Of a DNA stretch of 64,000 nt, positions 1-64,000 are shown piece by piece. The notes beneath the pieces are model-generated. The model was not told where the DNA came from. It searched no databases and was given only the letters and a program-made list of their open reading frames with translations. The translations under genes and the position numbers were made by a program. Source of the DNA: Verrucosispora sp. WMMD573 (GTDB lineage Bacteria > Actinomycetota > Actinomycetes > Mycobacteriales > Micromonosporaceae); NCBI RefSeq assembly GCF_027497175.1, contig NZ_CP114901.1, positions 1,240,001 through 1,304,000 on the forward strand, in the 5' to 3' direction. The stretch's first letter is position 1; the number at the start of each line of letters is the position of its first letter.

Positions 1-488
1 CCCTGCAACGGATGGGACCACTCGAATCCGCGGATCGCGGTGAACTGGCCCGGGTCGTTCGCAGCGTTGGCGAGGTCACCGGTGGTCCGCCACTCGGAGG
101 AACTGATCCCGTCGATGGCGAAGAGCGTGGCGTGGTCGGTCAGCGCGGCGACGTCCAGACCGGCCTCGCGCATCGAGGCGAACGCGGCCTCGGGGCTGCC
201 GTCGCCGTCCGACGCGACGGTGTGGTTGTGCATGTCGGCGTGGACCAGCATCGTGCCCTGGGTGACCAGGGAGGTCCGAGCGGCGCCGGCCGCCGCGGTC
301 GGGGCGTTGGCCATCGTCGTGCTGGCCGCCCGGGCCGGGGTCGGCAGCGCGGCCAGCATCAGCGCGCCGCCGGTGCCGGCCAGCAGCGCCCGTCGGCCAA
401 GCATCGGCGCGACGTTGACCTGACCGTACGGCACCTCGCCGGTGGGTCGGTGGTCGTGGTGACAGTGATGGGGGTGATGTCCGCTCAT
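1..488 (-). CDS. PHP-domain metal-dependent phosphoesterase, Tat-exported (partial, C-terminus outside window)
   Basis: The reading frame is open from an ATG at 488 to the window edge (162 residues seen). The N-terminus is very rich in histidine (MSGHHPHHCHHDHRP), then a twin-arginine signal (GRRALLAGTGG) with a hydrophobic stretch and an A-R-A cleavage region near residue 54. The mature part has the PHP signature of metal ligands, HADMHNHTVASDGDG and later LTDHATLF, as in CehA/McbA-type hydrolases. The protein probably acts outside the membrane on a phospho-ester or similar substrate; which one cannot be told. The His/Cys-rich leader before the Tat motif is unusual and could bind metal in the cytoplasm before export. 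Confidence 0.8.
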   Translation of the reverse strand, partial: MSGHHPHHCHHDHRPTGEVPYGQVNVAPMLGRRALLAGTGGALMLAALPTPARAASTTMANAPTAAAGAARTSLVTQGTMLVHADMHNHTVASDGDGSPEAAFASMREAGLDVAALTDHATLFAIDGISSSEWRTTGDLANAANDPGQFTAIRGFEWSHPLQ

Positions 489-494
489 AGGCAA

Positions 495-506
495 ACATGA
501 ACATGT
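495..506. promoter_or_regulatory. Short inverted repeat upstream of the PHP gene
   Basis: ACATG (495-499) and CATGT (502-506) form an inverted repeat with a 2-base spacer, 7 bases upstream of the ATG at 488. It is AT-rich compared with the surroundings and could be an operator for a dimeric regulator such as the ArsR protein encoded nearby. No binding evidence exists; five-base arms can occur by chance. The rest of 489-753 shows no gene. Confidence 0.3.
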
Positions 507-753
507 CTCTACTAGACGATGCCACCAAGCTGGGTCATCGTTCAGGCGAACACCTGCCGTACAGAGCTTCCCCGGCCCCGACCGACGCCTGGCAGCATGC
601 GAGCAGCCCGGCAGCTCACAGCCAGGGGAGCCATCCGCCGTCGACTGGAAACGCCGACTGGCCGATGGCCAGGAGAACGGCCATCGGCTCAGTGACGTGC
701 CGCAGGACAGGCGCCGGTTCAGCCGGATCGGCGACCGGTCTTCGACGGCCCCG

Positions 754-1173
754 TCAGCGGCTCTTCTTCGCCGCCCGCTTACGGGGTGGCGTCAGCAGGT
801 CGGCGATCGCGGCGATCGCGGACGGCACCAGACGGTAGTACGCCCAGACGCCACGCTTGTCCCGCTCCAGCAGGCCAGCCTCGGTCAGGATCCGAAGATG
901 ATGACTCACGGTCGGCTGGGAAAGTCCGAGCGGCGCGGTGAGGTCACTCACGGACGCTTCCCCCGTCGGAGACGACTGGATCAGGCTGAGCAGCCGCAGC
1001 CGCGCCGGGTCGGCAAATGCCTTCAGCACTCCCGCGAGGCGCTCGGCATCGGCAGGTTTGATCGGCTCGCCGGTGAGGGGCGAGATGGCGGGCGTCGTAG
1101 TCTTCGCAGTTCCCACGCCTTGCATCGTTGCAGCAACAAGCACCGATCGGTGGTGAAACGAGGGCTGGATCAC
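754..1173 (-). CDS. ArsR/SmtB-family transcriptional regulator without metal-site cysteines
   Basis: A 139-residue winged-helix regulator. The ArsR core is clear: AFADPARLRLLSLI, then SVSDLTAPLGLSQPTVSHHL (recognition helix), then LLERDKRGVWAYYRL (wing). The metal site of classical ArsR (ELCVCDL) reads EASVSDL here and the protein has no cysteine at all, so it is not an arsenic sensor of that type. The C-terminus is basic (RKRAAKKSR). The GTG start at 1173 overlaps the stop of the dehydrogenase gene upstream (GTGA), which supports this start over the inner ATG at 1125. It probably controls its own operon in response to an unknown signal. Confidence 0.85.
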   Translation of the reverse strand: MIQPSFHHRSVLVAATMQGVGTAKTTTPAISPLTGEPIKPADAERLAGVLKAFADPARLRLLSLIQSSPTGEASVSDLTAPLGLSQPTVSHHLRILTEAGLLERDKRGVWAYYRLVPSAIAAIADLLTPPRKRAAKKSR

Positions 1174-2185
1174 CGTGAGTTGTCCGAGAAAGTGCTGATG
1201 ACGACCTTGGCGCGGGCGTGCTCGGTCTCGACGTAGCGGATCGCGTCGGGTACCTCGTCCAGCCGGTAGGTGCGGTCGATGACCGGGGTCAACTTGCCGG
1301 ACTCGGCCAACTCCCGCAGCGTCGCGAGGTGCCCCCGGCCTGCCGCCGCGAACGGCGCGACGATGCGGTGCCGGACGAGACGCCCCACCAGCGGCCCCCG
1401 GATCAGCAGGCCCATCGGCCCGAAGACACTGCCGCCGGTGAAGACGCCACCGCCGGACAGCAGCAGTATCCCGTCCGGGGTGAGCACCCGCCGACAGTCG
1501 GGCAACGACCGGTTGCCGACCAGATCGAGCAGTACCTCGTAGCGGCGGCCGGCGCGCACCGCGTCGGTCCGGGTGAAGTCCTCCCTGGTGTAGTCGACGA
1601 CATGATCCGCACCGAGTGACCGGACAGGTCGACGTTGCGGGTCCGGCACACCGCGGTCACCTGCGCGCCGTACGCCTTGGCCAGCTGCACCGCGAAGGTG
1701 CCCACCCCGCCGGACGCCCCGTTGATCAGGACATGCTGCCCGGCCCGCAGCTCGGCGGCGTCGCGGAGGCAGACCAGCGCGGTGGTGGCAGCCAGCGGGA
1801 TCGCCGCCGCCTGCTCGAAGCTCAGGTTCGCCGGCTTCGCCTCCACCAGGTTCTCGGCCAGGCACACGTACTCGGCGAACGCGCCACCGGCGGGGCCGGC
1901 CTCGCCGTACACCTCGTCGCCGGGCCGGAAGCGGGTCACCGCCCGGCCGACCGCCTCGACCCGGCCGGCGAAGTCCTGGCCCCGAACCGGCGCGGTGGGC
2001 CGGCGGAGCCCGAACGTCAGTCGGGACAGATACGGGTCGCCCCGCATGGCGTGCCAGTCGTACGCGTTCACCGAACTCGCCCGCACCCGGACCAGCACCT
2101 CGTCGTCGCCGGGCTTCGGGACGTCCACCTCACGCAGCCGCAGAACGTCGGGTGAACCGTACCGGTGCTGCACGATCGCCTTCAT
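1170..2185 (-). pseudogene. Zinc-type alcohol dehydrogenase / quinone oxidoreductase (MDR family), frameshifted
   Basis: The N-terminal part (from ATG 2185, good GAGGAG ribosome site) reads as a medium-chain reductase: MKAIVQHRYGSPDVL, GQDFAGRVEAVG, and the NADPH-binding motif INGASGGVGTFAVQLAK. Near 1625 the frame breaks after TRNVDL. The rest continues in another frame as RSLGADHVVDYTREDF up to the stop at 1170. Adding one C in the run at about 1624-1626 restores a normal product of about 338 residues. It is either a decayed gene or a one-base sequencing error. The family reduces quinones or enones with NADPH. It is co-transcribed with the ArsR gene. Confidence 0.8.
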
Positions 2186-2310
2186 CGGAAGTCTCCTCGC
2201 CGTCGCGTGTCGAATGCTCTGCCACAGAGCCTGTCGGCACGGGTCGGGCGATGCGTCGGCGTGCCGGCGGCACCGCCGCTACTCCCCGCGCGGCAGCGGG
2301 AGGACCGTGC

Positions 2311-2326
2311 TACTCCCCGGGGAGTA
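2311..2326. promoter_or_regulatory. Perfect 16-bp palindrome, candidate operator between the MDR gene and the histidine kinase gene
   Basis: TACTCCCC followed directly by GGGGAGTA is a perfect palindrome. A second half-site, CTACTCCCC, lies about 32 bases to the left (2279-2287). The site is about 50 bases upstream of the kinase gene promoter and in the shared intergenic region. Such direct/inverted half-site pairs are typical for NarL-type response regulators, so autoregulation by the downstream regulator is a reasonable guess. Confidence 0.4.
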
Positions 2327-2373
2327 CGCCGGGCTGCCACCGTCAGGGCTGCCGACGGCTACGCCGATCGGCC

Positions 2374-2379
2374 TACAGT
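2374..2379 (+). promoter_or_regulatory. -10 element of a leaderless promoter for the kinase-regulator operon
   Basis: TACAGT lies six bases before the ATG at 2386, the spacing expected when transcription begins at the start codon itself. There is no Shine-Dalgarno sequence, which fits leaderless translation. No convincing -35 hexamer is seen, consistent with an activated promoter. Confidence 0.5.
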
Positions 2380-2385
2380 GCGACC

Positions 2386-3561
2386 ATGAGCCGGTCGAGC
2401 CCCAATGCCGACGTGGCATCCCCCGACGAACGGCCGAAGTCACGGCCAGGGCCGGGCCTGGCAGTGCTGACCGCACTCGCCCAGCCGGTCGGCACCGCGA
2501 TCGTCGCCGGTTGGCAGCACGCCAGTGTCGGGGTCGTCGGATATGTGTTGCTGGTGTTCAGCGGGTTGGCGCTGGCCGACCGGCACCGGTTCCCGCGGCG
2601 GAACTTCCTGATCGTGGTCGCCGCCACCCTGGCGTACCACCTGCTGGATCGGCCGGTCGGGGTGAGTCTGCTGGCACCGATGATCGGTGCGGCGGTGGCC
2701 ATGGTCGCCGGTCACCGGTGGCTGGTGGCGACGGCGGCCGTCGGGTCGTACGTCATCTGGGTGCTGGCCAGTGGGGCCACCCGGAGCCAGGCGTTGGCAG
2801 CGTTGGCGCTGATCGCCGGGGCCGGCCTGGTGACCGAGATTGGCATCCTGGTCGCCGCCGAGGTCCGCAACGGCATCGCGGAGCAGCGCCGGCTGTCCGA
2901 GGAGCGGCAACGCCGCCGCGCCAGCGAGCAGCGGCTGCTGATCGCCGCCGAACTGCACGACGTGCTCGGTCACCACCTCTCGCTGATCAACATGCGGGCC
3001 GGCGTCGGTCTGCACCTGATGGATCGCGACCCGGAGCAGGCCCGGGCGGCGCTCGACGCGATAGCGCAGTCCAGCGCGGAGGCGCTGCGCGAGGTTCAGG
3101 CGGTGCTCAACACGCTCTACCCGACCGGCGAGGCCGCCCCGCGAACCCCCGCGCCCGGGCTGGACCGGCTCGCCGAGCTGACCGAGGACGCCGCGCTGCC
3201 GACCCGGACCGTGATCGACGGTACCGTCCGGCCGCTGCCCGCGGCCGTGGACCGGGCCGCGTACCGGATCGTGCAGGAGGGATTGACCAACATCCGCCGG
3301 CATGCCGGGACGGGTGCCGCCGCCACCGTCACCATCGGGTACCGGCAGGATGCGTTGGTGGTCGAGGTCGACGACGATGGCGGCGGTGTGCGGCACCCGG
3401 GCCCGGCGCCTACGGGGAACGGGATCACCGGGATGCGGGAGCGAGCTGCCGCGTTGGGCGGTGAGCTGACCGCCGGGCCAGCGCCGGACGGTAGCGGCGG
3501 CTGGCGGGTACGCGCCACCCTGCCCCTGGGGCGGGACCAGACGCGGGAGGCGACAGCGTGA
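2386..3561 (+). CDS. NarL-type sensor histidine kinase
   Basis: 391 residues. The first 150 or so contain about five membrane segments with little outside the membrane. A charged linker follows, then the HisKA_3 dimerisation motif ELHDVLGHHLSLI with phospho-acceptor His191, and the ATPase domain (YRIVQEGLTNIRRHAG as N box, VEVDDDGGG as G1 box, GNGITGMRERA as G2 box). It senses an unknown, probably membrane-derived, signal and phosphorylates the response regulator encoded next; the two genes overlap (GTGA). The start at 2386 is chosen because the promoter is leaderless; the frame is open further upstream. Confidence 0.9.
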   Translation: MSRSSPNADVASPDERPKSRPGPGLAVLTALAQPVGTAIVAGWQHASVGVVGYVLLVFSGLALADRHRFPRRNFLIVVAATLAYHLLDRPVGVSLLAPMIGAAVAMVAGHRWLVATAAVGSYVIWVLASGATRSQALAALALIAGAGLVTEIGILVAAEVRNGIAEQRRLSEERQRRRASEQRLLIAAELHDVLGHHLSLINMRAGVGLHLMDRDPEQARAALDAIAQSSAEALREVQAVLNTLYPTGEAAPRTPAPGLDRLAELTEDAALPTRTVIDGTVRPLPAAVDRAAYRIVQEGLTNIRRHAGTGAAATVTIGYRQDALVVEVDDDGGGVRHPGPAPTGNGITGMRERAAALGGELTAGPAPDGSGGWRVRATLPLGRDQTREATA

Positions 3562-4223
3562 TCCGGGTTCTGCTCGTCGACGATCAGGTGCTGGTCCGGG
3601 CCGGTTTTCGCGCGCTGCTGGACGCCGAGCCGGACATCACCGTCGTCGGCGAGGCCGGCGACGGTGCGCAGGCGGTGCGGCTGACCCGGCAGACCGTCCC
3701 CGACGTGGTCCTGATGGACATCCGGATGCCTGGGGTGGACGGGTTGGCCGCCACCCGGCAGATCACCGCCGACCCCGAGCTTTCCGGGGTACGGATCGTC
3801 GTACTCACCACCTTCGAGCTGGACGAGTACGTCGGTGAGGCGCTGCGCGCCGGTGCCGCCGGGTTCCTGGTCAAGAACACCCAACCGGCCGAACTGATCC
3901 AGGGGGTACGGGTGGTGGCCGCCGGCGACGGGCTGCTGTCGCCGAGTGTGACCCGGCGGGTGATCGAGCAGTTCGCCGCCGGCACCGCCACGCCGGCCGC
4001 ACCTCGGCGGTTGGCCGAGCTGACCGAGCGGGAGCGGGAGGTGGTGGCGCTGGTCGGCACCGGGCTGTCCAACGACGAGATCGCCGCGCGGCTGGTGGTC
4101 AGTCCGGCCACCGCCAAGACGCACGTGTCCCGGGCGATGGTCAAACTCGGTGCTCGGGACCGCGCCCAGTTGGTGGTGTTCGCGTACGAGGCCGGTCTGG
4201 TCCGACCCGGCTGGTTGCCCTGA
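3558..4223 (+). CDS. NarL/LuxR-family response regulator
   Basis: 221 residues with an intact receiver domain: acidic pair D8/D9, phospho-acceptor D54 in VLMDIRMPG, and the conserved lysine in FLVKNTQP. The C-terminal LuxR-type helix-turn-helix is LTEREREVVALVGTGLSNDE with the recognition part SPATAKTHVSRAMVKLG. GTG start overlapping the kinase stop. It is the partner of the kinase and a likely binder of the 2311-2326 palindrome. Compare the second regulator at 45046, which lacks the aspartate. Confidence 0.92.
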   Translation: MIRVLLVDDQVLVRAGFRALLDAEPDITVVGEAGDGAQAVRLTRQTVPDVVLMDIRMPGVDGLAATRQITADPELSGVRIVVLTTFELDEYVGEALRAGAAGFLVKNTQPAELIQGVRVVAAGDGLLSPSVTRRVIEQFAAGTATPAAPRRLAELTEREREVVALVGTGLSNDEIAARLVVSPATAKTHVSRAMVKLGARDRAQLVVFAYEAGLVRPGWLP

Positions 4224-4472
4224 CTTCGAACCCGGTCGACGGGCCGACACCCGACAATGTCGATCGTTGTCGACCCGACCGGCTGGGGCGGCGCGTCGTC
4301 GAGGCCCGGCAGGGCTGGATCGCGATGATCGCCATCGATGACGGATCGGCGTCCGATCTGGGCATCCACCTCAACAGCCTGCATCACCTTCTCACCCAGC
4401 AGCTCCTCGGCCGCCGACCGAACCTAGTGTGCCGGGCCACTCGACCCACGTCGGCGGGGTCGGGCGTGGCGG

Positions 4473-5252
4473 CTACGCGCCCTGTCCCTGGTTCTGCATC
4501 AGGCCACCGTCCATGAAGTACGTCGACCCGGTCACGTAGTCGGCGTCGTCGCTGGCCAGGAAGACGGCGAGCTTGGCGATCTCCTCCGGCTGCGCGGCCC
4601 GCTTCCACGGGATCGACTGCACCTGCTCCTCCAGGAATTTCGGGTCGTCGATCGCCTGCTGGTTGAACGGGGTGAGCACCATGCCCGGCCCGATGTTGTT
4701 CACGTTCATGTGCATCGGAGCGACCTCCAGGGCGATGCTCTTGGCCAGCTCGAGCATGCCGCCCTTGCTGGCGTCGTAGTCGGAGCCGCCGGCCCGGGCC
4801 ACTTCCTGATGTACCGAGGTGATGTTGATGATCTTGCCGTGTCCGCCCTGGTCGCGGCGGTGTCGAATGAAACGTCGACAGCAGAAGAACATCCCGTACA
4901 GGTTGGTCCGAATCGCCCGGTCCCAGGTCTCGGTGTCCAGGTCGGCGACCGGGATGCCGGAGGCGTCGACACCCGCATCGTTCATCAGGATGTCCAGCCG
5001 GTCGAACTCCGCGAGGGCCTCGTCGAACATCGCCTCGACCTGATGCTCGACGCTGATGTCACCCTGGACCACGACGGCCCGCCGACCGGCCTTCTCGATC
5101 TCGGCCTTCGTGTGGTTCGCGCCCGCGTGATCGTGCAGGTAGTGCACCACGACGTCGGCGCCTTCGCGGCCGAACTCGATCGCGGTGGCTTGTCCGATGC
5201 CCGAGTCCGAGCCGGTGATCAGGGCGGTCCTACCTGCCAGTCGTCCGGTCAT
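4473..5252 (-). CDS. Short-chain dehydrogenase/reductase, glucose-1-dehydrogenase-like
   Basis: 259 residues of classical SDR type: TGSDSGIG (13-20) for the dinucleotide, NDAG (91-94), catalytic S146, Y159 and K163 (YDASK), and the C-terminal VTGSTYFMDGG motif. The family oxidises or reduces sugars or other alcohols with NAD(P). It lies just downstream of the GH15 gene on the same strand, with about 100 bases between, so the two may be co-expressed and work on the same sugar pool. The substrate is not provable from sequence. The 250 bases between its end and the regulator gene at 4223 hold no gene. Confidence 0.85.
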   Translation of the reverse strand: MTGRLAGRTALITGSDSGIGQATAIEFGREGADVVVHYLHDHAGANHTKAEIEKAGRRAVVVQGDISVEHQVEAMFDEALAEFDRLDILMNDAGVDASGIPVADLDTETWDRAIRTNLYGMFFCCRRFIRHRRDQGGHGKIINITSVHQEVARAGGSDYDASKGGMLELAKSIALEVAPMHMNVNNIGPGMVLTPFNQQAIDDPKFLEEQVQSIPWKRAAQPEEIAKLAVFLASDDADYVTGSTYFMDGGLMQNQGQGA

Positions 5253-5351
5253 CAGGGCTCCCTCCCTCGCTGCCGCTCGCGGCTTACCCGCCTGCCCCGC
5301 TCCTAAGCGAGCGGGCTGGCAGCCGGCGGGGTACGTGCCGGCCTCCGGTCG

Positions 5352-7175
5352 CTACGGTGCGGTCCCGTTCTCCACCTGGTCGATGACCCAGGCGGCGTTG
5401 ATGAGACCGATGTGGGACAGCGCCTGGGGGAAATTCCCGATCTGGCTGCCGTCGCTGCGGTCGATCTCCTCCGAGAGCAGGCCGAGATCGTTTGCCCGGT
5501 CGGTCACGCTGTCGAAGATCTGCCGGGCCGCGTCGATCCGCCCGGCCAGCGCCAATGCCTCGACCAACCAGTACGAGCAGGTGATGAAGGCGCCCTCATC
5601 GCCCGCTCCCGTCCAGCGTTGCACCAGACCGTCCCGGGTCAGGTCACGTTCGATGGCTCGCACCGTGGCGAGAACCCGCTCGTCGTCGCCGGGCAGGAAC
5701 CCGAGGATCGGCATGCCGAGCACGCTGGCATCGAGGTGGTCGGACCCGAACGCGCCGGTGAACGCCTCGCTCGACGCGTGCCAACCCTCGTCGAGAATTG
5801 CCGCCCGTACCTCATCTCTGGCCTTCGACCATCGCGGGACCGCCGCCTCGGCGTCAAGCTCCCGCCCCAGCTTGACGGCCCGATCCAGGGCCACCCAACA
5901 CGCCAGCTTCGAGGTCAGGTAGTGCCGCTCGCCCTCGCGACCTTCCCAGATGCCCGCATCCGGCTGCCGCCATGTGTCGGCAGCCCGGTCGGCCAGTGAT
6001 CGAAGCAGGTCCGCGGCAGCGGGCGACAGATCCGCCATCTGGTCCCGCAGGACCCACGCGGATTCCAGCACCTCGCCGAGGACGTCGAGCTGCTTCTGCT
6101 GCCAGGCGTCGTTCCCGATCCGCACCGGCCGGCTGCCGCGGTGGCCCGCCAGGTGTTCCAGGGTGTGTTCGGTCAGATCACGCTCGCCGGCAGCGCCGAA
6201 CATGATCGGCACGTGGTCGTCCCCGCTGACCGACCCCATCGACGCGGCCATCCAGTCGAAGAACCTGCGTGCCTCGTCGGGACAGGCGGCTACCCACAGC
6301 GCCTTGAGCGTGAAGCTGCCGTCGCGCAGCCAGGCGAACCGGTAGTCCCAGTTCGCCGCGCCACCGACCTCCTCCGGCAACGAGGTGGTGGCCGCGGCGA
6401 CCACGGCACCGGTCGGCTGGTAGGTCAACGCCTGCAACACCAGGGCGCTACGCCGGACCTGCTCGCGGTAGGGCCCCTGATAGCCCTGGTGGATGCGATC
6501 CCACGACTGCCAGGCCTCGATGGTGTCGCGTAGGGCGACACGGCCGTCCAGCGGCACGATCTGCTGGTCGGCGGCGCGGCGGTGGTGCAGCGCGAACAGC
6601 GCGCTGTCGCCCTCGGCCAGCGTGAATCGTCCGGTCACCAGCGGACCGTCGATCACCAGATCACGATCGCTGGTCAACACCAGCCGGTCGGCTCCGCCGG
6701 ATATCTCGATCCCCGCCGGCGTCTCGGCGATCGAGGGACTTATCAGCCCGTACTCTGGGCGGGCCGCGACCTCGATCGCCACCTCCACCGTGCCGCCGAC
6801 TGTCTCGAGTTGCCGCAGCAGGACGTGTGGGGACGTGAAGCCGATTCCGTGCCCGCGTTCGCCGAAGCCGAGACCGAGGGCATCCGTCACCCGCAGCACA
6901 CCGTCCTGGGTGTGGAACTCCGTACCCAGCACCATCGTCCCGTCCAGGTACTGCCGGACGGTCGTGTACGGCCCGACCGGCCGGATCGACCAGTGGCCAC
7001 CGGTAGCACCGAGCAGACGCGTGAAGACACTCGGCGCGTCGAATCTGGGCGGGCACCACCAGTCCACGGACCCGTCCGAGGAGACCAATGCGGCACCCTG
7101 ACAGTCGCCGAGCAAGGCGTAGTCGCTGATCACAGCCACACCCGCGCGTACCCAGGGTGATGCCCGATACGCCAT
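5352..7175 (-). CDS. Glycoside hydrolase family 15 protein (glucoamylase/trehalase-like)
   Basis: 607 residues, the usual length of the cytoplasmic GH15 enzymes of actinobacteria, some of which are trehalases. The N-terminal signature is ISDYALLGDCQGAALVSSDG followed by VDWWCPPRFDAPSVF, and the (alpha/alpha)6 barrel contains NWDYRFAWLRDGSFTLKAL and the C-terminal GDEGAFITCSYWLVEALALAG. There is no signal peptide, so it acts inside the cell on alpha-glucosides such as trehalose or maltodextrin. The ATG at 7175 gives the family-typical N-terminus; the frame runs open for another 160 codons upstream without homology. Confidence 0.88.
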   Translation of the reverse strand: MAYRASPWVRAGVAVISDYALLGDCQGAALVSSDGSVDWWCPPRFDAPSVFTRLLGATGGHWSIRPVGPYTTVRQYLDGTMVLGTEFHTQDGVLRVTDALGLGFGERGHGIGFTSPHVLLRQLETVGGTVEVAIEVAARPEYGLISPSIAETPAGIEISGGADRLVLTSDRDLVIDGPLVTGRFTLAEGDSALFALHHRRAADQQIVPLDGRVALRDTIEAWQSWDRIHQGYQGPYREQVRRSALVLQALTYQPTGAVVAAATTSLPEEVGGAANWDYRFAWLRDGSFTLKALWVAACPDEARRFFDWMAASMGSVSGDDHVPIMFGAAGERDLTEHTLEHLAGHRGSRPVRIGNDAWQQKQLDVLGEVLESAWVLRDQMADLSPAAADLLRSLADRAADTWRQPDAGIWEGREGERHYLTSKLACWVALDRAVKLGRELDAEAAVPRWSKARDEVRAAILDEGWHASSEAFTGAFGSDHLDASVLGMPILGFLPGDDERVLATVRAIERDLTRDGLVQRWTGAGDEGAFITCSYWLVEALALAGRIDAARQIFDSVTDRANDLGLLSEEIDRSDGSQIGNFPQALSHIGLINAAWVIDQVENGTAP

Positions 7176-7314
7176 CTTCCGGACTGCTCTCGCCGAGCCG
7201 TCCGAGCGGCGCGCAGATCGTTCGAGGTCGAACGTCACCCTCGGCCTGGGCGCACTGGCCGGCTCCCGGGCCGCCGGTGCCGCCGTTGTTCGTCGCCGAG
7301 GACGGTCGGTGGCG

Positions 7315-7500
7315 CTACTCCGGGCACTCGCCCGAGGTTTCCGTGCGCCCCGGTGCCGGGGGCGAACCCACGGCGAACGGGTGGCGGAGCCGCCGCATCG
7401 CTTCTTCACTGCCGTCGACACGGGTGCCCGAATCGTCGGATCCGTCGAGGGTGGGTGCGGCGAGAAACAGCGCCGAACCGGGCTTGCCCTTCGATGCCAT
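7315..7500 (-). CDS. Possible small hypothetical protein
   Basis: A 61-residue frame with an ATG six bases after a strong ribosome site (GAAGGA). It starts MASKGKPGSALFLAAPTL and ends in a proline/glycine-rich tail. No family is recognised. The good ribosome site is the only support, and the surrounding 7176-7702 stretch shows no other gene. Confidence 0.3.
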   Translation of the reverse strand: MASKGKPGSALFLAAPTLDGSDDSGTRVDGSEEAMRRLRHPFAVGSPPAPGRTETSGECPE

Positions 7501-7702
7501 GCAATTCCTTCGTGGGAGCGGAGCGCATTCACAGCGCGAGATGAACCGGAGGGGCGACGTCGTAAAATCCGACGTCCGTCACGAGCCGGACTGCGGCCTC
7601 CCGGTCGCGGACCGACGTCCGCCAGCATCGACAGTACCGCCTCCGGCGTCCGCACTCTCCCGGGACGGATCCCAACCCGATCCGCCCGCCTGCTGGCGAC
7701 GG

Positions 7703-8254
7703 TCAGCGGCGGTCGAGCGCCGACTGTAGCCGTTGGATGAGCGTCTTGCGGCCCTTGCCGGCGCGTTCTTCGCGGAGTGCCGCCTTGAGCTGACCGGTGT
7801 CGAGGTCACGAACCTGTCGGGTCGCCTCGGCGACCGGCAGTTCGGTGAGCGACACGGACGACGCGGCGTTCCGGCGCGCGCGCTTGGCCGGGCCGGTATT
7901 GGCGACATACTGCTTGCCGGACTTCGACGCCTTCCGCTTCTTCGCGTCGGTCGCGCGTCGCTCCTCCGCGGAGAGCTGGTTCCAAGCCTGGTCAGGCAGG
8001 TAACGGTCGGTCTCGCCACCATGCCGCGCCCGCGTGCCGCCCTCCCTGGTCCGCCACTTCTGGTCGCCCCACTGCTGCAACGACTTCTGCCGCTCGTCCT
8101 TCGGGCCCTGATAGCCGCCACCGCGTTTCTGGTACTCCTTGGTGAGCAGCTGCGACTTGCGCGCCGACCACTGTCCGGGACGGCCGCCCCGGTCGGACGC
8201 CTTGATCTCTTCCTTGAGCTGTTCTCGCAGCTCAGGCTTTGTATACCGTGCCAT
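7703..8254 (-). CDS. DUF5872 domain protein with C-terminal SAP/Rho-N-like helix pair
   Basis: 183 residues, strongly basic. The N-terminal part (MARYTKPELREQLKEEIK, then GGRPGQWSARKSQLLTKEYQ and QQWGDQKWRTREG) matches the small conserved DUF5872 family. The C-terminus (LDTGQLKAALREERAGKGRK and following LIQRLQSAL) resembles a SAP or Rho-N nucleic-acid-binding helix pair. The charge and the fold suggest DNA or RNA binding in the cytoplasm. The role is unknown. The gene lies behind the 8308-8347 terminator and so is probably transcribed alone. Confidence 0.75.
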   Translation of the reverse strand: MARYTKPELREQLKEEIKASDRGGRPGQWSARKSQLLTKEYQKRGGGYQGPKDERQKSLQQWGDQKWRTREGGTRARHGGETDRYLPDQAWNQLSAEERRATDAKKRKASKSGKQYVANTGPAKRARRNAASSVSLTELPVAEATRQVRDLDTGQLKAALREERAGKGRKTLIQRLQSALDRR

Positions 8255-8307
8255 GAGCGCTGGGTACCCGCGGCCGCGCTCGGTACGCACCGGAGCCAGG
8301 CTCCGGA

Positions 8308-8347
8308 CGAGTCCGTCCGATGCGCAGCTGCGCATCGGACGGACTCG
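8308..8347 (-). terminator. 40-bp perfect palindrome, transcription terminator
   Basis: Bases 8308-8327 and 8328-8347 are exact reverse complements, which gives an 18-bp stem with a four-base loop. It lies 15 bases after the stop of the secreted-protein gene (8362). There is no U-run, as is common in high-GC actinobacteria. A smaller GGAGCC/GGCTCC hairpin sits next to it on the left. Confidence 0.8.
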
Positions 8348-8361
8348 CGGAGGATCAACGT

Positions 8362-9258
8362 CTACTGACCGTAGGCCTTCTCGGTCCAGCCGAGCGAACC
8401 GATCGGACCGCCACTGATGTCCGTGCCGACTCCGTCGGTCTTGTTGGCGTCGAAGTGCACGGAAACCGAACCGTCGGCCTTGATCCCGAGCAGCGGCCGA
8501 CCATTGGGGTGCTCCGCACAGTAGCCCGTGCTGAGACTGGTGAAGGGCGCCCAACCAACCGACCGCAGCACCTTCGAGCTGATTGTCGTCGGGGTGGCCC
8601 GGTTGACGCGCCACTCCTTCAGCTCTCCGTTGTTCTTGGTGCCGATCAGGACGTCCACCGCGGCGTTGCCGGTGCCGCCGCTGCGCTCGTAGACAAGAGT
8701 GTTGATGGTGTGCCAGCCGGTGCTGGCGAGCTTCACCGGAGCCGAAAGCGTGAACTCACCGTCCACGTAGGTCTCGGTGTAGCGGTAGAGCGCCTTGCCC
8801 GCCATCCGGTAGAGATACGGCGACGCCGTCGCCAGGATGCGGGTGTCGGCGAACCCGCTCTTGAAGCGGGTGGCGCTCTTCGCCGTGACTCGCCACTCAC
8901 CGTCGATCAGCTCACCCTGGCGTCGGACCAGGTAGAGCCAGCCGTCGGTCGGGTGAACGGCGTATTCGGTGCTGCGGAAGGTGGTGTCGTCACCGGAGCC
9001 GCCAAGCTGCTGGTGGGCCAACGGCACCCAGCCGAGAACGTCGTCGGTGTAGGCCTCGGTGCTGGTCTCGCCGCCTGAGTAGCCATAGCTCAGACGCTGC
9101 CCGTCGGAGCGGTACGCCGCGGTGAAGGCACTGCAGTCCGCCGGGACGTCACTGAGCGCCGCGTCAGCCGGCCGGGCTGACCCGACGACTCCGGCGACAG
9201 CGAGGCCGGTCGCGAGAACGGTCAACGCCGTCGCGGCAGCCGCGATGGATTTAGGCAT
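8362..9258 (-). CDS. Secreted tachylectin-like (beta-propeller) protein
   Basis: 298 residues. Signal peptide at residues 1-38 (MPKSIAAAATALTVLATG, then a GSARPADA cleavage region). The mature part consists of repeated blocks of about 50 residues of the kind seen in tachylectin-2 propellers, e.g. LYRMAGKALYRY, STGWHTINTLVYE, VDVLIGTKNNGELKEW, SVGWAPFTSLS and PLLGIKADGSVSVHF. Two cysteines may form a bond. These propellers bind sugars or act as domains of extracellular enzymes; here the propeller stands alone. The start is ATG 9258 with GGAGGA ten bases upstream. Confidence 0.7.
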   Translation of the reverse strand: MPKSIAAAATALTVLATGLAVAGVVGSARPADAALSDVPADCSAFTAAYRSDGQRLSYGYSGGETSTEAYTDDVLGWVPLAHQQLGGSGDDTTFRSTEYAVHPTDGWLYLVRRQGELIDGEWRVTAKSATRFKSGFADTRILATASPYLYRMAGKALYRYTETYVDGEFTLSAPVKLASTGWHTINTLVYERSGGTGNAAVDVLIGTKNNGELKEWRVNRATPTTISSKVLRSVGWAPFTSLSTGYCAEHPNGRPLLGIKADGSVSVHFDANKTDGVGTDISGGPIGSLGWTEKAYGQ

Positions 9259-9559
9259 GGGGGACAGATCCTCCAGATCATGCGCCGCAGGCGGGCACTC
9301 GGATAGGAATCCGGACCGCCGAACCATACGGCGGTACCCGCACAATCCCCGCACATCTGGCGTATAGGGCACCGACACCGGCCCGTGGTTTGCCGAGTGG
9401 TCCGCCGCCACCGGCCGCCATGACGAGTTGGATTTCAGCCCGGAGCCATTGCTGGCGCTTGAGCAGATCGTCCGAGACCGGATGCCCACCAGGGACCTGT
9501 CCGACGAGATCGGCATACTCCTCTACGGACAGAGGCGTTCGATCAGCAGCAGGATCGGT

Positions 9560-10270
9560 TCACGACCCGCGGACCGCCTCGATGATCGTCTCGGCGATCT
9601 CGCCCGGCTGGGCCACCGCCATCGCGTGCGAGCCGCCGACGATCTCCCGCTGGCCCCGTGGCTCGGCTCGCTCGGCCATGAACCGGTGCGCGGCGACCGG
9701 GATGTTCCGGTCGGCGTCCCCGAACACGAACCAGCTGGGCAGCGATCGCCAGGCGGCGGCTCCGGAAAGCCCGTCGCCCAGGGCCTGTTCGGTGATCGGC
9801 CGCTGGGTCCGGGCCATGAGCGCGGCAAGATCGGGCGGCACGTCGGCGGCGAACTGCGCGTGGTAGGCGTCCTGGCCGATCGACACCTCGTTACCGCCGG
9901 TCGACACCGGGTACTGCACCAGCGTGTCGGCGAGCGTGCTACCCGGGAACTTTCCGGACAGCGACAGCGCCGACTCACCGGTTTCCGGAGCGAAGGCGTT
10001 GACGTACACGAGGGCACGCACCGACGTCTCGTCAGCGGCAGCCTGCGTGATCACCATCCCGCCGTACGAGTGGCCGACGAGAATGACCGGCCCGCCGATC
10101 CCCCGCATCACGTCTCGCACGTACGCGGCGTCGCCCGCGACGCTCCGCAGCGGATTGGCGACCGCCACCACGTCGTAGGCGGCGCCGAGCCGCTCGATCA
10201 CGCCGTTCCAACTCGCCGACTCGGCGAACGCGCCGTGCACGAGGACGATGGTGGGCTGAGAATCGGCCAT
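9560..10270 (-). CDS. Alpha/beta hydrolase
   Basis: 236 residues. Catalytic residues are visible: nucleophile S68 in GHSYGG, acid D185 or D187 in FGDADRN, and H215 in GGSHAM; the oxyanion loop is VHGAFAESASW. It resembles the signal-peptide-free esterase-like hydrolases of the salicylate esterase/EstC group. Substrate unknown. Start ATG 10270 with GAGGGAG upstream. Confidence 0.85.
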   Translation of the reverse strand: MADSQPTIVLVHGAFAESASWNGVIERLGAAYDVVAVANPLRSVAGDAAYVRDVMRGIGGPVILVGHSYGGMVITQAAADETSVRALVYVNAFAPETGESALSLSGKFPGSTLADTLVQYPVSTGGNEVSIGQDAYHAQFAADVPPDLAALMARTQRPITEQALGDGLSGAAAWRSLPSWFVFGDADRNIPVAAHRFMAERAEPRGQREIVGGSHAMAVAQPGEIAETIIEAVRGS

Positions 10271-10384
10271 GACGCTGTGCTCCCTCACTCCGTGACGTTG
10301 TCCACCGCCGGCCTCGACGGTGGGCCTGAATACCCGCCAGGCAACGGTGAAACCGGCCGGCAGGCCCAGCAGCGCGACCGGATG

Positions 10385-10580
10385 TCCGACGAGACCGGGT
10401 CCCCGCGCCCCTGGTTCAGCGTCCCGTACACCGCCGGCTACGCCTTCGCCTGGCTCATGGAGTAGTTGCACCCCGTCCTGCCCGGCGCCGAACCCTTCTT
10501 GACCCGCGCTCTGGTGCACGTCTCCGAAGACTGGGACTGCCCATCCGAGCACGCCGCTCGCTCGCACGACTCGCACCCCT
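10385..10580 (+). pseudogene. Remnant of an NAD-dependent epimerase/dehydratase C-terminus
   Basis: One frame reads RPWFSVPYTAGYAFAWLME, TAG stop at 10463, then LHPVLPGAEPFL and LVHVSEDWDCPSEHAAR. This fits the C-terminal end of 3-beta-HSD/epimerase-type SDR proteins, where such a W-x-C-x-x-x-A segment is usual. The N-terminal Rossmann part is missing and a stop interrupts the rest, so this is a fossil. The same frame continues into the protease gene, which explains a spuriously long N-terminus there. Confidence 0.4.
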
Positions 10581-10759
10581 CGCATAACCAACACCACCCA
10601 CGCAACCAACAGATCGGGCGGGCCCGGCAGCACGCCGAGTCCGCCCCGATCACGCGCAACGCGCACCGCGCGTACCGTCACCGGGCGCGACACGTCGTGG
10701 CCGAGCCGACTCCGAACCGCGCGAATCGCCGAGTGCTCGGCGGTCGGCACGACGAATGG

Positions 10760-11632
10760 ATGACGGTTGCTGCCCGGCACCGTGACGTTCCGACCTCGGT
10801 GGCGGTCCGGGGTTTGCCGGCGGGAGGTTCGGGTAGCGGGCTGATCCTCACCAACGAGCACGTCGTGGGCGAGCAGGAGAACGTGGAGGTCGCCCTCGCC
10901 GACGGCACCCGCGTGTCGGCCCGGGTGGTCGCCGCCGACGCCGTCACCGACCTCGCCGTACTCCGCGCCGAGCGCGCCGACCTACCGCCCGCGCCGTTCC
11001 GCACCGAGCTTCCCGCCCCGGGGGAGCCCGTCCTCGCTCTCGGCAGCCCGCTGGGCTTCCTCAACAGCGTCACCGCCGGCATCGTCTCCGGCGTCGGTCG
11101 GGAGATCCCCGGTTCGGCGGGGCAGGGCAACGCTCTGGTGGACCTGATCCAGACCGATGCGGCGATCTCGCCCGGCAACTCAGGCGGCGCGCTCGTCGAT
11201 CACTCGGGCCGTGTGATCGGCATCAACGACGCCTACCTGCCGCCGCAGACCGGCGCGGTGTCCATCGGCTTCGCGATCCCCGCCGCCACCGCCCTGGACA
11301 TCGCCGACGACCTCCTCGACGACGGGCGGGTCACCCAGCCGTACCTCGGGGTGGCGGTGGCGCGCCTGACCCCGCAGATCGCCCAGTCGCTGAATGCCGG
11401 CACCGACCGGGGGGTCCTGGTTCGCGATGTCGACGGCAACGGTCCGTCGGCCGCGGCCGGCCTGCGCCCGGGGGACATCGTCACGCAGGTGGCCGATGAG
11501 CGCACCGACACGCTGGAGGCGTTCATCGGCGCGTTGCGGTCGGTCGAGCCCGGCCAGCCCCTGTCGGTGACCTACCTGCGCGACGGCGACACCCGGCAGA
11601 TCCGGGTCGTACCGACCGCCGCCACCCGCTGA
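10760..11632 (+). CDS. HtrA/DegP-like trypsin-type serine protease with PDZ domain, no membrane anchor
   Basis: 290 residues. The catalytic triad is H34 (TNEHVV), D64 (VTDLAVL) and S141 (SPGNSGG), with spacing close to that of DegP. One PDZ domain follows (about 195-285: PYLGVAVARL, GVLVRDVDGNGPSAAAGL, PGDIV). Family members usually have a signal or membrane anchor and about eight more residues before TNEHVV; here GSGSGLILTNEHVV follows after only some 20 residues. The start is uncertain: the frame is open upstream to 10466, but that part belongs to an epimerase remnant. It may be an intracellular or decayed protease. Confidence 0.75.
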   Translation: MTVAARHRDVPTSVAVRGLPAGGSGSGLILTNEHVVGEQENVEVALADGTRVSARVVAADAVTDLAVLRAERADLPPAPFRTELPAPGEPVLALGSPLGFLNSVTAGIVSGVGREIPGSAGQGNALVDLIQTDAAISPGNSGGALVDHSGRVIGINDAYLPPQTGAVSIGFAIPAATALDIADDLLDDGRVTQPYLGVAVARLTPQIAQSLNAGTDRGVLVRDVDGNGPSAAAGLRPGDIVTQVADERTDTLEAFIGALRSVEPGQPLSVTYLRDGDTRQIRVVPTAATR

Positions 11633-11772
11633 CCGAGCACGCCCTGAGCGCTATGGCACAACCCCAGCGAGGCTACAGACCGGATGCGATGACGCAAGGC
11701 CGAGTGACAAACCCGGTCACCCGTTGCGAGACCGCCTTCACAAATTGCACACTGAGGCTGCATTAAGTCCTG

Positions 11773-11795
11773 GAAGTTGCGTGCTTGGCAACTTC
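11773..11795. promoter_or_regulatory. Inverted repeat in the leader of the P450-terpene operon
   Basis: GAAGTTGC (11773-11780) and GCAACTTC (11788-11795) form a perfect 8-bp inverted repeat with a 7-base spacer, about 28 bases before the P450 ATG. It could be an operator or an RNA hairpin. It is the only conspicuous structure in the 190-base region upstream of the operon. Confidence 0.4.
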
Positions 11796-11822
11796 GAGGC
11801 GAGCCACAGGGAGGGGTCCACG

Positions 11823-13217
11823 ATGGGGGCACCGAAGGCAGGAGCCACCGGCAAACCCATGTCTGTGCCGGCCTGGAAGGCGTTGCCCGGCTTCCTCCGC
11901 GACGCACATCAGTCCCTGGTGGATGCCGGCGAGGCCGCCGGCGGCGAGGTCGTACGTCTCGGGCTCGGAGTTTCCAGTCCGTACCTGGTGACCCATCCCG
12001 ATCACGTTCGGCAGGTGTTGCAGGACCGGGCTGCCAACTACCCCCGAGGCGATGACACCGCACTCTGGCGCTCGGTCCGCAAACTGGTCGGCGACGGAAT
12101 CCTCGCCGAGGGCGACACCTGGCTGGCGTCACGTAGGACACTGGCCCCGCTCTTCCGGCGAGGCCGCCTCGACGCGCTTGTCGACACAATGGCACAGGCC
12201 ATCGACGAGGCGACCGATCGGCTGGATACGGCGGCGGCGGCGGGGACCGTCGTCGACATCGGCACAGAACTGTCCCGCCTCGTCTGCGCCGCCATCATGC
12301 GGGTGTTCTTCGACTCCCGGGTCTCGGTTGACGACGCGCTGCGCATCATGGCGGCCCAGGAGGACATCGTCACCTCCATGGCACCGCGTCTGCTCGCTCC
12401 CTTCGCACCGTGGTGGGTCCCGATGCCGGGAGACCGCCGCTTCCGCCGCTCCGTGCAGACCATCGACGACATCCTGCTGCCGGTCCTCCGTGCTGCGGTG
12501 CGTCAGCCCGGCGACGGCGACGACGTGTTGTCGACTCTGGCTCGGGCCAAACGTGACGGCCAGCCGCTGTCCGAGCGGCAGATGCGCGACGACCTGGTGT
12601 CGATGGTGGCTGTCACCACGGAGACGAGCTACGTGGTGTTGACGTGGCTCTGGCCGGTCCTCGCCAACCACACCGACGTCGCGGATCGGCTCCGGGCGGA
12701 GGTCGATCAGGTTGTCGGTGCCGGGCCGGTGCGGGCAGAGCACCTGCCTCAGCTCACCTACACCCAGATGGTGCTCAACGAACTCCTTCGCTTGTACCCT
12801 GCGGGTTGGATCGTCCCCCGGCGCGCGTTGGCCGCCGACGTGCTCGGTGGGGTGCGGATAGACCCGGGCGCCACCATCATCCTGTCTCCGTACGCCACCC
12901 AGCGGATGAGGACTTACTGGGGTTCCACCGCTGAATCCTTCGACCCGGATCGCTTCGCACCCGGCCGCGCCGAGGCGGACCCGCGTCGCCACCAGGCCTA
13001 CTACCCTTTCGGGCTCGGCATGCACAGATGCCTCGGGGAACATCTGTTCAACGTGGAGGCTCTGTTGATCGTGGCGACCTTGATCAGTAAGTTCCGCTTC
13101 ACACTCACTGATCCCACAGTGCCCGCACCGCGAGTCGCCGCGTCGCTGCGCCCCCGGCGGCGAGTCGAGCTGATCCCGTCGCGTCGCGAGCACTCCGTCG
13201 CCAGCAGGAGCCACTGA
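11823..13217 (+). CDS. Cytochrome P450
   Basis: 464 residues. The heme-binding loop is FGLGMHRCLG with Cys403 as ligand; the ExxR motif is in LNELLRLYP; a PERF-like DPDRF follows. The I-helix oxygen-activation motif, usually A/G-G-x-D/E-T-T/S, reads VTTETS, so the acid and threonine are kept but the small residues are not. ATG 11823 is preceded by GGGAGGGG. The gene overlaps the terpene synthase start by one base (TGATG), so it very likely oxidises the terpene made by the next two enzymes. P450 genes (cvnE) also accompany some conservons in Streptomyces. Confidence 0.9.
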   Translation: MGAPKAGATGKPMSVPAWKALPGFLRDAHQSLVDAGEAAGGEVVRLGLGVSSPYLVTHPDHVRQVLQDRAANYPRGDDTALWRSVRKLVGDGILAEGDTWLASRRTLAPLFRRGRLDALVDTMAQAIDEATDRLDTAAAAGTVVDIGTELSRLVCAAIMRVFFDSRVSVDDALRIMAAQEDIVTSMAPRLLAPFAPWWVPMPGDRRFRRSVQTIDDILLPVLRAAVRQPGDGDDVLSTLARAKRDGQPLSERQMRDDLVSMVAVTTETSYVVLTWLWPVLANHTDVADRLRAEVDQVVGAGPVRAEHLPQLTYTQMVLNELLRLYPAGWIVPRRALAADVLGGVRIDPGATIILSPYATQRMRTYWGSTAESFDPDRFAPGRAEADPRRHQAYYPFGLGMHRCLGEHLFNVEALLIVATLISKFRFTLTDPTVPAPRVAASLRPRRRVELIPSRREHSVASRSH

Positions 13218-14116
13218 TGCCGCCAGACACCCTTGCCGCCACGCTTGAACAGAGCGCCGAGCAGGGACGAGTCTGCTCCGTGGCCGCGCGAGGGCAACGC
13301 GACCTACAGGACCGGGTCGCCACCTATCCCGCTCTCTTTCCCGACCCGCCCGTCGATGCCGCCATGCTGAGCGCTCTGGCGTTGTCCACCGCATTCATCG
13401 CCCCGTGGTGCACCGCCGCCGAACTTCGTACCGCGAACCGCACATCGCTGTGGGTGACGGCAGAGGATTGGCGGATCGACTCGGAGATCAGCTCCCTGGA
13501 GGAAGCCAGCGCCACCGTGACCGCCTGTATCGCGGTGGCAGCGGGCTCCGCGCCAGTCGACGGTGACCAACTCACCCAGTTCCTGGCCGATATCCGCGAC
13601 GATCTCGCAGCTACGCCGCTGTTCCCACGCCTGGGTCACCTGTGGCGGGACGAGTTGCGCCGCATGCTCGACGCTGAGCTGCGGGAGTGGCAGTGGAGGA
13701 CGGACCGGAACACGAAGCTGGCCGACCTTCCGTCTGCCGGTGACTATCTGGCCAACGCCGCCGGCTACGGCGCCACCTGGGTCAACCTCTCCCACTGGAT
13801 CGCCACGGAGGCGGTGGACACCGAGGAGCACCTGGCCGCGCTGGTTACCGCGAGCCACGAGGTGGAGAAGGTTGTGCGGCTGGTCAACGACCTGGCCAGC
13901 TACCACCGGGACGTAAAGGCCGGCGATCTGAACATCCTGATGTTGGGCGTCGACGAACACGAGGTGCGCCAGCAGGCTGGCGACCTGGCCGACCGCTGCC
14001 AGAAGCTGCTCGACCCGCTGGCCGAGGTAAGCCCGCAGCAGGTGACATACCTACGGCGCGTGCTCGGATTCACGGCCGGCTTCTACCACGGGACCGACTT
14101 CTGGGCGTCCCGGTGA
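13217..14116 (+). CDS. Class I terpene synthase, diterpene-type
   Basis: 299 residues, all helical, no membrane segment. Two metal-binding motifs of class I synthases are visible in variant form: EDWRID (E83-D88) in place of DDxxD, and NDLASYHRD (N224, S228, D232) in place of NDxxSxxKE. With the class II cyclase next to it, the expected job is ionisation of the cyclised diphosphate, as in the two-enzyme labdane-type pathways of actinobacteria. Product unknown. Starts within the P450 stop and overlaps the next gene by four bases. Confidence 0.75.
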   Translation: MPPDTLAATLEQSAEQGRVCSVAARGQRDLQDRVATYPALFPDPPVDAAMLSALALSTAFIAPWCTAAELRTANRTSLWVTAEDWRIDSEISSLEEASATVTACIAVAAGSAPVDGDQLTQFLADIRDDLAATPLFPRLGHLWRDELRRMLDAELREWQWRTDRNTKLADLPSAGDYLANAAGYGATWVNLSHWIATEAVDTEEHLAALVTASHEVEKVVRLVNDLASYHRDVKAGDLNILMLGVDEHEVRQQAGDLADRCQKLLDPLAEVSPQQVTYLRRVLGFTAGFYHGTDFWASR

Positions 14117-15708
14117 CAACCGTCGACGGACGGAGACCGACCGGCAAGACCGCAGGCGTACGCGAGCAGGTCCGCGACCTCGTCGCGGAGATGATGCGCG
14201 ATCCGGCTGGCCGTACGTCGCCCTCACCGTACGAGACCGCCCGGCTGGTGAGCCTCGCCCCCTGGCTGATCGGACACCGCGACCGGGTGCGTTACCTGCT
14301 CGACGCCCAGCGGCCGGACGGCGGCTGGGGTCCTCCTGGGGGCTACGGTCTCGTGCCCACCCTGAGCGCGACAGAGGCACTGCTGACGGTCCTACGGTCC
14401 GATCCGCCGGCGGATCAGGCGCGGCTCGTGCACGCCGTCGATCGTGCTCTGCGCGCCCTGACCGGGCTCGTGAGCGACACCGGTGCGCTACCCGACACCC
14501 CGGCTCTCGACATGATCGTCCCCGCGCTCACGGACCGCATCAATGACCACCTTCACCGCCCGACCGGGTCGCCGCCGGCCGGTTCGGAGCGGTGGCGACA
14601 CTCCACTTCATTGGGCCTGCCACGTGGCGTGACCCGGAGGCGACTCACCGCCGTACGTCACCTGGTGTCCACCGGCGCACCAATCCCCGACAAGCTGCTG
14701 CACGCGCTGGAGGTCGTGGCCGACCTCGCCCCCGCAGCCGGCGGCGTCACACCGAACGCCTCCGGCACGGTGGGTGCCTCGCCGGCAGCCACCGCCGCGT
14801 GGCTCGGCGGGCCCGACCGTCCCGGCGGCCACGATGCGTTGGCATACCTGGAAGGCACCGTCGGTCGCTACGGCGGCCCCGTGCCGTGCGCAGCCCCGAT
14901 CACCGTCTTCGAACGGGCCTGGGTGACCACCATCCTGGCTCGCGCCGGCATCGATCTGACCGGCCCCCCGGGGCTGGTGGAGAGTCTGACCGCCGACCTG
15001 GGCGCGACTGGCACGCCGACCGGCCCTGGGCTACCGACCGACGCTGACACCACGGCAGTGACCCTGACCGCGCTCGGTCACCTCGGCGTCTCGGCGTCAA
15101 CCGACTGTCTGTGGTCATACGAGACACCCGAGGGATTCGCCACGTGGCCCGGTGAGGATGGCTTCAGCACCACGACCAACGCCCACGTGCTCGATGCTTT
15201 CGGCCAGCGACTGGCGGACCAGCCCGGCGCACAGCCGCGCCATCGCGCTGCTGTCCGACGGCTGGTGACGGCCCTGCTGGATCGTCAGGAACTCCAGGGG
15301 AGCTGGGCCGACAGGTGGCATGCGTCCCACTACTACGCGACTGCCTGCTGTGTGCAGGCCCTGGCAGAGTTCGGTGACCCGGCGACGGTGGCAAGACCGC
15401 TGAACCGCGCGGTCGAGTGGGCACTTGCCGCCCAACGGACCGACGGGGCCTGGGGCACCTGGTCAGCCACCGCGGAGGAGACGGCCTACGCACTGCACAT
15501 CCTGGTGGCCGGCGGTACCCGGACACCCAAGGTAATTGACGCGGTCCGGCGCGGGTACGCCTACCTGTGTCGACACGACGGCACGACCGGGCCGGCGCTG
15601 TGGCATGACAAGGATCTGTATCAGCCCACCCTGATCGTCCGCGCCACAGTTCTGGCAGCCCAGCACAGTGCCGGGAGTCTGCTTACCTTCCGGTCCGAAT
15701 GCGCGTAG
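14113..15708 (+). CDS. Class II diterpene cyclase (labdane/halimadane-type diphosphate synthase)
   Basis: 531 residues with the double-barrel repeats of protonation-initiated cyclases: QRPDGGWG near 75-90 and AQRTDGAWGTW near 435. The catalytic acid motif is D310-A-D312-T-T, the DxDTT variant also known in the mycobacterial halimadienyl diphosphate synthase Rv3377c, rather than DxDD. There is no class I motif in this protein. It should cyclise geranylgeranyl diphosphate, which must come from elsewhere in the genome, as no GGPP synthase gene is in this window. GTG start overlapping the upstream stop. Confidence 0.85.
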   Translation: MTTVDGRRPTGKTAGVREQVRDLVAEMMRDPAGRTSPSPYETARLVSLAPWLIGHRDRVRYLLDAQRPDGGWGPPGGYGLVPTLSATEALLTVLRSDPPADQARLVHAVDRALRALTGLVSDTGALPDTPALDMIVPALTDRINDHLHRPTGSPPAGSERWRHSTSLGLPRGVTRRRLTAVRHLVSTGAPIPDKLLHALEVVADLAPAAGGVTPNASGTVGASPAATAAWLGGPDRPGGHDALAYLEGTVGRYGGPVPCAAPITVFERAWVTTILARAGIDLTGPPGLVESLTADLGATGTPTGPGLPTDADTTAVTLTALGHLGVSASTDCLWSYETPEGFATWPGEDGFSTTTNAHVLDAFGQRLADQPGAQPRHRAAVRRLVTALLDRQELQGSWADRWHASHYYATACCVQALAEFGDPATVARPLNRAVEWALAAQRTDGAWGTWSATAEETAYALHILVAGGTRTPKVIDAVRRGYAYLCRHDGTTGPALWHDKDLYQPTLIVRATVLAAQHSAGSLLTFRSECA

Positions 15709-15786
15709 CTGCCCGGTGGTCATGACCGACAGCATTCGACTCGGAACAAACACAGTCCCTTGTGGACGTGACACTTAGTGACGGTC

Positions 15787-15816
15787 TTGAGTCAATAGTC
15801 AGACAACTGCTAGCGT
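15787..15816 (+). promoter_or_regulatory. Probable housekeeping-type promoter of the conservon
   Basis: TTGAGT (15787-15792), 18 bases, then TAGCGT (15811-15816). This lies about 80 bases before the cvnA start, between the terpene cyclase stop and cvnA. It suggests that the conservon has a promoter of its own in addition to possible read-through from the terpene operon. Confidence 0.45.
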
Positions 15817-15894
15817 GCGTCGGTCTGCCTACACCGGCGGCTTGGTCGGCATGCCTCTGCCGACAAGTTCCTCTGCACGGCATCGGACGGTTCA

Positions 15895-18285
15895 ATGCGG
15901 TCTCGCAGCGCCAATCTGCGCACCAAGGTCATCGCGCTCCTCGCCTCACTCGTCGCCCTCTGGGCATTCGCCGCCTGGGTTACCCTCCGAGACGGTGTGG
16001 ACCTCCTTGGCGTTCAAGCGATCGACAGCCAGATCGTCTCTCCGAGTGAGCCGCTGCTGCTGGACCTCCAGGTCGAACGACGCCTGGCCGTGGTCTACCT
16101 CGCTGATCCCAGTGCCGACCGGAAGGACGCCCTCGACGACGCCCGGCTGGCTGTCGACAAGAACGCCACCGCCTTCAAGTCCACCGCGCGTAGCTGGCTA
16201 GCCCGTGTGGCCTCCAGTAGCGAGGCCGAACAACGCGTGAGTGAGGCGATCGCCGAGCTCGATCGACTGCCGGAAGTCCGTGAGTCCATCGACGATCGGT
16301 CGGTCGACCGGGCAAGCACCATCGGCACCTACAGCGACCTCGTCGAGTCGATGTTCGCCGTCTACGATGTCGTCGGCACGCTCGATGATCCGGAGATTCA
16401 GCAGGACACCCGGAATCTGATCGAGCTGTACCGGCTCCGCGAACTCATCTCGCAGGAGGACGCCCTGCTCACCGGCGCTCTCGCCGCCGAACGGATCACC
16501 GCCGGTGAACAGTTCCGGTTCACCGAGTTGGTCATCGCGCAACGCTTCGTCGCGGATCGCACCCAGCTGAACGATTCCGACCAGGCCGCTTTCAACCAGG
16601 TCCTCAACGGGGATGCGTTCCGGAGCCTGCGCCAGCTTGAGGACCGGGTGATCAGCACTCGGGGATCCGCCCGTCCGGATGTCACCGCCGAGGAATGGAA
16701 CGAGGTCGCACCCGCGGCGTTGACCCATCTGCAGGAGATGGTCCTCGGCAGCGGTGACAGTCTGGTGCAACGCGCCGTGCCTGTCGTGGTCGGGGTGATC
16801 CTTCGGCTGGTCCTGGCCGCTGGCCTCGGTCTGCTGGCGGTCATCGCGTCGATCGTCGTCTCCATCACCACCGCGCGTGCTCTCGTGGCTCAGCTACAGC
16901 GACTCCGTGATGCGGCCCACAAGCTCGCCGACGAACGGCTCCCCGCAGTGGTGGAGCGCCTACAGCGCGGTGAGAAGGTGGACGTCGCCGCCGAGGCACC
17001 GCCGCTCGACTTCGGCGCCGACGAGATCGGGCAGGTCGGCCAGGCTTTCAACGCGGTCCAGGAGACGGCTGTCCGTACGGCCGTCGAGCAGGCAGAGCTA
17101 CGCCGCAACGTACGCGACGTATTCCTGAACCTGGCTCGGCGTACCCAGGCCCTCGTCCACCGGCAGGTGACCCTCCTGGACGAGATGGAGCGCCGGCAGG
17201 AGGATGCCGACGAGCTCGAAGACCTCTTCCGCGTCGACCACCTCGCCACCCGGATGCGGCGAAACGCCGAGAACCTCATCGTTCTCTCGGGTGCGACGCC
17301 CGGCCGTGGCTGGCGCCGCAACGTGCCCATGGTCGACGTTGCCCGCGCCGCCGTGCAGGAGGTGGAGGACTACACGCGGGTGAAGGTGATGCCATTCGGG
17401 TCGGTCGCGCTAGCCGGTCGGGCCGCCGGTGACATCATCCATCTGCTCGCCGAACTCATCGAGAACGCCCTGACCTTCTCGCCGAAGAGCACCCCCGTCG
17501 AAGTGCGTGGGCAACTCGTCGCAAACGGCTTCGCCATCGAGATCGAGGACAGAGGTCTCGGCATGGCCGAGGACGATCTCGCCGCCGCCAACGCCGATCT
17601 CGCCACCGCCGCCGAGTTCAACCTCGCCGATGCCAAGAAGCTGGGCCTGTTCGTCGTCAGCAGGCTGGCCGCGAAACACCACCTCGCGGTGCGGCTGAAG
17701 CCGTCACCGTACGGCGGAACGACGGCAGTCGTGCTCATTCCCAAGGACCTGGTCACCACCGCCGACCCGATCGGCGCGACGTCGTCACCGACAGCGGGCA
17801 TGTCCAGGGACGCAGTTGCCGCCGGTGACGCCCAGCGCGTCACCACCACGCGGCCGGCCGCACTGGCCGTCGCCGAGCCCGCACCTGTGCACGGCGAAAC
17901 GATGGAACTGCCGGCAGTGCGCCCACTGCGCGCGGCCGCTGACGCCGCCGCGACCGTCGCCGAAGGACCGGTCAAGAGCGCGCCGAGCGTACGGCAACGG
18001 CCCGAGCCTGCTGCCGAACACACCGAGCACACTGAGCACGGCCTGCCGATGAGAGTCCGTCAGGCCAACATCGCGCGACAACTACGCGACTCGTCACCAG
18101 GCGAAACACAGCCGCCGGACGACGACGAGGCGGGGCGATCCCCGGATGACATTCGCCGGATGATGGCCTCGTACCAGTCCGGCACACGCCGAGGGCGCGA
18201 TGACGCCGCACGTCTCGTCGACGCCGACGATGACGAGCCACGCAACGCCGCCGACAACACGTCCGCGGCCGAAACCGACCGGTAA
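15895..18285 (+). CDS. cvnA: CvnA: nitrate/nitrite-sensing-domain histidine kinase-like protein of a conservon
   Basis: 796 residues. Membrane segment near 12-32, extracytoplasmic NIT-type helical sensor (about 35-300), second membrane segment (VILRLVLAAGLGLLAVIASI), HAMP-like region, then a coiled part with D448-H449 in VDHLATRMRRNAENLIVLSG. The ATPase domain has ELIENALTFSPKS (N box) and EDRGLGM (G1). The last 200 residues are disordered and charged. In conservons CvnA acts with CvnB-D as a membrane-bound complex resembling a G-protein-coupled system. All four partners follow in the usual order. Confidence 0.92.
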   Translation: MRSRSANLRTKVIALLASLVALWAFAAWVTLRDGVDLLGVQAIDSQIVSPSEPLLLDLQVERRLAVVYLADPSADRKDALDDARLAVDKNATAFKSTARSWLARVASSSEAEQRVSEAIAELDRLPEVRESIDDRSVDRASTIGTYSDLVESMFAVYDVVGTLDDPEIQQDTRNLIELYRLRELISQEDALLTGALAAERITAGEQFRFTELVIAQRFVADRTQLNDSDQAAFNQVLNGDAFRSLRQLEDRVISTRGSARPDVTAEEWNEVAPAALTHLQEMVLGSGDSLVQRAVPVVVGVILRLVLAAGLGLLAVIASIVVSITTARALVAQLQRLRDAAHKLADERLPAVVERLQRGEKVDVAAEAPPLDFGADEIGQVGQAFNAVQETAVRTAVEQAELRRNVRDVFLNLARRTQALVHRQVTLLDEMERRQEDADELEDLFRVDHLATRMRRNAENLIVLSGATPGRGWRRNVPMVDVARAAVQEVEDYTRVKVMPFGSVALAGRAAGDIIHLLAELIENALTFSPKSTPVEVRGQLVANGFAIEIEDRGLGMAEDDLAAANADLATAAEFNLADAKKLGLFVVSRLAAKHHLAVRLKPSPYGGTTAVVLIPKDLVTTADPIGATSSPTAGMSRDAVAAGDAQRVTTTRPAALAVAEPAPVHGETMELPAVRPLRAAADAAATVAEGPVKSAPSVRQRPEPAAEHTEHTEHGLPMRVRQANIARQLRDSSPGETQPPDDDEAGRSPDDIRRMMASYQSGTRRGRDDAARLVDADDDEPRNAADNTSAAETDR

Positions 18286-18302
18286 GAAAGAGGAACGGGC
18301 AA

Positions 18303-18713
18303 GTGCAGCAGAATTCCACGGGCGATCTGGCCTGGCTGCTCGACGACCTGGTCGGGCGCGTCAAACAGGCTGAGCATGCCATCGTGCTCTCCGCTGACGG
18401 ACTGCTCATGGCTTCCTCCGCCCAGCTCAGCCGAGACGACGCGGAACATCTGGCCGCGATGGCATCGGGCATCCAGAGCCTCGCGAAAGGTGCCAGCAAG
18501 AGGTTCGGCGGCGGACCCGTGCAACAGACCATCATCGAGATGAAGTCGTCGTTCCTGTTCGTCACCGCGGCCGGAAGCAATGCATGTCTGGCCGTCCTCG
18601 CGGCCGAAGACACCGACGTCGGACTTGTCGCGTACGAGATGGCAATGGTCGTTGCGCGAGCCGGCAAGTTTCTCGCCTCCCCGACCCGGCCGAGCCAGCA
18701 CACCAACAACTAG
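18303..18713 (+). CDS. cvnB: CvnB: roadblock/LC7-domain protein
   Basis: 136 residues, one roadblock/LC7 fold: DLAWLLDDLVGRVKQAEHAI, VLSADGLLMASSAQL, HLAAMASGIQSLA and AVLAAEDTDVGLVAYEMAM. Such proteins bind small GTPases and regulate them; the partner is CvnD. GTG start with AGAGGA eight bases upstream, 17 bases after cvnA. Confidence 0.92.
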   Translation: MQQNSTGDLAWLLDDLVGRVKQAEHAIVLSADGLLMASSAQLSRDDAEHLAAMASGIQSLAKGASKRFGGGPVQQTIIEMKSSFLFVTAAGSNACLAVLAAEDTDVGLVAYEMAMVVARAGKFLASPTRPSQHTNN

Positions 18714-18721
18714 GGGCCGCC

Positions 18722-19099
18722 ATGACGATGCCCGACGAAGAACCAGTCTGGTTAGATGACGAAGCCGGGCCGGTGGTCAGGCCGTACGCCGTTACGGGTG
18801 GACGGGCTAAGCCAGCCAACAGCTTCAACGTGGTCGCTCTGATCCTTTCGACGCGATCGGCCCCACCGTCCGAGGTGGGTATAGCACCAGAACAGGCAAG
18901 GATCATTCACCTTTGCCAACGACCGCTCGCACTCGCAGAAGTGGCCGCACATCTGAGCCTGCCCCTCGGCACCGTCCGAGTCCTGCTCGACGGACTGATC
19001 GCACAGGGATTCGTCCAGGTCAACGATCCTCGCCAAGCCGCCACCCTTCCCGACGACAGCGTATTCGAGGCGCTCATCAATGGACTACGTCAACTCTGA
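18722..19099 (+). CDS. cvnC: CvnC: DUF742 protein
   Basis: 125 residues. The DUF742 pattern is clear: VVRPYAVTGGRAKP, ARIIHLCQRPLALAEVAAHL, and the winged-helix-like LPLGTVRVLLDGLIAQG ending in VFEALINGLRQL. It is a partner of CvnB/CvnD in the conservon. ATG 18722 lies 9 bases after cvnB. Its last 20 bases overlap the cvnD start. Confidence 0.92.
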   Translation: MTMPDEEPVWLDDEAGPVVRPYAVTGGRAKPANSFNVVALILSTRSAPPSEVGIAPEQARIIHLCQRPLALAEVAAHLSLPLGTVRVLLDGLIAQGFVQVNDPRQAATLPDDSVFEALINGLRQL

Positions 19100-19688
19100 G
19101 CGGACGGGGCAGGCGACCCTTCCCACCGCCATCAAAATCCTCATCGCTGGTGGCTTCGGCGTAGGCAAGACCACCCTCGTGGGATCCGTCAGCGAAACCA
19201 AGCCCCTACGCACCGAGGAGGTTCTCTCCGAGCAGGGCGTGGGTGTCGATGACATCTCCGGCGTCGAGACGAAATCGACAACTACTGTGGCGATGGACTT
19301 CGGCCGGATCACCATCAGCGAGGAACTCGTTCTCTACCTGTTCGGTACTCCCGGTCAGGACCGCTTCTGGTTCGTCTGGGACGAACTCACGATCGGTGCC
19401 CTGGGTGCCGTGGTCCTTGCCGACACCCGGCGACTCGCGGACTGTTTTCCGTCCGTCGACTACTTCGAGCGAACCGGGCTGCCGTTCATCGTGGCCGTCA
19501 ACTGCTTCGAGAATGCCCGCCGGTACAGCCTCGACGAGGTGCGACTGGCCTTGGACCTCGACCCGGGCGTGCCCGTCATGTTGTGCGACGCGCGAGAGCG
19601 GCAGTCGTCCAAAGAGGTCCTCGTAGCGCTGATCGAGCATGTCAAGAAGCAAGGGCTCACCCGCCGACCCGAGCCGGTAGGCAACTGA
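19080..19688 (+). CDS. cvnD: CvnD: small ATP/GTP-binding protein
   Basis: 202 residues. P-loop GGFGVGKTT (24-32), switch II FGTPGQDRF, and the Arf/Ras-like core LGAVVLADTRRL and FIVAVNCFENA. The expected NKxD is replaced by NCFE, as is usual in CvnD proteins. It should switch between GTP and GDP states under control of CvnA/CvnB. ATG overlaps cvnC. No further gene is seen in the 150 bases that follow. Confidence 0.92.
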   Translation: MDYVNSERTGQATLPTAIKILIAGGFGVGKTTLVGSVSETKPLRTEEVLSEQGVGVDDISGVETKSTTTVAMDFGRITISEELVLYLFGTPGQDRFWFVWDELTIGALGAVVLADTRRLADCFPSVDYFERTGLPFIVAVNCFENARRYSLDEVRLALDLDPGVPVMLCDARERQSSKEVLVALIEHVKKQGLTRRPEPVGN

Positions 19689-19837
19689 GCCATTTCATCC
19701 TGGGTGAGGTTCGCTGAGCGGGCGCTCAACCCGACCCGCATGGCCATCGGGCAGATGCTCGTCGAGCGGCCCACCGATTCAAACGGCCGCGCCCGGAGCC
19801 AGGCCGGGGCGGTTCGGCGATCCGCCGGGACGGGTGC

Positions 19838-20413
19838 TCACCGGCGAGCCCCGAGAACGGCGTGGGTGATCACGCCGGCGACGGCGATGGTCGCGGCGCA
19901 GGCAGCGGCCGAGGTGGTGGCGGCCGGCTGCAGCATCCAGGTCAGGACCTCCTGGTACAGGTGCCCGCTAGCCGGCCCGGACAGGATCACCACGAGCGTC
20001 CACCCGACCGGGATAAGCCAGGCCCACTGCGCACCCCAGAGTGCTCCGACGGCGAGAAGCCCACCGAGCCCGGCGGTGTTCCGGATCGTCAGCGCCGCCG
20101 TCGCCAGCGGTTCACCCGTCAGCGCCGGCGCAGCGGCGATGAGCGCCGCGGCGGCCATCACCGCCAAGATGTGCGCGGCGCGACGCGGCCGCCACGGGAG
20201 GGATGCCGTCCGCTCCAACGCGGGATCGGCGCCGACGAGCCCGGGCCCGAACGCGACGGTGGCGACGAGCGTCGACAACAACGCGACCGCGAGCCGGAGT
20301 CGCGGCTCCTCGGCCGTCTGGCCCAGCCACCACAACACCAGTACGCCGGCCGCCGCCGCCCCGGCGGCGGCGGGGACACCCCGGCACCGCAGGTACAAGG
20401 TGAGCCATCTCAT
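19838..20413 (-). CDS. Integral membrane protein, last gene of the ECF-sigma operon
   Basis: 191 residues with about five or six hydrophobic segments (e.g. AAAGAAAAGVLVLWWLG, LLSTLVATVAFGPGLVG, VMAAAALIAAAPALTG, AWLIPVGWTLVVILSG). No family motif is recognised. The ATG overlaps the stop of the permease-like gene upstream, so the two are probably made together and may form the membrane part of the same ABC transporter. Confidence 0.65.
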   Translation of the reverse strand: MRWLTLYLRCRGVPAAAGAAAAGVLVLWWLGQTAEEPRLRLAVALLSTLVATVAFGPGLVGADPALERTASLPWRPRRAAHILAVMAAAALIAAAPALTGEPLATAALTIRNTAGLGGLLAVGALWGAQWAWLIPVGWTLVVILSGPASGHLYQEVLTWMLQPAATTSAAACAATIAVAGVITHAVLGARR

Positions 20414-21750
20414 GGATGGTCACCGACCAGAAGGTCGAGCAGATTCACCTCGGTGCAGGCCAGCGCCGCCCTCCGCAGCGCGGCGACGCGGTCGCGCTGC
20501 TCGGCCGCCGGATACGCGCGAAGTGCCTGCCACGTCTGCTGCGCCGCGTCGCGGTCCGGGCCGTCCGGTGGCGCACTGTCGGCTAGCCAGGCGGCCGCGG
20601 CCAGCCGCGCAACGCGGTTCGCCCGGGCCGCGTCGGGATTTCCGATGGGGTACGCACACGGCCGGGTACCCGCCCCGTCCAGGAGGCGCCACCGCAGCTC
20701 GTCGGGGGTTGCCTTCGCCCCGCCCCATGGCGCGAGTTCGAGTTCCACGAGCAGCAGATCCCTCGGTTGTGGTGTCGGCTGGGTCTCGTACCAGGATTCG
20801 GGTGTTTCGTGGACCGAGGTCGGTGCCTGCGGGAGCTTCGCCGACATCGTCGCGAGCGCCTGCCGCGCCGGATCCCGCAGCTCCGCCAGCGCGCTGGCAT
20901 GGACCCGGGTGACACACACCTCGGGCCCCGGTCCGGCACCGCAGACCAGCGCGGCGGCCGCCGGATCGGGCACCGGCAGCCGCTGCCGGCCGTCGGGGAG
21001 CAGCGCCAGGGCCACCACGGCCGCCACCACGGCGGGCAGGGCCGCCGCAAGCCGGGCGGTCCGGGTGGCGCAGAGGAAGCCGGCGAGCGTGCTCACCGCC
21101 AGGCCGACCAGCCAGACGGTGTGGGCGACGCTGACTCTGCCCAGCACCGTCACGAAGTCGCCCCAGAACCCGAACGGTGACGGAGTCAGCAGATGAACGA
21201 TCTTCGGTACGTGCGCGTACCCCCGATCGGTGATGGCGACGAGCGCCACGGTGGCACCGACGACGGCGGTGACGGGTGGGGTCAGGCGGAACGGGGCGAG
21301 CGCCCCGACGGTCATCCCCAGCCAGACGCCGGACACCATCCACAGCACCCCGACACCGGCGATCACGATGGACTGTCCCGGCAGGTAGCTCGCGTACGCC
21401 GCGACCTGGGCCGCGCCGCCGAGGTACATCAGGAGATAGCCGGCGGCCCCGGCGAGCGCCATCGCGGTGGCCGCCGGTAGCGCCCGCTGCCACCGCGGAC
21501 GGGCGGTCGCCGCGACCAGTTCCTCGGTGCGGCATCGGCGGTCGCGGCCGGCCTGCCACGCGCCCAGGCCGAGCGCCATGGGCCAGAGGATGAACAGGTA
21601 CTCGCGCTGCCAGAGCGCCAGCAGCATCCAGCGTCCCCCCCAACCGTCCAGGGCGACATAGAGCAGGACGGTGCCGACCAGCGCGGTGCCCAGGGCCGTC
21701 CAGGGCGCCACCGACCGAAGGATCTCGATTCGCAGGATCCGGCCGGTCAT
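20410..21750 (-). CDS. ABC-2-like membrane protein with a large extracellular C-terminal part
   Basis: 446 residues. Six or seven membrane segments in the first 250 (e.g. WTALGTALVGTVLLYVAL, FILWPMALGLGAW, ALPAVVAAVVALALL), then about 190 soluble residues with two cysteines (ALVCGAGPGPEVC) and a conserved W-x-x-L-R-x-Y-P type segment. The start of the protein (MTGRILRIEILRSVAPWTAL) is typical of ABC-2 permeases. ATG overlaps the ATPase gene stop (ATGA). It is the likely channel for the ATPase encoded upstream. Confidence 0.7.
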   Translation of the reverse strand: MTGRILRIEILRSVAPWTALGTALVGTVLLYVALDGWGGRWMLLALWQREYLFILWPMALGLGAWQAGRDRRCRTEELVAATARPRWQRALPAATAMALAGAAGYLLMYLGGAAQVAAYASYLPGQSIVIAGVGVLWMVSGVWLGMTVGALAPFRLTPPVTAVVGATVALVAITDRGYAHVPKIVHLLTPSPFGFWGDFVTVLGRVSVAHTVWLVGLAVSTLAGFLCATRTARLAAALPAVVAAVVALALLPDGRQRLPVPDPAAAALVCGAGPGPEVCVTRVHASALAELRDPARQALATMSAKLPQAPTSVHETPESWYETQPTPQPRDLLLVELELAPWGGAKATPDELRWRLLDGAGTRPCAYPIGNPDAARANRVARLAAAAWLADSAPPDGPDRDAAQQTWQALRAYPAAEQRDRVAALRRAALACTEVNLLDLLVGDHP

Positions 21751-22571
21751 TCGGCACGCTCCTCCGCCGCGCGGTGCCGGCGCAACAGCTCGGTGTACCC
21801 GCGTTCGGCCGAACTGTCACCCACCCCCTCGCGGCCCAGCTCCACCAGATCCGCCGGACCACCGTGGAACACCAGCCGACCGGCGTCCATCAGCACCACG
21901 TTCGTACAGGCGGCGACCACGTCCTCCACCAGGTGGGTGGAGACGACGACACAGGTGTGCTCGCCCAGTTCGCGCAGCAGCGACCGTAAGGCCATCCGCT
22001 GCTCAGGATCGAGACCTACCGTGGGCTCGTCCAGCAGCAGGATCTCCGGATCATTGACGATCGCCTGCGCGACGCCGGCTCGCCGTATCATCCCACCGGA
22101 CAGCGTCTTCATGCGTGAGCCGCCACGCTCGGCCAGGCCCACGCGTTCCAACGCACGCTGGACCGCGTCCGGGATGTCGTGCGCCGGCACCTCCTTCAGC
22201 CAGGCGAGATACTCGACGAACTCCCGCACCGTGAACCGGCCGTAGAACCCGAATTCCTGCGGAAGGTAGCCAATCGACCGGCGCAACGTCCGCAGGTCGG
22301 GTCGTGCGTGCACGGGGTGACCGAGTAGTTCGAGCACGCCGCCGTTCGGGCGCGACACGGTCGCGAGCGCCCGCATCAGCGTCGTCTTGCCGGCACCGTT
22401 TGGCCCGAGCAGCCCGTGCACGCCGTTGCCCATCGACAGGTCGAGGCCATCGACGGCAAGGCGTCTGCCCGCTCGTACCCGAAGCTCCACCGCCCGGATC
22501 GCCCACGCATATGTAGTCGGCGCCAGGAGGGCGGCACTGATCCCTCTCCTCATTCCGTACCTTCTTCTCAT
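21747..22571 (-). CDS. ABC transporter ATP-binding protein (ABC-2 exporter type)
   Basis: 274 residues. Walker A GPNGAGKTT, Q-loop LPQEFGFYGRFTVREF, signature LSGGM, Walker B ILLLDEPTVGLDP, H-loop STHLVED. The LSGGM variant and the PQEFG loop are typical of export-type ABC-2 ATPases. The ATG at 22571 overlaps the anti-sigma stop. Together with the next two gene products it probably forms an exporter that this sigma factor controls. Confidence 0.88.
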   Translation of the reverse strand: MRRRYGMRRGISAALLAPTTYAWAIRAVELRVRAGRRLAVDGLDLSMGNGVHGLLGPNGAGKTTLMRALATVSRPNGGVLELLGHPVHARPDLRTLRRSIGYLPQEFGFYGRFTVREFVEYLAWLKEVPAHDIPDAVQRALERVGLAERGGSRMKTLSGGMIRRAGVAQAIVNDPEILLLDEPTVGLDPEQRMALRSLLRELGEHTCVVVSTHLVEDVVAACTNVVLMDAGRLVFHGGPADLVELGREGVGDSSAERGYTELLRRHRAAEERAE

Positions 22572-23374
22572 CGGAGCTCCGCGTAACGACTGCGACGAGG
22601 CAGGAGGACGAGAGCCACCACCACGGTCAGCGCCGCCCAGCCCGGCAGGGCGGCCTCGGTCAGCAGTACCGGCAGCCGGGCGGTGACGATGCTCGGTCCG
22701 ACGGCCACCGTGGCCCAGAGCAACGCCAGGCCCCACGCCGCCCTCGGCAGGCCGACGACCTTGCCGAGCGCCAGCGCACACGCGGTGAACGCCAGGCAGG
22801 GCATCAACCAACGCGCCGGGGATGCGCCGACCAGCCAACCGGCCACCGCCAGCACCGGGATCACCACCACGAGCACGACCAGGGTTCGTCGCAGCACCAT
22901 CCCGAGACCGGCCCGGGCGGTCGCGACGACCAGTTCGTGGGCCGGATCGAGCCGCCGGGTCCAGGCGGTGGCGACCCCGAGTAGCGGCGCGACCGGAGCC
23001 AGGAGCACCACCAGCGACGGCGGTGCCGCAGCCCGGCCGGCGACCGCCAGGTCGAACCCGAGCGCGACCAGCACCACCAGCACCGTCGTCACGAGCCAGG
23101 GAACGAACACCGGCGTCACCCACCGGGCGGACCGCGCAGGCATCCACCGGCGTCGGACTGTCGCCGGCTCGGCGGCGGACATCGCCGCGTCCACCTTCAC
23201 CCAGACGGCGGCCAACAGCGCCATCGTGTCACCGTCGCTGGCGTCGGCCAGCCGACTCCGGCAGTCGGCACATTGCTCCAGGTGCGTCTCTACCGCCCAC
23301 AGGACGTCCGGTGCCATGCCCGGATCACCGGCGGCGTAGCGACCCAATGCCCCGACCGGGATGTGTGCGTTCAC
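22568..23374 (-). CDS. Zinc-finger anti-sigma factor with six membrane segments
   Basis: 268 residues. The N-terminus holds a ZAS-type motif, H31-x3-C35-x2-C38 (HLEQCADC), which is the sigma-binding domain. About six membrane helices follow from residue 90 on, far more than the single helix of common anti-sigma factors. GTG start overlapping the sigma stop (GTGA). It should hold the ECF sigma factor at the membrane until a signal, possibly linked to the ABC transporter below, is sensed. Confidence 0.82.
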   Translation of the reverse strand: MNAHIPVGALGRYAAGDPGMAPDVLWAVETHLEQCADCRSRLADASDGDTMALLAAVWVKVDAAMSAAEPATVRRRWMPARSARWVTPVFVPWLVTTVLVVLVALGFDLAVAGRAAAPPSLVVLLAPVAPLLGVATAWTRRLDPAHELVVATARAGLGMVLRRTLVVLVVVIPVLAVAGWLVGASPARWLMPCLAFTACALALGKVVGLPRAAWGLALLWATVAVGPSIVTARLPVLLTEAALPGWAALTVVVALVLLPRRSRYAELR

Positions 23375-23910
23375 GACAACGCCTCCCGCAGTGCCAGTCG
23401 CGCACGGCGGGCGCGAGTCTTCACCGTTCCCTCGGGAAGACCGAGCATGAGCGCGGTTTCCCGGACCGAAAGTCCGTCCAACACCAGGGCGTGCAGCACC
23501 TGGCGCAGCTCCGGTGCCAGCCGGCGCAGCGCATCACCCATGTCGTCGCCGATCGCGCCGGCCAGCACCACATCCTCCGCCGCAGGCGAGTCCTCCAGCG
23601 CCATCGGCAGCGGCACCGCCTGGGAATCCCTCGCGCGTCGCCGAAATCCGTCGACGAGCCGCCGCGCGGCGATCGACCACAGCCAGCCGACCGCGCTACC
23701 GGCGCTCGTGCCCGCGTAGGAGTCGGCGGCCCGCCACACCGCGAGATATGTCTCCTGGAGGACCTCAGCGATCAGGTCGTCGTCGGCGCAGCGACGGCGG
23801 AGACGGACGAGCAACCACGGAGACGTCCGGCGGTAAAGTTCGTCGAACGCCGCGCCATCGCCACGCGCGATCCGCCGCAGCAACTCCCCTTCGTCTTCCC
23901 TCACGTCCAT
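23371..23910 (-). CDS. ECF RNA polymerase sigma factor
   Basis: 179 residues. Region 2 contains FDELYRRTSPWLLVRLRRRC, then LIAEVLQETYLAVWRAADSY; region 4 contains LAPELRQVLHALVLDGLSVR followed by ETALMLGLPEGTVKTRARRA. ATG 23910 has no ribosome site, but sits at the expected transcription start of an ECF promoter, so it is probably translated leaderless. First gene of a five-gene operon with anti-sigma and ABC transporter genes. Confidence 0.9.
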   Translation of the reverse strand: MDVREDEGELLRRIARGDGAAFDELYRRTSPWLLVRLRRRCADDDLIAEVLQETYLAVWRAADSYAGTSAGSAVGWLWSIAARRLVDGFRRRARDSQAVPLPMALEDSPAAEDVVLAGAIGDDMGDALRRLAPELRQVLHALVLDGLSVRETALMLGLPEGTVKTRARRARLALREALS

Positions 23911-23913
23911 ACA

Positions 23914-23938
23914 GACGCCAACCGTCAAGATCAGGTTC
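23914..23938 (-). promoter_or_regulatory. Candidate ECF-type promoter, probably autoregulated
   Basis: On the minus strand GAACC (23934-23938) and CGTC (23914-23917) are separated by 16 bases, the pattern of actinobacterial ECF promoters. The -10 ends four bases before the sigma ATG, which fits a leaderless, autoregulated transcript. Confidence 0.5.
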
Positions 23939-24343
23939 TCGTCACGGGCACCCTGCGTAGCCCCGGCCGGATAGGGTAATTCCTTCGCCCGCTGTCCCCT
24001 CGAACGCCGCCCGGGCGAGCACGAGGTCACTCCGTTCTGGGGCTGGTTCGGACTGTGCAGAATTCCAACGCTCGACTCGTGCTGGCCGCTCCAGAAGGCG
24101 GGCGATCTGGGCCTGACCAGCGTCTCCGCAGGCCAGACCCTCTTGATCTTGCACGCCCATGGCGCACGGCGGGTTCGGCGAGCGGCCTGGAGAAACGGAT
24201 CAACAGCAACGCTGACACCGCGCTCCAGGCCGACTCAACTAGGCCCGGGTGGGCGTGGGCTCGCGCCGGCCGGGTCCGCCGCTTCGCAGGCACCCCCCAC
24301 CTCGGCGGACATCGGTATTTCGACTACTACGGATTTGCGGTGG
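23939..24343. other. Gene-free stretch between the sigma operon and the surface protein operon
   Basis: About 400 bases. Open frames exist here but none shows a recognisable domain, ribosome site or continuity with a neighbour. No tRNA and no strong hairpin were seen. Confidence 0.5.
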
Positions 24344-24988
24344 TCAGGGGAGGACCTCGAAGGTCCAGGTTTTGGCACCCGAACTGATGGTGACACCGTT
24401 GGAGGCGAGTTTGCCGGTGACTTCGAAGGTGACGGTGTAGATGCCGGCGGCGTCGAAGCCCCAGTTGACGTGGGCGTGGGTGTTGCGGTTGACGTTGAGG
24501 CTGTCGGGTAGGCCGTTGCCGCTGTCGAACAACACGGTCGGGGTGCCGCCGGAGACGGTGTAAACGCTGAAGCCGGCCGGGCCGGTGACGTTTGTGAGTT
24601 TGAAGGTGACGCGGTTGTTCTGAAGGACGCCGCTGGGCACCTCGGTGGTGTTCCAGCCGGCCCAGAGCAGACCGGTGGTGTTGCTCTGCGGCAATACCCA
24701 CGCCTGACCGCCCGTGCCGAGGAACGACCAGGAGCTACCGCCGGGCACGGTGAGCTTGGCGGTGTTGGGGACGCGCAGGACGACGTCGGCGGGGTTGCGC
24801 TCGACCGACGGGCTGACGGTGTCGTCGAGCAGGTTGACGGTCAGCGCGCCGCCGGCGTAGTCGACGTCGATGACGTCGACGTGGCCGCTGGACAGCACGA
24901 TCGGCGCCGCGACAGCGGGGATGGCGCCGCCAGCGAGCAGGGCGGCGGTCAGGGTAAGGCCGGCGAGGAGACGGTTGCGGGTACGCAT
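24344..24988 (-). CDS. Secreted anchored-repeat protein (choice-of-anchor M / P_ac_wall_RPT domain)
   Basis: 214 residues. Signal peptide 1-28, then one complete repeat domain: SSGHVDVIDVDY (H36, D38), FLGTGGQAWVLPQ, WAGWNT, GPAGFSVY, DSGNGLPD, NTHAHVNWGF (H171, H173, N175) and a final beta strand. There is no membrane anchor or LPxTG, so it is probably released or held by another protein. The domain occurs in five other proteins of this locus, and always next to zinc or manganese ABC transporters. Starts five bases after the stop of the next gene upstream and shares its Zur box. Confidence 0.85.
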   Translation of the reverse strand: MRTRNRLLAGLTLTAALLAGGAIPAVAAPIVLSSGHVDVIDVDYAGGALTVNLLDDTVSPSVERNPADVVLRVPNTAKLTVPGGSSWSFLGTGGQAWVLPQSNTTGLLWAGWNTTEVPSGVLQNNRVTFKLTNVTGPAGFSVYTVSGGTPTVLFDSGNGLPDSLNVNRNTHAHVNWGFDAAGIYTVTFEVTGKLASNGVTISSGAKTWTFEVLP

Positions 24989-24993
24989 GGCGA

Positions 24994-25641
24994 TCACGCC
25001 CTGACCACGACGCGGAGGGTGGCCGGCTCGCTGGTGACCTGCTGCCCGGTGGCAGCGAGAATGCCCGTGGCGCGGAAGGTGAGGCAGTAGGTGCCGGCGC
25101 GGTCGAAGGCCCAGTTGGCGTGCAGGTGGTCGCCGGCGGTCAGGCCGATGGTGTCGGGCAGGCCATCGCCGCTGTCGGCAAGGACGGTCGGCTGCCCGAC
25201 GGCGTTCTCGGTGTAGATGGCGAGTTGGCCGGGACCGCTGACCGACTGCAGTTTGAGGGTGAGCGCATCGCCGGTGAATACGCCTGCCTCGACCTCCTCG
25301 GCGGCGATGCCGGGCCAGACGAGGTTTGTGTTCTGGATCTCGGGCAGGATCCACACCTTCGACACGCCAGGGGTGCCGAGGAAGCCGAAGGCGGGATCGT
25401 GCGGGACGGTGACCTTGGCCTGCCGCTTGACGACGATCTTGACGTCGTCGGTGGCGTACTCGACGTCGTTGTCCTCGTCGTGGACGCCGAACTCCAGTTC
25501 GTCGGCCTCGTAGGCGATGTCGACCAGGTCGAGGTGTCCGGAGCTGAACGTCACCACGGATGCCTGCGCCGGCGGCGCTACCGCGAGCAGCGCCGCGGTC
25601 GCCGCGCCGGAGGCGAGCAGCAGGCGGATGGGCTTGCGCAC
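24994..25641 (-). CDS. Secreted anchored-repeat protein, first gene of a two-gene Zur-type operon
   Basis: 215 residues. Signal peptide 1-28, one repeat domain: SSGHLDLVDIAY (H36, D38), an acidic stretch HDEDNDVEY, FLGTPGVSKVWILPE, GPGQLAIY, DSGDGLPD and GDHLHANWAF (H172, H174). One cysteine. The family is linked to metal ABC transporters and zinc-free ribosomal proteins in actinobacteria. GTG start with AAGGAG six bases upstream. A Zur-box-like palindrome lies 40 bases further upstream, so expression under zinc starvation is expected. Confidence 0.85.
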   Translation of the reverse strand: MRKPIRLLLASGAATAALLAVAPPAQASVVTFSSGHLDLVDIAYEADELEFGVHDEDNDVEYATDDVKIVVKRQAKVTVPHDPAFGFLGTPGVSKVWILPEIQNTNLVWPGIAAEEVEAGVFTGDALTLKLQSVSGPGQLAIYTENAVGQPTVLADSGDGLPDTIGLTAGDHLHANWAFDRAGTYCLTFRATGILAATGQQVTSEPATLRVVVRA

Positions 25642-25681
25642 AGAGAACTCCTTCCCGTGGTCCCCTGTGGACCACAGCTAA

Positions 25682-25696
25682 TGAAAACGGTAGTCG
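25682..25696. promoter_or_regulatory. Zur-box-like palindrome upstream of the two-gene surface protein operon
   Basis: TGAAAACGGTAGTCG on the plus strand; read on the minus strand it is CGACTACCGTTTTCA, which differs at three positions from the box at 35938. A short hairpin (GTGGTCC/GGACCAC, 25657-25675) lies between it and the ribosome site. Confidence 0.55.
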
Positions 25697-26083
25697 TTAC
25701 GGACAACATAGGGAAGGGCTAAGCGGTGGAGTGCGTCACGGAGGCACCAGCGCAGTGCGGGCTTCGGTCACGCCGTCGGCCACGGTCAACCCGACCGACA
25801 GCAGGGACGGCGACGCCTTTCGTGATTGGCGCGGCTGATGCGCCGTCCTCACCGTCGGACACGCCCCGACCCGCGCACAGTTCCGCGTTCGTCGGCCGCC
25901 GCGACGTCAGCGTCGCTCGCACGGCTGCGACAGGGCTGCCGCATCGCCCCGACAGCACTGCACATATGCCTCGACGCATCTGGACCACTGCAGGCACGGT
26001 GGTGCACCTCCGCCCGAAGGATGGGCGTACAGGTGCTGGTGATGGCCCGCCGCCGGGGTCGCCTGCGAGGCGGCGCTCGTGCC
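25697..26083. other. Gene-free stretch
   Basis: About 390 bases between the Zur box and the terminator of the metal transporter operon. Frames on both strands are long but arginine-rich and of low complexity, with no recognisable domain. Confidence 0.5.
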
Positions 26084-26117
26084 GACGTGGCGGCCTCGTA
26101 ACCGAGGCCGCCACGTC
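26084..26117 (-). terminator. Strong stem-loop at the end of the metal ABC transporter operon
   Basis: A perfect 15-bp stem (26084-26098 with 26103-26117) and a TAAC loop, 85 bases after the permease stop. No U-run. It fits a terminator of the leftward operon. Confidence 0.7.
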
Positions 26118-26202
26118 TCCACTGATCCGCCCACCGGAGGTACCACGCCCCTCAGCGGACCATCGAAATGGTGGCTGGCCTGTCCTCGACGTCTGGAGTC
26201 GT

Positions 26203-27141
26203 CTAGCGCACCGCCGGTGACGGGTCCGGTGAGTGCGCTAGGTCGGGCGGCGGCGCGGGTCGGGTGAGGTCAGCCGGTCCCTGCTCATTCGCACGTCGCC
26301 ACCGTGTGGTCAGCAGGCCGTGGCGTGGGGCGAGCAGCCAGGCGGCGAGGAAGACGGTCGTGGTTGCCAGGACGATGGTGCCGCCGACGGGGGTGTCGTA
26401 GCTCCAGGACAGGTACAGCCCGACGAGCGCCGAGGTGCCGCCGATTGTCGGGGCGAGCAGCATCATCACGCCGAGTCGGTCGGTGAGCAGGCGGGCCGCC
26501 GCGGCGGGGGTGATCAACAGCGCGAGGACGAGGATGGTGCCGATGGTCTGCAAAGAGATCACCACGGCCAGGGTGACCAGCACGTAGAGCACGATGTCGA
26601 GCCAGAAGACCGGCAGCCCCATGGCGCGGGACATCTCCCGGTCCAGACAGACGGAGACGAACTCCTTGTGCAGGGCGAGCACCAGGCCGAGGATGACCAG
26701 GCCGGTGCCGCCGACGACGTAGAGGTCCCGGTCCGGGATGCCGGTGATCGAGCCGAACAGGAACTGCTGCAGCGATCCGGCGTATCCGGGGGCCTGCGAG
26801 ATGATCACGATGCCGAGGGCGAACGCGCCCACCAGGAAGACCCCGATGATCGAGTCTTCCTTGACGCGCCGGTTCTGCGAGAAGATCGCGATCAGCAGGG
26901 CGGTGGCGACGCCGGCGACGGCGCCGCCGAGGACCAGGCTGCCCTGCAGGACGAAGGCGACCGCGACGCCGGGGAAGACGGCGTGGGCCACGGCGTCGCC
27001 GATGAAGGCCATCCCCCGCAGGACGACGTAGCAGCCGACGACGCCGCAGACGATGCTGGACATCACCGCGATCGCCAGCGCCTTGGGCAGGAACGCGAGG
27101 TCGGGGTTGAACAGGTCGGTGAGGAAGTCGGTGATCGACAT
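26203..27141 (-). CDS. Metal ABC transporter permease (ZnuB-type, anchored-repeat system)
   Basis: 312 residues with about eight membrane segments. The ZnuB/MntB family core is clear: VLRGMAFIGDAVAHAVFPGV (family motif with H), AFALGIVIISQAPGYAG, QFLFGSITGI, SRAMGLPVFWLDIVLYVLV and LLITPAAAARLLTDRL. The last 40 residues are a proline-rich cytoplasmic tail. It forms the membrane channel for zinc (or manganese) uptake with the ATPase upstream; ATG overlaps its stop. Confidence 0.92.
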   Translation of the reverse strand: MSITDFLTDLFNPDLAFLPKALAIAVMSSIVCGVVGCYVVLRGMAFIGDAVAHAVFPGVAVAFVLQGSLVLGGAVAGVATALLIAIFSQNRRVKEDSIIGVFLVGAFALGIVIISQAPGYAGSLQQFLFGSITGIPDRDLYVVGGTGLVILGLVLALHKEFVSVCLDREMSRAMGLPVFWLDIVLYVLVTLAVVISLQTIGTILVLALLITPAAAARLLTDRLGVMMLLAPTIGGTSALVGLYLSWSYDTPVGGTIVLATTTVFLAAWLLAPRHGLLTTRWRRANEQGPADLTRPAPPPDLAHSPDPSPAVR

Positions 27142-27884
27142 CAGGTCGCCCTCACGAGTTTCAGCAGCGGGGAGGTCTCGCTCACCCCGAACGTCTTGGT
27201 CCACAGCTCGGCGTCCTGCAGTTCCGCCGGACGGCCGTCGGCGATGATCCGGCCGTTGAGCAGGACCAGTCGGGTGCAGGTGTCCACCGCGGCGACGAGG
27301 TCGTGGGTGGTCATCAGCACCGCGTGTCCCTCACCGGCCAGGCTGGTGAACAGCTGGCCCAGCAGTTCCTGGGTGGGCATGTCCAGGCCGGTGAACGGCT
27401 CGTCGAGCAGCAGGATGCGCGGCGCGAGAGCGAGAGCCCGGGCGACCAGGACGCGTTGTCGTTGCCCACCGGACAACTCGCCGACCGGCCGCCGGCGCAG
27501 TTCGGTGAGCTGTACGCGGTCCAGGGCGTCGCCGACGGCCCGCCAGTCTGCGACGCCCGGGCGGCGGAGCAGCCCGAGGCGGCCGGTCCGGCCGCTCATC
27601 ACGGCCTGCTCCACGGAGATGGGAAAATCCCAGGTGAACTCGTGGCGCTGCGGCACGTAGCCGATCTCGGAGCGGCCGGGACGTGACGGCTTGCCCTCCA
27701 CCAGCACCCGACCGGCGCGGGTGCCGGTCAACGCCAGGATGGCGCGCAGCAGGGTGGTCTTGCCGGCGCCGTTGGGCCCCAACAGCCCGACCAGCTCACC
27801 CCGATCCAGGTGCAGGCGGATGTTCCGCAGGACCGGCCGGCCGCCGAGGTCCACGTCCAGCCGGTCGATCTCCAGTGCTCTCAC
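27141..27884 (-). CDS. Metal ABC transporter ATP-binding protein (ZnuC-type, anchored-repeat system)
   Basis: 247 residues. Walker A GPNGAGKTT (36-44), Q-loop VPQRHEFTWDFPISV (typical of the Zn/Mn group), signature LSGGQRQRVLVARAL, Walker B ILLLDEPFTGLD, H-loop TTHDL. Drives the ZnuB-type permease. GTG start overlapping the stop of the surface protein gene upstream (GTGA), so the transporter is translated together with its surface partners. Confidence 0.92.
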   Translation of the reverse strand: MRALEIDRLDVDLGGRPVLRNIRLHLDRGELVGLLGPNGAGKTTLLRAILALTGTRAGRVLVEGKPSRPGRSEIGYVPQRHEFTWDFPISVEQAVMSGRTGRLGLLRRPGVADWRAVGDALDRVQLTELRRRPVGELSGGQRQRVLVARALALAPRILLLDEPFTGLDMPTQELLGQLFTSLAGEGHAVLMTTHDLVAAVDTCTRLVLLNGRIIADGRPAELQDAELWTKTFGVSETSPLLKLVRAT

Positions 27885-28882
27885 CGCTGGCCCTCCGATG
27901 ACGCGGCGGCGCGTTCCTGCTCGGCCCGCCGTTTGGCACCGCGTCCGCGCAGCAGGAGAACGACCAGACCGACAACGAGCGCGACGGCAGTTCCGGCCAG
28001 CGCCGTGACCAGGAGCGTCTGGGAACCACCGGCCCCATCGTCGGTTTCGGCCGGGTCCTCGCCGGGCGGCTCCTGACCATCTGGCACCGGGATGTCCGCG
28101 GTGGCGGCAAATGCCTCGTCGGCGCTGGTGGCGTCCCCCACCGCGAAGCGCAGCGTGCGGGTTGCCGAGACGCTCTCCCCGTTGACCAGGTCGGCCGACA
28201 CCTGCACCGCGACGAGGTAGACACCCGGTGCGGAGAAGACCCAGTTGGCATGGGTGTGGGTGTTGACCTCGACCCAGAAGGGCTGGGCCGTCGACTCGGC
28301 CGACCGCCACAGCGGCTGCGGCGGCGCGAAGTTGCCCGACTGCAGGTAGGTCGTGAGGGTTCCTGGACCGCGCACGCCGAGCAGGGTCAGGGTGACACCC
28401 CGGTCGATGGTCTGCATCACCCGGGGATCCTGGGTGTTCCAGCCGAGCCAGACGACATCCTGGTCCTGGACCTGCGGCACCACGTACGCCTGCTGGCCGG
28501 CCGCAATGCCGAGGAAGGCGTACGCGGGGTCGTCCGGCACCGTCTGCAGCGCGGCGTCGGACACCCGCAACAGCGTGTCGTCGGGGTCACGCCACACCGG
28601 TTGCGCCTGGGTGCCGTCGTGGATCAGCAGGGTCCACCTGTCATCGACGTAGCGAGGACCGATGTCGATGTGTCCGGCGGACAGCTCCACCCGGCCGGTG
28701 GCGAGGGGCTGGTCGGCCGCGATCGACTGGCTGAGGTTCGGCGTCGGCTCGGCCGCCCGCGCCGGGGCTGGTGCCAGGGCCTGAGCCGTCGCCAACCCGA
28801 TCGACGTCGCGAGCGCGCCGCGCAGGATGACTGTGGTAGCGCGGGTGCGGCGCGCCCGTCCTGCCAACACTGGTTCCTCCAT
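27881..28882 (-). CDS. ABC transporter-associated anchored repeat protein with C-terminal membrane helix
   Basis: 333 residues. Export signal with RRTRATT near the start, cleavage near 43. One repeat domain: SAGHIDIGPRYVD (H71, D73), FLGIAAGQQAYVVPQ, WLGWNT, GPGTLTTY, VNTHTHANWVF (H209, H211, N213). A linker rich in D, E, G and P follows, then a membrane helix at 289-311 and a basic tail. The domain should stand on the outer face of the membrane, close to the transporter. ATG overlaps the stop of the lipoprotein gene. Confidence 0.88.
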   Translation of the reverse strand: MEEPVLAGRARRTRATTVILRGALATSIGLATAQALAPAPARAAEPTPNLSQSIAADQPLATGRVELSAGHIDIGPRYVDDRWTLLIHDGTQAQPVWRDPDDTLLRVSDAALQTVPDDPAYAFLGIAAGQQAYVVPQVQDQDVVWLGWNTQDPRVMQTIDRGVTLTLLGVRGPGTLTTYLQSGNFAPPQPLWRSAESTAQPFWVEVNTHTHANWVFSAPGVYLVAVQVSADLVNGESVSATRTLRFAVGDATSADEAFAATADIPVPDGQEPPGEDPAETDDGAGGSQTLLVTALAGTAVALVVGLVVLLLRGRGAKRRAEQERAAASSEGQR

Positions 28883-30477
28883 CACTTGTTCGTGGTCAGG
28901 CAGTCGCGCAGCGATTCGGCGTTGAACCGCATCATCTCCGCGTAGGTGGTGACGTCGCGGTCGAACGCGTCGCCGTAGATCGGGCACACCCGCAGGTCCT
29001 CTTCCCGGGCCACCTCGGTCAGCGTGGCGGACCGGGCCGCCAGGTTCGGCTCCATAAAGACGGCGGGGATCTTCAGGTTGCGGATCGTCTCGGTGAGCCG
29101 GCGACGGTCGGCCAGGCTCGGCTCGGCGGCCGGGTTGGGCGTGACGAAGCCGGAGATCTGCACCCCGTACGCCTTGCCCAGATAGCCGAACGCGTCGTGC
29201 GTGGTGACCAGGTGCCGCCGCGACGGTGGGATCTGCGCGATGGTGTCCCGGACGTACGTGTCGAGCTCCTCCAGCTCCCGCAGGTAAGCCGAGGCGTTCG
29301 CCCGGTAGTCGGCGGCACCGTCAGGGTCCACGCCGATCAGGGTGTCCCGGATCAGCTGCACGTAGGCGATGGCGTTGCGGACGTTCTGCCACAGGTGCGG
29401 GTCGATCTCCCCGTGCACGTGCTTGCCGAGAACCGCCTGCGGCAGCTGGTAGACCTGGGTGCCGGGTCGACCGAGGAACCGGAACCGCCGGTCGCCGGGC
29501 ACCTCCAGCAGCGCCTTGTTCGGCACCTCGATGACGGTGCGCGCCGGGTCGTGCACCCGTTGGGTCGCCTCGCCGCCGCCCTCCGGGTCGGCGAGCAGGT
29601 AGAGCCGCCGCTGGTCGAGGTCGACCGTGACGTCGGCGTGCCCGCCGCTCAGTACCTCCGACATGCCCGGCACCGAGTGCGGATCCACGCCGACGGCGAA
29701 GGTGAAGCTCTGCTCGCCCATGGGGACGGGTGCCGACTGCGGGTCGGCGGCCAGCCGCGCCTGCATCGTCAGCCGGTAGACACCCGGTTCGGTGAACGCC
29801 CAGCTCATGTGGGTGTGTGCGTCCGGTGGAAGCGTCGCGGTGTCGTCCCGGTAGCCGTTGGTGGGGTCGAACCCGTCGCCGGAGTCGACGTAGAACGACG
29901 GGTTGCCGAACGACTCGGTCAGGTACGCGAGCATCCGACCGGGCCCGTCCGCGCCGGTCGCGCTGAGCAGCACCTCCGAGGACCGGTTCGCGCCCAGTGC
30001 CGCGCCGGTGCCGCGCACCCGCATGCCCAGCCAGATGGTGTCCAGCGACACGTCCTCGACCAGCGGAATGATCTCCGCCGCGTACTTCACCGACCCCTCG
30101 GCCAGCGAGACGTTCGGTACGCCGTCACGCAGGTTGGCGTCCAGCGCCTTGATGACGGCCTGCTCCTCCAGGAGGAGGTAGTTGCTGAACGCCACGTCGG
30201 CGTAGACGACGTCGCGGATGTCCCGCAGCGACGGCTCGTAGCTGTGCGGATCGGCACCGTCCGGCACCATCGAGGTGACCCGCACCCGGTCGCCGCCCAC
30301 GTTGTGGGCCAGGTCCCGCAGGATCCCGGTGGTCGTCAGAACCTGGACCCGCTGGTCGTGCGAGCTCAACGCCACCTCCGACCGGCAGCCGCCGGCGAGC
30401 AACGCGGCCACCAGCGGCAGCACGACCAGCCGCCGCGCGCCGACGCGGCGGCTGCCGGTCCTCGCCACCGCCGTCAC
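28882..30477 (-). CDS. ZnuA-like metal-binding lipoprotein with an inserted, permuted repeat domain
   Basis: 531 residues. Lipobox LLAGGC (Cys31). The solute-binding fold is split: N-lobe at about 45-142 with ligand H78 (GADPHSYEPS), C-lobe at about 350-531 with H361 (DPHLW), H427 (TTHDAFGYL) and D503 (YGDAFD). Between them lies the surface repeat, but with its halves swapped: first WLGMRV, GPGRMLAY, DSGDGFD, HTHMSWAF (145-262), then SGGHADVTVDL, FLGRPGTQVYQLPQ (274-348). It should deliver zinc or manganese to the permease. GTG start overlapping the upstream stop. Confidence 0.9.
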   Translation of the reverse strand: MTAVARTGSRRVGARRLVVLPLVAALLAGGCRSEVALSSHDQRVQVLTTTGILRDLAHNVGGDRVRVTSMVPDGADPHSYEPSLRDIRDVVYADVAFSNYLLLEEQAVIKALDANLRDGVPNVSLAEGSVKYAAEIIPLVEDVSLDTIWLGMRVRGTGAALGANRSSEVLLSATGADGPGRMLAYLTESFGNPSFYVDSGDGFDPTNGYRDDTATLPPDAHTHMSWAFTEPGVYRLTMQARLAADPQSAPVPMGEQSFTFAVGVDPHSVPGMSEVLSGGHADVTVDLDQRRLYLLADPEGGGEATQRVHDPARTVIEVPNKALLEVPGDRRFRFLGRPGTQVYQLPQAVLGKHVHGEIDPHLWQNVRNAIAYVQLIRDTLIGVDPDGAADYRANASAYLRELEELDTYVRDTIAQIPPSRRHLVTTHDAFGYLGKAYGVQISGFVTPNPAAEPSLADRRRLTETIRNLKIPAVFMEPNLAARSATLTEVAREEDLRVCPIYGDAFDRDVTTYAEMMRFNAESLRDCLTTNK

Positions 30478-32066
30478 CCGGCCGGGGTGGCGGAGCGGCG
30501 ACGGACCAGCAGCAACAGCAGGGTTCCCACCGCGACGAGGACGACGCCGAGCGCCCCGGCCGTCAGCACCCAGCCGGCGCCGGTACGCGGCAGCGGGCCA
30601 CCGCCGCCCTGATCCGCACCGTCGTCGCCGTTGCCACCGCCGGTGGAGCCGGAGCCGGGCCCGAAGCCGGCGTTCGGGTCGGTGCTGTCGCCGACGGCGA
30701 TCGTGAGCGTCTTCGTGTCGGTGACCGCCTTGCCGGCGGTGGTGGTGCCGCTCATCTGCACCGCGAGGCGGTACAGACCGGGCTTGCCGAATGCCCAGTT
30801 GCCGTGCGTGTGGGTGTTGAGCGGGATGTCCAGCTTCTGCGGGAACGGCTTGGTCGAGTCGAACAGCACCTCGGCCTTGCCGAACGAGCCGGTCAGGAAC
30901 AGAGCGAACCGGCCGGGCCCGTTGACGCCCTTGAGCGTCCAGGTGACGTTGCCCTTGATGCCCGACACGACGGACGCGTGCTGGGTGTTCCAGCCCGGCC
31001 AGACGAGACCCGCCTGCTGGGTCTGCGGCAGCACCCACACGGTGTCGCCCGGCCTACCGAGGAAGTCCGCCCCGGCGGGTACCGTGATCTTCGCCTTGTC
31101 CTTGGCGTGCAGCACCACGTCGGCGGTCTCCCGCCAGACCGGAGGGCTGGACCGGTCGTCCTTGATCCGGATCGTCCAGCTGTCCCCGGACAGATTCGGG
31201 CCCATGTCGACGTGCCCGTCGGCGATCACCTGACGAGCACCGGCAGCGGCTTTCGCCGCCTGCGGCACGGCCGCTGCCTTCGGTGCGGCAGCCGGCTTCG
31301 GCGCGGCGGCGGGCTTCGGCGCGGCGAGCGCCTCGGCTGCCTCGGCGCGCGGTTGCGCCGCCTGCTTCATCGGTGCGGGCACCGCTGGCTCGGCCGGCTC
31401 GATCGCCGGCACGTGCACCCGGTACGTCGCCTCGGCACGCACCGTCTCACCCGAGCGCAGGGCGGCCGCGCCGGTCAAGGTGAACCGGTACTCCCCCGCC
31501 GCGTCGAAGGCCCACACCACACCATCCGTACGCCTGCCCGCCGGTAGCTGCGTCGACCGCGGCAGGTCGGCACCGTTGCCGAACAGCGGGGTCGCCGCGC
31601 CGAGGCCGGACAGGGTGTACGCGGTGAACGTCCCCGGCCCCTCGACCGAGCCCAGCGTCAGGGTCACCCGGTCGTCGACGACGACGCCGGAGCGTACCCC
31701 GGTGGTGTCCAGGGACGGAAACCCGGTGTCACCGGCGGACAGTGCCCACACGGCGTGGCCCGGCTTCCCGAGGAAGGCGAAGGCCGGTCCGGCCGGCACC
31801 CGGCCGGCCAGGCCGCCCTCCGGCCCGAGCACCACCTCGGCCGGGTCGCGCCCGGCCGCGCCGCCGGCCACCTGCGCGGCGTCCCGGAAGCGCAGCGACA
31901 TCGCGTCGCCGTCGAGCGCGACGGAGACCAGGTCGGCGCCGGCTGAGGTGACGGCGGCCGGTGCGGCGGCGGCTGGGGTGACGGCGGCCGGCGCTACCGC
32001 GGGGGTCAGTGCCAGCACGACGGCGGCCAGGCTCGCGGCGCCGACGCGCCTACTTCTCATCCTCAT
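30474..32066 (-). CDS. Two-domain anchored-repeat surface protein with LPRTG sorting signal
   Basis: 530 residues. Signal peptide about 1-36. Two repeat domains joined by an Ala/Lys/Pro-rich linker (APKPAAAPKPAAAPKAAA). Domain 2 is complete: DGHVDMGPNLS, FLGRPGDTVWVLPQ, WPGWNT, NTHTHGNWAF (H419, H421). Domain 1 keeps the fold (FLGKPGHAVWALS, GPGTFTAY, WAFDAAGEYRF) but has SAGADLV and GRRTDGVVW where the others have GHxD and HxHxNW. C-terminal LPRTG (492-496), membrane helix and RRR tail mark it for sortase attachment to the wall. Confidence 0.88.
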   Translation of the reverse strand: MRMRSRRVGAASLAAVVLALTPAVAPAAVTPAAAAPAAVTSAGADLVSVALDGDAMSLRFRDAAQVAGGAAGRDPAEVVLGPEGGLAGRVPAGPAFAFLGKPGHAVWALSAGDTGFPSLDTTGVRSGVVVDDRVTLTLGSVEGPGTFTAYTLSGLGAATPLFGNGADLPRSTQLPAGRRTDGVVWAFDAAGEYRFTLTGAAALRSGETVRAEATYRVHVPAIEPAEPAVPAPMKQAAQPRAEAAEALAAPKPAAAPKPAAAPKAAAVPQAAKAAAGARQVIADGHVDMGPNLSGDSWTIRIKDDRSSPPVWRETADVVLHAKDKAKITVPAGADFLGRPGDTVWVLPQTQQAGLVWPGWNTQHASVVSGIKGNVTWTLKGVNGPGRFALFLTGSFGKAEVLFDSTKPFPQKLDIPLNTHTHGNWAFGKPGLYRLAVQMSGTTTAGKAVTDTKTLTIAVGDSTDPNAGFGPGSGSTGGGNGDDGADQGGGGPLPRTGAGWVLTAGALGVVLVAVGTLLLLLVRRRSATPAG

Positions 32067-32095
32067 GGAGGGTCGCTCCCCCAGGCGTAGCCGAG

Positions 32096-33343
32096 TCACT
32101 TCTCGTCCTTCCCCGTGCGGTCGATGGTGGACAGTCGGTCGTCGTGTTCCGGGCCGGGACGTTCGATGTCCGGTGTCGGGCGGTCGTCGGGTGCCGGCCC
32201 GGTGCCGCGGGTGACGGGAGGCCGCTCGTCGGCGGCCACCGTGGCGTCCTGGCCGTCCGGTGCCGGGCCGGCCTGCGCGCGGCCCTCCTCCCGGGCGGCG
32301 GCCAACGCCCGTGCGAGCTGCGCCGCTCGGCGGCGCCGGGCCGCGACCAGGGCCCAGCCGGCGAGGGCGAGAAGGGCGAGAAGGACCAGGTGCGGCCAGG
32401 GCACCGCCCATACGACGGCCTGCGCCGGGTCGGCCCGCGGCGGCGGGTCGAGGACCTGGTCCCCCACGGCGGCCGGCGTGACCGTCGCGTCCGCGCTCAG
32501 CCGGAACAGCGGCGCAACACCCGCCATGCGTACGGTGGTGGTCAGCTCGCCGCCGGGCAGAATCTCCGGTAGGGCCGCACCGTCCACGGACTTCCGGGCC
32601 AGGCCGAACGGTCCGGCCACGCCGAGCACCGGCTGCCCGGACAGCCGGACATTGCCGGTGTTGCGGACGGTGAACGTGGCGGTGACCGTGCCCCCGGCCA
32701 GCGGGTTGACCGAGCCGGTGTGCCGCACTCGCAGGTCTTCGACGGTGAGCGTCGGCTGCAGCTCACCGGTGACCCGCAGGTAGATGCGCGCGCCGACCCG
32801 GTGGTCGACGGCGACCTGGTTGCCCTGCGCGTCGACGGCGGTGCCGGCCAGCGAGGCGACGATCCCTCCGGCATGGTCCCCGGGCGTGGCGTTGCCCGGA
32901 ACGGTGAGCGTGAACGGTACGTCCAGCCGGGACGTCGACGGGATGGTCACCGTCTTGTTCGGCAGGCGGACCCACGAGCCCACGTCGGTGGGCTTCCGAT
33001 CGGCGGCCAGCAGATCGAACCCGCCCTGCGTGGTGGTGACCGCGTCGCTGGCGTAGAGGCTCAGGGTGAGCGGGCGGTTCGAGTGGTTCGTGACCCCGAC
33101 GTAGTCCGTCAGGGTGGCGCCCGGATCGAGCTTGTAGCTGAACGCCGGCCGGCCGTTCGGCCCACGCGCGCTCGACGGTGCCACGCCCCAGGTCGCGGCG
33201 GCGGTAGGGGGTTCCGCCGATGGCGAGGTCCCGTCCGCTGCCGGCGGAGTCGAGGGAGCGGGCGCGGCCAGCGCGGAGGCAGATGGCGTGGGGGCCGCGC
33301 CGAGCAGGGCGATCCCGGCGGCGATGGAGGCGAGCAGGCGCAT
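32096..33343 (-). CDS. DUF916-type (WxL-associated) surface protein with C-terminal membrane helix
   Basis: 415 residues. Signal peptide 1-27. A DUF916-like beta domain at about 50-190 (FSYKLDPGATLTDYVGVTNH, GSWVRLPNKTVTIP, PGDHAGGIVASL), a second immunoglobulin-like domain (VRNTGNVRLSGQPVL), a membrane helix at 318-334 and a charged cytoplasmic tail of 80 residues. In Firmicutes DUF916 proteins pair with WxL proteins on the wall; the neighbour at 33473 ends in a WxL-like domain. The two probably form a wall-bound complex. Confidence 0.75.
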   Translation of the reverse strand: MRLLASIAAGIALLGAAPTPSASALAAPAPSTPPAADGTSPSAEPPTAAATWGVAPSSARGPNGRPAFSYKLDPGATLTDYVGVTNHSNRPLTLSLYASDAVTTTQGGFDLLAADRKPTDVGSWVRLPNKTVTIPSTSRLDVPFTLTVPGNATPGDHAGGIVASLAGTAVDAQGNQVAVDHRVGARIYLRVTGELQPTLTVEDLRVRHTGSVNPLAGGTVTATFTVRNTGNVRLSGQPVLGVAGPFGLARKSVDGAALPEILPGGELTTTVRMAGVAPLFRLSADATVTPAAVGDQVLDPPPRADPAQAVVWAVPWPHLVLLALLALAGWALVAARRRRAAQLARALAAAREEGRAQAGPAPDGQDATVAADERPPVTRGTGPAPDDRPTPDIERPGPEHDDRLSTIDRTGKDEK

Positions 33344-33425
33344 TGCGGGGACGATTCCGTTCCTGGGGTACGAGGGGAGGTGCGGGGCAGGCGGGTCGCG
33401 GCAACGACACGCCCACCCCGCGGTC

Positions 33426-33460
33426 GTCCGGTGGCCAGGCTCGACGCCCGACCACCGGAC
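33426..33460 (-). terminator. Stem-loop between two surface protein genes
   Basis: GTCCGGTGG (33426-33434) and CCACCGGAC (33452-33460) pair perfectly, with further partial pairing in the loop. It starts 13 bases after the stop of the 33473 gene. It may end part of the transcripts and so set a lower level for the genes further down, or protect the upstream message. Confidence 0.5.
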
Positions 33461-33472
33461 GGGTTGGTGCGA

Positions 33473-34945
33473 TCAGATGGCGGTGAGGGTCAGGGTCGCG
33501 GTGTAGGTCCCCGCCGCCGTCTCGGTGGGCAGGCTCAGCCGCAGGCCCGCGTCCAACTGCGCGGTGCCCCGCCCGGCACCGTCCGGCGCCGAGCCCAGCA
33601 CCGCGCTGTTACCGAGACCGCCGCCAACACCGACGACGTACGGCGCCACCTCCGGGCCGGGTAGCACGCCCTGCCCGTCAGCCTGGGCCAGGACGCGCGG
33701 CGTCCAGCCGAGGTAGCCAGCGCTGAACGTCGCCCCGTCCGGCCCGACGAAGTCCGCCGGGATCTGCCCGGACGCGCTCCACCCCGGCTGACCCGCCCGG
33801 GTGTCGGTCACCGTCACCGGCCGCAACTCACCGGTGCTCTCCCACCGGTCACCGGCGGCGTTGAGCTGCGCGGGCGGCAGCACCACGGCCCGGTCGTCCG
33901 GGTTGACGCTGATCACCAGCGAGCCCTGCGTCTCGTCGATCGACGCGGTGATCGTCTGCGACGTGCCCGGATCCTGCGGTGGGAACGCCACCCACAGGGT
34001 CACCGGCTCGCTGGACGCCACGACCGCGTGGTCGTCGTCGTAGAGCTTCGCCACGTACTCGCAGGCGTTCAGCTCCCGCGTCGCGGTGAACGAGTAGCTC
34101 GCGCCACCCTCACCCGGAACGATCGTCCAGTCCGCTGCGCCCGGGCACCTGCTGAACCAGTGGTAGTGGTCCAGCTCCGTCTGTGGCGTCTGCACCGCGT
34201 TCAGCGTCACCGTGTCGTTGGGCTGGTACTCGTCGGCCATCCCGCTCACCGACAGGCTCACCTCCGGCCCGCCGCCGGACAGCTCGCCCACCACGAACGA
34301 GTAGTCGACCGGCCCGGTGCTGAGCGTGGTGCCGTCGGCCAACGTCGCGTCGGCCTGGAACTTCAGCGTGTAGCTGCCCAGGGCGCTGAACGCCCAGTTC
34401 GAGTGCGCGTGCGTGTGCACCGGCACGTCGATGGCGTCCGGAAGCCCGTCGTCGCTGCGGAACTTGATGATCGGACCGCCGAACGAGTCCTGCGTGAACA
34501 GCGTGACATTGCCCGGCCCCTCAACGCCCACCAGGCTCAGCCGAACCTTGTTTCCTGCGAACACCCCCGAGTCGAGTTCGGTGGTGTTCCAGCCCGGCCA
34601 GAGCAGGTCCGGGTCCTGGGTCATCGGCAGCAGCCAGATCTGGCTGCCGGCCGGGCCGAGGAACGCGAACCGTGAGTCGTCCGGGACCTGCATCGCTGCC
34701 TGCGGCAGCACCTGGAACGTGACGTCCGCCGGATCCCGGATCACCACCGGGCTGCCCGTGTCGTCCCGCACCTTCAGGGACAGTCCGCCGTCGGTGTAGT
34801 GCACGTCCACCGCGTCGGTGTGCCCCTTGGAGAGCACCACCTTCTCGGCCGCCGAGGCAGCGGTGGGCGTCAGCGCCGTGCCGGCGACCACCACCGCCCC
34901 GGCGACCAGGGCCGCGAAGCCGCGAGCCCTCAGTGTTGCCTTCAT
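33473..34945 (-). CDS. Anchored-repeat surface protein with C-terminal WxL-like domain
   Basis: 490 residues. Signal peptide 1-33. Repeat domain: SKGHTDAVDVHY (H42, D44), FLGPAGSQIWLLPM, WPGWNT, GPGNVTLF, HTHAHSNWAF (H177, H179, H181, N183). Then an Ig-like part (240-350) with two cysteines, and a C-terminal domain (375-490) with VTVTDTRAGQPGWSASG, LGWTPRVL and the ending TAAGTYTATLTLTAI, which resembles WxL wall-binding domains. There is no LPxTG or membrane anchor, so this domain may hold the protein on the wall together with the DUF916 protein. Confidence 0.8.
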   Translation of the reverse strand: MKATLRARGFAALVAGAVVVAGTALTPTAASAAEKVVLSKGHTDAVDVHYTDGGLSLKVRDDTGSPVVIRDPADVTFQVLPQAAMQVPDDSRFAFLGPAGSQIWLLPMTQDPDLLWPGWNTTELDSGVFAGNKVRLSLVGVEGPGNVTLFTQDSFGGPIIKFRSDDGLPDAIDVPVHTHAHSNWAFSALGSYTLKFQADATLADGTTLSTGPVDYSFVVGELSGGGPEVSLSVSGMADEYQPNDTVTLNAVQTPQTELDHYHWFSRCPGAADWTIVPGEGGASYSFTATRELNACEYVAKLYDDDHAVVASSEPVTLWVAFPPQDPGTSQTITASIDETQGSLVISVNPDDRAVVLPPAQLNAAGDRWESTGELRPVTVTDTRAGQPGWSASGQIPADFVGPDGATFSAGYLGWTPRVLAQADGQGVLPGPEVAPYVVGVGGGLGNSAVLGSAPDGAGRGTAQLDAGLRLSLPTETAAGTYTATLTLTAI

Positions 34946-35034
34946 ACCTCCCCTTTCCACGCCGCGCGCGTCTGCGCGCGGTGGTACCTGCGCCCGGAAG
35001 ACCTGCCGGTGGGCAACGCCTCCGCCGGCAACCG

Positions 35035-35340
35035 TCACCACGACGCCTTGCGGATGCCCGGCAACTCGCCACGCAGCGCCATCTCCCGGAACCTGACCCG
35101 GGACAGTCCGAACCGGGTCAACACCCCACGTGGGCGGCCGTCGATCTGGTCGCGTACGCGCAGGCGCACCGGGCTGGAGTCGCGCGGCAGCCGACTGAGT
35201 CGGCGGACCGCCTCGGCACGGACGTCCGGGTCGGTGTCCGGGTGGGCGATCAGCCGCTTCAGCCCGGCCCGGGCCTCGGTGTGCCGGGCGACCAGTTCCT
35301 CTCGGCGGGCCTGCCGGTTGACCAGGCTCTTCTTGGCCAT
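35035..35340 (-). CDS. rpsN: Zinc-independent ribosomal protein S14
   Basis: 101 residues with no cysteine, so the zinc ribbon (two CxxC pairs) of the housekeeping S14 is absent. The C-terminal part [20 protein letters not shown] followed by [10 protein letters not shown] is the S14 signature. Such C-minus paralogues replace zinc-containing ribosomal proteins when zinc is scarce. ATG overlaps the L33 stop. Third gene behind the Zur box at 35776. Confidence 0.95.
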
Positions 35341-35507
35341 CAGCGTGCCTCGCGAAACTCGACGTGGCGGCGCACGATCGGGTCGTACTTGCGCAGGGTC
35401 AGCCGGTCGGGATCGTTGCGCCGATTCTTGCGGGTGACGTACGTGTAGCCGGTGCCGGCGGTGCTACGCAGCCGCACGATCGGCCGGACATCGGTCTGGC
35501 GGGCCAT
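35340..35507 (-). CDS. rpmG: Zinc-independent ribosomal protein L33
   Basis: 55 residues, below the usual length cut-off of gene finders: starts [18 protein letters not shown], followed by [20 protein letters not shown] and ends [15 protein letters not shown]. No cysteine, whereas the zinc-binding form has two CxxC pairs. ATG at 35507 overlaps the L28 stop; its own stop overlaps the S14 start. Confidence 0.95.
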
Positions 35508-35743
35508 CAGAGCTTCACCCCCCGGCTACGCAGCTCGGCGACGACCTTCTCGATGCCCTTGCGGTCCACGGTCTTCAACGCCTTCGCCGTCAGGGTGAGG
35601 CTGACCCACCGCCGCTGCGACGGCAGCCAGTAACGGTGGTTCTGCAGGTTCGGGTTCCACCGGCGACGGGTGCGCCGATGGGAGTGGGACACGGCGTTGC
35701 CGAAACTCGGCTTCGCGCCGGTGACGTCGCAACGTCTGGACAC
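35507..35743 (-). CDS. rpmB: Ribosomal protein L28, Zur-type paralogue
   Basis: 78 residues: [58 protein letters not shown]. Only one cysteine is left. GTG start with GAGGAG eight bases upstream. First gene of the leftward zinc-starvation operon, 33 bases from a Zur box. Confidence 0.95.
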
Positions 35744-35775
35744 AGTGACGACTCCTCACAACACGATGATGATAA

Positions 35776-35790
35776 CGAAAACGGTTTTCA
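35776..35790. promoter_or_regulatory. Zur box for the L28-L33-S14 operon
   Basis: CGAAAACGGTTTTCA; its 13-base core GAAAAC-G-GTTTTC is a perfect palindrome. On the minus strand it reads TGAAAACCGTTTTCG, close to the actinobacterial Zur consensus TGAAAATGATTTTCA. It lies just upstream of the L28 ribosome site. Confidence 0.8.
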
Positions 35791-35937
35791 GTCTTACATC
35801 AACCGTTCGGCCACATCCGCGCCGGGTCCTCGACGATCTCGACGGCACAGTCAGTGCTCAGGCGATAGCCGACACCGCGCAGCGTCGTCACCACCGGCAC
35901 ATCCCTGTTCGCGTCGACGGCTCGCATGCGTTTAGAA

Positions 35938-35952
35938 TGACAATCGTTTTCA
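35938..35952. promoter_or_regulatory. Zur box overlapping the -10 region of the CobW-like gene
   Basis: TGACAATCGTTTTCA, two or three changes from the Zur consensus. A -10-like TAGAAT (35933-35938) abuts it, so bound Zur would block the promoter. Ribosome site GAGAGGAAG and ATG 35973 follow 20 bases downstream. Confidence 0.8.
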
Positions 35953-35972
35953 ACTGTGTCGAGAGGAAGCCG

Positions 35973-37268
35973 ATGTCGTCGTCACCACAGGCACCGACCC
36001 GCGCCGTGACAGCGGACGCCGACACCCGCCCGTCACTGACCGTGCTGTCCGGGTTCTGGCCGGCGGCAACCTTCGCCGTCGCCCGCACACTGCTCGCCGC
36101 CGACACCTCGCTGCTGCTGGTGCGGCACGACCTGGCCGGGATCCGCGACGGCCTCGTCCGGCGGGTGGTCCGCACCGGCGCTGGCATTGTCGAGGACGAG
36201 CAGGTCACGTTGCGGCACGGTTGCGTCTCCTGCACACTCCGAGAGGACGTGCTACCGACCCTCGTCCGGCTCACCCGCACGCATCCCGGCCAGGACCTGG
36301 TGCTGATGCTGCCCGAGGTGGTCGAACCGGAAGCCGTCGCCGCCGCCTGCGCCCACTGCCTCGTCGACGGCGCACCCATCACCGACCTGATCCGGGTCGA
36401 CTCCTACGTCACCGTGGTAGACGCCGAGCACCTGCTCGACGGCCTGGCCAGCACCGACGACCTGAAGACCCTCGGCATCGCGGCCGCCGACAACGACGAC
36501 CGGGCGTTGGCCGATGTCGTGGTCCGGCAGATCGAGTACGCCGACACCCTCGTCCTGTGGGGCGAGTCCCGCGAGGGCACGTACGACACCAGCCGCCTGT
36601 CGGTGCTGCTACAACGGATGGCGCCGTGGGCGACGCAGGTCCGCGTCCACGGAGACATAGTCGACGCCGACACGTTGACCAGGCAGCTTCGCCACACCCA
36701 CCGGCACCGGCCCGAGACCCCGGGGATCTTCGCCCGCGGTCTACAGGGCTACACCCTTGGCGCGCACGAGCCCGAGCCCGACTACGGAGTCGTCTCCGCC
36801 GTCTTCCGCGCCCGCCGCCCGTTCCACCCCCAGCGCCTGCACGACGTCCTCGAAGACGTCAACGCCGAGATGATCCGCTCCCGAGGTCACCTCTGGCTGG
36901 CCAGCCAACCCGACACCGTCATCGCCTGGGAGTTCGCCGGCGGCGGCCTGGCCATGGGCTCCCTCGGACACTGGCTCGTCAGCCTGCCCGAAGCCCACTG
37001 GGAACACGTCGACGACCAGCGTCGCCTCGCCGCCGCCCTCGACTGGGACCCCTACTACGGCGACCGCCACCAGCACCTGGTCTTCATCGGCCTCGACACC
37101 GACCCCGTCCACCTGCACCGCACCCTCGCCGACTGCCTGCTCACCGACGCCGAACTCGCCGACGGCGAGGAGACCTGGCGCACCTACCCCGACCCGTTCA
37201 CCGACTGCTTCCCCCTCGCCGCGGCGGAACCAACCGACACCGACAAAGAAGGAGCACGACCCGCATGA
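35973..37268 (+). CDS. CobW/COG0523-family protein with degenerate P-loop, Zur-regulated
   Basis: 431 residues. The family layout is complete: metal-binding segment [19 protein letters not shown] (C84, C87), ADTLVLWGE, and the CobW C-terminal domain [39 protein letters not shown]. The Walker A position reads [14 protein letters not shown] (26-39) where active GTPases have GFLGAGKTT, so lysine and glycines are lost and GTP hydrolysis is doubtful. The cysteine motif is CVSC rather than CxCC. Members of this family are zinc chaperones made during zinc starvation. First gene of an operon with L31. Confidence 0.88.
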
Positions 37269-37525
37269 AGCCCGGCATCCACCCCGAATACCGACCCGTC
37301 GTCTACCGCGACAAGAGCGCCGACTACGCCTTCCTCACCCGCTCCACCGCCACCAGCGACCAGACCATCGAATGGACCGACGGCAACACCTACCCCGTCA
37401 TCGACGTGGAGATCTCCGCTGCCAGCCACCCCTTCTGGACCGGCAAGCAACGCCTGCTCGACACCGCCGGCCGCGTCGAGAAGTTCCGCCGGAAGTACGC
37501 CCGCCACGAACCACAGGGCGGATGA
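37265..37525 (+). CDS. rpmE2: Zinc-independent ribosomal protein L31 type B
   Basis: 86 residues: [62 protein letters not shown]. No cysteines, so this is the zinc-free type B form. ATG overlaps the CobW-like stop (ATGA), with AAGGAG upstream. It replaces zinc-bound L31 under starvation. Confidence 0.95.
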
Positions 37526-37799
37526 ACACCGACAGCCAGGTCCACTGGGCCAAGCTGGCGCCACAACTGGCTGACGCCGCACGGCGGTACCGGGCCTGGT
37601 ACCTGACGATCGCCCGCGAGCTGGTCGCCCCCGGTGACCGGCTCGCGGGCGACATCGGTTGCGGCCCACCGGTTTGCTCACCGCCGACCTCGACGCCTGG
37701 GACCGCCTCCTCGGCCCGGCCGACGAGAAGTGGCTCGGTCACCGCGACGACATGTTGCGGCTCTCCGCCCGCAGCGTGCACCTCGGCGTAGGCCCCTGA
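37522..37799 (+). pseudogene. Small hypothetical protein, interrupted by two single-base insertions
   Basis: ATG 37522 overlaps the L31 stop. The first 40 residues read [20 protein letters not shown], then RRYRAWYLTIARELVAPGDRL. Removing one G of GGG (37647-37649) and one T of TTT (37673-37675) gives a continuous ending ATSVAAHRLLTADLDAWDR, LLGPADEKWLGHRDDMLRLS, ARSVHLGVGP. The intact product would have about 91 residues. Its family is not recognised. The position makes it the last member of the rightward Zur operon. Either decay or sequencing error. Confidence 0.55.
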
Positions 37800-37903
37800 C
37801 CGCCATGACCACGCCCCCGGTTCCGACTGCTGCCATCCGCGCTTCGAGCACGATCAGCGGCCAGATCCGGATGCCGGTTGGCTGTCGGTGACTGCTGTCC
37901 GGG

Positions 37904-38791
37904 TCAGGAGCAGTCGAATCGGTGGTCGTGGGGACGCTGTGGGCATGATGTGCAGACGAAGATGTAGACGCCGCCAGCGTCGCCGAGCATCAATCCTGCC
38001 GGGTTCTGCAGTGACCGCCACTGATGGTCGTCCGGACTGTCGAAGCCCCAGCCGATCATTGCGGGCCGGTCCTCCAGCGGGACCCACCGCCGCTCGTCGC
38101 CGCGGCTGAACTCCCAGCTGGCGATGGTGAGCAGGTGCTCCATCCGAACCCCGCACGGGCAGACCGGCCAGTCCGGCGACTGCGTCCAGCCGGGGTAGCC
38201 GCCGACCTTGATCCCGGAAGCGACCGCCAGGTCGGTGTCGTACTCCCAGCCGTGGTCAGCCTCGACCCGACGCGCCGTTTCCTGAACCTGCGACCACACC
38301 TCACGCGGCAGGTCGTACGACGGGTACTCGATCACCCGCTCGGGATCGACGACGCACCCGTCGGGCACGTACCACGCTTCGGTGTCCTCGTGGGGCGGGG
38401 GCATTGCCGTCAGTCGGGGGCCAATCGCTGATCGTCGCCGCCAGTACAAGCGTGGCAGCGGAGCACTCCAGGGATCGTGGTCGAACGGACACCACAGCAC
38501 CTGCAGCACGTCCGAGCCCTCCGGGAATGGCAGCTCGGGCACATCGTCGGCGAGCAGTTGCAGGACCGGCACGAGTGGCACCCCAGCCTCGGCGCGATGA
38601 TCGTCCAGACCTTCACCGTCACAGGTTGGCCAGGGCTCGTTCGCTGGCCACAGCAGCGGCCCGCCCACGGAGCTCTGCTCGACCGACGGCGAGCCCTTGC
38701 GTGGATGCAGCCGGATGGTCGTCCGCGCGAACCCACGCAACTGTGGGAAGACCGCGTCCATGTCGATCGGAGCCGGCGGGGTGGTATGCAC
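37904..38791 (-). CDS. DUF1963 (YwqG-like) protein
   Basis: About 295 residues. DUF1963 blocks are visible: SVGGPLLWPANEPWPTCDGE, PLVPVLQLLADDVPELPFPE, DVLQVLWCPFDHD, KVGGYPGWTQSPDWPVCPCG, HLLTIASWEFSRGDERRW, DAGGVYIFVCTSCPQRP. Two CxC/CxxC pairs in the C-terminal half may bind metal. The family function is unknown; the fold is related to suppressors of fused-type domains. The start is uncertain: GTG 38791 or ATG 38761, neither with a good ribosome site. Confidence 0.75.
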   Translation of the reverse strand: MHTTPPAPIDMDAVFPQLRGFARTTIRLHPRKGSPSVEQSSVGGPLLWPANEPWPTCDGEGLDDHRAEAGVPLVPVLQLLADDVPELPFPEGSDVLQVLWCPFDHDPWSAPLPRLYWRRRSAIGPRLTAMPPPHEDTEAWYVPDGCVVDPERVIEYPSYDLPREVWSQVQETARRVEADHGWEYDTDLAVASGIKVGGYPGWTQSPDWPVCPCGVRMEHLLTIASWEFSRGDERRWVPLEDRPAMIGWGFDSPDDHQWRSLQNPAGLMLGDAGGVYIFVCTSCPQRPHDHRFDCS

Positions 38792-39007
38792 GGCCGAGAT
38801 CGTACGGGCAAGCACCTCCCGTCTCCGACCTTGCTCTGGCCGTCGCCGGCGACGCCACTCGGAGATCACGCTCGGCTCGCGGCTCGAATCCGCAGACCAA
38901 GCGGAGACGACGTACGACTCGAACATCTGCGTTCGCCACGGATGTGCCGGTGGGTTCAGGCATTGAGGCGCGCTCGTCTGATCACGACGGTGCGGCTGCG
39001 GGACTCG

Positions 39008-39036
39008 TTGGCACGCTGCGTCAACGGCGTTACTGT
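39008..39036 (+). promoter_or_regulatory. Leaderless promoter of the MFS exporter gene
   Basis: TTGGCA (39008-39013), 17 bases, TACTGT (39031-39036). The ATG follows seven bases after the -10, so transcription should begin at or next to the start codon. The -10 and following bases (TACTGTGCGACC) closely resemble those of the kinase promoter at 2374. Confidence 0.65.
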
Positions 39037-39043
39037 GCGACCC

Positions 39044-40267
39044 ATGGCCGTGGGCGTTGTGCCGCACCCGCGGTACATCGGCCGCGAATTACTCCCCCTT
39101 GCGCTGGTCTTTCTCGCCGTTGGCATCTCTACAGCGGTGGTCGAGCCGTTCCGTTCGCTGTTCCTGAGCACGGCTGTGCGGGCCGACCCAGTCCAGCTGA
39201 CGGTGTTCCTGATCGTCACACCGCTTGCCGGCGTGATCGCGTCGACGCTGGTCGGGCGGCTGTCCGACCGGCGGGCCATTCGTCGAGGGCTGTTGATCGG
39301 CACATCCGTCGCGGGCCTGATCGGCATGGTACTGACCGCATTTGTACGCGACTATTGGTTCCTGCTCGCGCTGACCGCGACCGCGACGGCGCTGGCCGGA
39401 GCACTGTTTCCACAGACCTTCGCCTACGCCCGCCAACTGCTGGCCCACAAGGGCTCCAACCCCGCGATGGGCATCAGCACGCTGCGGACGGTCTTCTCCC
39501 TCGCCTGGGTGGCTGGACCGCCGCTGGCCGCTGTCCTGCTGGATGCGGGCGGCTTCGCCTATATCTTCGGCACAGCCGCGGCGATGTACGCGACCGCCGC
39601 GCTCGTGGCCATCTTCTGGCTGGACAAACTCGACACGCCAACAGCGCCTACCGACTCCCCGGACGACGAGCCCCTTTCTGACCTCGCCGGCCCCCCTGCG
39701 GCGTCACGGCCAACGCTGCTGCTCACCGCGACAGCGTTCACGATCCTCGTGTGTCCGTTGACCCTATGCGTGCAGGCACTACCGCTGTTCATCAGCACCG
39801 ATCTGGGCGGCGACGCGACCGACGCCGGCCTCATTCTCGGCCTCTGCGCCGCGCTGGAGATCCCGCTGATGCTCGGCCTCGGGGTACTGGCGACCCGAAT
39901 CCGGGTCCGCGCGCTGGTACTCGCCGGCGCCTGCTGCGGTGTCGCGTACCACGCGTTAGCCGCGGTCGCGTCGACCATCTGGGTGCTGGCCGCCGCGCAG
40001 ATCCTCAACGCGGTCTTCATCGCAGCAGTGGCGGGGCTTGGTATCACCTACATGCAGGACATGCTGCCGCTACAACCGGGCCGCGCCACGACACTGTTCA
40101 CCAACTCCTTCCCAATCGGCGCGATTCTGGCAGGTCCTCTGTTCGGCCTGACCCAACACCTCGGCTATCGATCCGCATACGTCGTCGGGGCGGCTCTCTG
40201 CTCCGCCGGCCTGCTAGCCCTACTCATAACCCGCCCCTCCGGCTCCGCGTCCTCGATACCGCGATAG
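39044..40267 (+). CDS. MFS transporter, sugar efflux (Set)-like
   Basis: 407 residues, about 12 membrane segments with a charged loop in the middle (LDTPTAPTDSPDDEPLSDL). The MFS motif between helices 2 and 3 is LVGRLSDRRAIRRGLLIG. Features such as VEPFRSLFLSTAVRADPVQL and TTLFTNSFPIGAILAGPLFG agree with sugar efflux transporters of the SetA type. The exported compound is unknown. Start chosen by the leaderless promoter. Confidence 0.85.
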   Translation: MAVGVVPHPRYIGRELLPLALVFLAVGISTAVVEPFRSLFLSTAVRADPVQLTVFLIVTPLAGVIASTLVGRLSDRRAIRRGLLIGTSVAGLIGMVLTAFVRDYWFLLALTATATALAGALFPQTFAYARQLLAHKGSNPAMGISTLRTVFSLAWVAGPPLAAVLLDAGGFAYIFGTAAAMYATAALVAIFWLDKLDTPTAPTDSPDDEPLSDLAGPPAASRPTLLLTATAFTILVCPLTLCVQALPLFISTDLGGDATDAGLILGLCAALEIPLMLGLGVLATRIRVRALVLAGACCGVAYHALAAVASTIWVLAAAQILNAVFIAAVAGLGITYMQDMLPLQPGRATTLFTNSFPIGAILAGPLFGLTQHLGYRSAYVVGAALCSAGLLALLITRPSGSASSIPR

Positions 40268-40444
40268 CCGTGGCCATCTGTGAGACTTGAGGTGGTGGCG
40301 GAACACGCACCATCTTCGGCATGAGCGTGCACGGTCGAACGCCGCCAAGAGCTGCCGGCAACACGGACAGCAATCTCGGGTAGCCGGGCGGCCGACTCGG
40401 TGCTGCGCCGGCCGGCGAACCCCGGACCTCGGCCCGACCTGCCC

Positions 40445-40702
40445 TTACGGTCGGCCGCGCCGTGTCGCGTGCCGCACGTCACCGCACGCGGGGGCCTCGA
40501 TCAGCAATCCGCTCGCCGTGACGCGGGTCGGCTCCGGCTGTCCCGTGCCACAGTTCAGCCCTTCTCGATCGAATGCCTCGTCCTCACCACCCCACCAGAT
40601 CAGCCGCGCCGCCGTCAGATGCGCGGCCGACACGATCGTCACCACCAACCACCCGCCCCCAGCCGGCCGTGCGGTCAACGCAGCCATCGTCGATGACCTC
40701 AA
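40445..40702 (-). CDS. Possible small hypothetical protein
   Basis: 85 residues with balanced composition (GGGWLVVTIVSAAHLTAARL, WWGGEDEAFDREGLNCG, TRVTASGLLIEAPAC), more protein-like than the other frames between 40268 and 40874. No family is recognised and no good ribosome site is seen; it may be a broken or unnoticed gene. The rest of this 600-base stretch holds nothing else that can be supported. Confidence 0.3.
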   Translation of the reverse strand: MRSSTMAALTARPAGGGWLVVTIVSAAHLTAARLIWWGGEDEAFDREGLNCGTGQPEPTRVTASGLLIEAPACGDVRHATRRGRP

Positions 40703-40874
40703 CCAGCCTCACAACCCTGGCACCGTCAGGCCGACCCGATTGCAGGACTGGGCCGTCAGCAGGCTGATGCGAATCCACTTCGACTGAGCCGCCTCGCATG
40801 CTGTGACGCGACGACGCGAAGTCGTCGGCCAGAGGCCCGTAACGACCGCGCGGTCCAGGCGTGGGACCTGCGCA

Positions 40875-43405
40875 TCAGCGGTCCCGGCCCGCCAGCTCGA
40901 GCACGGGTACCCGGGAGACCCGGAACGCGGGCCACGCTGCAGCGACGACGCCGGCTGCGACCGCAACGACGAGCGTCACTGCGAGGCGAGACCACGGTAC
41001 GACGACGGATGGGATCTCCGCGCCACCGGTAACGTCGATCAGCGCCCAGCCGAAGCCGACTGCGACGGCGATACCGATCGATGCTGCCACGAACGACAGG
41101 AGTGCCACCTCGAGCCGCACGATTCGACGCAGCTCTCGGCGCGTCGCGCCGACCGCTCGCAGCAGCCCGAGCTCTCCAGAGCGTTCGTTTACCGCGAGCG
41201 CCGTGGTGTTGGCGACTCCGAGGAGCGCGATGATGCTCGCCAGGATGAGCATCCCGTCGATGAAGTTCCCGAACGCGGCGATCTCGCTCCCGCTGTTGGC
41301 GACGTGTTCTTCCCGGGTCTCGAGGAACGATCCGGGCGTGTCTCGGACCAGCGCCCGCACGTCTTTTTCGGCGTCCGCGGCCGCTCCGCCGGCGAGGTCG
41401 ACGAACACCTGCGCGTCGAGCAGACGACCAACTAAGGCGTCGAGTGCCGCACGGTCGGCGAAGTACAAAGGCGCTTCGAAACCGCCGGTGCTCCTCGCGA
41501 CCACGGCAACGATCGGCGCCTTGAGTGTCGAGCGTTCGAACTCGATCGCGAGGGTTCCGCCCAGCAGCGTCGGGTCGTCGCCGACCACGGCCACGCCCCC
41601 CTCGCTCAGGTCGGCGAGGTCGCCGGCGATCGGGTCGAGGTCGAACATGGTGGGCAGTGCCGTCGGGTCGACGCCGCCGATCGCCTCGGCTTTACCTGCC
41701 ACGATCCCTTCGGCGATCGACAGCGCAGTTACCGCGTCGACGTCGGGCAGCGCTGCTATCCGGCCGGCCAGGGTGGGGTCGATCGTCGGGAAGTCGGGGG
41801 TCGCGGACGTGACCACCAGGTCCGCGTGCAGTCCCTCACGGACGTCGGTCCCGACCCCGCTCGTCAGAGAGTTCGCGAAGATGGCGAACATCGTCACCAT
41901 CGCGGTGCCGAGCATGAGCGCGAGCGCCGTCGATGCCGATCGACGGGGGCTCGCAGCCAAGTTGCCCGCTGCGATCGCGCCGCCAACACCGGCGGCGCGG
42001 CGGGCCGCCGGAGAGCTCCAACGTGCTGAAGCTGTCACGAGCGCCGGGCCGCATAGCACGAGCGCCGGGACAATGGCAGCGGCGAGCGTGAGCCACATCG
42101 GGTTCGAGCCCACCACAGCCGCAGCTCCTCCAGCGATCGCCGCCGCGGCGAGCACGAGCCCGCTCGCAGTTCGCGCCGGGCTCACGATCCGGGGTTCCGC
42201 CGCGCTCTCGCGCAGCGCCTCGATCGGCGGTGTCGCCGCCGCGCGGCGAGCCGGGATCCATGCCGAGAGGATCGTTGCGCCGATACCGACGGTCACGGCG
42301 ACCGCGATCGAGGTCGTGCTCACGATCGACGGCCCGGTGAGCAACGTGATCCCGGCAAGTCCGACGAGCCACCGCAGCGCGCCCACTCCCGCGACCCCGC
42401 ACACGAGGCCGACGAGCGTGGCGATCGTCCCGACGAGCGTCGCCTCGATCACCACTCCGCCGAGCAATTGGCGTCGTTCCGCACCGATCGCACGCAGCAG
42501 CCCCGACTCCCGTCGGCGGCGGGCGACGGTGAGCGCGAACGTGTTGAAGATGATCGTCACGCCGATCAAGACCGCGACCACGGCGAAGGCCAGGAGAAAC
42601 ACGGTCAGGAACTGCAGCGGTGACGTCGCGGCGTCCTGCATCGTCCGGATGTGGTCGGGCCCGTCGATGACCTCGGCATCAGTCAGCGCCGACAATCGGC
42701 CGAGCACCTCGGGGCGGTCAGCGCCCTCCGCGACGTCCACGAGCACCTCCGTCGGCGCCGCAGCGTCGAGCCAGGCGGATACCGCTTTGTCGGGCAACAG
42801 CACCGTTCGCTGCAGCGGTGCCGCGTCCGCCGACGCGAACGTCGCGACACCGGTGATGGTCGCGTCGTGCATCCCCGTCGTGGTCAGGACCTGTACGACG
42901 TCACCCGGAGCCAAGCCTGCGTCACCGGCGAGTGATCGGTCGATCACGATCTCGCCGACCTCGGTCGCTGGTCGCCCGCTCGCGAGCCGGAACGGATTGA
43001 GCGCCGGGTCGGCGACCCAGTTGCGGCCGACGTCGCTCGCCGTGCCGGTTCCGACTGACGATCCGTCAACGACCAGCTTCGCGAAGCCGACCCATTGCGA
43101 GGCCGCCCGGTCGACGCCGTCGACTGTAGCCACGCGCTCGGTGATGTCGGGATCCAGTGATCGCCGAACCGACCTTTCCGGATCTCCCGGCCCTCCGCCG
43201 GGCTCGCCGAGTACGACGCCCTGCACGACGGCGTCCGTCCCGGCCAACGCTTCGGCGATGTCACCGGCTGCTCGGCCACGCATCGAGTCGGCCAGCACCA
43301 GCGTGGCGACGAGGAAGGCCACCGACAGCGCGATCGCCGTGCCCGTCAGCACAAACCGACCCCGACTCGCGAGCACGCTTCGAGCCGCACTCCGCATCAT
43401 CTGGC

Positions 43406-43409
<4 letters not shown>
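40875..43409 (-). CDS. ABC transporter permease, FtsX/MacB type
   Basis: 844 residues. Two FtsX units: N-terminal membrane helix (GRFVLTGTAIALSVAFLVAT), large periplasm-type domain, three helices with TVFLLAFAVVAVLIGVTIIF and ALTVARRRRESGLLRAIGAE, then the second unit ending with ERSGELGLLRAVGATRRELR and final helices. This is the usual layout of actinobacterial single-chain lipoprotein/peptide exporters of the MacB group. It works with the ATPase encoded just upstream, whose stop overlaps this ATG. Confidence 0.9.
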
Positions 43410-44197
<788 letters not shown>

Positions 44198-44543
44198 GAG
44201 ACCTCCGTTGACTGGTTGATCAGGGTTTGTCAGGGATTCGGTGAGTGGCTGATCAGCGTTCACACGGTGCTCCATGAGACCGGTGGTACTTCACCGCTTT
44301 GTCGTCGTTGCCCCGGCCGGGTTCGGTGTGCACACAGGCCCGGCGGCACCCGCAGCTGTCTCATGAAGCAGGTCTGCCTCACCGCATGATGTCCGGACGC
44401 GGCGAGCGATCTGGGTTGGAAGCTGGCGGGTGCTGTCCCTGTTCACAGTGCCGGTGAGCCGGTTCGGCGAGCGGGGTTGGTAGCGCGGGCGTGCACGCCC
44501 AGTACCTGACCGCCGTCAGCGCCACCCACGTGCCGATCACCAA

Positions 44544-44612
44544 CTACGGCACCCACCGGCCTACCAACCGACCGGCCGGCGCTTCCTCGGACGGCGCCGC
44601 GTAGACCGCCAT
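44544..44612 (-). pseudogene. Degenerate copy (third) of the small AAPSG-RWVP gene
   Basis: From ATG 44612 the frame reads MAVYAAPSEEAPAGRLVGRW then VP and a TAG stop. It matches the start of the intact gene at 47351 and the truncated copy at 49601, which has tryptophan (TGG) at the stop position. The upstream 28-bp repeat (44666-44693) keeps the same distance as in the other copies. The flanking bases 44276-44543 hold no other gene. Confidence 0.6.
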
Positions 44613-44665
44613 CACTAGCTAGCTCCTACATACGGATCACATCGCTTATCTGACACCGACTTTCC

Positions 44666-44693
44666 TACCGAGCGAACCTGAGACGACTGTTAA
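44666..44693 (-). repeat. 28-bp repeat, copy 1 (inverted)
   Basis: Exact reverse complement of copy 2 at 44889-44916. Core on the minus strand: GTCGTCTCAGGTTCGCTCGG. It lies 54 bases before the start of the degenerate small gene, the position of a promoter or operator. Confidence 0.85.
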
Positions 44694-44888
44694 AACGACG
44701 CTCAGGCCGGTCGACCGCACCAGGTGCCAGCGCAGGCGCCAGCGTGAGAGCCGCCGAGGTCCTGCCCAAGGCAGACAAGGCCCAGGCGACACCGAAGTCC
44801 TGCTGTTGGCGGTGGGAAAGATCGCGCCGGTCCACCCCAGACGTGTGGGAGTAAGACATCGGCGCATGCGCACCGTATGTCGCTGGTC

Positions 44889-44916
44889 TTAACAGTCGTC
44901 TCAGGTTCGCTCGGTA
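44889..44916 (+). repeat. 28-bp repeat, copy 2
   Basis: Perfect inverted partner of copy 1; the pair bounds a 251-bp segment with TA at both outer ends, like a small inverted-repeat element. It is followed at once by the kinase remnant. Confidence 0.85.
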
Positions 44917-44917
44917 T

Positions 44918-45049
44918 GAACGGCGCTGCGGGTCTCGGCCTCGCCGGCATGGCCGAACGCGCCGCGCTCTAGGCGGCACGGTCAGCGCCGGCCCCGCACC
45001 GGACGGCGGCTGGACCGCCCACCCGACCCTGAAAGGCAGCCATTCGTGA
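44918..45049 (+). pseudogene. C-terminal remnant of a NarL-type histidine kinase
   Basis: The end of an ATPase domain is seen: GLGLAGMAERAAL, then a TAG; adding one base near 44967-44971 restores LGGTVSAGPAPDGGWT and a stop at 45047 that overlaps the regulator GTG (GTGA), exactly as in the intact pair at 3558. The first 90 % of the kinase is missing; the 28-bp repeat sits at the break. Confidence 0.7.
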
Positions 45050-45708
45050 TTACTGTGCTCGTGGTGGAGCCCCAGCCGCTGCGGCGCTTCGGGTTTCGCA
45101 TGCTGCTGGAGAACACCCACGACACCGAGATCGTCGGCGAGGCCGAGAACGGCGCCGAGGCCGTTCGGTGGACCACCGAGCTGCATCCCGACGTGGTCCT
45201 GATGAACATCCGCATGCCTGGCGTCGACGGGATCGAGACCATCCGGCGTATCGTCGCCGCCGGCGGACGTTCGCGGATCCTGGTGCTGACGTTCGACGTG
45301 GACCGGTACGCGCTCGCCGCATTGCGGGCCGGGGCGAGCGGCTTCCTGCTCAAGGACACCCGCCCGGAGGAACTGCACGCCGGTATCCGGGCCGTCGCCG
45401 CCGGGGACACGGTGATCGCGCCGGCGTTGACTCGGCGGCTGCTCGACGCGTTCGCCGACCGGGTCGACGACGACCTCTGCGGGCCCGTGCGGCAGGATCC
45501 CCGGCTGAACTCCCTGACCGACCGCGAGCGCGAGATCCTCGTCGCCATCGGCCATGGCCTGACCAACGGCGAGATCGCTCAGCGTTTCACGCTGTCGGAG
45601 TCGACGGTGAAGACACACGTTGGGCGGGTCCTCGCCAAGATCGGCGCACGGGACCGGATTCAGGCCGTCATTCTCGCCTACGACCTGAGACTCACCCGGC
45701 CGATCTAG
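45046..45708 (+). CDS. NarL/LuxR-family regulator with degenerate receiver domain
   Basis: 220 residues. The receiver domain keeps its shape, but the phospho-acceptor aspartate is asparagine (N54 in VLMNIRMPG) and the acidic pair is E8-P9 instead of D-D. The lysine (FLLKDTRP) is kept. The LuxR-type helix-turn-helix is intact: LTDREREILVAIGHGLTNGE, LSESTVKTHVGRVLAKIGAR. With its kinase deleted, it should act without phosphorylation or be on its way to loss. GTG start with AAAGG nine bases upstream. Confidence 0.88.
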   Translation: MITVLVVEPQPLRRFGFRMLLENTHDTEIVGEAENGAEAVRWTTELHPDVVLMNIRMPGVDGIETIRRIVAAGGRSRILVLTFDVDRYALAALRAGASGFLLKDTRPEELHAGIRAVAAGDTVIAPALTRRLLDAFADRVDDDLCGPVRQDPRLNSLTDREREILVAIGHGLTNGEIAQRFTLSESTVKTHVGRVLAKIGARDRIQAVILAYDLRLTRPI

Positions 45709-45887
45709 CGCTTCACCTCGCGCGTCCGTCGGGGACGGGATCGTAGTTCCCAGCCGCACCACTCCGGGCCGATCGAATTGGGTTCGATCCGATTTGGGTG
45801 ATCAACCGCTGCGCTGTCGGGCCCGCGTGCACCCACGTCACCGCCTGTCCGACCGCCACGACGCCGCACGGGTGAGTTCAGTGCGGA

Positions 45888-45944
45888 CGTGTGTGAGCTC
45901 AGAGCGATTTCTCGGCCTGTTGACCTCGGTGAACTCACACACGT
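45888..45944. terminator. Long inverted repeat between the regulator and the copper monooxygenase gene
   Basis: ACGTGTGTGAGCTCA (45888-45902) pairs with TGAACTCACACACGT (45930-45944) with one mismatch and a 27-base loop. It lies 12 bases beyond the stop of the leftward monooxygenase gene and between two convergent genes, so a two-way terminator is likely. Confidence 0.5.
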
Positions 45945-45955
45945 TCGACGCCTTG

Positions 45956-47161
45956 TCAGGGCTTGCGGGGGGAGACCGTCATGATGCCGATGCACATCTC
46001 GTCGCCGGTGCCATCGCCCCACACCACGTAGCGCGGCGGCAGCTTGCTCAGCTGCGGCAGGCGTTTGCGCAGCCCCACGTCGTGGGTGCACGTCACCCGC
46101 AGCGTGTCCCCCGGGCCGATTTCCACCGGCGACGGCAGCTTCATCAGCCGCTGGTTGTCGAAGTCGAACTGCGGCACGTCCAGCACGAGCTGGGCGTTCG
46201 GCGTGCCCGGGTTGAGTTCGACCTTTATGGCCCGCCCGAGCATGTGCATGTGGCCGAAACCGGCGAACAGCGTTATCGGCTCCGTCACCTTGTGGTCGCA
46301 GGTCTGGGTGTCACCGGGCTTCGGCGCGCCGCCCTGGTTGCACTCCTCCACCTGACGGTCCGCCATTTCGCCGACCTCCGACCCGAACCGCTTCGTCACG
46401 TCCGCGATCGAGGCGGCCCGGTCACAGAGCGGTCCCGACTCGTCGGCGGCGCAGGGCAGGTCGGTCGGCGCGTCGAGCGACCACGTTTCGAGTTCCCGGG
46501 TCTGCGGCGTGCCGTCCGTCAGCCGCAGCCGCACCGCCGAGCGGTCCGGCCCGGCGGGCCTGCCGTCGGTTGCGAGCAGGTTGTAGTGGATTTGGAGGAT
46601 GAGCAGGCTGCCCGGCTCCAGCTTGTGGCCGACGTCCTGGTTGAGCAGCGTCTCCGTGGCGCCTGGTGCCCAGGTGTCCACCCATGCCGCGTCATCATCT
46701 TCTACCTCGGCGCCGGGCACGCCAGTCCCACCGAAGCACTGCCAGCCGGGGCCGGGGGTCTTCGCGTCCTGGTCGCGCACCGCGGCAGCGGCGCCCGGCG
46801 GCACCGCGTACACGATGGCGTGGTGTGCGATGGCGACGTTCTCCGGCGTGAACTGGGTCCCGGTCAGGAACGCCGCCTCGGTCAGGCCCGGATCGATCAT
46901 CTGGCACCGGTACTCGTCCGTAGCGCCCTCCGGCGGCGCGGGCGTGTATGCCTCGGCCATCTTCAGGTCGACGAACCGCTCGCCGGCGCGCAGCGGCTGC
47001 GGTGGAGCCGACGACCCGCCCGCGTGCGCGCTGTGCGATCCGGTCGCGGCGGGCGCCGAACTGTTGTCGGCGGCCGACCCGCAGGCGACGACAGCGAACG
47101 TCGTAGCCAACGCCATGGTGGCCGTCCCGAACCTCCGCAGTGGACTGTCAAGCATCGTCAT
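45956..47161 (-). CDS. PHM-like copper type II ascorbate-dependent monooxygenase lipoprotein
   Basis: 401 residues. Lipobox FAVVAC (Cys27). The two copper sites of the PHM/DBM fold can be matched: HHAIVY and QIHYNLL for the first, GHMHMLG and the methionine in GDEMCIGI for the second. Several paired cysteines (CAADESGPLC, CNQGG, CDHKV) agree with an extracytoplasmic, disulphide-bonded protein. Eukaryotic relatives hydroxylate peptides or dopamine; bacterial substrates are unknown. ATG 47161 or 47155. Confidence 0.8.
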   Translation of the reverse strand: MTMLDSPLRRFGTATMALATTFAVVACGSAADNSSAPAATGSHSAHAGGSSAPPQPLRAGERFVDLKMAEAYTPAPPEGATDEYRCQMIDPGLTEAAFLTGTQFTPENVAIAHHAIVYAVPPGAAAAVRDQDAKTPGPGWQCFGGTGVPGAEVEDDDAAWVDTWAPGATETLLNQDVGHKLEPGSLLILQIHYNLLATDGRPAGPDRSAVRLRLTDGTPQTRELETWSLDAPTDLPCAADESGPLCDRAASIADVTKRFGSEVGEMADRQVEECNQGGAPKPGDTQTCDHKVTEPITLFAGFGHMHMLGRAIKVELNPGTPNAQLVLDVPQFDFDNQRLMKLPSPVEIGPGDTLRVTCTHDVGLRKRLPQLSKLPPRYVVWGDGTGDEMCIGIMTVSPRKP

Positions 47162-47274
47162 AGCCTGAACGTTAGGCCCGATTCCGTCCTGTTTCGTCGT
47201 ACTGCGGTCGTCATTTCCGGCGAGAGAGGCGGTACCACGGTGCCACTTCACCTTTTTTACCGCCCGCACATCCA

Positions 47275-47302
47275 TTAATCGTCGTCTCAGATTCGCTCGG
47301 TA
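47275..47302 (+). repeat. 28-bp repeat, copy 3
   Basis: Differs from copy 2 at three or four positions. It lies 48 bases upstream of the GTG of the intact small membrane protein gene; homology with copy 1 goes on beyond the 28 bases (ATAAGCGATG on this strand, CATCGCTTAT at copy 1). Confidence 0.8.
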
Positions 47303-47350
47303 CGAAGCCGGCATCGGATAAGCGATGTAGCTCGTACCTGGAGGCCATTG

Positions 47351-47623
47351 GTGGCAGTCGACGCGGCACCGTCCGGGAAAGCGCCGCCCGGTCCGCTGGC
47401 CGGCCGGTGGGTGCCGCTGCTGGTCGTCGCGATCGCGCTCGGGTTCGGGCTGCTGGTGCTCCTCGTCCGGTTGGACCTGGAGCCGCTGACGAACGTCGAC
47501 CGCGGCATGCACCACCCGACCGACCTGCTCGGCGCCGCGATCCTGACCGCGCTCTGGATCGGCCTGCTGCGGTGGCGGCTACGGCCGAACGTGCGGGCGG
47601 CGCCGGCCGAGGCGCGTACGTGA
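47351..47623 (+). CDS. Small two-helix membrane protein (intact member of the repeated gene)
   Basis: 90 residues: a polar proline/alanine-rich start (AVDAAPSGKAPPGPLAGRWVP), a membrane helix LLVVAIALGFGLLVLLVRL, a short loop with HH (DRGMHHPTD) and a second helix LLGAAILTALWIGLLRW, then a basic tail. No known family. GTG start with GGAGG six bases upstream. Two broken copies of its 5' part lie at 44544 and 49601, each with the same upstream repeat. Confidence 0.65.
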   Translation: MAVDAAPSGKAPPGPLAGRWVPLLVVAIALGFGLLVLLVRLDLEPLTNVDRGMHHPTDLLGAAILTALWIGLLRWRLRPNVRAAPAEART

Positions 47624-47639
47624 CGCTGCGCTTCGTCGT

Positions 47640-47841
47640 CACCTGGACATCAAGATCGGCGGGACCGGCCGCGTGGATCGCACGGGTCGACACCGTCACC
47701 GCCCGCGAGGACCGGATGGGCGGTGACGCGTTGCTCATCCGGCCCGACGGCTGCGTCGCCTGGGCTTCGTCTGCCGGATAGGACCTCGACGCCACCACGC
47801 TGGTGTGTGCACTGGGCCCCTGGCTCGGCCACCCGGCCTGA
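47640..47841 (+). pseudogene. C-terminal remnant of a flavin-dependent aromatic monooxygenase
   Basis: The frame reads RVDTVTAREDRMGGDALLIR, PDGCVAWASSAG, a TAG at 47779, then DLDATTLVCALGPWLGHPA and a stop at 47839. This is the typical end of PheA/TfdB-type FAD hydroxylases (LLVRPDGHVAWAS). The rest of the gene is missing and a stop interrupts the remnant. Confidence 0.6.
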
Positions 47842-47849
47842 GCGCCGCA

Positions 47850-47877
47850 TTAACGGTCGCCTCAGGTTCGCTGCGTA
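47850..47877 (+). repeat. 28-bp repeat, copy 4, cut from its gene by the insertion sequence
   Basis: Differs from copy 2 at four positions. About 42 bases downstream the IS1380 element begins; on the other side of the element the small gene copy starts at 49601. Without the element the distance would be like that at the other copies. Confidence 0.75.
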
Positions 47878-49463
47878 TCACTAGGCCTCAGACAAGCGAC
47901 ACAACCCGCACACAGGGGGCTAGCCTCGATGATTCGCGCCTGACGCCGGCTTCTTCCGCCCGGCGGATCTGATCGCTGTTGATCGATGTGTTGTTGGTTT
48001 CGGGCGTGGTGGTGGGCCGTCTGTCGCGGCGGCGGGCGTGGTCTCCTGGGGGTCCTCCGGTCGTTGGGACGGCGGCTGAGCTGGTCAGCCGGGGGCGGGA
48101 TGGCCGCGATCCGGTTGAACGCGGCGGTGATCGGTTCGGCCCAGGGCCAGGTGGTGGGTATGCGCAGCGTGCGGCGGCGTTGGCCGCGCACGAGTCGGGC
48201 GGCGGTGTGCAGGATCCGGTAGCGCAGCCGTTTCGGTTCAGCCTTGGCCAGGTCGCCGTCGAGGCCGATGAGCTGCAGCCACGCGATCAGGTCGACGGCC
48301 ATCGCCGCTGCAGTGCACCAGGCGGCGTTGATGGCGAACTCGCGGGAGGGTAACCGGCGAAGGCCGGTGTCCTTGGCGCATCGGATCCGGTCCTCGACGC
48401 GGGCGTGGGCCCGGTGGCGGGCCTCCAGCCACTGCAAGGCGCCGGTGGTGGTGGTGACGAAGGCGGTGTAGCGCCAGCCGTCGCGTTTCTCGAACAGCGT
48501 CAGCTGGGCGCCGGGGTGGGGGCGTTCCCGCCGGACGATGACCCGCATCCCGGCCGGCCAGCCGGGCAGGTGCAGCAGACCGGTCAGTTCGGCCACGGCG
48601 GCGCCGTCACGCACACCCCCGTCGGCGTCGATCGCCGGCGACCAGGCCGAGGCGGGCAGGCCGGTGATGGCGACGCGTTCGGTCTCGCCGATCGACCAAC
48701 CGAGGGAGTACTCCACCCGCCGGCCGCGCTTGCTGTCCTGCTCCGTGAGCCAGTCGAGCACGGCGTGGGTGGCCGCCGCGGAGTCGCCCCGGATGAGCAG
48801 GTGCCGGCGGTGCGGTGCGGGGACCTGCGCGACCGCTTGGGCGAGTACGTCGAGGTGATCGGCGGCGGTGTTCGCGCCGGCGTTGCCCGGCCGCAGCGTG
48901 ATGGCGAGCAGTTCCCCGGTGTTGTCGCAGGTCACCAGGATCGGATGGAACCCGAAGCTGTGCTTGTAGGTGGCCGCCGCGCCTTCCTTGTCGCTGTGCG
49001 CGATCACGATCGTCGAGTCCACGTCCAGCACCACCACACCGGCGCCGATGCCCCGGCCCGCCGCCCGCGCCGCCGGCGGACCGCCGAACAGCTGCCACAT
49101 CCCGGCGCGCACCTTCGCCCGCGCCTGGGCGATGCGCCGCAACTGCACCACGCCGATCTCATCCAGGGCCCGCCACACCGTGGTGTCCGAGGCCACCGGC
49201 CCGAACACCTCCTGCTGGTGGCGCAGCACGTCGATGTCCGCGATCGCTTCCCCACCGTCGGCGATCATCACCGCGAGGTCGACCAGCACCCGACCCCGAT
49301 CATGCACCGGCCACCGGCCGGCCCGGGCCAGCCCCGCCGACAACGCCACGGTCAACCCGGCCCGATCCGCCAGCAACCGCAGCAGCGCCGCACCGACATG
49401 CGACACCACACCCGACCCGCCCGCGGTGACCCGCAGATCCCTCGACCACGCCGTAAGCTGCAC
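47862..49463 (-). CDS. IS1380 family transposase
   Basis: 533 residues. The IS1380 DDE residues are recognisable: first D in VVVLDVDSTIVIAHSDKEGA followed by YKHSFGFHPILV, second D in LLIRGDSAAATHAVLDWL, and E in HARVEDRIRCAKDTGLRRLP. N-terminal part DLAVMIADGGEAIADIDVLR is typical. GTG start. The C-terminal frame runs through the left inverted repeat and stops about 57 bases outside the element, so the last 20 or so residues are not from the IS; the gene may have lost its own stop. Likely functional otherwise. Confidence 0.88.
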   Translation of the reverse strand: MQLTAWSRDLRVTAGGSGVVSHVGAALLRLLADRAGLTVALSAGLARAGRWPVHDRGRVLVDLAVMIADGGEAIADIDVLRHQQEVFGPVASDTTVWRALDEIGVVQLRRIAQARAKVRAGMWQLFGGPPAARAAGRGIGAGVVVLDVDSTIVIAHSDKEGAAATYKHSFGFHPILVTCDNTGELLAITLRPGNAGANTAADHLDVLAQAVAQVPAPHRRHLLIRGDSAAATHAVLDWLTEQDSKRGRRVEYSLGWSIGETERVAITGLPASAWSPAIDADGGVRDGAAVAELTGLLHLPGWPAGMRVIVRRERPHPGAQLTLFEKRDGWRYTAFVTTTTGALQWLEARHRAHARVEDRIRCAKDTGLRRLPSREFAINAAWCTAAAMAVDLIAWLQLIGLDGDLAKAEPKRLRYRILHTAARLVRGQRRRTLRIPTTWPWAEPITAAFNRIAAIPPPADQLSRRPNDRRTPRRPRPPPRQTAHHHARNQQHIDQQRSDPPGGRSRRQARIIEASPLCAGCVACLRPSDTQRT

Positions 49464-49598
49464 CTCGGAAGTGCCTCCCTCGAAGAGAAACCTGTAGATG
49501 TCGCAATCACAAGTTTCCCTTGCAGGGCAGGCACTTCCGCTTATCTACACGCCGACGAACGCCCATGATCGACGATCAACGTGAATCACCGAGGCTAG
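47919..49598. mobile_element. IS1380-family insertion sequence
   Basis: About 1.68 kb. The ends are imperfect inverted repeats: CTAGCCTCGATGATTC (47920-47935) and, on the other strand, CTAGCCTCGGTGATTC (49583-49598). It carries one IS1380-type transposase and split the leader of a small gene from its promoter repeat. An inner inverted repeat CGGAAGTGCCT (49466-49476, 49529-49539) surrounds the transposase promoter. Confidence 0.8.
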
Positions 49599-49600
49599 TG

Positions 49601-49768
49601 ATGGCAGTCAACGCAGCGCCGCCCGGGGAAGCGCCGGCCGGTCGGTTGGCAGGCCGGTGGGTGCCGTGGTCGGTGATCGGAGCACCTGCCACGGAGCTAC
49701 CTCGGTCGGCCCCGCGCAGGGACGACCGGTGCGGAACCTTCGGCCGAAGCTTCCCGGTATGGATCTGA
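49601..49768 (+). pseudogene. Truncated copy (second) of the small AAPSG-RWVP gene
   Basis: ATG 49601 follows the IS end by two bases. MAVNAAPPGEAPAGRLAGRW then VPWSVIGAP matches the start of the intact gene; the two membrane helices are missing and the sequence then runs into the region upstream of the DedA-like gene. Confidence 0.6.
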
Positions 49769-50406
49769 CCCAGGCCGTGCTCGAGCACCCCTACCTGGTG
49801 CTCGGTTTCTTCGTGCTCATCGAGGGGCCGGCCGCGACGATCACCGCGGGCACCCTGGTCGGCGCCGGCGCTGCGGCGTTCTGGCCGATCTGGGTGATCG
49901 TCGCGCTGGCCGAGATGGTGGGCGACAACCTGCTCTACCTCGTCGGCCGGTCCGCCCGGCGGCCCTGGGTGGCGTCCCTGCTGAGCAGGCTCAAGGCGAC
50001 GGTGCTGCTCGACCGGCTGGCCAGGATGTCACTGCCGCGGCTGGTGATCACCGCCAAGCTCGTCGACGTCTTCGCCCTCCCGGCGTTCGTGTCCGCGGGA
50101 CTCGGCGGGCTCCCGTACCGGAGATTCGCCGCCTGGGTGGGTGCCACCGCCGCCGTACGCGGCCTGGTGCTGATCGGTCTTGGCGCTCTGCTCGGCAGCC
50201 AGCTGTCGGGCCTGCTCGCACTGCCCGGCGGCATCTTCCTGCTCACCGCTGCCGTCGCCGTGCCGGTCGCTGTCTTCCACCTCGTCATGAAGCGACACCA
50301 CCTACGAAAGGTAGTTGTGCCATGCGCATCCTCATCGGTGCCGACACCTACGCCCCGCACGTCAACGGGGCGTCCTACTTCGCCCAGCGCCTGGCCGTGG
50401 CACTGA
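49759..50406 (+). CDS. DedA-family membrane protein
   Basis: About 215 residues, five or six membrane segments. DedA features: GFFVLIEGPAATITAGTLVG, AEMVGDNLLYLVGRSARR, and a C-terminal helix region LVITAKLVDVFALPAFVSAG. The family transports lipids or supports envelope integrity. The usual FxR-G motif is altered to AKLVDVFALP. The end overlaps the glycosyltransferase gene by 85 bases in another frame, with a low-complexity tail (SSSVPTPTPRTSTGRP), so the natural stop is probably lost. Confidence 0.75.
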   Translation: MDLTQAVLEHPYLVLGFFVLIEGPAATITAGTLVGAGAAAFWPIWVIVALAEMVGDNLLYLVGRSARRPWVASLLSRLKATVLLDRLARMSLPRLVITAKLVDVFALPAFVSAGLGGLPYRRFAAWVGATAAVRGLVLIGLGALLGSQLSGLLALPGGIFLLTAAVAVPVAVFHLVMKRHHLRKVVVPCASSSVPTPTPRTSTGRPTSPSAWPWH

Positions 50407-51518
50407 CCGCCCGGCACGAGGTGCACGTGGTCGCGCCGTCGACGGACTTCCGCAGCCATGCCAGCATGTCCAACGACGGCGTCGTCGAACACCGCGTGCG
50501 TTCCTTGCCGGTGCCGGGTCACTCAGGTTTCCGGTTCTGCCCGCCACTGGGGCTGCGCGCGGCAGCGCGCCGGATCCTCGACGAGGTCCAGCCCGACGTG
50601 GTGCACGTGCAGAGCCACTTCCCGCTGTGCCGGGCGCTGGTCGACGCGGCGCGCGAGCGCGGCCTGTTCGTCATCGCCACCAACCACTTCATGCCCGAGA
50701 ACCTGATCCACTACCTGCCCATCGGCGACGCTGGCCGGACGAGGGCGCACGCGTGGGCATGGCGCGACGCCGCCCGGGTGTTCGCCAAGGTAGACATCGT
50801 CACGGCCCCGACCCCGTACGCCGCCGCGCTCGCCGTCGTCTCCGGTGTGTCCGAGCCGGTCCTGCCCATCTCGTGCGGCATCGACCTCGCCCGCTTCCGC
50901 GCGCAGGCGCCCGCGGCCGAATTCCGATGGGCCTACAGCCTCGCGCACAAGCCCACCATCACCTACGTGGGCCGGCTCGACGCCGAGAAGAACCTCGACG
51001 TCGTGATGCGGGCGTTCGCGCTGGTGCGGCGCTCCCTCGACGTCCAGTTGCTCCTGGTTGGCACCGGCTCCGAGGACCGGACGCTGAGGTCGCTCGCCGG
51101 GGAACTGGGCGTCGCCGAGCATGTCACGTTCACCGGCTTCATCCCTGACGAGGACCTTCCCTCCGCATACGCGGCGTCAACGGTCTTCGTCAACGCGGGC
51201 ACCGCCGAGCTGCAGAGCCTGGTCACGCTCGAGGCTATGGCCAGCGGAAGGCCCGTGATCGGCGCCGATGCCGCAGCCCTGCCCCACCTCGTACGGGACG
51301 AGGAGACCGGCTACCTGTTCCCGCCCGGCGACGTTGTCGTGCTCGCCGAGCGACTGCTCACCGTGCTCTGCGACCCGAAGCACGCGGAAGAGCTGGGGCA
51401 CCGGGCTCGTGCCGTGGCCGAGCAGCACGACCAGACCCGCACGGTGTCCGCGTTCGAGCAGCTCTACCGGATCCGGCCGGCCCGTGAGGCGCCCGCGCCC
51501 GCCGAGGTCGCCGCATGA
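50322..51518 (+). CDS. Glycosyltransferase family 4 (PimB/MgtA-like)
   Basis: 398 residues, GT-B fold. N-terminal GADTYAPHVNGASYFAQRLA, then DVVHVQSHFPLCRALV; C-terminal TYVGRLDAEKNLDVVMRAF, LLLVGTGSEDRTLRSL, and the donor motif LQSLVTLEAMASGRPVIGAD (E-x7-E). The group adds mannose or glucose to lipid carriers at the inner membrane face. ATG with AAGGT eight bases upstream; followed with ATGA overlap by a DUF998 gene. DedA and DUF998 neighbours suggest a membrane glycolipid. Confidence 0.9.
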   Translation: MRILIGADTYAPHVNGASYFAQRLAVALTARHEVHVVAPSTDFRSHASMSNDGVVEHRVRSLPVPGHSGFRFCPPLGLRAAARRILDEVQPDVVHVQSHFPLCRALVDAARERGLFVIATNHFMPENLIHYLPIGDAGRTRAHAWAWRDAARVFAKVDIVTAPTPYAAALAVVSGVSEPVLPISCGIDLARFRAQAPAAEFRWAYSLAHKPTITYVGRLDAEKNLDVVMRAFALVRRSLDVQLLLVGTGSEDRTLRSLAGELGVAEHVTFTGFIPDEDLPSAYAASTVFVNAGTAELQSLVTLEAMASGRPVIGADAAALPHLVRDEETGYLFPPGDVVVLAERLLTVLCDPKHAEELGHRARAVAEQHDQTRTVSAFEQLYRIRPAREAPAPAEVAA

Positions 51519-52156
51519 CTGCCACGATCGTCCGAGCGGGCACCTCCCGCTGGTACCGCAACGTCCAGCTGAGCCTGGGCCTGGGCACGGCGGCCGGGGC
51601 GGGTCTGCTGCTGGTCGGCGACGTCGACCCGGTGGACCAGATGGTCAGCGAATCGGTCCGGACCGTGCCGGGCGCCGTCCTGCTGGCCCTGGCGGCGTGC
51701 GGGCTCGCGGCAGCCGGCGCGTGGCTCCTGGCCGGCGCCCGGCGTGTGCTGCCACCGGCCTGGCCCCTCACCGTGCTGCTGTCGGTGTGGTGCGTGTCCC
51801 TGCTCGCGGTGGTGGTGTTCCCCACGAACCTGCCGGGGACAGAACCGGGCGTCGCCGCCGCGCTGCATCGCTTCGGCGCGGCGCTGATGGCGGCGCTGCC
51901 ACCGCTCTTCGCCCTGCTCATCGCCAAGCGTGCCGGGCGCGGGGCCGACCCGGCGCGGGTCCGCTGGCTGCGCGCGGCCGGGTGGTCCGCGTTCGCCGTG
52001 TGCGTCGCGTTCGCGGCGATGAACGGGCCAGCGGTGCTGCTCGGCCAAAGCCGTCTCCCGTTCGCGGGCCTGGCCGAACGGGTTCTGCTGGCGCTCGTGC
52101 TCGTCGTAGTCGGGCTCTGCGCGTGGGTGCTCGAAGGGGAGGAGCGGTTCCGATAG
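51515..52156 (+). CDS. DUF998 membrane protein
   Basis: 213 residues, six membrane segments: VQLSLGLGTAAGAGLLLVGD, VPGAVLLALAACGLAAAGAW, PLTVLLSVWCVSLLAVVVFP, then TNLPGTEPG and HRFGAALMAALPPLFALLIA, typical of DUF998 (VFPTD-type loop and H in the next helix). Function unknown. Overlaps the glycosyltransferase stop. Confidence 0.8.
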   Translation: MTATIVRAGTSRWYRNVQLSLGLGTAAGAGLLLVGDVDPVDQMVSESVRTVPGAVLLALAACGLAAAGAWLLAGARRVLPPAWPLTVLLSVWCVSLLAVVVFPTNLPGTEPGVAAALHRFGAALMAALPPLFALLIAKRAGRGADPARVRWLRAAGWSAFAVCVAFAAMNGPAVLLGQSRLPFAGLAERVLLALVLVVVGLCAWVLEGEERFR

Positions 52157-52161
52157 ATCTG

Positions 52162-52585
52162 ATGGCCATGATCGAAAACGCGATGACCTCTCCGGTCATC
52201 TATCTGGCGATCCTCGACGCGTTCCTGCCGTTCCTGCCGTCGGAGTGGTCGTCATCGCGGCGGCGGTCTTCGCCGCCCCGCACCTGCACCATCAGGGCGG
52301 CGCCATGATCATCGCGGTCCGATTCGTCCCCGGCGGCCGCACGCGATCGTGACCGCCAGCGGTGCCGACGGCTACCCGCTTGCCCGCTTCACCCTGTTCA
52401 CCGCCATAGCCGCCGACACCGGGGCCGGCTATTCCGGCCTGATCGGCTACCTCGGCGGCGTCGCCTTCGAATCCAACTCGATGCTGGGCCTGGCGGTCGC
52501 CCTCGGTTTCGCACTGTCCATCACCGCGCTCGGCGAACTGGTCCGCTATGTGTTGCGCCGCCGCCGAGCGGCGACCAACACGAGA
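52162..52585 (+). pseudogene. DedA-family pseudogene with internal deletion and frameshifts
   Basis: Three pieces in three frames: MIENAMTSPVIYLAILDAFL with PFLPSE; then VVVIAAAVFAAPHLHHQGGA and IIAVRFVPGGRT; then IVTASGADGYPLARF, LFTAIAADTGAGYSGLIGYL and GLAVALGFALSITALGELV. The usual GDxxxYxxGRR middle part is missing (about 70 residues), and one G is lost at each junction (near 52253 and 52345). Clearly inactive. Confidence 0.75.
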
Positions 52586-52589
52586 ACGC

Positions 52590-53005
52590 CAGGTCGCGAT
52601 GGTCCCCGCGCTACGCGGCGCGGCGCCAACCATCGTCGCGTCCATGGCCACCGTGATCGCCGGCCGGCTATGCCAGCTCGTCACCGACCTGAACAGCACC
52701 AGCGGATGGGGCCGGATCGGTGCAGCCGGCATCCAGTGCGCGTTGGTGGCCATGCTGACGCTGTTCCCAGCAGTGCTCGTGGTGCTCGGAGGGCGGATCT
52801 GGCCGGCCATCCTGCAGTTCAGCGCGGCCGTGGAGGAGAAGCCGGGGCTGTGAAGACGGCTTGGCACCGCCATCAGCCGCCACCGGTGGGTGGCGACGCT
52901 CAGCTCGCTCGGAATCCTCGGCGTACTCGCCATCCCTCGGGTTCGAGGGTGTCGACTATTCGGTGCCGCTGCTGGCATTCCTGTTCCTGGTGGCGCTCGG
53001 GCCGC
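52590..53005 (+). pseudogene. MMPL-family transporter remnants
   Basis: Pieces of an RND/MMPL exporter in different frames: MVPALRGAAPTIVASMATVI, LVTDLNSTSGWGRIGAAGI and CALVAMLTLFPAVLVVLGG up to a stop at 52851; then ISRHRWVATLSSLGILGVLA; then VDYSVPLLAFLFLVALG. The order and spacing are not those of an intact protein. It is convergent with the kinase gene that follows. Confidence 0.7.
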
Positions 53006-53019
53006 CGGTTGGGGGCGGG

Positions 53020-54471
53020 TCAGCGCACCGCACTGTCCTCCCCGGCCACGCGGCGCGCGATCGAGGCGGGCGGAGTCGCGGCCGGAAGGTCGACCCGGAG
53101 CAGCGCACCACCGCGTGCGGAGCGGGCGACGCTGGCCCGGCCGCCGTGGGCGTCGACGACCCGCCGCACGATCGACAGCCCGAGACCGGATCCCGGCAAC
53201 GCCCGGGCGCTGTCGGCACGGTAGAACCGGTCGAACACCCGCGGTACGTCGGCGGCGTCGATGCCCGGCCCGGCGTCGTCGACCTCGAGCACCGCCGACG
53301 CGCCCTCGGCACGGAGCCGGAGCTGGACCGGCTGGTCCGCGGGGGACCACTTGCCGGCGTTGTCGATGAGGTTGAGCACCGCCCGCTGGAGTGCAGCGGG
53401 ACGGCCGCTCACCCACACGGAGGTGAGGTCGAGCGCGATCTCGATGTCGGGCACGCGGGAACGCGCCCGGGTCGCGGCGGTCACCACCACGTCGGCGAGG
53501 TCGATCAGCTCGGTGTTCTCGTCGCTGACGTCACCGCGGGCCAGTTCGGTCAGCTCGGCGGCAAGGGTGCTCAACTCGGCCACCTGGGTGCCGAGATCAT
53601 TGAGTAGCCGGGTCCGGCTCTCCGCCGGCAGTGCGCTGTCCAGGGTGCCGCGCCGATCGAGCCGGATCAGCAGCTCGACGTTGAGGCGCAGGCTGGTGAG
53701 CGGGGTCTTGAGCTCGTGGGCGGCGTCCTCGGCGAGCAGCCGCTGGGCCTGCCGGGAGTCCCGGAGCGCGGCGAGCATGTCGTTGATCGACTGGACCAGC
53801 CGCCGGATCTCCCCACCGCCTTCATCCGGAATGTGGGCGTCGAGATCCCGGGTGTGCGCGACACGTTCCGCGGCGGCGGTCAGCCGGTCGATCGGTGCCA
53901 GCCCGGTCCGCGCCACGGTCCGCCCGACAAGGGCACCACCGACCACGCAGATCAGCCCGATCAGCAGCATCCCGAACCCGAACTGGTTGACCGGACTGTC
54001 GTCGACGACGCGGGCCACCTGGACCGCGCCGTCGCCCGCCCGGAGCGTGTAGATGACGTAGCCGTCCTCGTCGCTGTCGTTCGACTCCATCAGGTCGGCC
54101 AAGCCGCCCTGCGCCACGCGCCCGGCGTGCTCGCTGACCGGGGGCAGCGGGGGTTGGCCGGCCGGCGTCCGAGTCGAGCCGTCGGGCAGGATGACCCGCA
54201 CCAGCGGACCAGATCCGGGATACGGCGATAGCGGAACCTGCGCCAGACCAGCGCGCTCCGCGGTCGCCGCCAGGACGCGGGAGTCGGCGCGCAGCTGATT
54301 CTCAGCGGTGGCCCGCAGCTGCCAGTCCAGCAGCTCGCTGGATACCTGGAAGGCCATAAACACGCTGACGGCGATGGCCGTCGCCGCGATCACCGTCAGC
54401 CTGGTCCGCAGGGACCGCCGGCGCCACCATCGGGTCAACCGGCGCGGCTCCCGGCCGGAGGGCATGCTCAC
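53020..54471 (-). CDS. OmpR-group sensor histidine kinase
   Basis: 483 residues. Two membrane helices (near 25-45 and 165-190) around an extracytoplasmic sensor of about 120 residues, HAMP domain ([20 protein letters not shown]), HisKA motif [20 protein letters not shown] with the phospho-acceptor histidine, and HATPase boxes [39 protein letters not shown]. Resembles MprB/TcrY-type kinases. GTG start overlapping the regulator stop. Confidence 0.92.
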
Positions 54472-55199
54472 GGAGGAGTCTCCCGCAACGTGTACCCCAG
54501 CCCGCGCAGCGTGTAGATCAATCGTGGCTCACCCTCGGCCTCCAACTTGCGCCGCAGGTAGCTCACATACACCTGAAGGTTGTTGGCAGTGGCGCTCATG
54601 TCGAAGCCCCAGATCGCCTCGAACAGCGCATCGCGGGTCAACACCCGAGTCGCGTTGCGCACGAGGACCTCCAGCAGGGAGAACTCGGTCCGGGTCAGGC
54701 GCAGCGGCCGCCCGCCACGCCACGCCTCGAACCTGTCGGGATCGAGCCGGACATCGGCGAACGACAGGACCTGCGACTCGCCGTCGCCCGGCGTGCGCCG
54801 ACGCAGCAGGGCCCGCACCCGGGCCAGCAACTCCTCGGTGGCGAACGGCTTGGGCAGGTAGTCGTCGGCACCCGCGTCCAGCCCCGCAACCCGGTCGGAG
54901 ACCTGGTCACGGGCGGTCAGCATCAGCACCGGCAGATCCCGGCCCGCGGCCCGCAACCGCCGGCAGGTCTCCAACCCGCCGAGGCGGGGCATCATCACGT
55001 CGAGGATGAGCAGATCCAGCGTTTCACCGCGGACCCCACCGACCTCGTCGAGCACGGCAAGACCGTTGGCGACGGTGCTGGTGTCGTAACCCTCGACCTG
55101 GAGCACCCGCTCCAACGACTCACGGATGGCCGCGTCATCATCCGCGATCATGATCCGCACGCCGGCCCGCCCCCTTCCGGTCGATGCCTTGCTGCTCAT
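54468..55199 (-). CDS. OmpR-family response regulator (MprA/TrcR-like)
   Basis: 243 residues. Receiver domain with acidic ADDDAA, phospho-acceptor D in [15 protein letters not shown] in LMLTARD and LPKPF; winged-helix domain with [40 protein letters not shown] and [23 protein letters not shown] 55199 (GAGGA before it) is preferred over GTG 55160. Operon with the kinase. Confidence 0.92.
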
Positions 55200-55508
55200 T
55201 GTCCTCGACCAAGCTGAGACCAGGATTAGCGCTTCATAGTCACCCGCCTCGGAAAGATCATGTTCCATAGGTTCAGTGATCCCAGACTCCGCCTTCATCC
55301 CGAACGACGATTGCCTAGAACTCGACAGCCGGACCTCAATCCGTCTGGGCCGGAATTCGGCCTTTCGATCGCCTCGGTAGGTGTGGCGGTCGGCCCGGGT
55401 TCGCCTGGGATCAGCGGTTCAGTTCCGAGATGAACTCTTCGGCGGGACACGGATGTCGTCGCGGACGCGTCGAACGACGCCACGTCGGTCGGCTGCCGAT
55501 GCCAGACC
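55200..55508. other. Gene-free stretch
   Basis: About 310 bases between the regulator gene and ltrA. It should hold the promoter of the two-component operon; no convincing hexamers, repeats or genes are seen. Confidence 0.5.
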
Positions 55509-56678
55509 TCACAGTCGCCCTGCCAGTGGGTGTCCTCGGGCGCGGGCGGCGTCGGAGATGGCGACGCCGGCGAGTACGGCGGTGGCGGCGACGCTGGACA
55601 GCAGCGGCGGCACGTGCAGCATCACGGGTGTCACGGCGGCCAACGCGAGCAGCCCAGTCAGCCGGCTGCGGGACACGCGGGCGAAGACCGTGTATTCGAA
55701 GACAGCTCGCCCGGCGAGGAACAGCGCGGGTCCACCGAGCATCACGGCGACCCAGGCCGGCTCGCTGTGCCCCAGTGGATGAGTGATGACGAGTTCGACG
55801 CCGACGGCGGTGAACACGATGCCGGCCACCATGGCCAAGTGAGCGTATGACACGGATCGGGCGACGCGGGCACGGTCGGGGGCCGCTGCGATGGTTGCGG
55901 ACAGCAACTCCCCCGCGCGGTAGATGTAGATCCGCCAGAGCAGCACGGTGATAGTGATCGACACGATAAAGGCTGCGATGCGGTGGGCCGCGAAACCGGT
56001 GTCGCGAAGCGCCAGTCCGATTACCAGGATCAACTCGCCGAGCGCGATGATGAAGAACTGCCGATACCGTTCGGCCAGATGCTCGGCCACGCTCGGCAAC
56101 TGGACTGTGGGCGTGCGGCCGATCCGCGGCGTGGGGTGACGGAACAGGTATGCGGCGTAGTCCAAGGCCACAGCCAGGGTCCACAACGCCCCACGTGCCG
56201 TACCGTGTTCGAGCGCCCCCGCGATCCACGGCAGCGCGGACACACCGAACCAGAACAGCCCCCGAACGGCGCTGGGGCGCAGGTCGTCACCCCGCAGAGC
56301 GATTACAAGGAAGAGGTCGCGACCGATGTGGATGGCAATGTATGCGCCCGCGAAGACCAAGCCCTGCCTGCTGAACGCAGCTGGCAGCGCAACCGCCATC
56401 ACCAAGGTGCCAACCATGATCGCGATGGTCAATATCTGGACCGCCGGCCGATGCGGGTCGAACAACTCGGTTATCCACGCCGTGGTGAACCACACCCACC
56501 ATACGGCCAGCAACAACACCAACGCCTGGAAGGCACCGCTCCAGGCGAGATCCTGGACCAGCGCGTACGAAAGCTGCGCGAGCGCGAAGACAAAGGCCAG
56601 ATCAAAGAATAGTTCCAGGTAAGTTGCCCGGGGATGTCCCCGCCTCGGCAACAGCCCGCCCGCCCTGCCAGTCGTCAT
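55509..56678 (-). CDS. ltrA: Low temperature requirement protein A (LtrA) family membrane protein
   Basis: 389 residues, about 10 to 12 membrane segments. Family motifs: YLELFFDLAFVFALAQLS near the start, LLLAVWWVWFTTAWITELFD, and SVAEHLAERYRQFFIIALGE in the middle. The role of LtrA in actinobacteria is unknown. It stands alone between a two-component operon and a decayed region. Confidence 0.9.
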   Translation of the reverse strand: MTTGRAGGLLPRRGHPRATYLELFFDLAFVFALAQLSYALVQDLAWSGAFQALVLLLAVWWVWFTTAWITELFDPHRPAVQILTIAIMVGTLVMAVALPAAFSRQGLVFAGAYIAIHIGRDLFLVIALRGDDLRPSAVRGLFWFGVSALPWIAGALEHGTARGALWTLAVALDYAAYLFRHPTPRIGRTPTVQLPSVAEHLAERYRQFFIIALGELILVIGLALRDTGFAAHRIAAFIVSITITVLLWRIYIYRAGELLSATIAAAPDRARVARSVSYAHLAMVAGIVFTAVGVELVITHPLGHSEPAWVAVMLGGPALFLAGRAVFEYTVFARVSRSRLTGLLALAAVTPVMLHVPPLLSSVAATAVLAGVAISDAARARGHPLAGRL

Positions 56679-56879
56679 GGGTTCGCCTGTTCTGCCGGAT
56701 TTTCAGAGACCCTCACGCCGTGATCCCAACCCAAAACTGGATGTCAGATCACGCAACGACACACCCGAACTAACCCGGGCCCCGGCTCTGTCGTCAGGTG
56801 ATGCCGAGGAGGGCTCGACGGCGGTGCTGGGCGGTGGGTTGCCCGGCAGTGGTCCGCCGATGGGTGATCTCGTGCTCGC

Positions 56880-57000
56880 GTTCGGCCCGCTACAGGGTGC
56901 ACGAGGGAGGTGGGCATGCCTCCGAGGTCCTCGGGACATCGGAGGCGAACGCCCAGCAACTCGCGAGTCGGGCGCGTAGGCACCTCACCTCGCACCGGTC
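56880..57000 (+). pseudogene. Possible remnant of a sigma-70 region 4
   Basis: One frame reads GHASEVLGTSEANAQQLASR and then ARRHLTSHRSS, similar to the end of ECF sigma factors of the SigJ/SigG type. No start and no region 2 are seen. The surrounding 56679-57114 stretch has no other supported gene. Confidence 0.25.
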
Positions 57001-57114
57001 GTCGCTCGTCGACCGGGCCGAGCACCGGGGGCGCGCCGCACGGGATGACGGCCACGCTCCAGGACCAGGTCAACAACGACCTGCTCGCCTTCCTGCGCCT
57101 CTGACCGGCGCCGG

Positions 57115-57951
57115 TCAGAGGCCCTGGCCGGCGACGACCGACAGGAGCTGGAGCTTCTCGTGGCTCTCGCTGCCCGGGGTGGCGGTGAAGACCTGCAGCG
57201 CCTGGGACTGGTCGGGATCGACGAGGACCTGGCAGTGCAGTTCGAGGAACCCGAGCTGCGGGTGCTGAATGCTCTTCGGACCGCAGTACGGCCCCGGCAC
57301 CGGGTGCTCGCGCCAGAGCGCGGCGAACTCCGGGCTGCGCGCCAGCAGCGCGTCAACGATCTGTCCGGCCCGCGAGTTCCGCCCGTCCCGGGTGTACGCG
57401 CGATGCAGGTCGGCGGCGATGAGACGACTCTGCCTCGGGTGTTCCTCCACGGGATAGACGCGCCGGGAATCCGGGTCGGCGAACCACCGGTAGTGCAGGC
57501 TGCGCGCGAGGCCAGCGTATCCGGTCTCGTCGCCCAGCAGGGCGCTCGCCAGCCGAGTCTGGATCAGCGTCTCGCCGAGGCTACTCACCACCTGCGCGGC
57601 GGCGTCGCCGAGGCCGTCGAAGATGCGCATCATGCCGGGGTTGATGTGGTCGGTGCGGGGCGCCCGCCGGGGTGTGGGATAGCCGCCGAGCTGAAAGAGG
57701 TGGTCCCGCTCCTCCAGGGAGAGCCGCAGGCCACGGGCGATCGCCGCGAGCATCTGCTCGGACGGATGCGGGCCGCGCTGCTGCTCGATCCGGCTGTAGT
57801 AGTCGGTCGACATGTCGCTGAGGGCGGCGACCTCCTCGCGCCGCAGCCCGCCGGTGCGCCGCCGCCGCTGCCCACGGGGCAACCCGACGTCCTCGGGCTG
57901 CAGCGCCTCGCGCCGGGTCCGGAGGAACTCGGCGAGACGGGCGCGGTCCAT
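57115..57951 (-). CDS. MmyB-like helix-turn-helix transcriptional regulator
   Basis: 278 residues. N-terminal XRE-type DNA-binding domain (LAEFLRTRREALQPEDVGLP, GGLRREEVAALSDMSTDYYS, RIEQQRGPHPSEQMLAAIAR), then the MmyB ligand-binding domain (YPVEEHPRQSRLIAADLHRA, FAALWREHPV, LGFLELHCQVL). In Streptomyces such regulators commonly sit next to a short-chain dehydrogenase gene and bind a small hydrophobic ligand. Strong ribosome site (AAAGGAG). Probably controls the SDR and divergent ALDH/MFS genes. Confidence 0.9.
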   Translation of the reverse strand: MDRARLAEFLRTRREALQPEDVGLPRGQRRRRTGGLRREEVAALSDMSTDYYSRIEQQRGPHPSEQMLAAIARGLRLSLEERDHLFQLGGYPTPRRAPRTDHINPGMMRIFDGLGDAAAQVVSSLGETLIQTRLASALLGDETGYAGLARSLHYRWFADPDSRRVYPVEEHPRQSRLIAADLHRAYTRDGRNSRAGQIVDALLARSPEFAALWREHPVPGPYCGPKSIQHPQLGFLELHCQVLVDPDQSQALQVFTATPGSESHEKLQLLSVVAGQGL

Positions 57952-58011
57952 TTTGACTCCTTTCGATTCGCGGCGCCCCGGTCGAGGGGGCCGCACGGCA
58001 ACCTCGCGCCC

Positions 58012-58941
58012 TCACCCGCCGAACTCGACGCCGGCCAACTCCTGCGAGACGGTCCAGAGCCGGGCCGCGTCCGCGGTGTCGCTGGCCGACCGGTAGATGG
58101 CGAGCTCGGTCGGGCCGCCGGTGAACTGGCCGAACCCGTCCGGCCCGTAGAACCGGCCCCCCTGCGCGTCGGGGCTGGTCGCCGCGTACAGGGCGGGCAG
58201 CAAGCCGGCCTCGACGGTCTGCACGAACAGACCCCACCGCAGCAGCCGCCGCATCATGGCCTCGTGCGCCGACGGTCGGGAGCGGCCCAGGTTCGGGCCG
58301 GCGGCGTACAGATTGGTCATGGTCGTGCCCGGGTGGGCGACGTTGCTGGTGACACCCCAGCCGGCCGCCCGGCTGCGCCGGTCCAGTTCGAGACCGAAGT
58401 GCAGGGTGGCCAGCTTCGACCGGTTGTACGCGCGGACCGGCGAGTACCTCCGCTCGCTCTGGAGATCGTTCCAGTCGAGCTTCGCGTAGCGGGCGGCGCT
58501 GCTCGACATGGTGGTCACCCGCGCCTGCCCGGCCCGCAGCAGCGGCAGCAGGCCGGCTGTGAGCGCCACGTGGCCGATGTGGTTGGTTCCGAGCTGCAGT
58601 TCGAGGCCGTCGGCGGTGGCATGCCGGGTCGGCGGGGTCATCACCCCGGCGTTGTTGACCAGGATGTGGACCGGGCGTCCCTCGTCGCGCATCATGTCGG
58701 AGAACGCCCGGATCGAGCCGAGTGAGGCGAGGTCGAGGTTCCGGGTGGAGATGCTGGCGCCCGGCACCGCCGCCCTTACTTCTGCGGCCGCGGCGGCGCC
58801 CTTGTCCGGATTCCGTACCGGCAGCACCACCTCGGCGCCAGCCTGGGCCAGCCGCCTCGCGAGTCCGAGGCCGAGACCGTCGCTGCCGCCGGTCACCACG
58901 ATCAGCTTCCCGGTCAGCTTGGGCACGGTCACGCTTTTCAT
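58012..58941 (-). CDS. Short-chain dehydrogenase, retinol-dehydrogenase-like
   Basis: 309 residues. [17 protein letters not shown] (cofactor site), NNAGVM, catalytic [16 protein letters not shown]. The long C-terminal part ([35 protein letters not shown]) is that of the oxidoreductases that pair with MmyB-type regulators. It lies upstream of the regulator gene on the same strand. Start ATG 58941 with GGGAG six bases upstream. Confidence 0.88.
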
Positions 58942-59004
58942 AACAACTCCCTGGTAGACGGTGTTTCCGGCGGGTGCAACAGTCACACCGGGGACGACGG
59001 GTGA

Positions 59005-59062
59005 CCAGGGATCGACAGTCCCTGGCTACCCGTTTCCGCGGATCGGCTGTCCCTGGCTGCCC
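59005..59062. promoter_or_regulatory. Repeated operator-like element between the SDR and ALDH genes
   Basis: Two direct copies of a 22-base sequence (59010-59031 and 59041-59062; shared core GTCCCTGGCT) lie 31 bases apart, three turns of the helix. The first copy is also part of an inverted repeat CCAGGGA/TCCCTGG (59005-59025). The divergent promoter region suggests binding sites for the MmyB-like regulator. Confidence 0.5.
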
Positions 59063-59089
59063 TGATCAGGCACGCCAACACTCGGATCC

Positions 59090-60517
59090 ATGACCGAACA
59101 AACCCACACCGCTACTGGCCACTGGATCAACGGCGAGGTCGTCCCCGCCGGATCCGCCGATACCATTACCGTCGTCAACCCGGCCAACGGGGAGATCGTC
59201 GCGGAGGTGCCCACCGGCACCGCCGCCGACGTCGACCGGGCGGTCGCCGCCGCCCGCGCCGCCTTTCCTGGCTGGGCCGCGACCCCGCCGGCCGACCGCG
59301 CCGCCGTGGTACGCCGCATCGGCGAGGGCATCCAGGCCCACAGCGAGGAGATCGCCACCGCGATCACCGCCGAGATGGGCGCCCCGCTCAGCCTGTCCCG
59401 GACCGCCCAGATCGGCTTCCCGGTCGCGGTCGCGCAGTCCTTCGCCGCGCTCGCCGCGGACTTCGACTGGACCGAAGAGATCGGGAACTCGCTCGTCGTC
59501 CGCGAGCCGATCGGCGTCGTCGGGGCGATCACGCCGTGGAACTTCCCGCTGCAGCAGATCGTGTCGAAGCTGGCGCCCGCCCTGATCGCGGGGAACACCG
59601 TGGTGTTCAAGCCGTCCGAGGTCGCCCCGCTGACCGCGCGGATCCTCGCCGAGGTCACCGCCGAGGCGGGCCTGCCGGCCGGCGTCTTCAACGTCGTGTA
59701 CGGCACCGGCCCGGTGGTGGGCGAGGCGATCTCCGCGCACCCGGACATCGACATGATCTCGTTCACCGGCTCCACCCGCGCCGGCCGGCGCATCTCCGCC
59801 GTCGCCGCCGAGACGGTCAAGCGGCTCGCGCTCGAACTCGGCGGCAAGGGCGCCAACCTCATCCTCGACGACGCCGACCTGCCCAAGGCCGTCGAGACCG
59901 GAGTGATGATGGCGTTCAGCAACGGGGGCCAGGTCTGCGGCGCGTGGCCGCGGATGCTCGTACCCGCCTCGCGGCAGGACGAGGTCGTGGCGCTGGCGGT
60001 CGCGACCGCCGCGGCGTACACCGTGGGCGACCCGACGGACGAGGCCACCCGGATCGGCCCGATGTCGTCCGAGGCGCACCGGGAGAAGGTCAACGGCTAC
60101 ATCGAGCTCGGCATCGCCGACGGCGCGACGCTGGTCTTTGGTGGGCCCGGCAGGCCGGAGGGTCTGGAGAAGGGTGCCTACGTCCGCCCCACGATCTTCG
60201 CGAACGTGGACCCGAACTCCGCTATCGCCCGGGAGGAGATCTTCGGCCCGGTCCTGACGATCATTCCGTACGCGGACGAGGCCGAGGCCGTCGAGATCGC
60301 CAACAGCACCGTGTACGGCCTCACCAGCGGCGTCTTCGGCGAGCCCGAGCACGCCCTCGCGGTCGCCCGGCGGCTGCGCGCCGGACAGGTCGACATCAAC
60401 GGCGCGCAGTGGAATCCGCTCGCCCCGTTCGGTGGCTACAAGCAGTCCGGCAACGGCCGCGAGTTCGGCCGCCTCGGTCTCGAGGAGTTCCTGGAGACCA
60501 AGTCGATCCAGCGATGA
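59090..60517 (+). CDS. NAD(P)-dependent aldehyde dehydrogenase
   Basis: 475 residues, full length. Catalytic C283 (GGQVCGAW), general base E249 (LELGGKG), oxyanion asparagine in PWNFP, cofactor motif FTGSTRAGRRI. The segment after the cysteine (CGAWPRMLV) differs from the usual CxAxTR. It oxidises an aldehyde, which one is unknown, and is followed by an MFS exporter. Confidence 0.92.
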   Translation: MTEQTHTATGHWINGEVVPAGSADTITVVNPANGEIVAEVPTGTAADVDRAVAAARAAFPGWAATPPADRAAVVRRIGEGIQAHSEEIATAITAEMGAPLSLSRTAQIGFPVAVAQSFAALAADFDWTEEIGNSLVVREPIGVVGAITPWNFPLQQIVSKLAPALIAGNTVVFKPSEVAPLTARILAEVTAEAGLPAGVFNVVYGTGPVVGEAISAHPDIDMISFTGSTRAGRRISAVAAETVKRLALELGGKGANLILDDADLPKAVETGVMMAFSNGGQVCGAWPRMLVPASRQDEVVALAVATAAAYTVGDPTDEATRIGPMSSEAHREKVNGYIELGIADGATLVFGGPGRPEGLEKGAYVRPTIFANVDPNSAIAREEIFGPVLTIIPYADEAEAVEIANSTVYGLTSGVFGEPEHALAVARRLRAGQVDINGAQWNPLAPFGGYKQSGNGREFGRLGLEEFLETKSIQR

Positions 60518-60603
60518 CGCCAGTCCACGCCCTCGCGAACCACGAGCCTGTGCGGCGGACGGTTCGCGGGGCGTGGCCGGTCGGCGGAAGGGATCCCCTC
60601 TCG

Positions 60604-62061
60604 ATGACAACGCACATCGCGCCTGGCCCGGGGGCGGGGCGTACCATCGCCGTGATCGCCAGCGCGACGCTCGCCTTCGCCGCGGCGCAGACCGCGGTCG
60701 TCCCGTCGCTCGGCGCCATGGCCCGCACGCTCGGCGCCTCCGCCGTGGACGTGACCTGGACGCTGAGCGGACACCTCATCGCGGCGGCCATCTTCACCCC
60801 GCTGATGGGGCGGCTCGGCGACATGTTCGGCAAGCGCCGGCTGCTGACCCTCGCCCTGCTCTGCTTCACCGTCGGCGCAGTCGTCTCCGCGGCCGGCCCC
60901 GACCTGCCATCGGTGGTGGCGGGACGGATCATCCAGGGTGTCGGTGGCGGCATCTTCCCGCTCGGCTTCGCCATCCTCCGCGACGAATTGCCGCCGCGGC
61001 GGGTCGCGGGATCGATCGGCCTGCTCGCCGCGCTCTCCGGCCTCGGCGCCGGCCTCGGTCTGGTCATCGGGGGAGTGCTCACCGACCACGCCTCGTACCG
61101 ATGGATCTTCTGGCTCGGTGCCGGCGCCGGGACACTGTCGACGGTCGCCGTCCGGTTCCTCCTGCCGAGGTCGCGCGTGGCCGGTGGCGGACGGGTTGAC
61201 GTGCTGGGTGCTGCCGTGCTCGGCCTCGGCCTGGCGGCGCCGCTCGTCGCGATCAGTCAGGGGAACCGCTGGGGCTGGGGCGACGCCCGTACGGTCGGCC
61301 TGCTGGCCGTGGGCGCGCTCACCCTCGCCAGCTGGGTCCGGATCGAGCGGCGCACCGCGGATCCCCTGGTCCACATCCCGACACTCGCCCGGCTCACGGT
61401 CCTGCTGACCAACGTCGCAACCGTCTTTATCGCCCTCGGGATGTTCGGGGCGTTCGTCCTGCTGCCCCAGCTCGCCCAGGCCTCACCGACCACCGCGTAC
61501 GGGCTCGGCGTGACCGCTACCGGAGCGGGCCTGCTGCTGCTGCCGGGAAGCCTGGTGATGCTGCTGACCGGCCCGCTCGCCGGGGCGTTGAGCAGACGGT
61601 ACGGCGCGAAGGGTGCTCTGATCCTCGGTGCGCTCGTCACCGCGGTCGGACTGTTCGCCCTGGCCCGCGACTTCGACTCCCGGGCCGCTCTGCTCGGCTA
61701 CAGCCTGATCGTCTTCGCGGGGATCGGGCTGGCCCAAGTCGCCATGCCCAACCTCGTCATCGAGGCCGTCCCGCCCGACCGAACCGGCCAGGCCATCGGG
61801 GTCAACACGCTGGTCCGCTCTGTTGGCTCCTCGCTGGACGCCCAGGTCGCCGCGACCATCACGGCCGCTAGTGCGGTCTCGGGCGGGCTGCCCGCCGCCT
61901 CCGGATACGCCCGTGCGTTCCTGGTCGCCGGCCTCGCGAGCCTCGCCGCCGTACTCGTCGGCGTGCTGATTCCGGGCGGACCCGGCAACCGGCACCGAGC
62001 CGCCGAGGCGCCGGTCGTGGACGCGCCGGCGGGTCTTCCCTCCCGAGACGGACCGCGCTGA
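60604..62061 (+). CDS. MFS drug exporter, 14-helix (DHA2) type
   Basis: 485 residues with 13 or 14 membrane segments. Motif A is GRLGDMFGKRRLL, motif C is LGAGLGLVIGGVLTDHASYR, and WIFWLGAGAG follows. Such proteins export antiseptics or antibiotics by proton antiport. ATG 60604 is 87 bases after the ALDH stop, so the two genes probably form one transcript. Confidence 0.9.
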   Translation: MTTHIAPGPGAGRTIAVIASATLAFAAAQTAVVPSLGAMARTLGASAVDVTWTLSGHLIAAAIFTPLMGRLGDMFGKRRLLTLALLCFTVGAVVSAAGPDLPSVVAGRIIQGVGGGIFPLGFAILRDELPPRRVAGSIGLLAALSGLGAGLGLVIGGVLTDHASYRWIFWLGAGAGTLSTVAVRFLLPRSRVAGGGRVDVLGAAVLGLGLAAPLVAISQGNRWGWGDARTVGLLAVGALTLASWVRIERRTADPLVHIPTLARLTVLLTNVATVFIALGMFGAFVLLPQLAQASPTTAYGLGVTATGAGLLLLPGSLVMLLTGPLAGALSRRYGAKGALILGALVTAVGLFALARDFDSRAALLGYSLIVFAGIGLAQVAMPNLVIEAVPPDRTGQAIGVNTLVRSVGSSLDAQVAATITAASAVSGGLPAASGYARAFLVAGLASLAAVLVGVLIPGGPGNRHRAAEAPVVDAPAGLPSRDGPR

Positions 62062-62129
62062 CGTCGCGCAGTCCTCACCGGGGCGGCCTGGCCGGCCGTA
62101 CGGTAGGCGGCACCGGGGAGCGCGGCAGC

Positions 62130-62385
62130 GGCGACGTGTCACCCCCGGCGGCTCCGGCTGTGGCAGGTCCGGCCAGACCGCGGCGGAGCGGCACTGGATC
62201 GGCCCGCCGTCGTCCCGGACGACCCGCAAACCTGGCAGCATCTTGCCGATGGTCCGACCGACGACGAACACCAAACGGACGGCCAACGTCCGGCCAGTGT
62301 GTGCCGGGGCGAGTAGCGCGCGACCCGACCGGCGGCTGAACCTGATCTCGTCTGTCCTGCCGCACGAGTCCGACCCGCAGATCAC
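62130..62385 (-). pseudogene. Possible remnant of an RDD-family membrane protein
   Basis: A frame on the minus strand reads VFVVGRTIGKMLPGLRVVRD followed by DGGPIQCRSA, the characteristic GRTxGKxxxGLRVVR motif of RDD proteins. The expected membrane helices on either side are broken by shifts of frame. The rest of 62062-62659 holds a small hairpin (CTCCCA/TGGGAG, 62574-62590) and no supported gene. Confidence 0.4.
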
Positions 62386-62659
62386 GTCCGCGCACTACCC
62401 GAAACACCCTCGGGACAGGGAAGATCCACACCAGCGACCACAGTGGACACTGTAGGAAGACCACGGGCCGGCATTCCACCCAAGATCCGGACTGCCGAAC
62501 CGGGAACGACACCGACCTACACGAGCAGGGCACAACCCCCACCCGCGCAGCACTCAGACATCGGAGCACCAAACTCCCAAATCGTGGGAGATCACGGCAC
62601 ATGCTGGGAACCAGTCAAGGCCGCGACCAACGTTACTGCAGGTCACGGCCTTGATCGTG

Positions 62660-62705
62660 TGGCGCACCCGGAGGGACTCGAACCCCTAACCTTCTGATCC
62701 GTAGG
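62660..62705 (-). tRNA. 3' fragment of tRNA-Arg(ACG), probable attachment site
   Basis: Reading leftwards from 62705: CTACGGA (anticodon loop, ACG), the rest of the anticodon stem, the T-arm with GGTTCGAGTCC, the 3' acceptor strand CGGGTGC, discriminator G and an encoded CCA (62662-62660). The 5' half (D-arm, acceptor 5' strand) is not present: upstream of the anticodon loop the sequence is unrelated. Such 3' halves are left when an element integrates into a tRNA gene. Confidence 0.75.
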
Positions 62706-62858
62706 CCCGATTTGGGCATAGATGTATCGTTTCTAGGTCTTGTCAAGAAAATTCGTTGCCGTTGTCTCGGATGCTGGGAGACGCATCGTTGGTAGCCGAT
62801 TGAGTGGCGGTCGCGCTGGACGTTTAATCGATCTCGTTGGGGTGTGCCTGCGGGCACA

Positions 62859-64000
62859 ATGATCGCCGTGCTGACCGCCACCCGTAGCCTGCTGACGTCG
62901 CTCGATCCGCTGCCGTACTCCGTGCGGATGAGCCGGCTGGTCGAGTGGGCACGTACCGCGCCTGATCGTGTTCAGGTCTGTCGGGATCTGCGCGAGCGGG
63001 GTCCCTTTGAGCGGCACTTGGCCCTGGTCGCGGCGATGGCGACCCGCGATGCCGAGGGCATCGCCGCGGCGGCCCGCGACCCGCAGCCGTCGATCAGGGG
63101 TGCGGCGCTCACCGCGGCGCTGCGCGCCGACATCCCGGTCGGCGATATCACCGACCGGTCCGCGATGGAGCGGCGTCGTGTCTATCGAAGCCTGCGCCGA
63201 CGGTATGCGCCGGCTGTGGCCGACGCGCTGATCAGCGAGGTTCGCTCCCAGTTCGGTGACGAGGAGGCCGCCACGCTGCTGCCAGCCTGCGGCGACGACA
63301 CGGTACGGGCGTTGCTGCCGGATCTGGAGCACGCACTGCGCCTGGAGCGGCTGGTCCGGTGGCATGAAGGTCCGCTCCTGGAGCGGGTACGCGAGCGGCT
63401 GGCCGCGGCCCCGCCCGAACCGCGGGCAAGGATCTGGGGTGATGCCGCCGTCGCGGTGCTGCGGTGTGACCCGGCGCGGGCACTCGATCTGCTCGAACGG
63501 TACGCACCGGAGGAGTCGCTACCCGGCCCGCTCGGCTTGTACGGACGACTCGCGGCACACGATCCGGGTCGTGTCGCCGGGTTGCTCACCGCACCCGGCC
63601 GCGCGGCTTGGTTGCGCCGGAACGTGCTCCCGCCGGCCCTGCTGCGCCGGTTGGCGGTCCTGCCCGCCGACGAGCTGGTGCCGCTGGCCAGTCGGTTTCG
63701 GGAACGCAGCCGGGCGCTGGCGGCGCTGCTCGACGCCGTCGCCCCGGCCCGGCGCGCGGACCTGTACGACCGGGCACTGTCCGAGGTCGACACGGCGATG
63801 CTGGTTCCGGCTGCCGAGATCATGGAGGTGCTACCGGCCGCGGTTCGGATCCGCGAGGCGAGGCGGGTGCTGGGCCTGGCGAAGATTCAGGAGCGTGAGG
63901 CGGAGGTGCGCCTTTGGAGCGCGTACCTGGCCTGGGCGGACGCGTCAGCGGCGCTGGACGTCGCGCTGCGCTCCGGTGACGCCGACGAGCGGGCACACGG
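62859..64000 (+). CDS. Large helical protein of unknown function (partial, C-terminus outside window)
   Basis: The frame is open from ATG 62859 to the window end (380 residues seen). It starts MIAVLTATRSLLTSLDPLPY and is built of repeated amphipathic helices rich in L, A and R with an alternation like HEAT or similar alpha-solenoids (e.g. EEAATLLPACGDDTVRALLP, LLERVRERLAAAPPEPRAR, DPARALDLLERYAPE). No enzyme motif, signal peptide or membrane helix. Its position behind the tRNA-Arg fragment makes it the first gene of what may be an integrated segment. Confidence 0.7.
   Translation, partial: MIAVLTATRSLLTSLDPLPYSVRMSRLVEWARTAPDRVQVCRDLRERGPFERHLALVAAMATRDAEGIAAAARDPQPSIRGAALTAALRADIPVGDITDRSAMERRRVYRSLRRRYAPAVADALISEVRSQFGDEEAATLLPACGDDTVRALLPDLEHALRLERLVRWHEGPLLERVRERLAAAPPEPRARIWGDAAVAVLRCDPARALDLLERYAPEESLPGPLGLYGRLAAHDPGRVAGLLTAPGRAAWLRRNVLPPALLRRLAVLPADELVPLASRFRERSRALAALLDAVAPARRADLYDRALSEVDTAMLVPAAEIMEVLPAAVRIREARRVLGLAKIQEREAEVRLWSAYLAWADASAALDVALRSGDADERAH

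Follow-up and report, generated by a model that had tools for sequence, protein, structure and literature searches.

Joint loss of three histidines supports a shared metal site in the choice-of-anchor M domains of a Verrucosispora transporter cassette

The window analyzed here, 64,000 nucleotides from Verrucosispora sp. WMMD573, contains a cassette of surface-protein and ABC transporter genes (Table 1). A profile search of the window proteins placed seven copies of the choice-of-anchor M domain (NF038134, choice_anch_M) within 24344–34945. The six non-permuted copies pass the NF038134 cut-off of 55 bits, with scores of 70.3–203.6 bits; the permuted copy, which lies inside the substrate-binding lipoprotein (SBP), matches in two pieces of 57.6 and 35.8 bits, and the whole SBP scores 90.2 bits. 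The SBP and the LPRTG wall protein pass the cut-offs for TIGR03772 (824.8 vs 350.45 bits) and TIGR03773 (453.3 vs 190.3 bits). The window proteins that match the NCBIfam anchored-repeat cassette (TIGR03769–TIGR03773 and NF038134) exceed the curated cut-offs; the search output for these families names no metal site, and the TIGR03769 description reportedly includes the idea of a relay. The SBP belongs with the Cluster A-I metal SBPs (ZnuA), having the ZnuA fold and the four ligand places, the third of which is a His, as in AztC, rather than the Glu of PsaA. The E protein has a signal and a C-terminal membrane helix, both read off the sequence, and the LPRTG protein has a sortase signal (LPRTG, a hydrophobic stretch, and a terminal RRR).

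Table 1. Positions of genes, domains and putative boxes in the window
Feature	Position	Strand	Details
S1, secreted single-domain protein, 214 aa	24344..24988	-	GHVD 24875-24886; HAHVNW 24461-24478
S2, secreted single-domain protein, 215 aa	24994..25641	-	GHLD 25528-25539; HLHANW 25111-25128
Weak Zur-type box, 2 mismatches	25682..25696		40 bp upstream of S2 start
ABC permease, TIGR03770 anchored-repeat type / ABC-3 family	26203..27141	-	profile match
ABC ATPase, TIGR03771 anchored-repeat type	27141..27884	-	profile match
E protein (ZnuE position), one domain	27881..28885	-	GHID 28664-28675; HTHANW 28241-28258
SBP, TIGR03772 / PF01297 ZnuA, with inserted permuted domain	28882..30477	-	
SBP linker GKHVHG, aa 351-356	29410..29427	-	between insert and ZnuA ligand His361
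SBP insert, circularly permuted domain, aa 142-347	29437..30054	-	
LPRTG wall protein, TIGR03773	30474..32099	-	intact domain 2: GHVD 31206-31217; HTHGNW 30795-30812
LPRTG protein, degenerate domain 1 stretch	31512..31940	-	GADLV 31926-31940 and RRTDGVVW 31512-31535 replace His motifs
WxLIP_PGBD-like membrane protein	32096..33343	-	same strand run; PF06030, E 3.1e-12
490-aa surface protein, one domain, WxL-like C-terminus	33473..34945	-	GHTD 34814-34825; HAHSNW 34394-34411
Alternative ribosomal protein genes, presumably L28, L33, S14	35035..35743	-	head of same strand run
Zur-type box, 1 mismatch	35776..35790		32 bp before L28-L33-S14 run leading into cassette
Zur-type box, exact to TGANAANNNTTNTCA, no mismatch	35938..35952		before COG0523 GTPase gene

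The first-pass annotation had pointed to Zur boxes around these genes. The exact box and the one-mismatch box are good candidates, but the box upstream of S2 is weak, its two-mismatch level being reached by chance, and a scan of the window for boxes with ≤2 mismatches found none directly before the SBP gene. Across the sampled loci, boxes with ≤1 mismatch number 121, in 66 of 83 loci, compared with 3–5 in three simple block shuffles; these counts take any position and include related loci. The ribosomal protein genes beside the cassette, whose identities we assume from their translations, belong to a type that serves when zinc is scarce.

Both GHxD and HxH(x)NW are present in six of the seven copies, as the first-pass annotation had claimed. 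The first His and the second motif are found at H36 and residue 171 (HAHVNW) in S1, H36 and 172 (HLHANW) in S2, H72 and 210 (HTHANW) in the E protein, H296 and 430 (HTHGNW) in LPRTG domain 2, and H42 and 179 (HAHSNW) in the 490-aa protein; first His and HxH are 134–138 residues apart in these five intact, non-permuted copies. S1, with 214 residues, has only three histidines, all in the motifs. In the SBP, HTHMSW at residue 221 precedes the first-motif His, H280, so that the single motif order implied earlier does not hold; the order is reversed because the domain is circularly permuted. The HxD/HxH architecture of the ZnuE/F/G type, in which the motifs bracket ~150 residues, is seen in the same six copies. 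LPRTG domain 1 had been described as lacking both motifs: all three His are indeed gone, but the Asp of GHxD is retained (S-A-G-A-D-L and R-R-T-D-G-V-V-W). We dropped the idea that this domain is a recent pseudodomain, because the degenerate state recurs in many sampled Micromonosporaceae, a family assignment that we take from organism names.

The main sample comprised 441 near-full domains from 84 sources, taken from genome loci with a domain HMM built without the SBP reading frames; it includes near-copies (e.g., L099 and L101), and its effective size at 70% identity is 169. His, Asp, His, and His are all retained in 385 of the 441. The first His is absent in 56, none of which has an intact HxH: 52 lack both HxH His, three retain just the His of the last column, and one is a variant with the first HxH His only, in which HxD lies two columns early and HxD stands for HxH. 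The first His and the first HxH His are co-present or co-absent in 440/441 domains, related copies not being independent. A second sample of 32 domains, found through the domain itself (26 loci, seven genomes, 33 partial rows excluded), contains 28 intact domains and four lacking both the first His and HxH, with the first His and first HxH His concordant in 32/32; it may share species with the main sample, and the degenerate L125 domain resembles the L072 copy. Among 16 divergent fragments left out of the 441, 12 have neither motif, two (L091 and L077) keep HxH with the N-terminal part apparently out of frame, one (L092:768-1481) keeps HxH with GDLD, Asp replacing the first His, and one (L094:3659-4279) keeps GHFD with HxD in place of HxH. 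In all, HxD replaces HxH in two divergent copies. Neither motif is therefore often lost alone: an intact HxH without the first His occurs in 0/441 domains and in 1/16 fragments, with an Asp at that place.

A test of co-variation between GHxD and HxHxNW, as the first-pass annotation had suggested, gave the highest weighted phi among 36 conserved columns to the three His pairs (His9-His146, 0.98; His9-His148, 0.94; His146-His148, 0.92), followed, for pairs with His9, by Trp83 (0.82), Gly85 (0.71), Asp11 (0.70), and Pro74 (0.70). Degenerate copies mostly keep their fold residues (W151 in 52/56, G157 in 56/56, Y159 in 52/56), as had been said of LPRTG domain 1; the Asp is retained in 38/56, and loop residues are mostly gone (W83 kept in 2/56, P74 in 5/56). 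The jointly lost unit is thus the three His plus the LPQ...WPG (LPQ/W-x-G) loop, with the Asp often spared. A coupling analysis of the 385 intact domains (Neff 198) gave a weak signal, with higher scores that include 6-78, 7-80, 10-82, and 14-87, and with equal scores at invariant columns that are artefacts. An AU test rejects a single clade of degenerate copies, and with it one common origin (p 0.00012; branch support is weak). Contrasts on well-supported branches (n=3) are too few for significance; the first HxH His is concordant in 2.8/3 on average. In one copy (L057, 5120-6049, minus strand), the His are lost while the loop, W, G, and Y are kept, and an intact relative is adjacent in the tree (support 94).

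The claim that GHxD and HxHxNW build one shared site is well supported by this joint loss, an independent line of evidence, from evolution, for the three His as one unit; LPRTG domain 1 and the L057 copy supply natural negative controls. The domain probably grips zinc with His from two distant parts of the chain, and it is the Zur context and the published homologues that point to zinc as the ligand. The predicted domain model has a pLDDT of 97.5; structure searches found no clear relative of the domain among solved structures (best E 0.21).

The idea of a shared site is not new, and the lost unit is amended from that first proposed. The HxD/HxH motif of Corynebacterium diphtheriae ZnuE, ZnuF, and ZnuG, also shared by CmrA/CmrA2, was described by Peng et al. 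in 2025, who modeled a pocket; in their AlphaFold models, the motifs lie together rather than far apart (PMC12445094). The homologues show zinc shifts by nanoDSF, and the His are required for ZnuE and ZnuG function, growth being His-dependent; a triple-Ala mutant still responds to zinc, so zinc binding by the motif residues is unproven in the homologues (PMC12445094). The transporter gene order (SBP, E protein, ATPase, permease) and the reversed motif order in the SBP are the same in both systems, and the C. diphtheriae system is Zur-controlled (PMC12445094); the boxes here are putative. The present locus differs in its organism and its seven copies. What is new is the joint-loss test, the co-lost LPQ...WPG loop, and the SBP permutation; a term search of the text of that paper found no mention of a permutation or insertion, of a His-rich element, or of the choice-of-anchor and TIGR families, and the parts considered here do not treat natural motif loss (PMC12445094).

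In the SBP insert, the C-terminal half (aa 142-271, with HTHMSW) comes before the N-terminal half (aa 272-347, with GGHAD and FLG..LPQ), and the cut lies in the LPQ...WPG loop. This circular permutation is found in 83/83 SBP sources. When the halves are re-joined canonically, the mean score climbs to 129 bits from 72, and in 83/83 cases this order beats every random rotation tried; the predicted secondary structure of the insert closely matches that of the canonical domain, rotated. Both motifs are present in 83/83 permuted copies and an HVH linker follows in 83/83 SBPs; the loci were found by the patterns [DE]AHTH[MV][SN]W or PQAV[LI]GKH, so selection accounts in part for the conserved HTH and first linker His. 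The insert ends 14 residues ahead of the ZnuA metal ligand His361, near the position of the ZnuA His-rich loop. Directly after the SBP gene, the next domain is intact in 81/81 sources that have one within 700 bp (of 83). This arrangement suggests a built-in zinc hand-over.

We consider it likely, as a whole, that the domain is a beta-sandwich holding one zinc site and that its copies form a zinc relay from the wall to the transporter. The site would be built by the GHxD His on the first strand, with the Asp nearby, and the two HxHxNW His near the end, and would adjoin the LPQ...(L/V)WPG loop. Upon Zur derepression of the cassette, the wall copies (LPRTG, WxL-like, secreted) and the membrane E protein would catch zinc, and we infer a hand-over to the lipoprotein, in which zinc would leave the wall copies for the E protein, the SBP copy, or both, and then travel over the HVH linker to the ZnuA cleft and the permease. 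The SBP copy is the same domain, opened at the loop that would adjoin its site and placed a short way ahead of a ZnuA ligand, at about the position of the His-rich loading loop of ZnuA/AztC. Opinion is evenly balanced on the more specific idea that captor site, HVH, and cleft make an intramolecular relay that replaces the flexible His-rich loop. The permuted insert makes the reversed motif a mechanistic clue, placing a capture domain near the ZnuA loading loop, and makes the route of wall-bound zinc to the transporter directly testable. A known fusion of another zinc-binding domain to a ZnuA core reportedly has an end-to-end layout, unlike the internally inserted, permuted beta-sandwich seen here. 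It shares with the SBP the joining of the two in one chain (PMC6689063). The present system differs from AztC/AztD and ZnuA/ZinT zinc transfer (PMC6689063) in that the SBP itself contains a permuted copy of the accessory domain, close to where the loop would be.

It is possible, if rather unlikely, that each domain has one zinc site but acts as a surface store or sink instead of a relay. In C. diphtheriae lacking ZnuAECB, ZnuF and ZnuG lower growth in low zinc, with His dependence shown for ZnuG, an effect put down by the authors to zinc being sequestered or stored; with ZnuAECB present, however, neither has a significant effect on peak growth, which fits hand-over (PMC12445094). The permuted copy built into every sampled SBP, and the intact copy that follows, also argue against a store. 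We regard it as improbable that the ligand of the shared site is not free zinc but haem, a zinc-metallophore complex, or a different metal, bound jointly by the His and the conserved Trp loop. Because Trp83 and the LPQ loop disappear together with the His, an aromatic wall may line the pocket, something that a lone ion would not require, and in C. diphtheriae cmrA has a haem exporter as its neighbor (PMC6711530). Against this stand the Zur-type boxes, the adjacent genes of the zinc-shortage type, the AztC-like third ligand of the SBP, and the zinc shifts of the homologues. Streptococcal polyhistidine triad (Pht) proteins bind zinc at the cell surface and have been proposed to supply it to a zinc SBP (PMC12445094); their HxxHxH triads occur in 0/6 window proteins and 3/441 domains. 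Readings based on haem or on Pht proteins rank lower.

It is likewise improbable that the His are structural, or that their co-loss reflects an overall erosion of one face in N-terminal copies that are dispensable, with no need for a metal site. Many degenerate copies occupy the N-terminal position in wall proteins of Micromonosporaceae, the nine sampled ones forming one clade in the tree; these copies evolve faster than their partner domains (mean pairwise identity 58% vs 75% across 35 proteins, of which one lies outside that clade); and in some divergent copies just one of the two motifs is changed. Yet other conserved residues are retained in degenerate copies, the L057 copy has lost the His without the loop, and the permuted copy retains both motifs despite their reversed order.

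The choice-of-anchor-M domain (NCBIfam NF038134) is present in seven copies in the 6.5-Mb genome of Verrucosispora sp. WMMD573, all within the window (E 0.001; one copy, circularly permuted, is counted from two pieces). No further copy was found outside the window at this threshold. As claimed in the first-pass annotation, both GHxD and HxH(x)NW are present in six of the seven copies. Domain 1 of the LPRTG sortase wall protein, described there as lacking both motifs, has indeed lost the three histidines but keeps the Asp of GHxD. The residue numbers reported for the small secreted protein S1, the 490-aa surface protein and the membrane-anchored E protein agree with ours, with a start-codon shift of one in the E protein.

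The proposal that the two motifs are lost together was examined in a much larger set of domains. Three ZnuA-type substrate-binding lipoproteins (SBPs; from the window and from genomes G246 and G214) were scanned against genome contigs, and the best 80 loci of 368 relatives, together with three further genome stretches and the window, gave 84 sources. These contain 441 near-full domains outside SBPs, of which 385 are intact, i.e., have all four motif residues. In every one of the remaining 56 (“degenerate”) domains, the first His is absent, with a gap at that column in 10 cases. Most of these domains keep the Asp alone (37) or no motif residue (15); three have His only at the last column, and one combines the Asp with the first HxH His. 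None of the 56 has an intact HxH. Plain loss of either motif by itself is absent from this near-full set. A second sample, from a search with the domain itself in one bacterial family (present in 8 of 197 genomes), yielded 32 distinct domains from seven further genomes, after exclusion of 33 partial rows; this sample may share species with the first. Twenty-eight domains are intact, and four lack both the first His and HxH, although one of these has an isolated His in the final column.

Sixteen fragment rows were excluded from the 441. Neither motif is present in 12 of these, and two keep HxH with the upstream part apparently out of frame (L091:14382-16709 and L077:9157-9819, where the N-terminal half may reflect a frameshift, assembly error or decay). 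The other two are L092:768-1481, with HxH kept and GDLD replacing GHxD, and L094:3659-4279, with GHFD kept and HxD replacing HxH. Together with the near-full domain that keeps Asp and one HxH His (L085:6003-6668; GDHWDV and SHEDLRW, i.e., HxD two columns early and HxD replacing HxH), these show that single-motif changes occur in three divergent small proteins, with Asp at the former His each time; all three are possibly Asp-for-His ligand swaps. Giant wall proteins with at least five domain copies (L025:7665-11978 and L092:1594-9258) mix intact and site-less copies, the longest pattern being xxxHxHHHH.

Loss of the histidines could reflect even decay of the domain. Among 36 conserved columns, the highest weighted correlations are those between the three histidines (His9-His146, 0.98; His9-His148, 0.94; His146-His148, 0.92), followed by those of His9 with Trp83 (0.82), Gly85 (0.71), Asp11 (0.70) and Pro74 (0.70). 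Trp83 is found in 370/385 intact versus 2/56 degenerate copies, and Pro74 in 365/385 versus 5/56. By contrast, fold residues are retained in degenerate copies (W151, 52/56; G157, 56/56; Y159, 52/56). A pocket built by the three histidines and the LPQ...WPG loop accounts for the pattern better than even decay. In a coupling analysis of low depth, pairs 6-78, 7-80, 10-82 and 14-87 are among the higher scores, which would place the loop beside the HxD strand.

Shared ancestry could also account for joint loss. Many of the degenerate domains lie at the N terminus of Micromonosporaceae wall proteins, and the nine of them sampled group in one strongly supported clade. In a tree built with motif and loop columns left out, a single grouping of all 28 sampled degenerate copies was rejected (AU p 0.00012). 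The best tree requires nine changes, but a single change would suffice if starred branches only are considered, and a long-branch warning was given by the program. A larger, quick tree of 246 representatives has seven changes of the first His, with just three contrasts on starred branches, too few to reach significance; the HxH histidines change in the same direction in nearly all pairings and never in the opposite one. The clearest separate loss is L057 (5120-6049), where the three histidines are gone, the loop, W, G and Y are retained, and an intact relative adjoins on the tree (support 94).

The SBP carries a circularly permuted copy. The domain profile matches the SBP in two pieces in all 83 sources that have one (the 84th, L026, lacks an SBP) and in the eight domain-bearing genomes of the family search. 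In the 12 SBPs printed, the first piece is C-terminal (starting between residues 38 and 80 and ending at 186) and the second covers about 2-76. HxH precedes GHxD, with both motifs present, in 83/83 SBPs, from loci partly selected by motif patterns. With the halves rejoined in canonical order, the inserts score 129.0 bits on average, versus 72.1 bits in their native order and 94.8 bits for 686 random rotations >15 residues from the joint; the true joint outscored every random rotation of its own insert in 83/83. The AlphaFold SBP model (mean pLDDT 83.9, with less reliable stretches at 131-145 and near 350-358) has a strand order closely matching that of the domain model (97.5), rotated.

Features of the cassette and its surroundings
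Feature	Position	Strand	Remark
COG0523-type GTPase gene	35973-37268		behind the exact Zur-type box; start codon inferred
Zur-type box	35938		core of taaTGaNAANNNTTNtCANta matched exactly
Zur-type box	35776		one mismatch to taaTGaNAANNNTTNtCANta core
L28, L33, S14 genes	35743-35035	minus	head of transcription order
490-aa surface protein, WxLIP-like membrane protein, LPRTG wall protein		minus	next, in this order
WxL-like region of 490-aa protein	33473-33958		C-terminus
WxLIP_PGBD gene	32096-33343		adjoins the 490-aa protein gene
ZnuA-type lipoprotein, membrane-anchored E protein, ATPase, permease, two small secreted proteins		minus	then, in this order
Weak Zur-type box	25682		two mismatches

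The ribosomal protein genes, named from their translations, belong to the type that serves when zinc is scarce. Every cassette protein except the WxLIP-like one matches anchored-repeat or choice-of-anchor-M NCBIfam models over cut-off. The distribution of the cassette is patchy: the choice-of-anchor-M domain is found in 4/396 genomes of a phylum sample, and the SBP over model cut-off in 9/41 of a near sample (own genome included in each). A domain directly 3′ of the SBP gene, no more than 700 bp away, was detected in 81 sources and is intact in all of them; L024 and L093 gave none within that distance. The boxes were compared with the actinobacterial Zur consensus as quoted in a passage of PMC5472717. 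Sites with at most one mismatch number 121, in 66/83 loci, versus 3-5 in three simple shuffles. The two-mismatch level of the box at 25682 is reached by chance (seven such sites in the window versus 2.7 expected; reached in 4/100 shuffles). The GTPase scores 305 bits with NF047431 (ribosome hibernation factor-recruiting MRF; cut-off 375) and is also close to ZigA.

The domain is most likely a zinc captor in a system that passes zinc inward. To this reading our analysis contributes the joint conservation, permutation, position and context of the domain; the zinc response and the need for histidines are published for homologues. Repression of the cluster by zinc and Zur is shown in PMC6711530 and is predicted for C. 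pseudotuberculosis in PMC3022926. In PMC12445094, the ZnuE/F/G proteins are compared with Pht, and the ZnuE mutant is still zinc-responsive, with the ZnuG mutant unclear there. A literature search on family and gene names and on permutation with ZnuA or solute-binding proteins, with most subscription journals outside its scope, found nothing closer. We infer that the histidines are zinc ligands, and likewise the site geometry and the transfer path. Since published deletions had a weak effect for znuA and a strong one for znuE, the E protein, in the ZnuE position, is likely the main receiver; the SBP insert would be a second or parallel one.

The C-terminus of the 490-aa protein matches PF13731 at E 0.067 only, below cut-off, and the adjoining gene encodes a WxLIP_PGBD protein (PF06030, E 3.1e-12). 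This pairing suggests sortase-independent attachment of the 490-aa protein to the wall, and could be relevant to ZnuF, whose presence in the wall without sortase is unexplained. A similar W-motif pair is found in 30/332 domain reading frames, in 29 loci. The tail of L026:6221-8359, a distant intact copy and the sole domain match of its genome, resembles that of the 490-aa protein.
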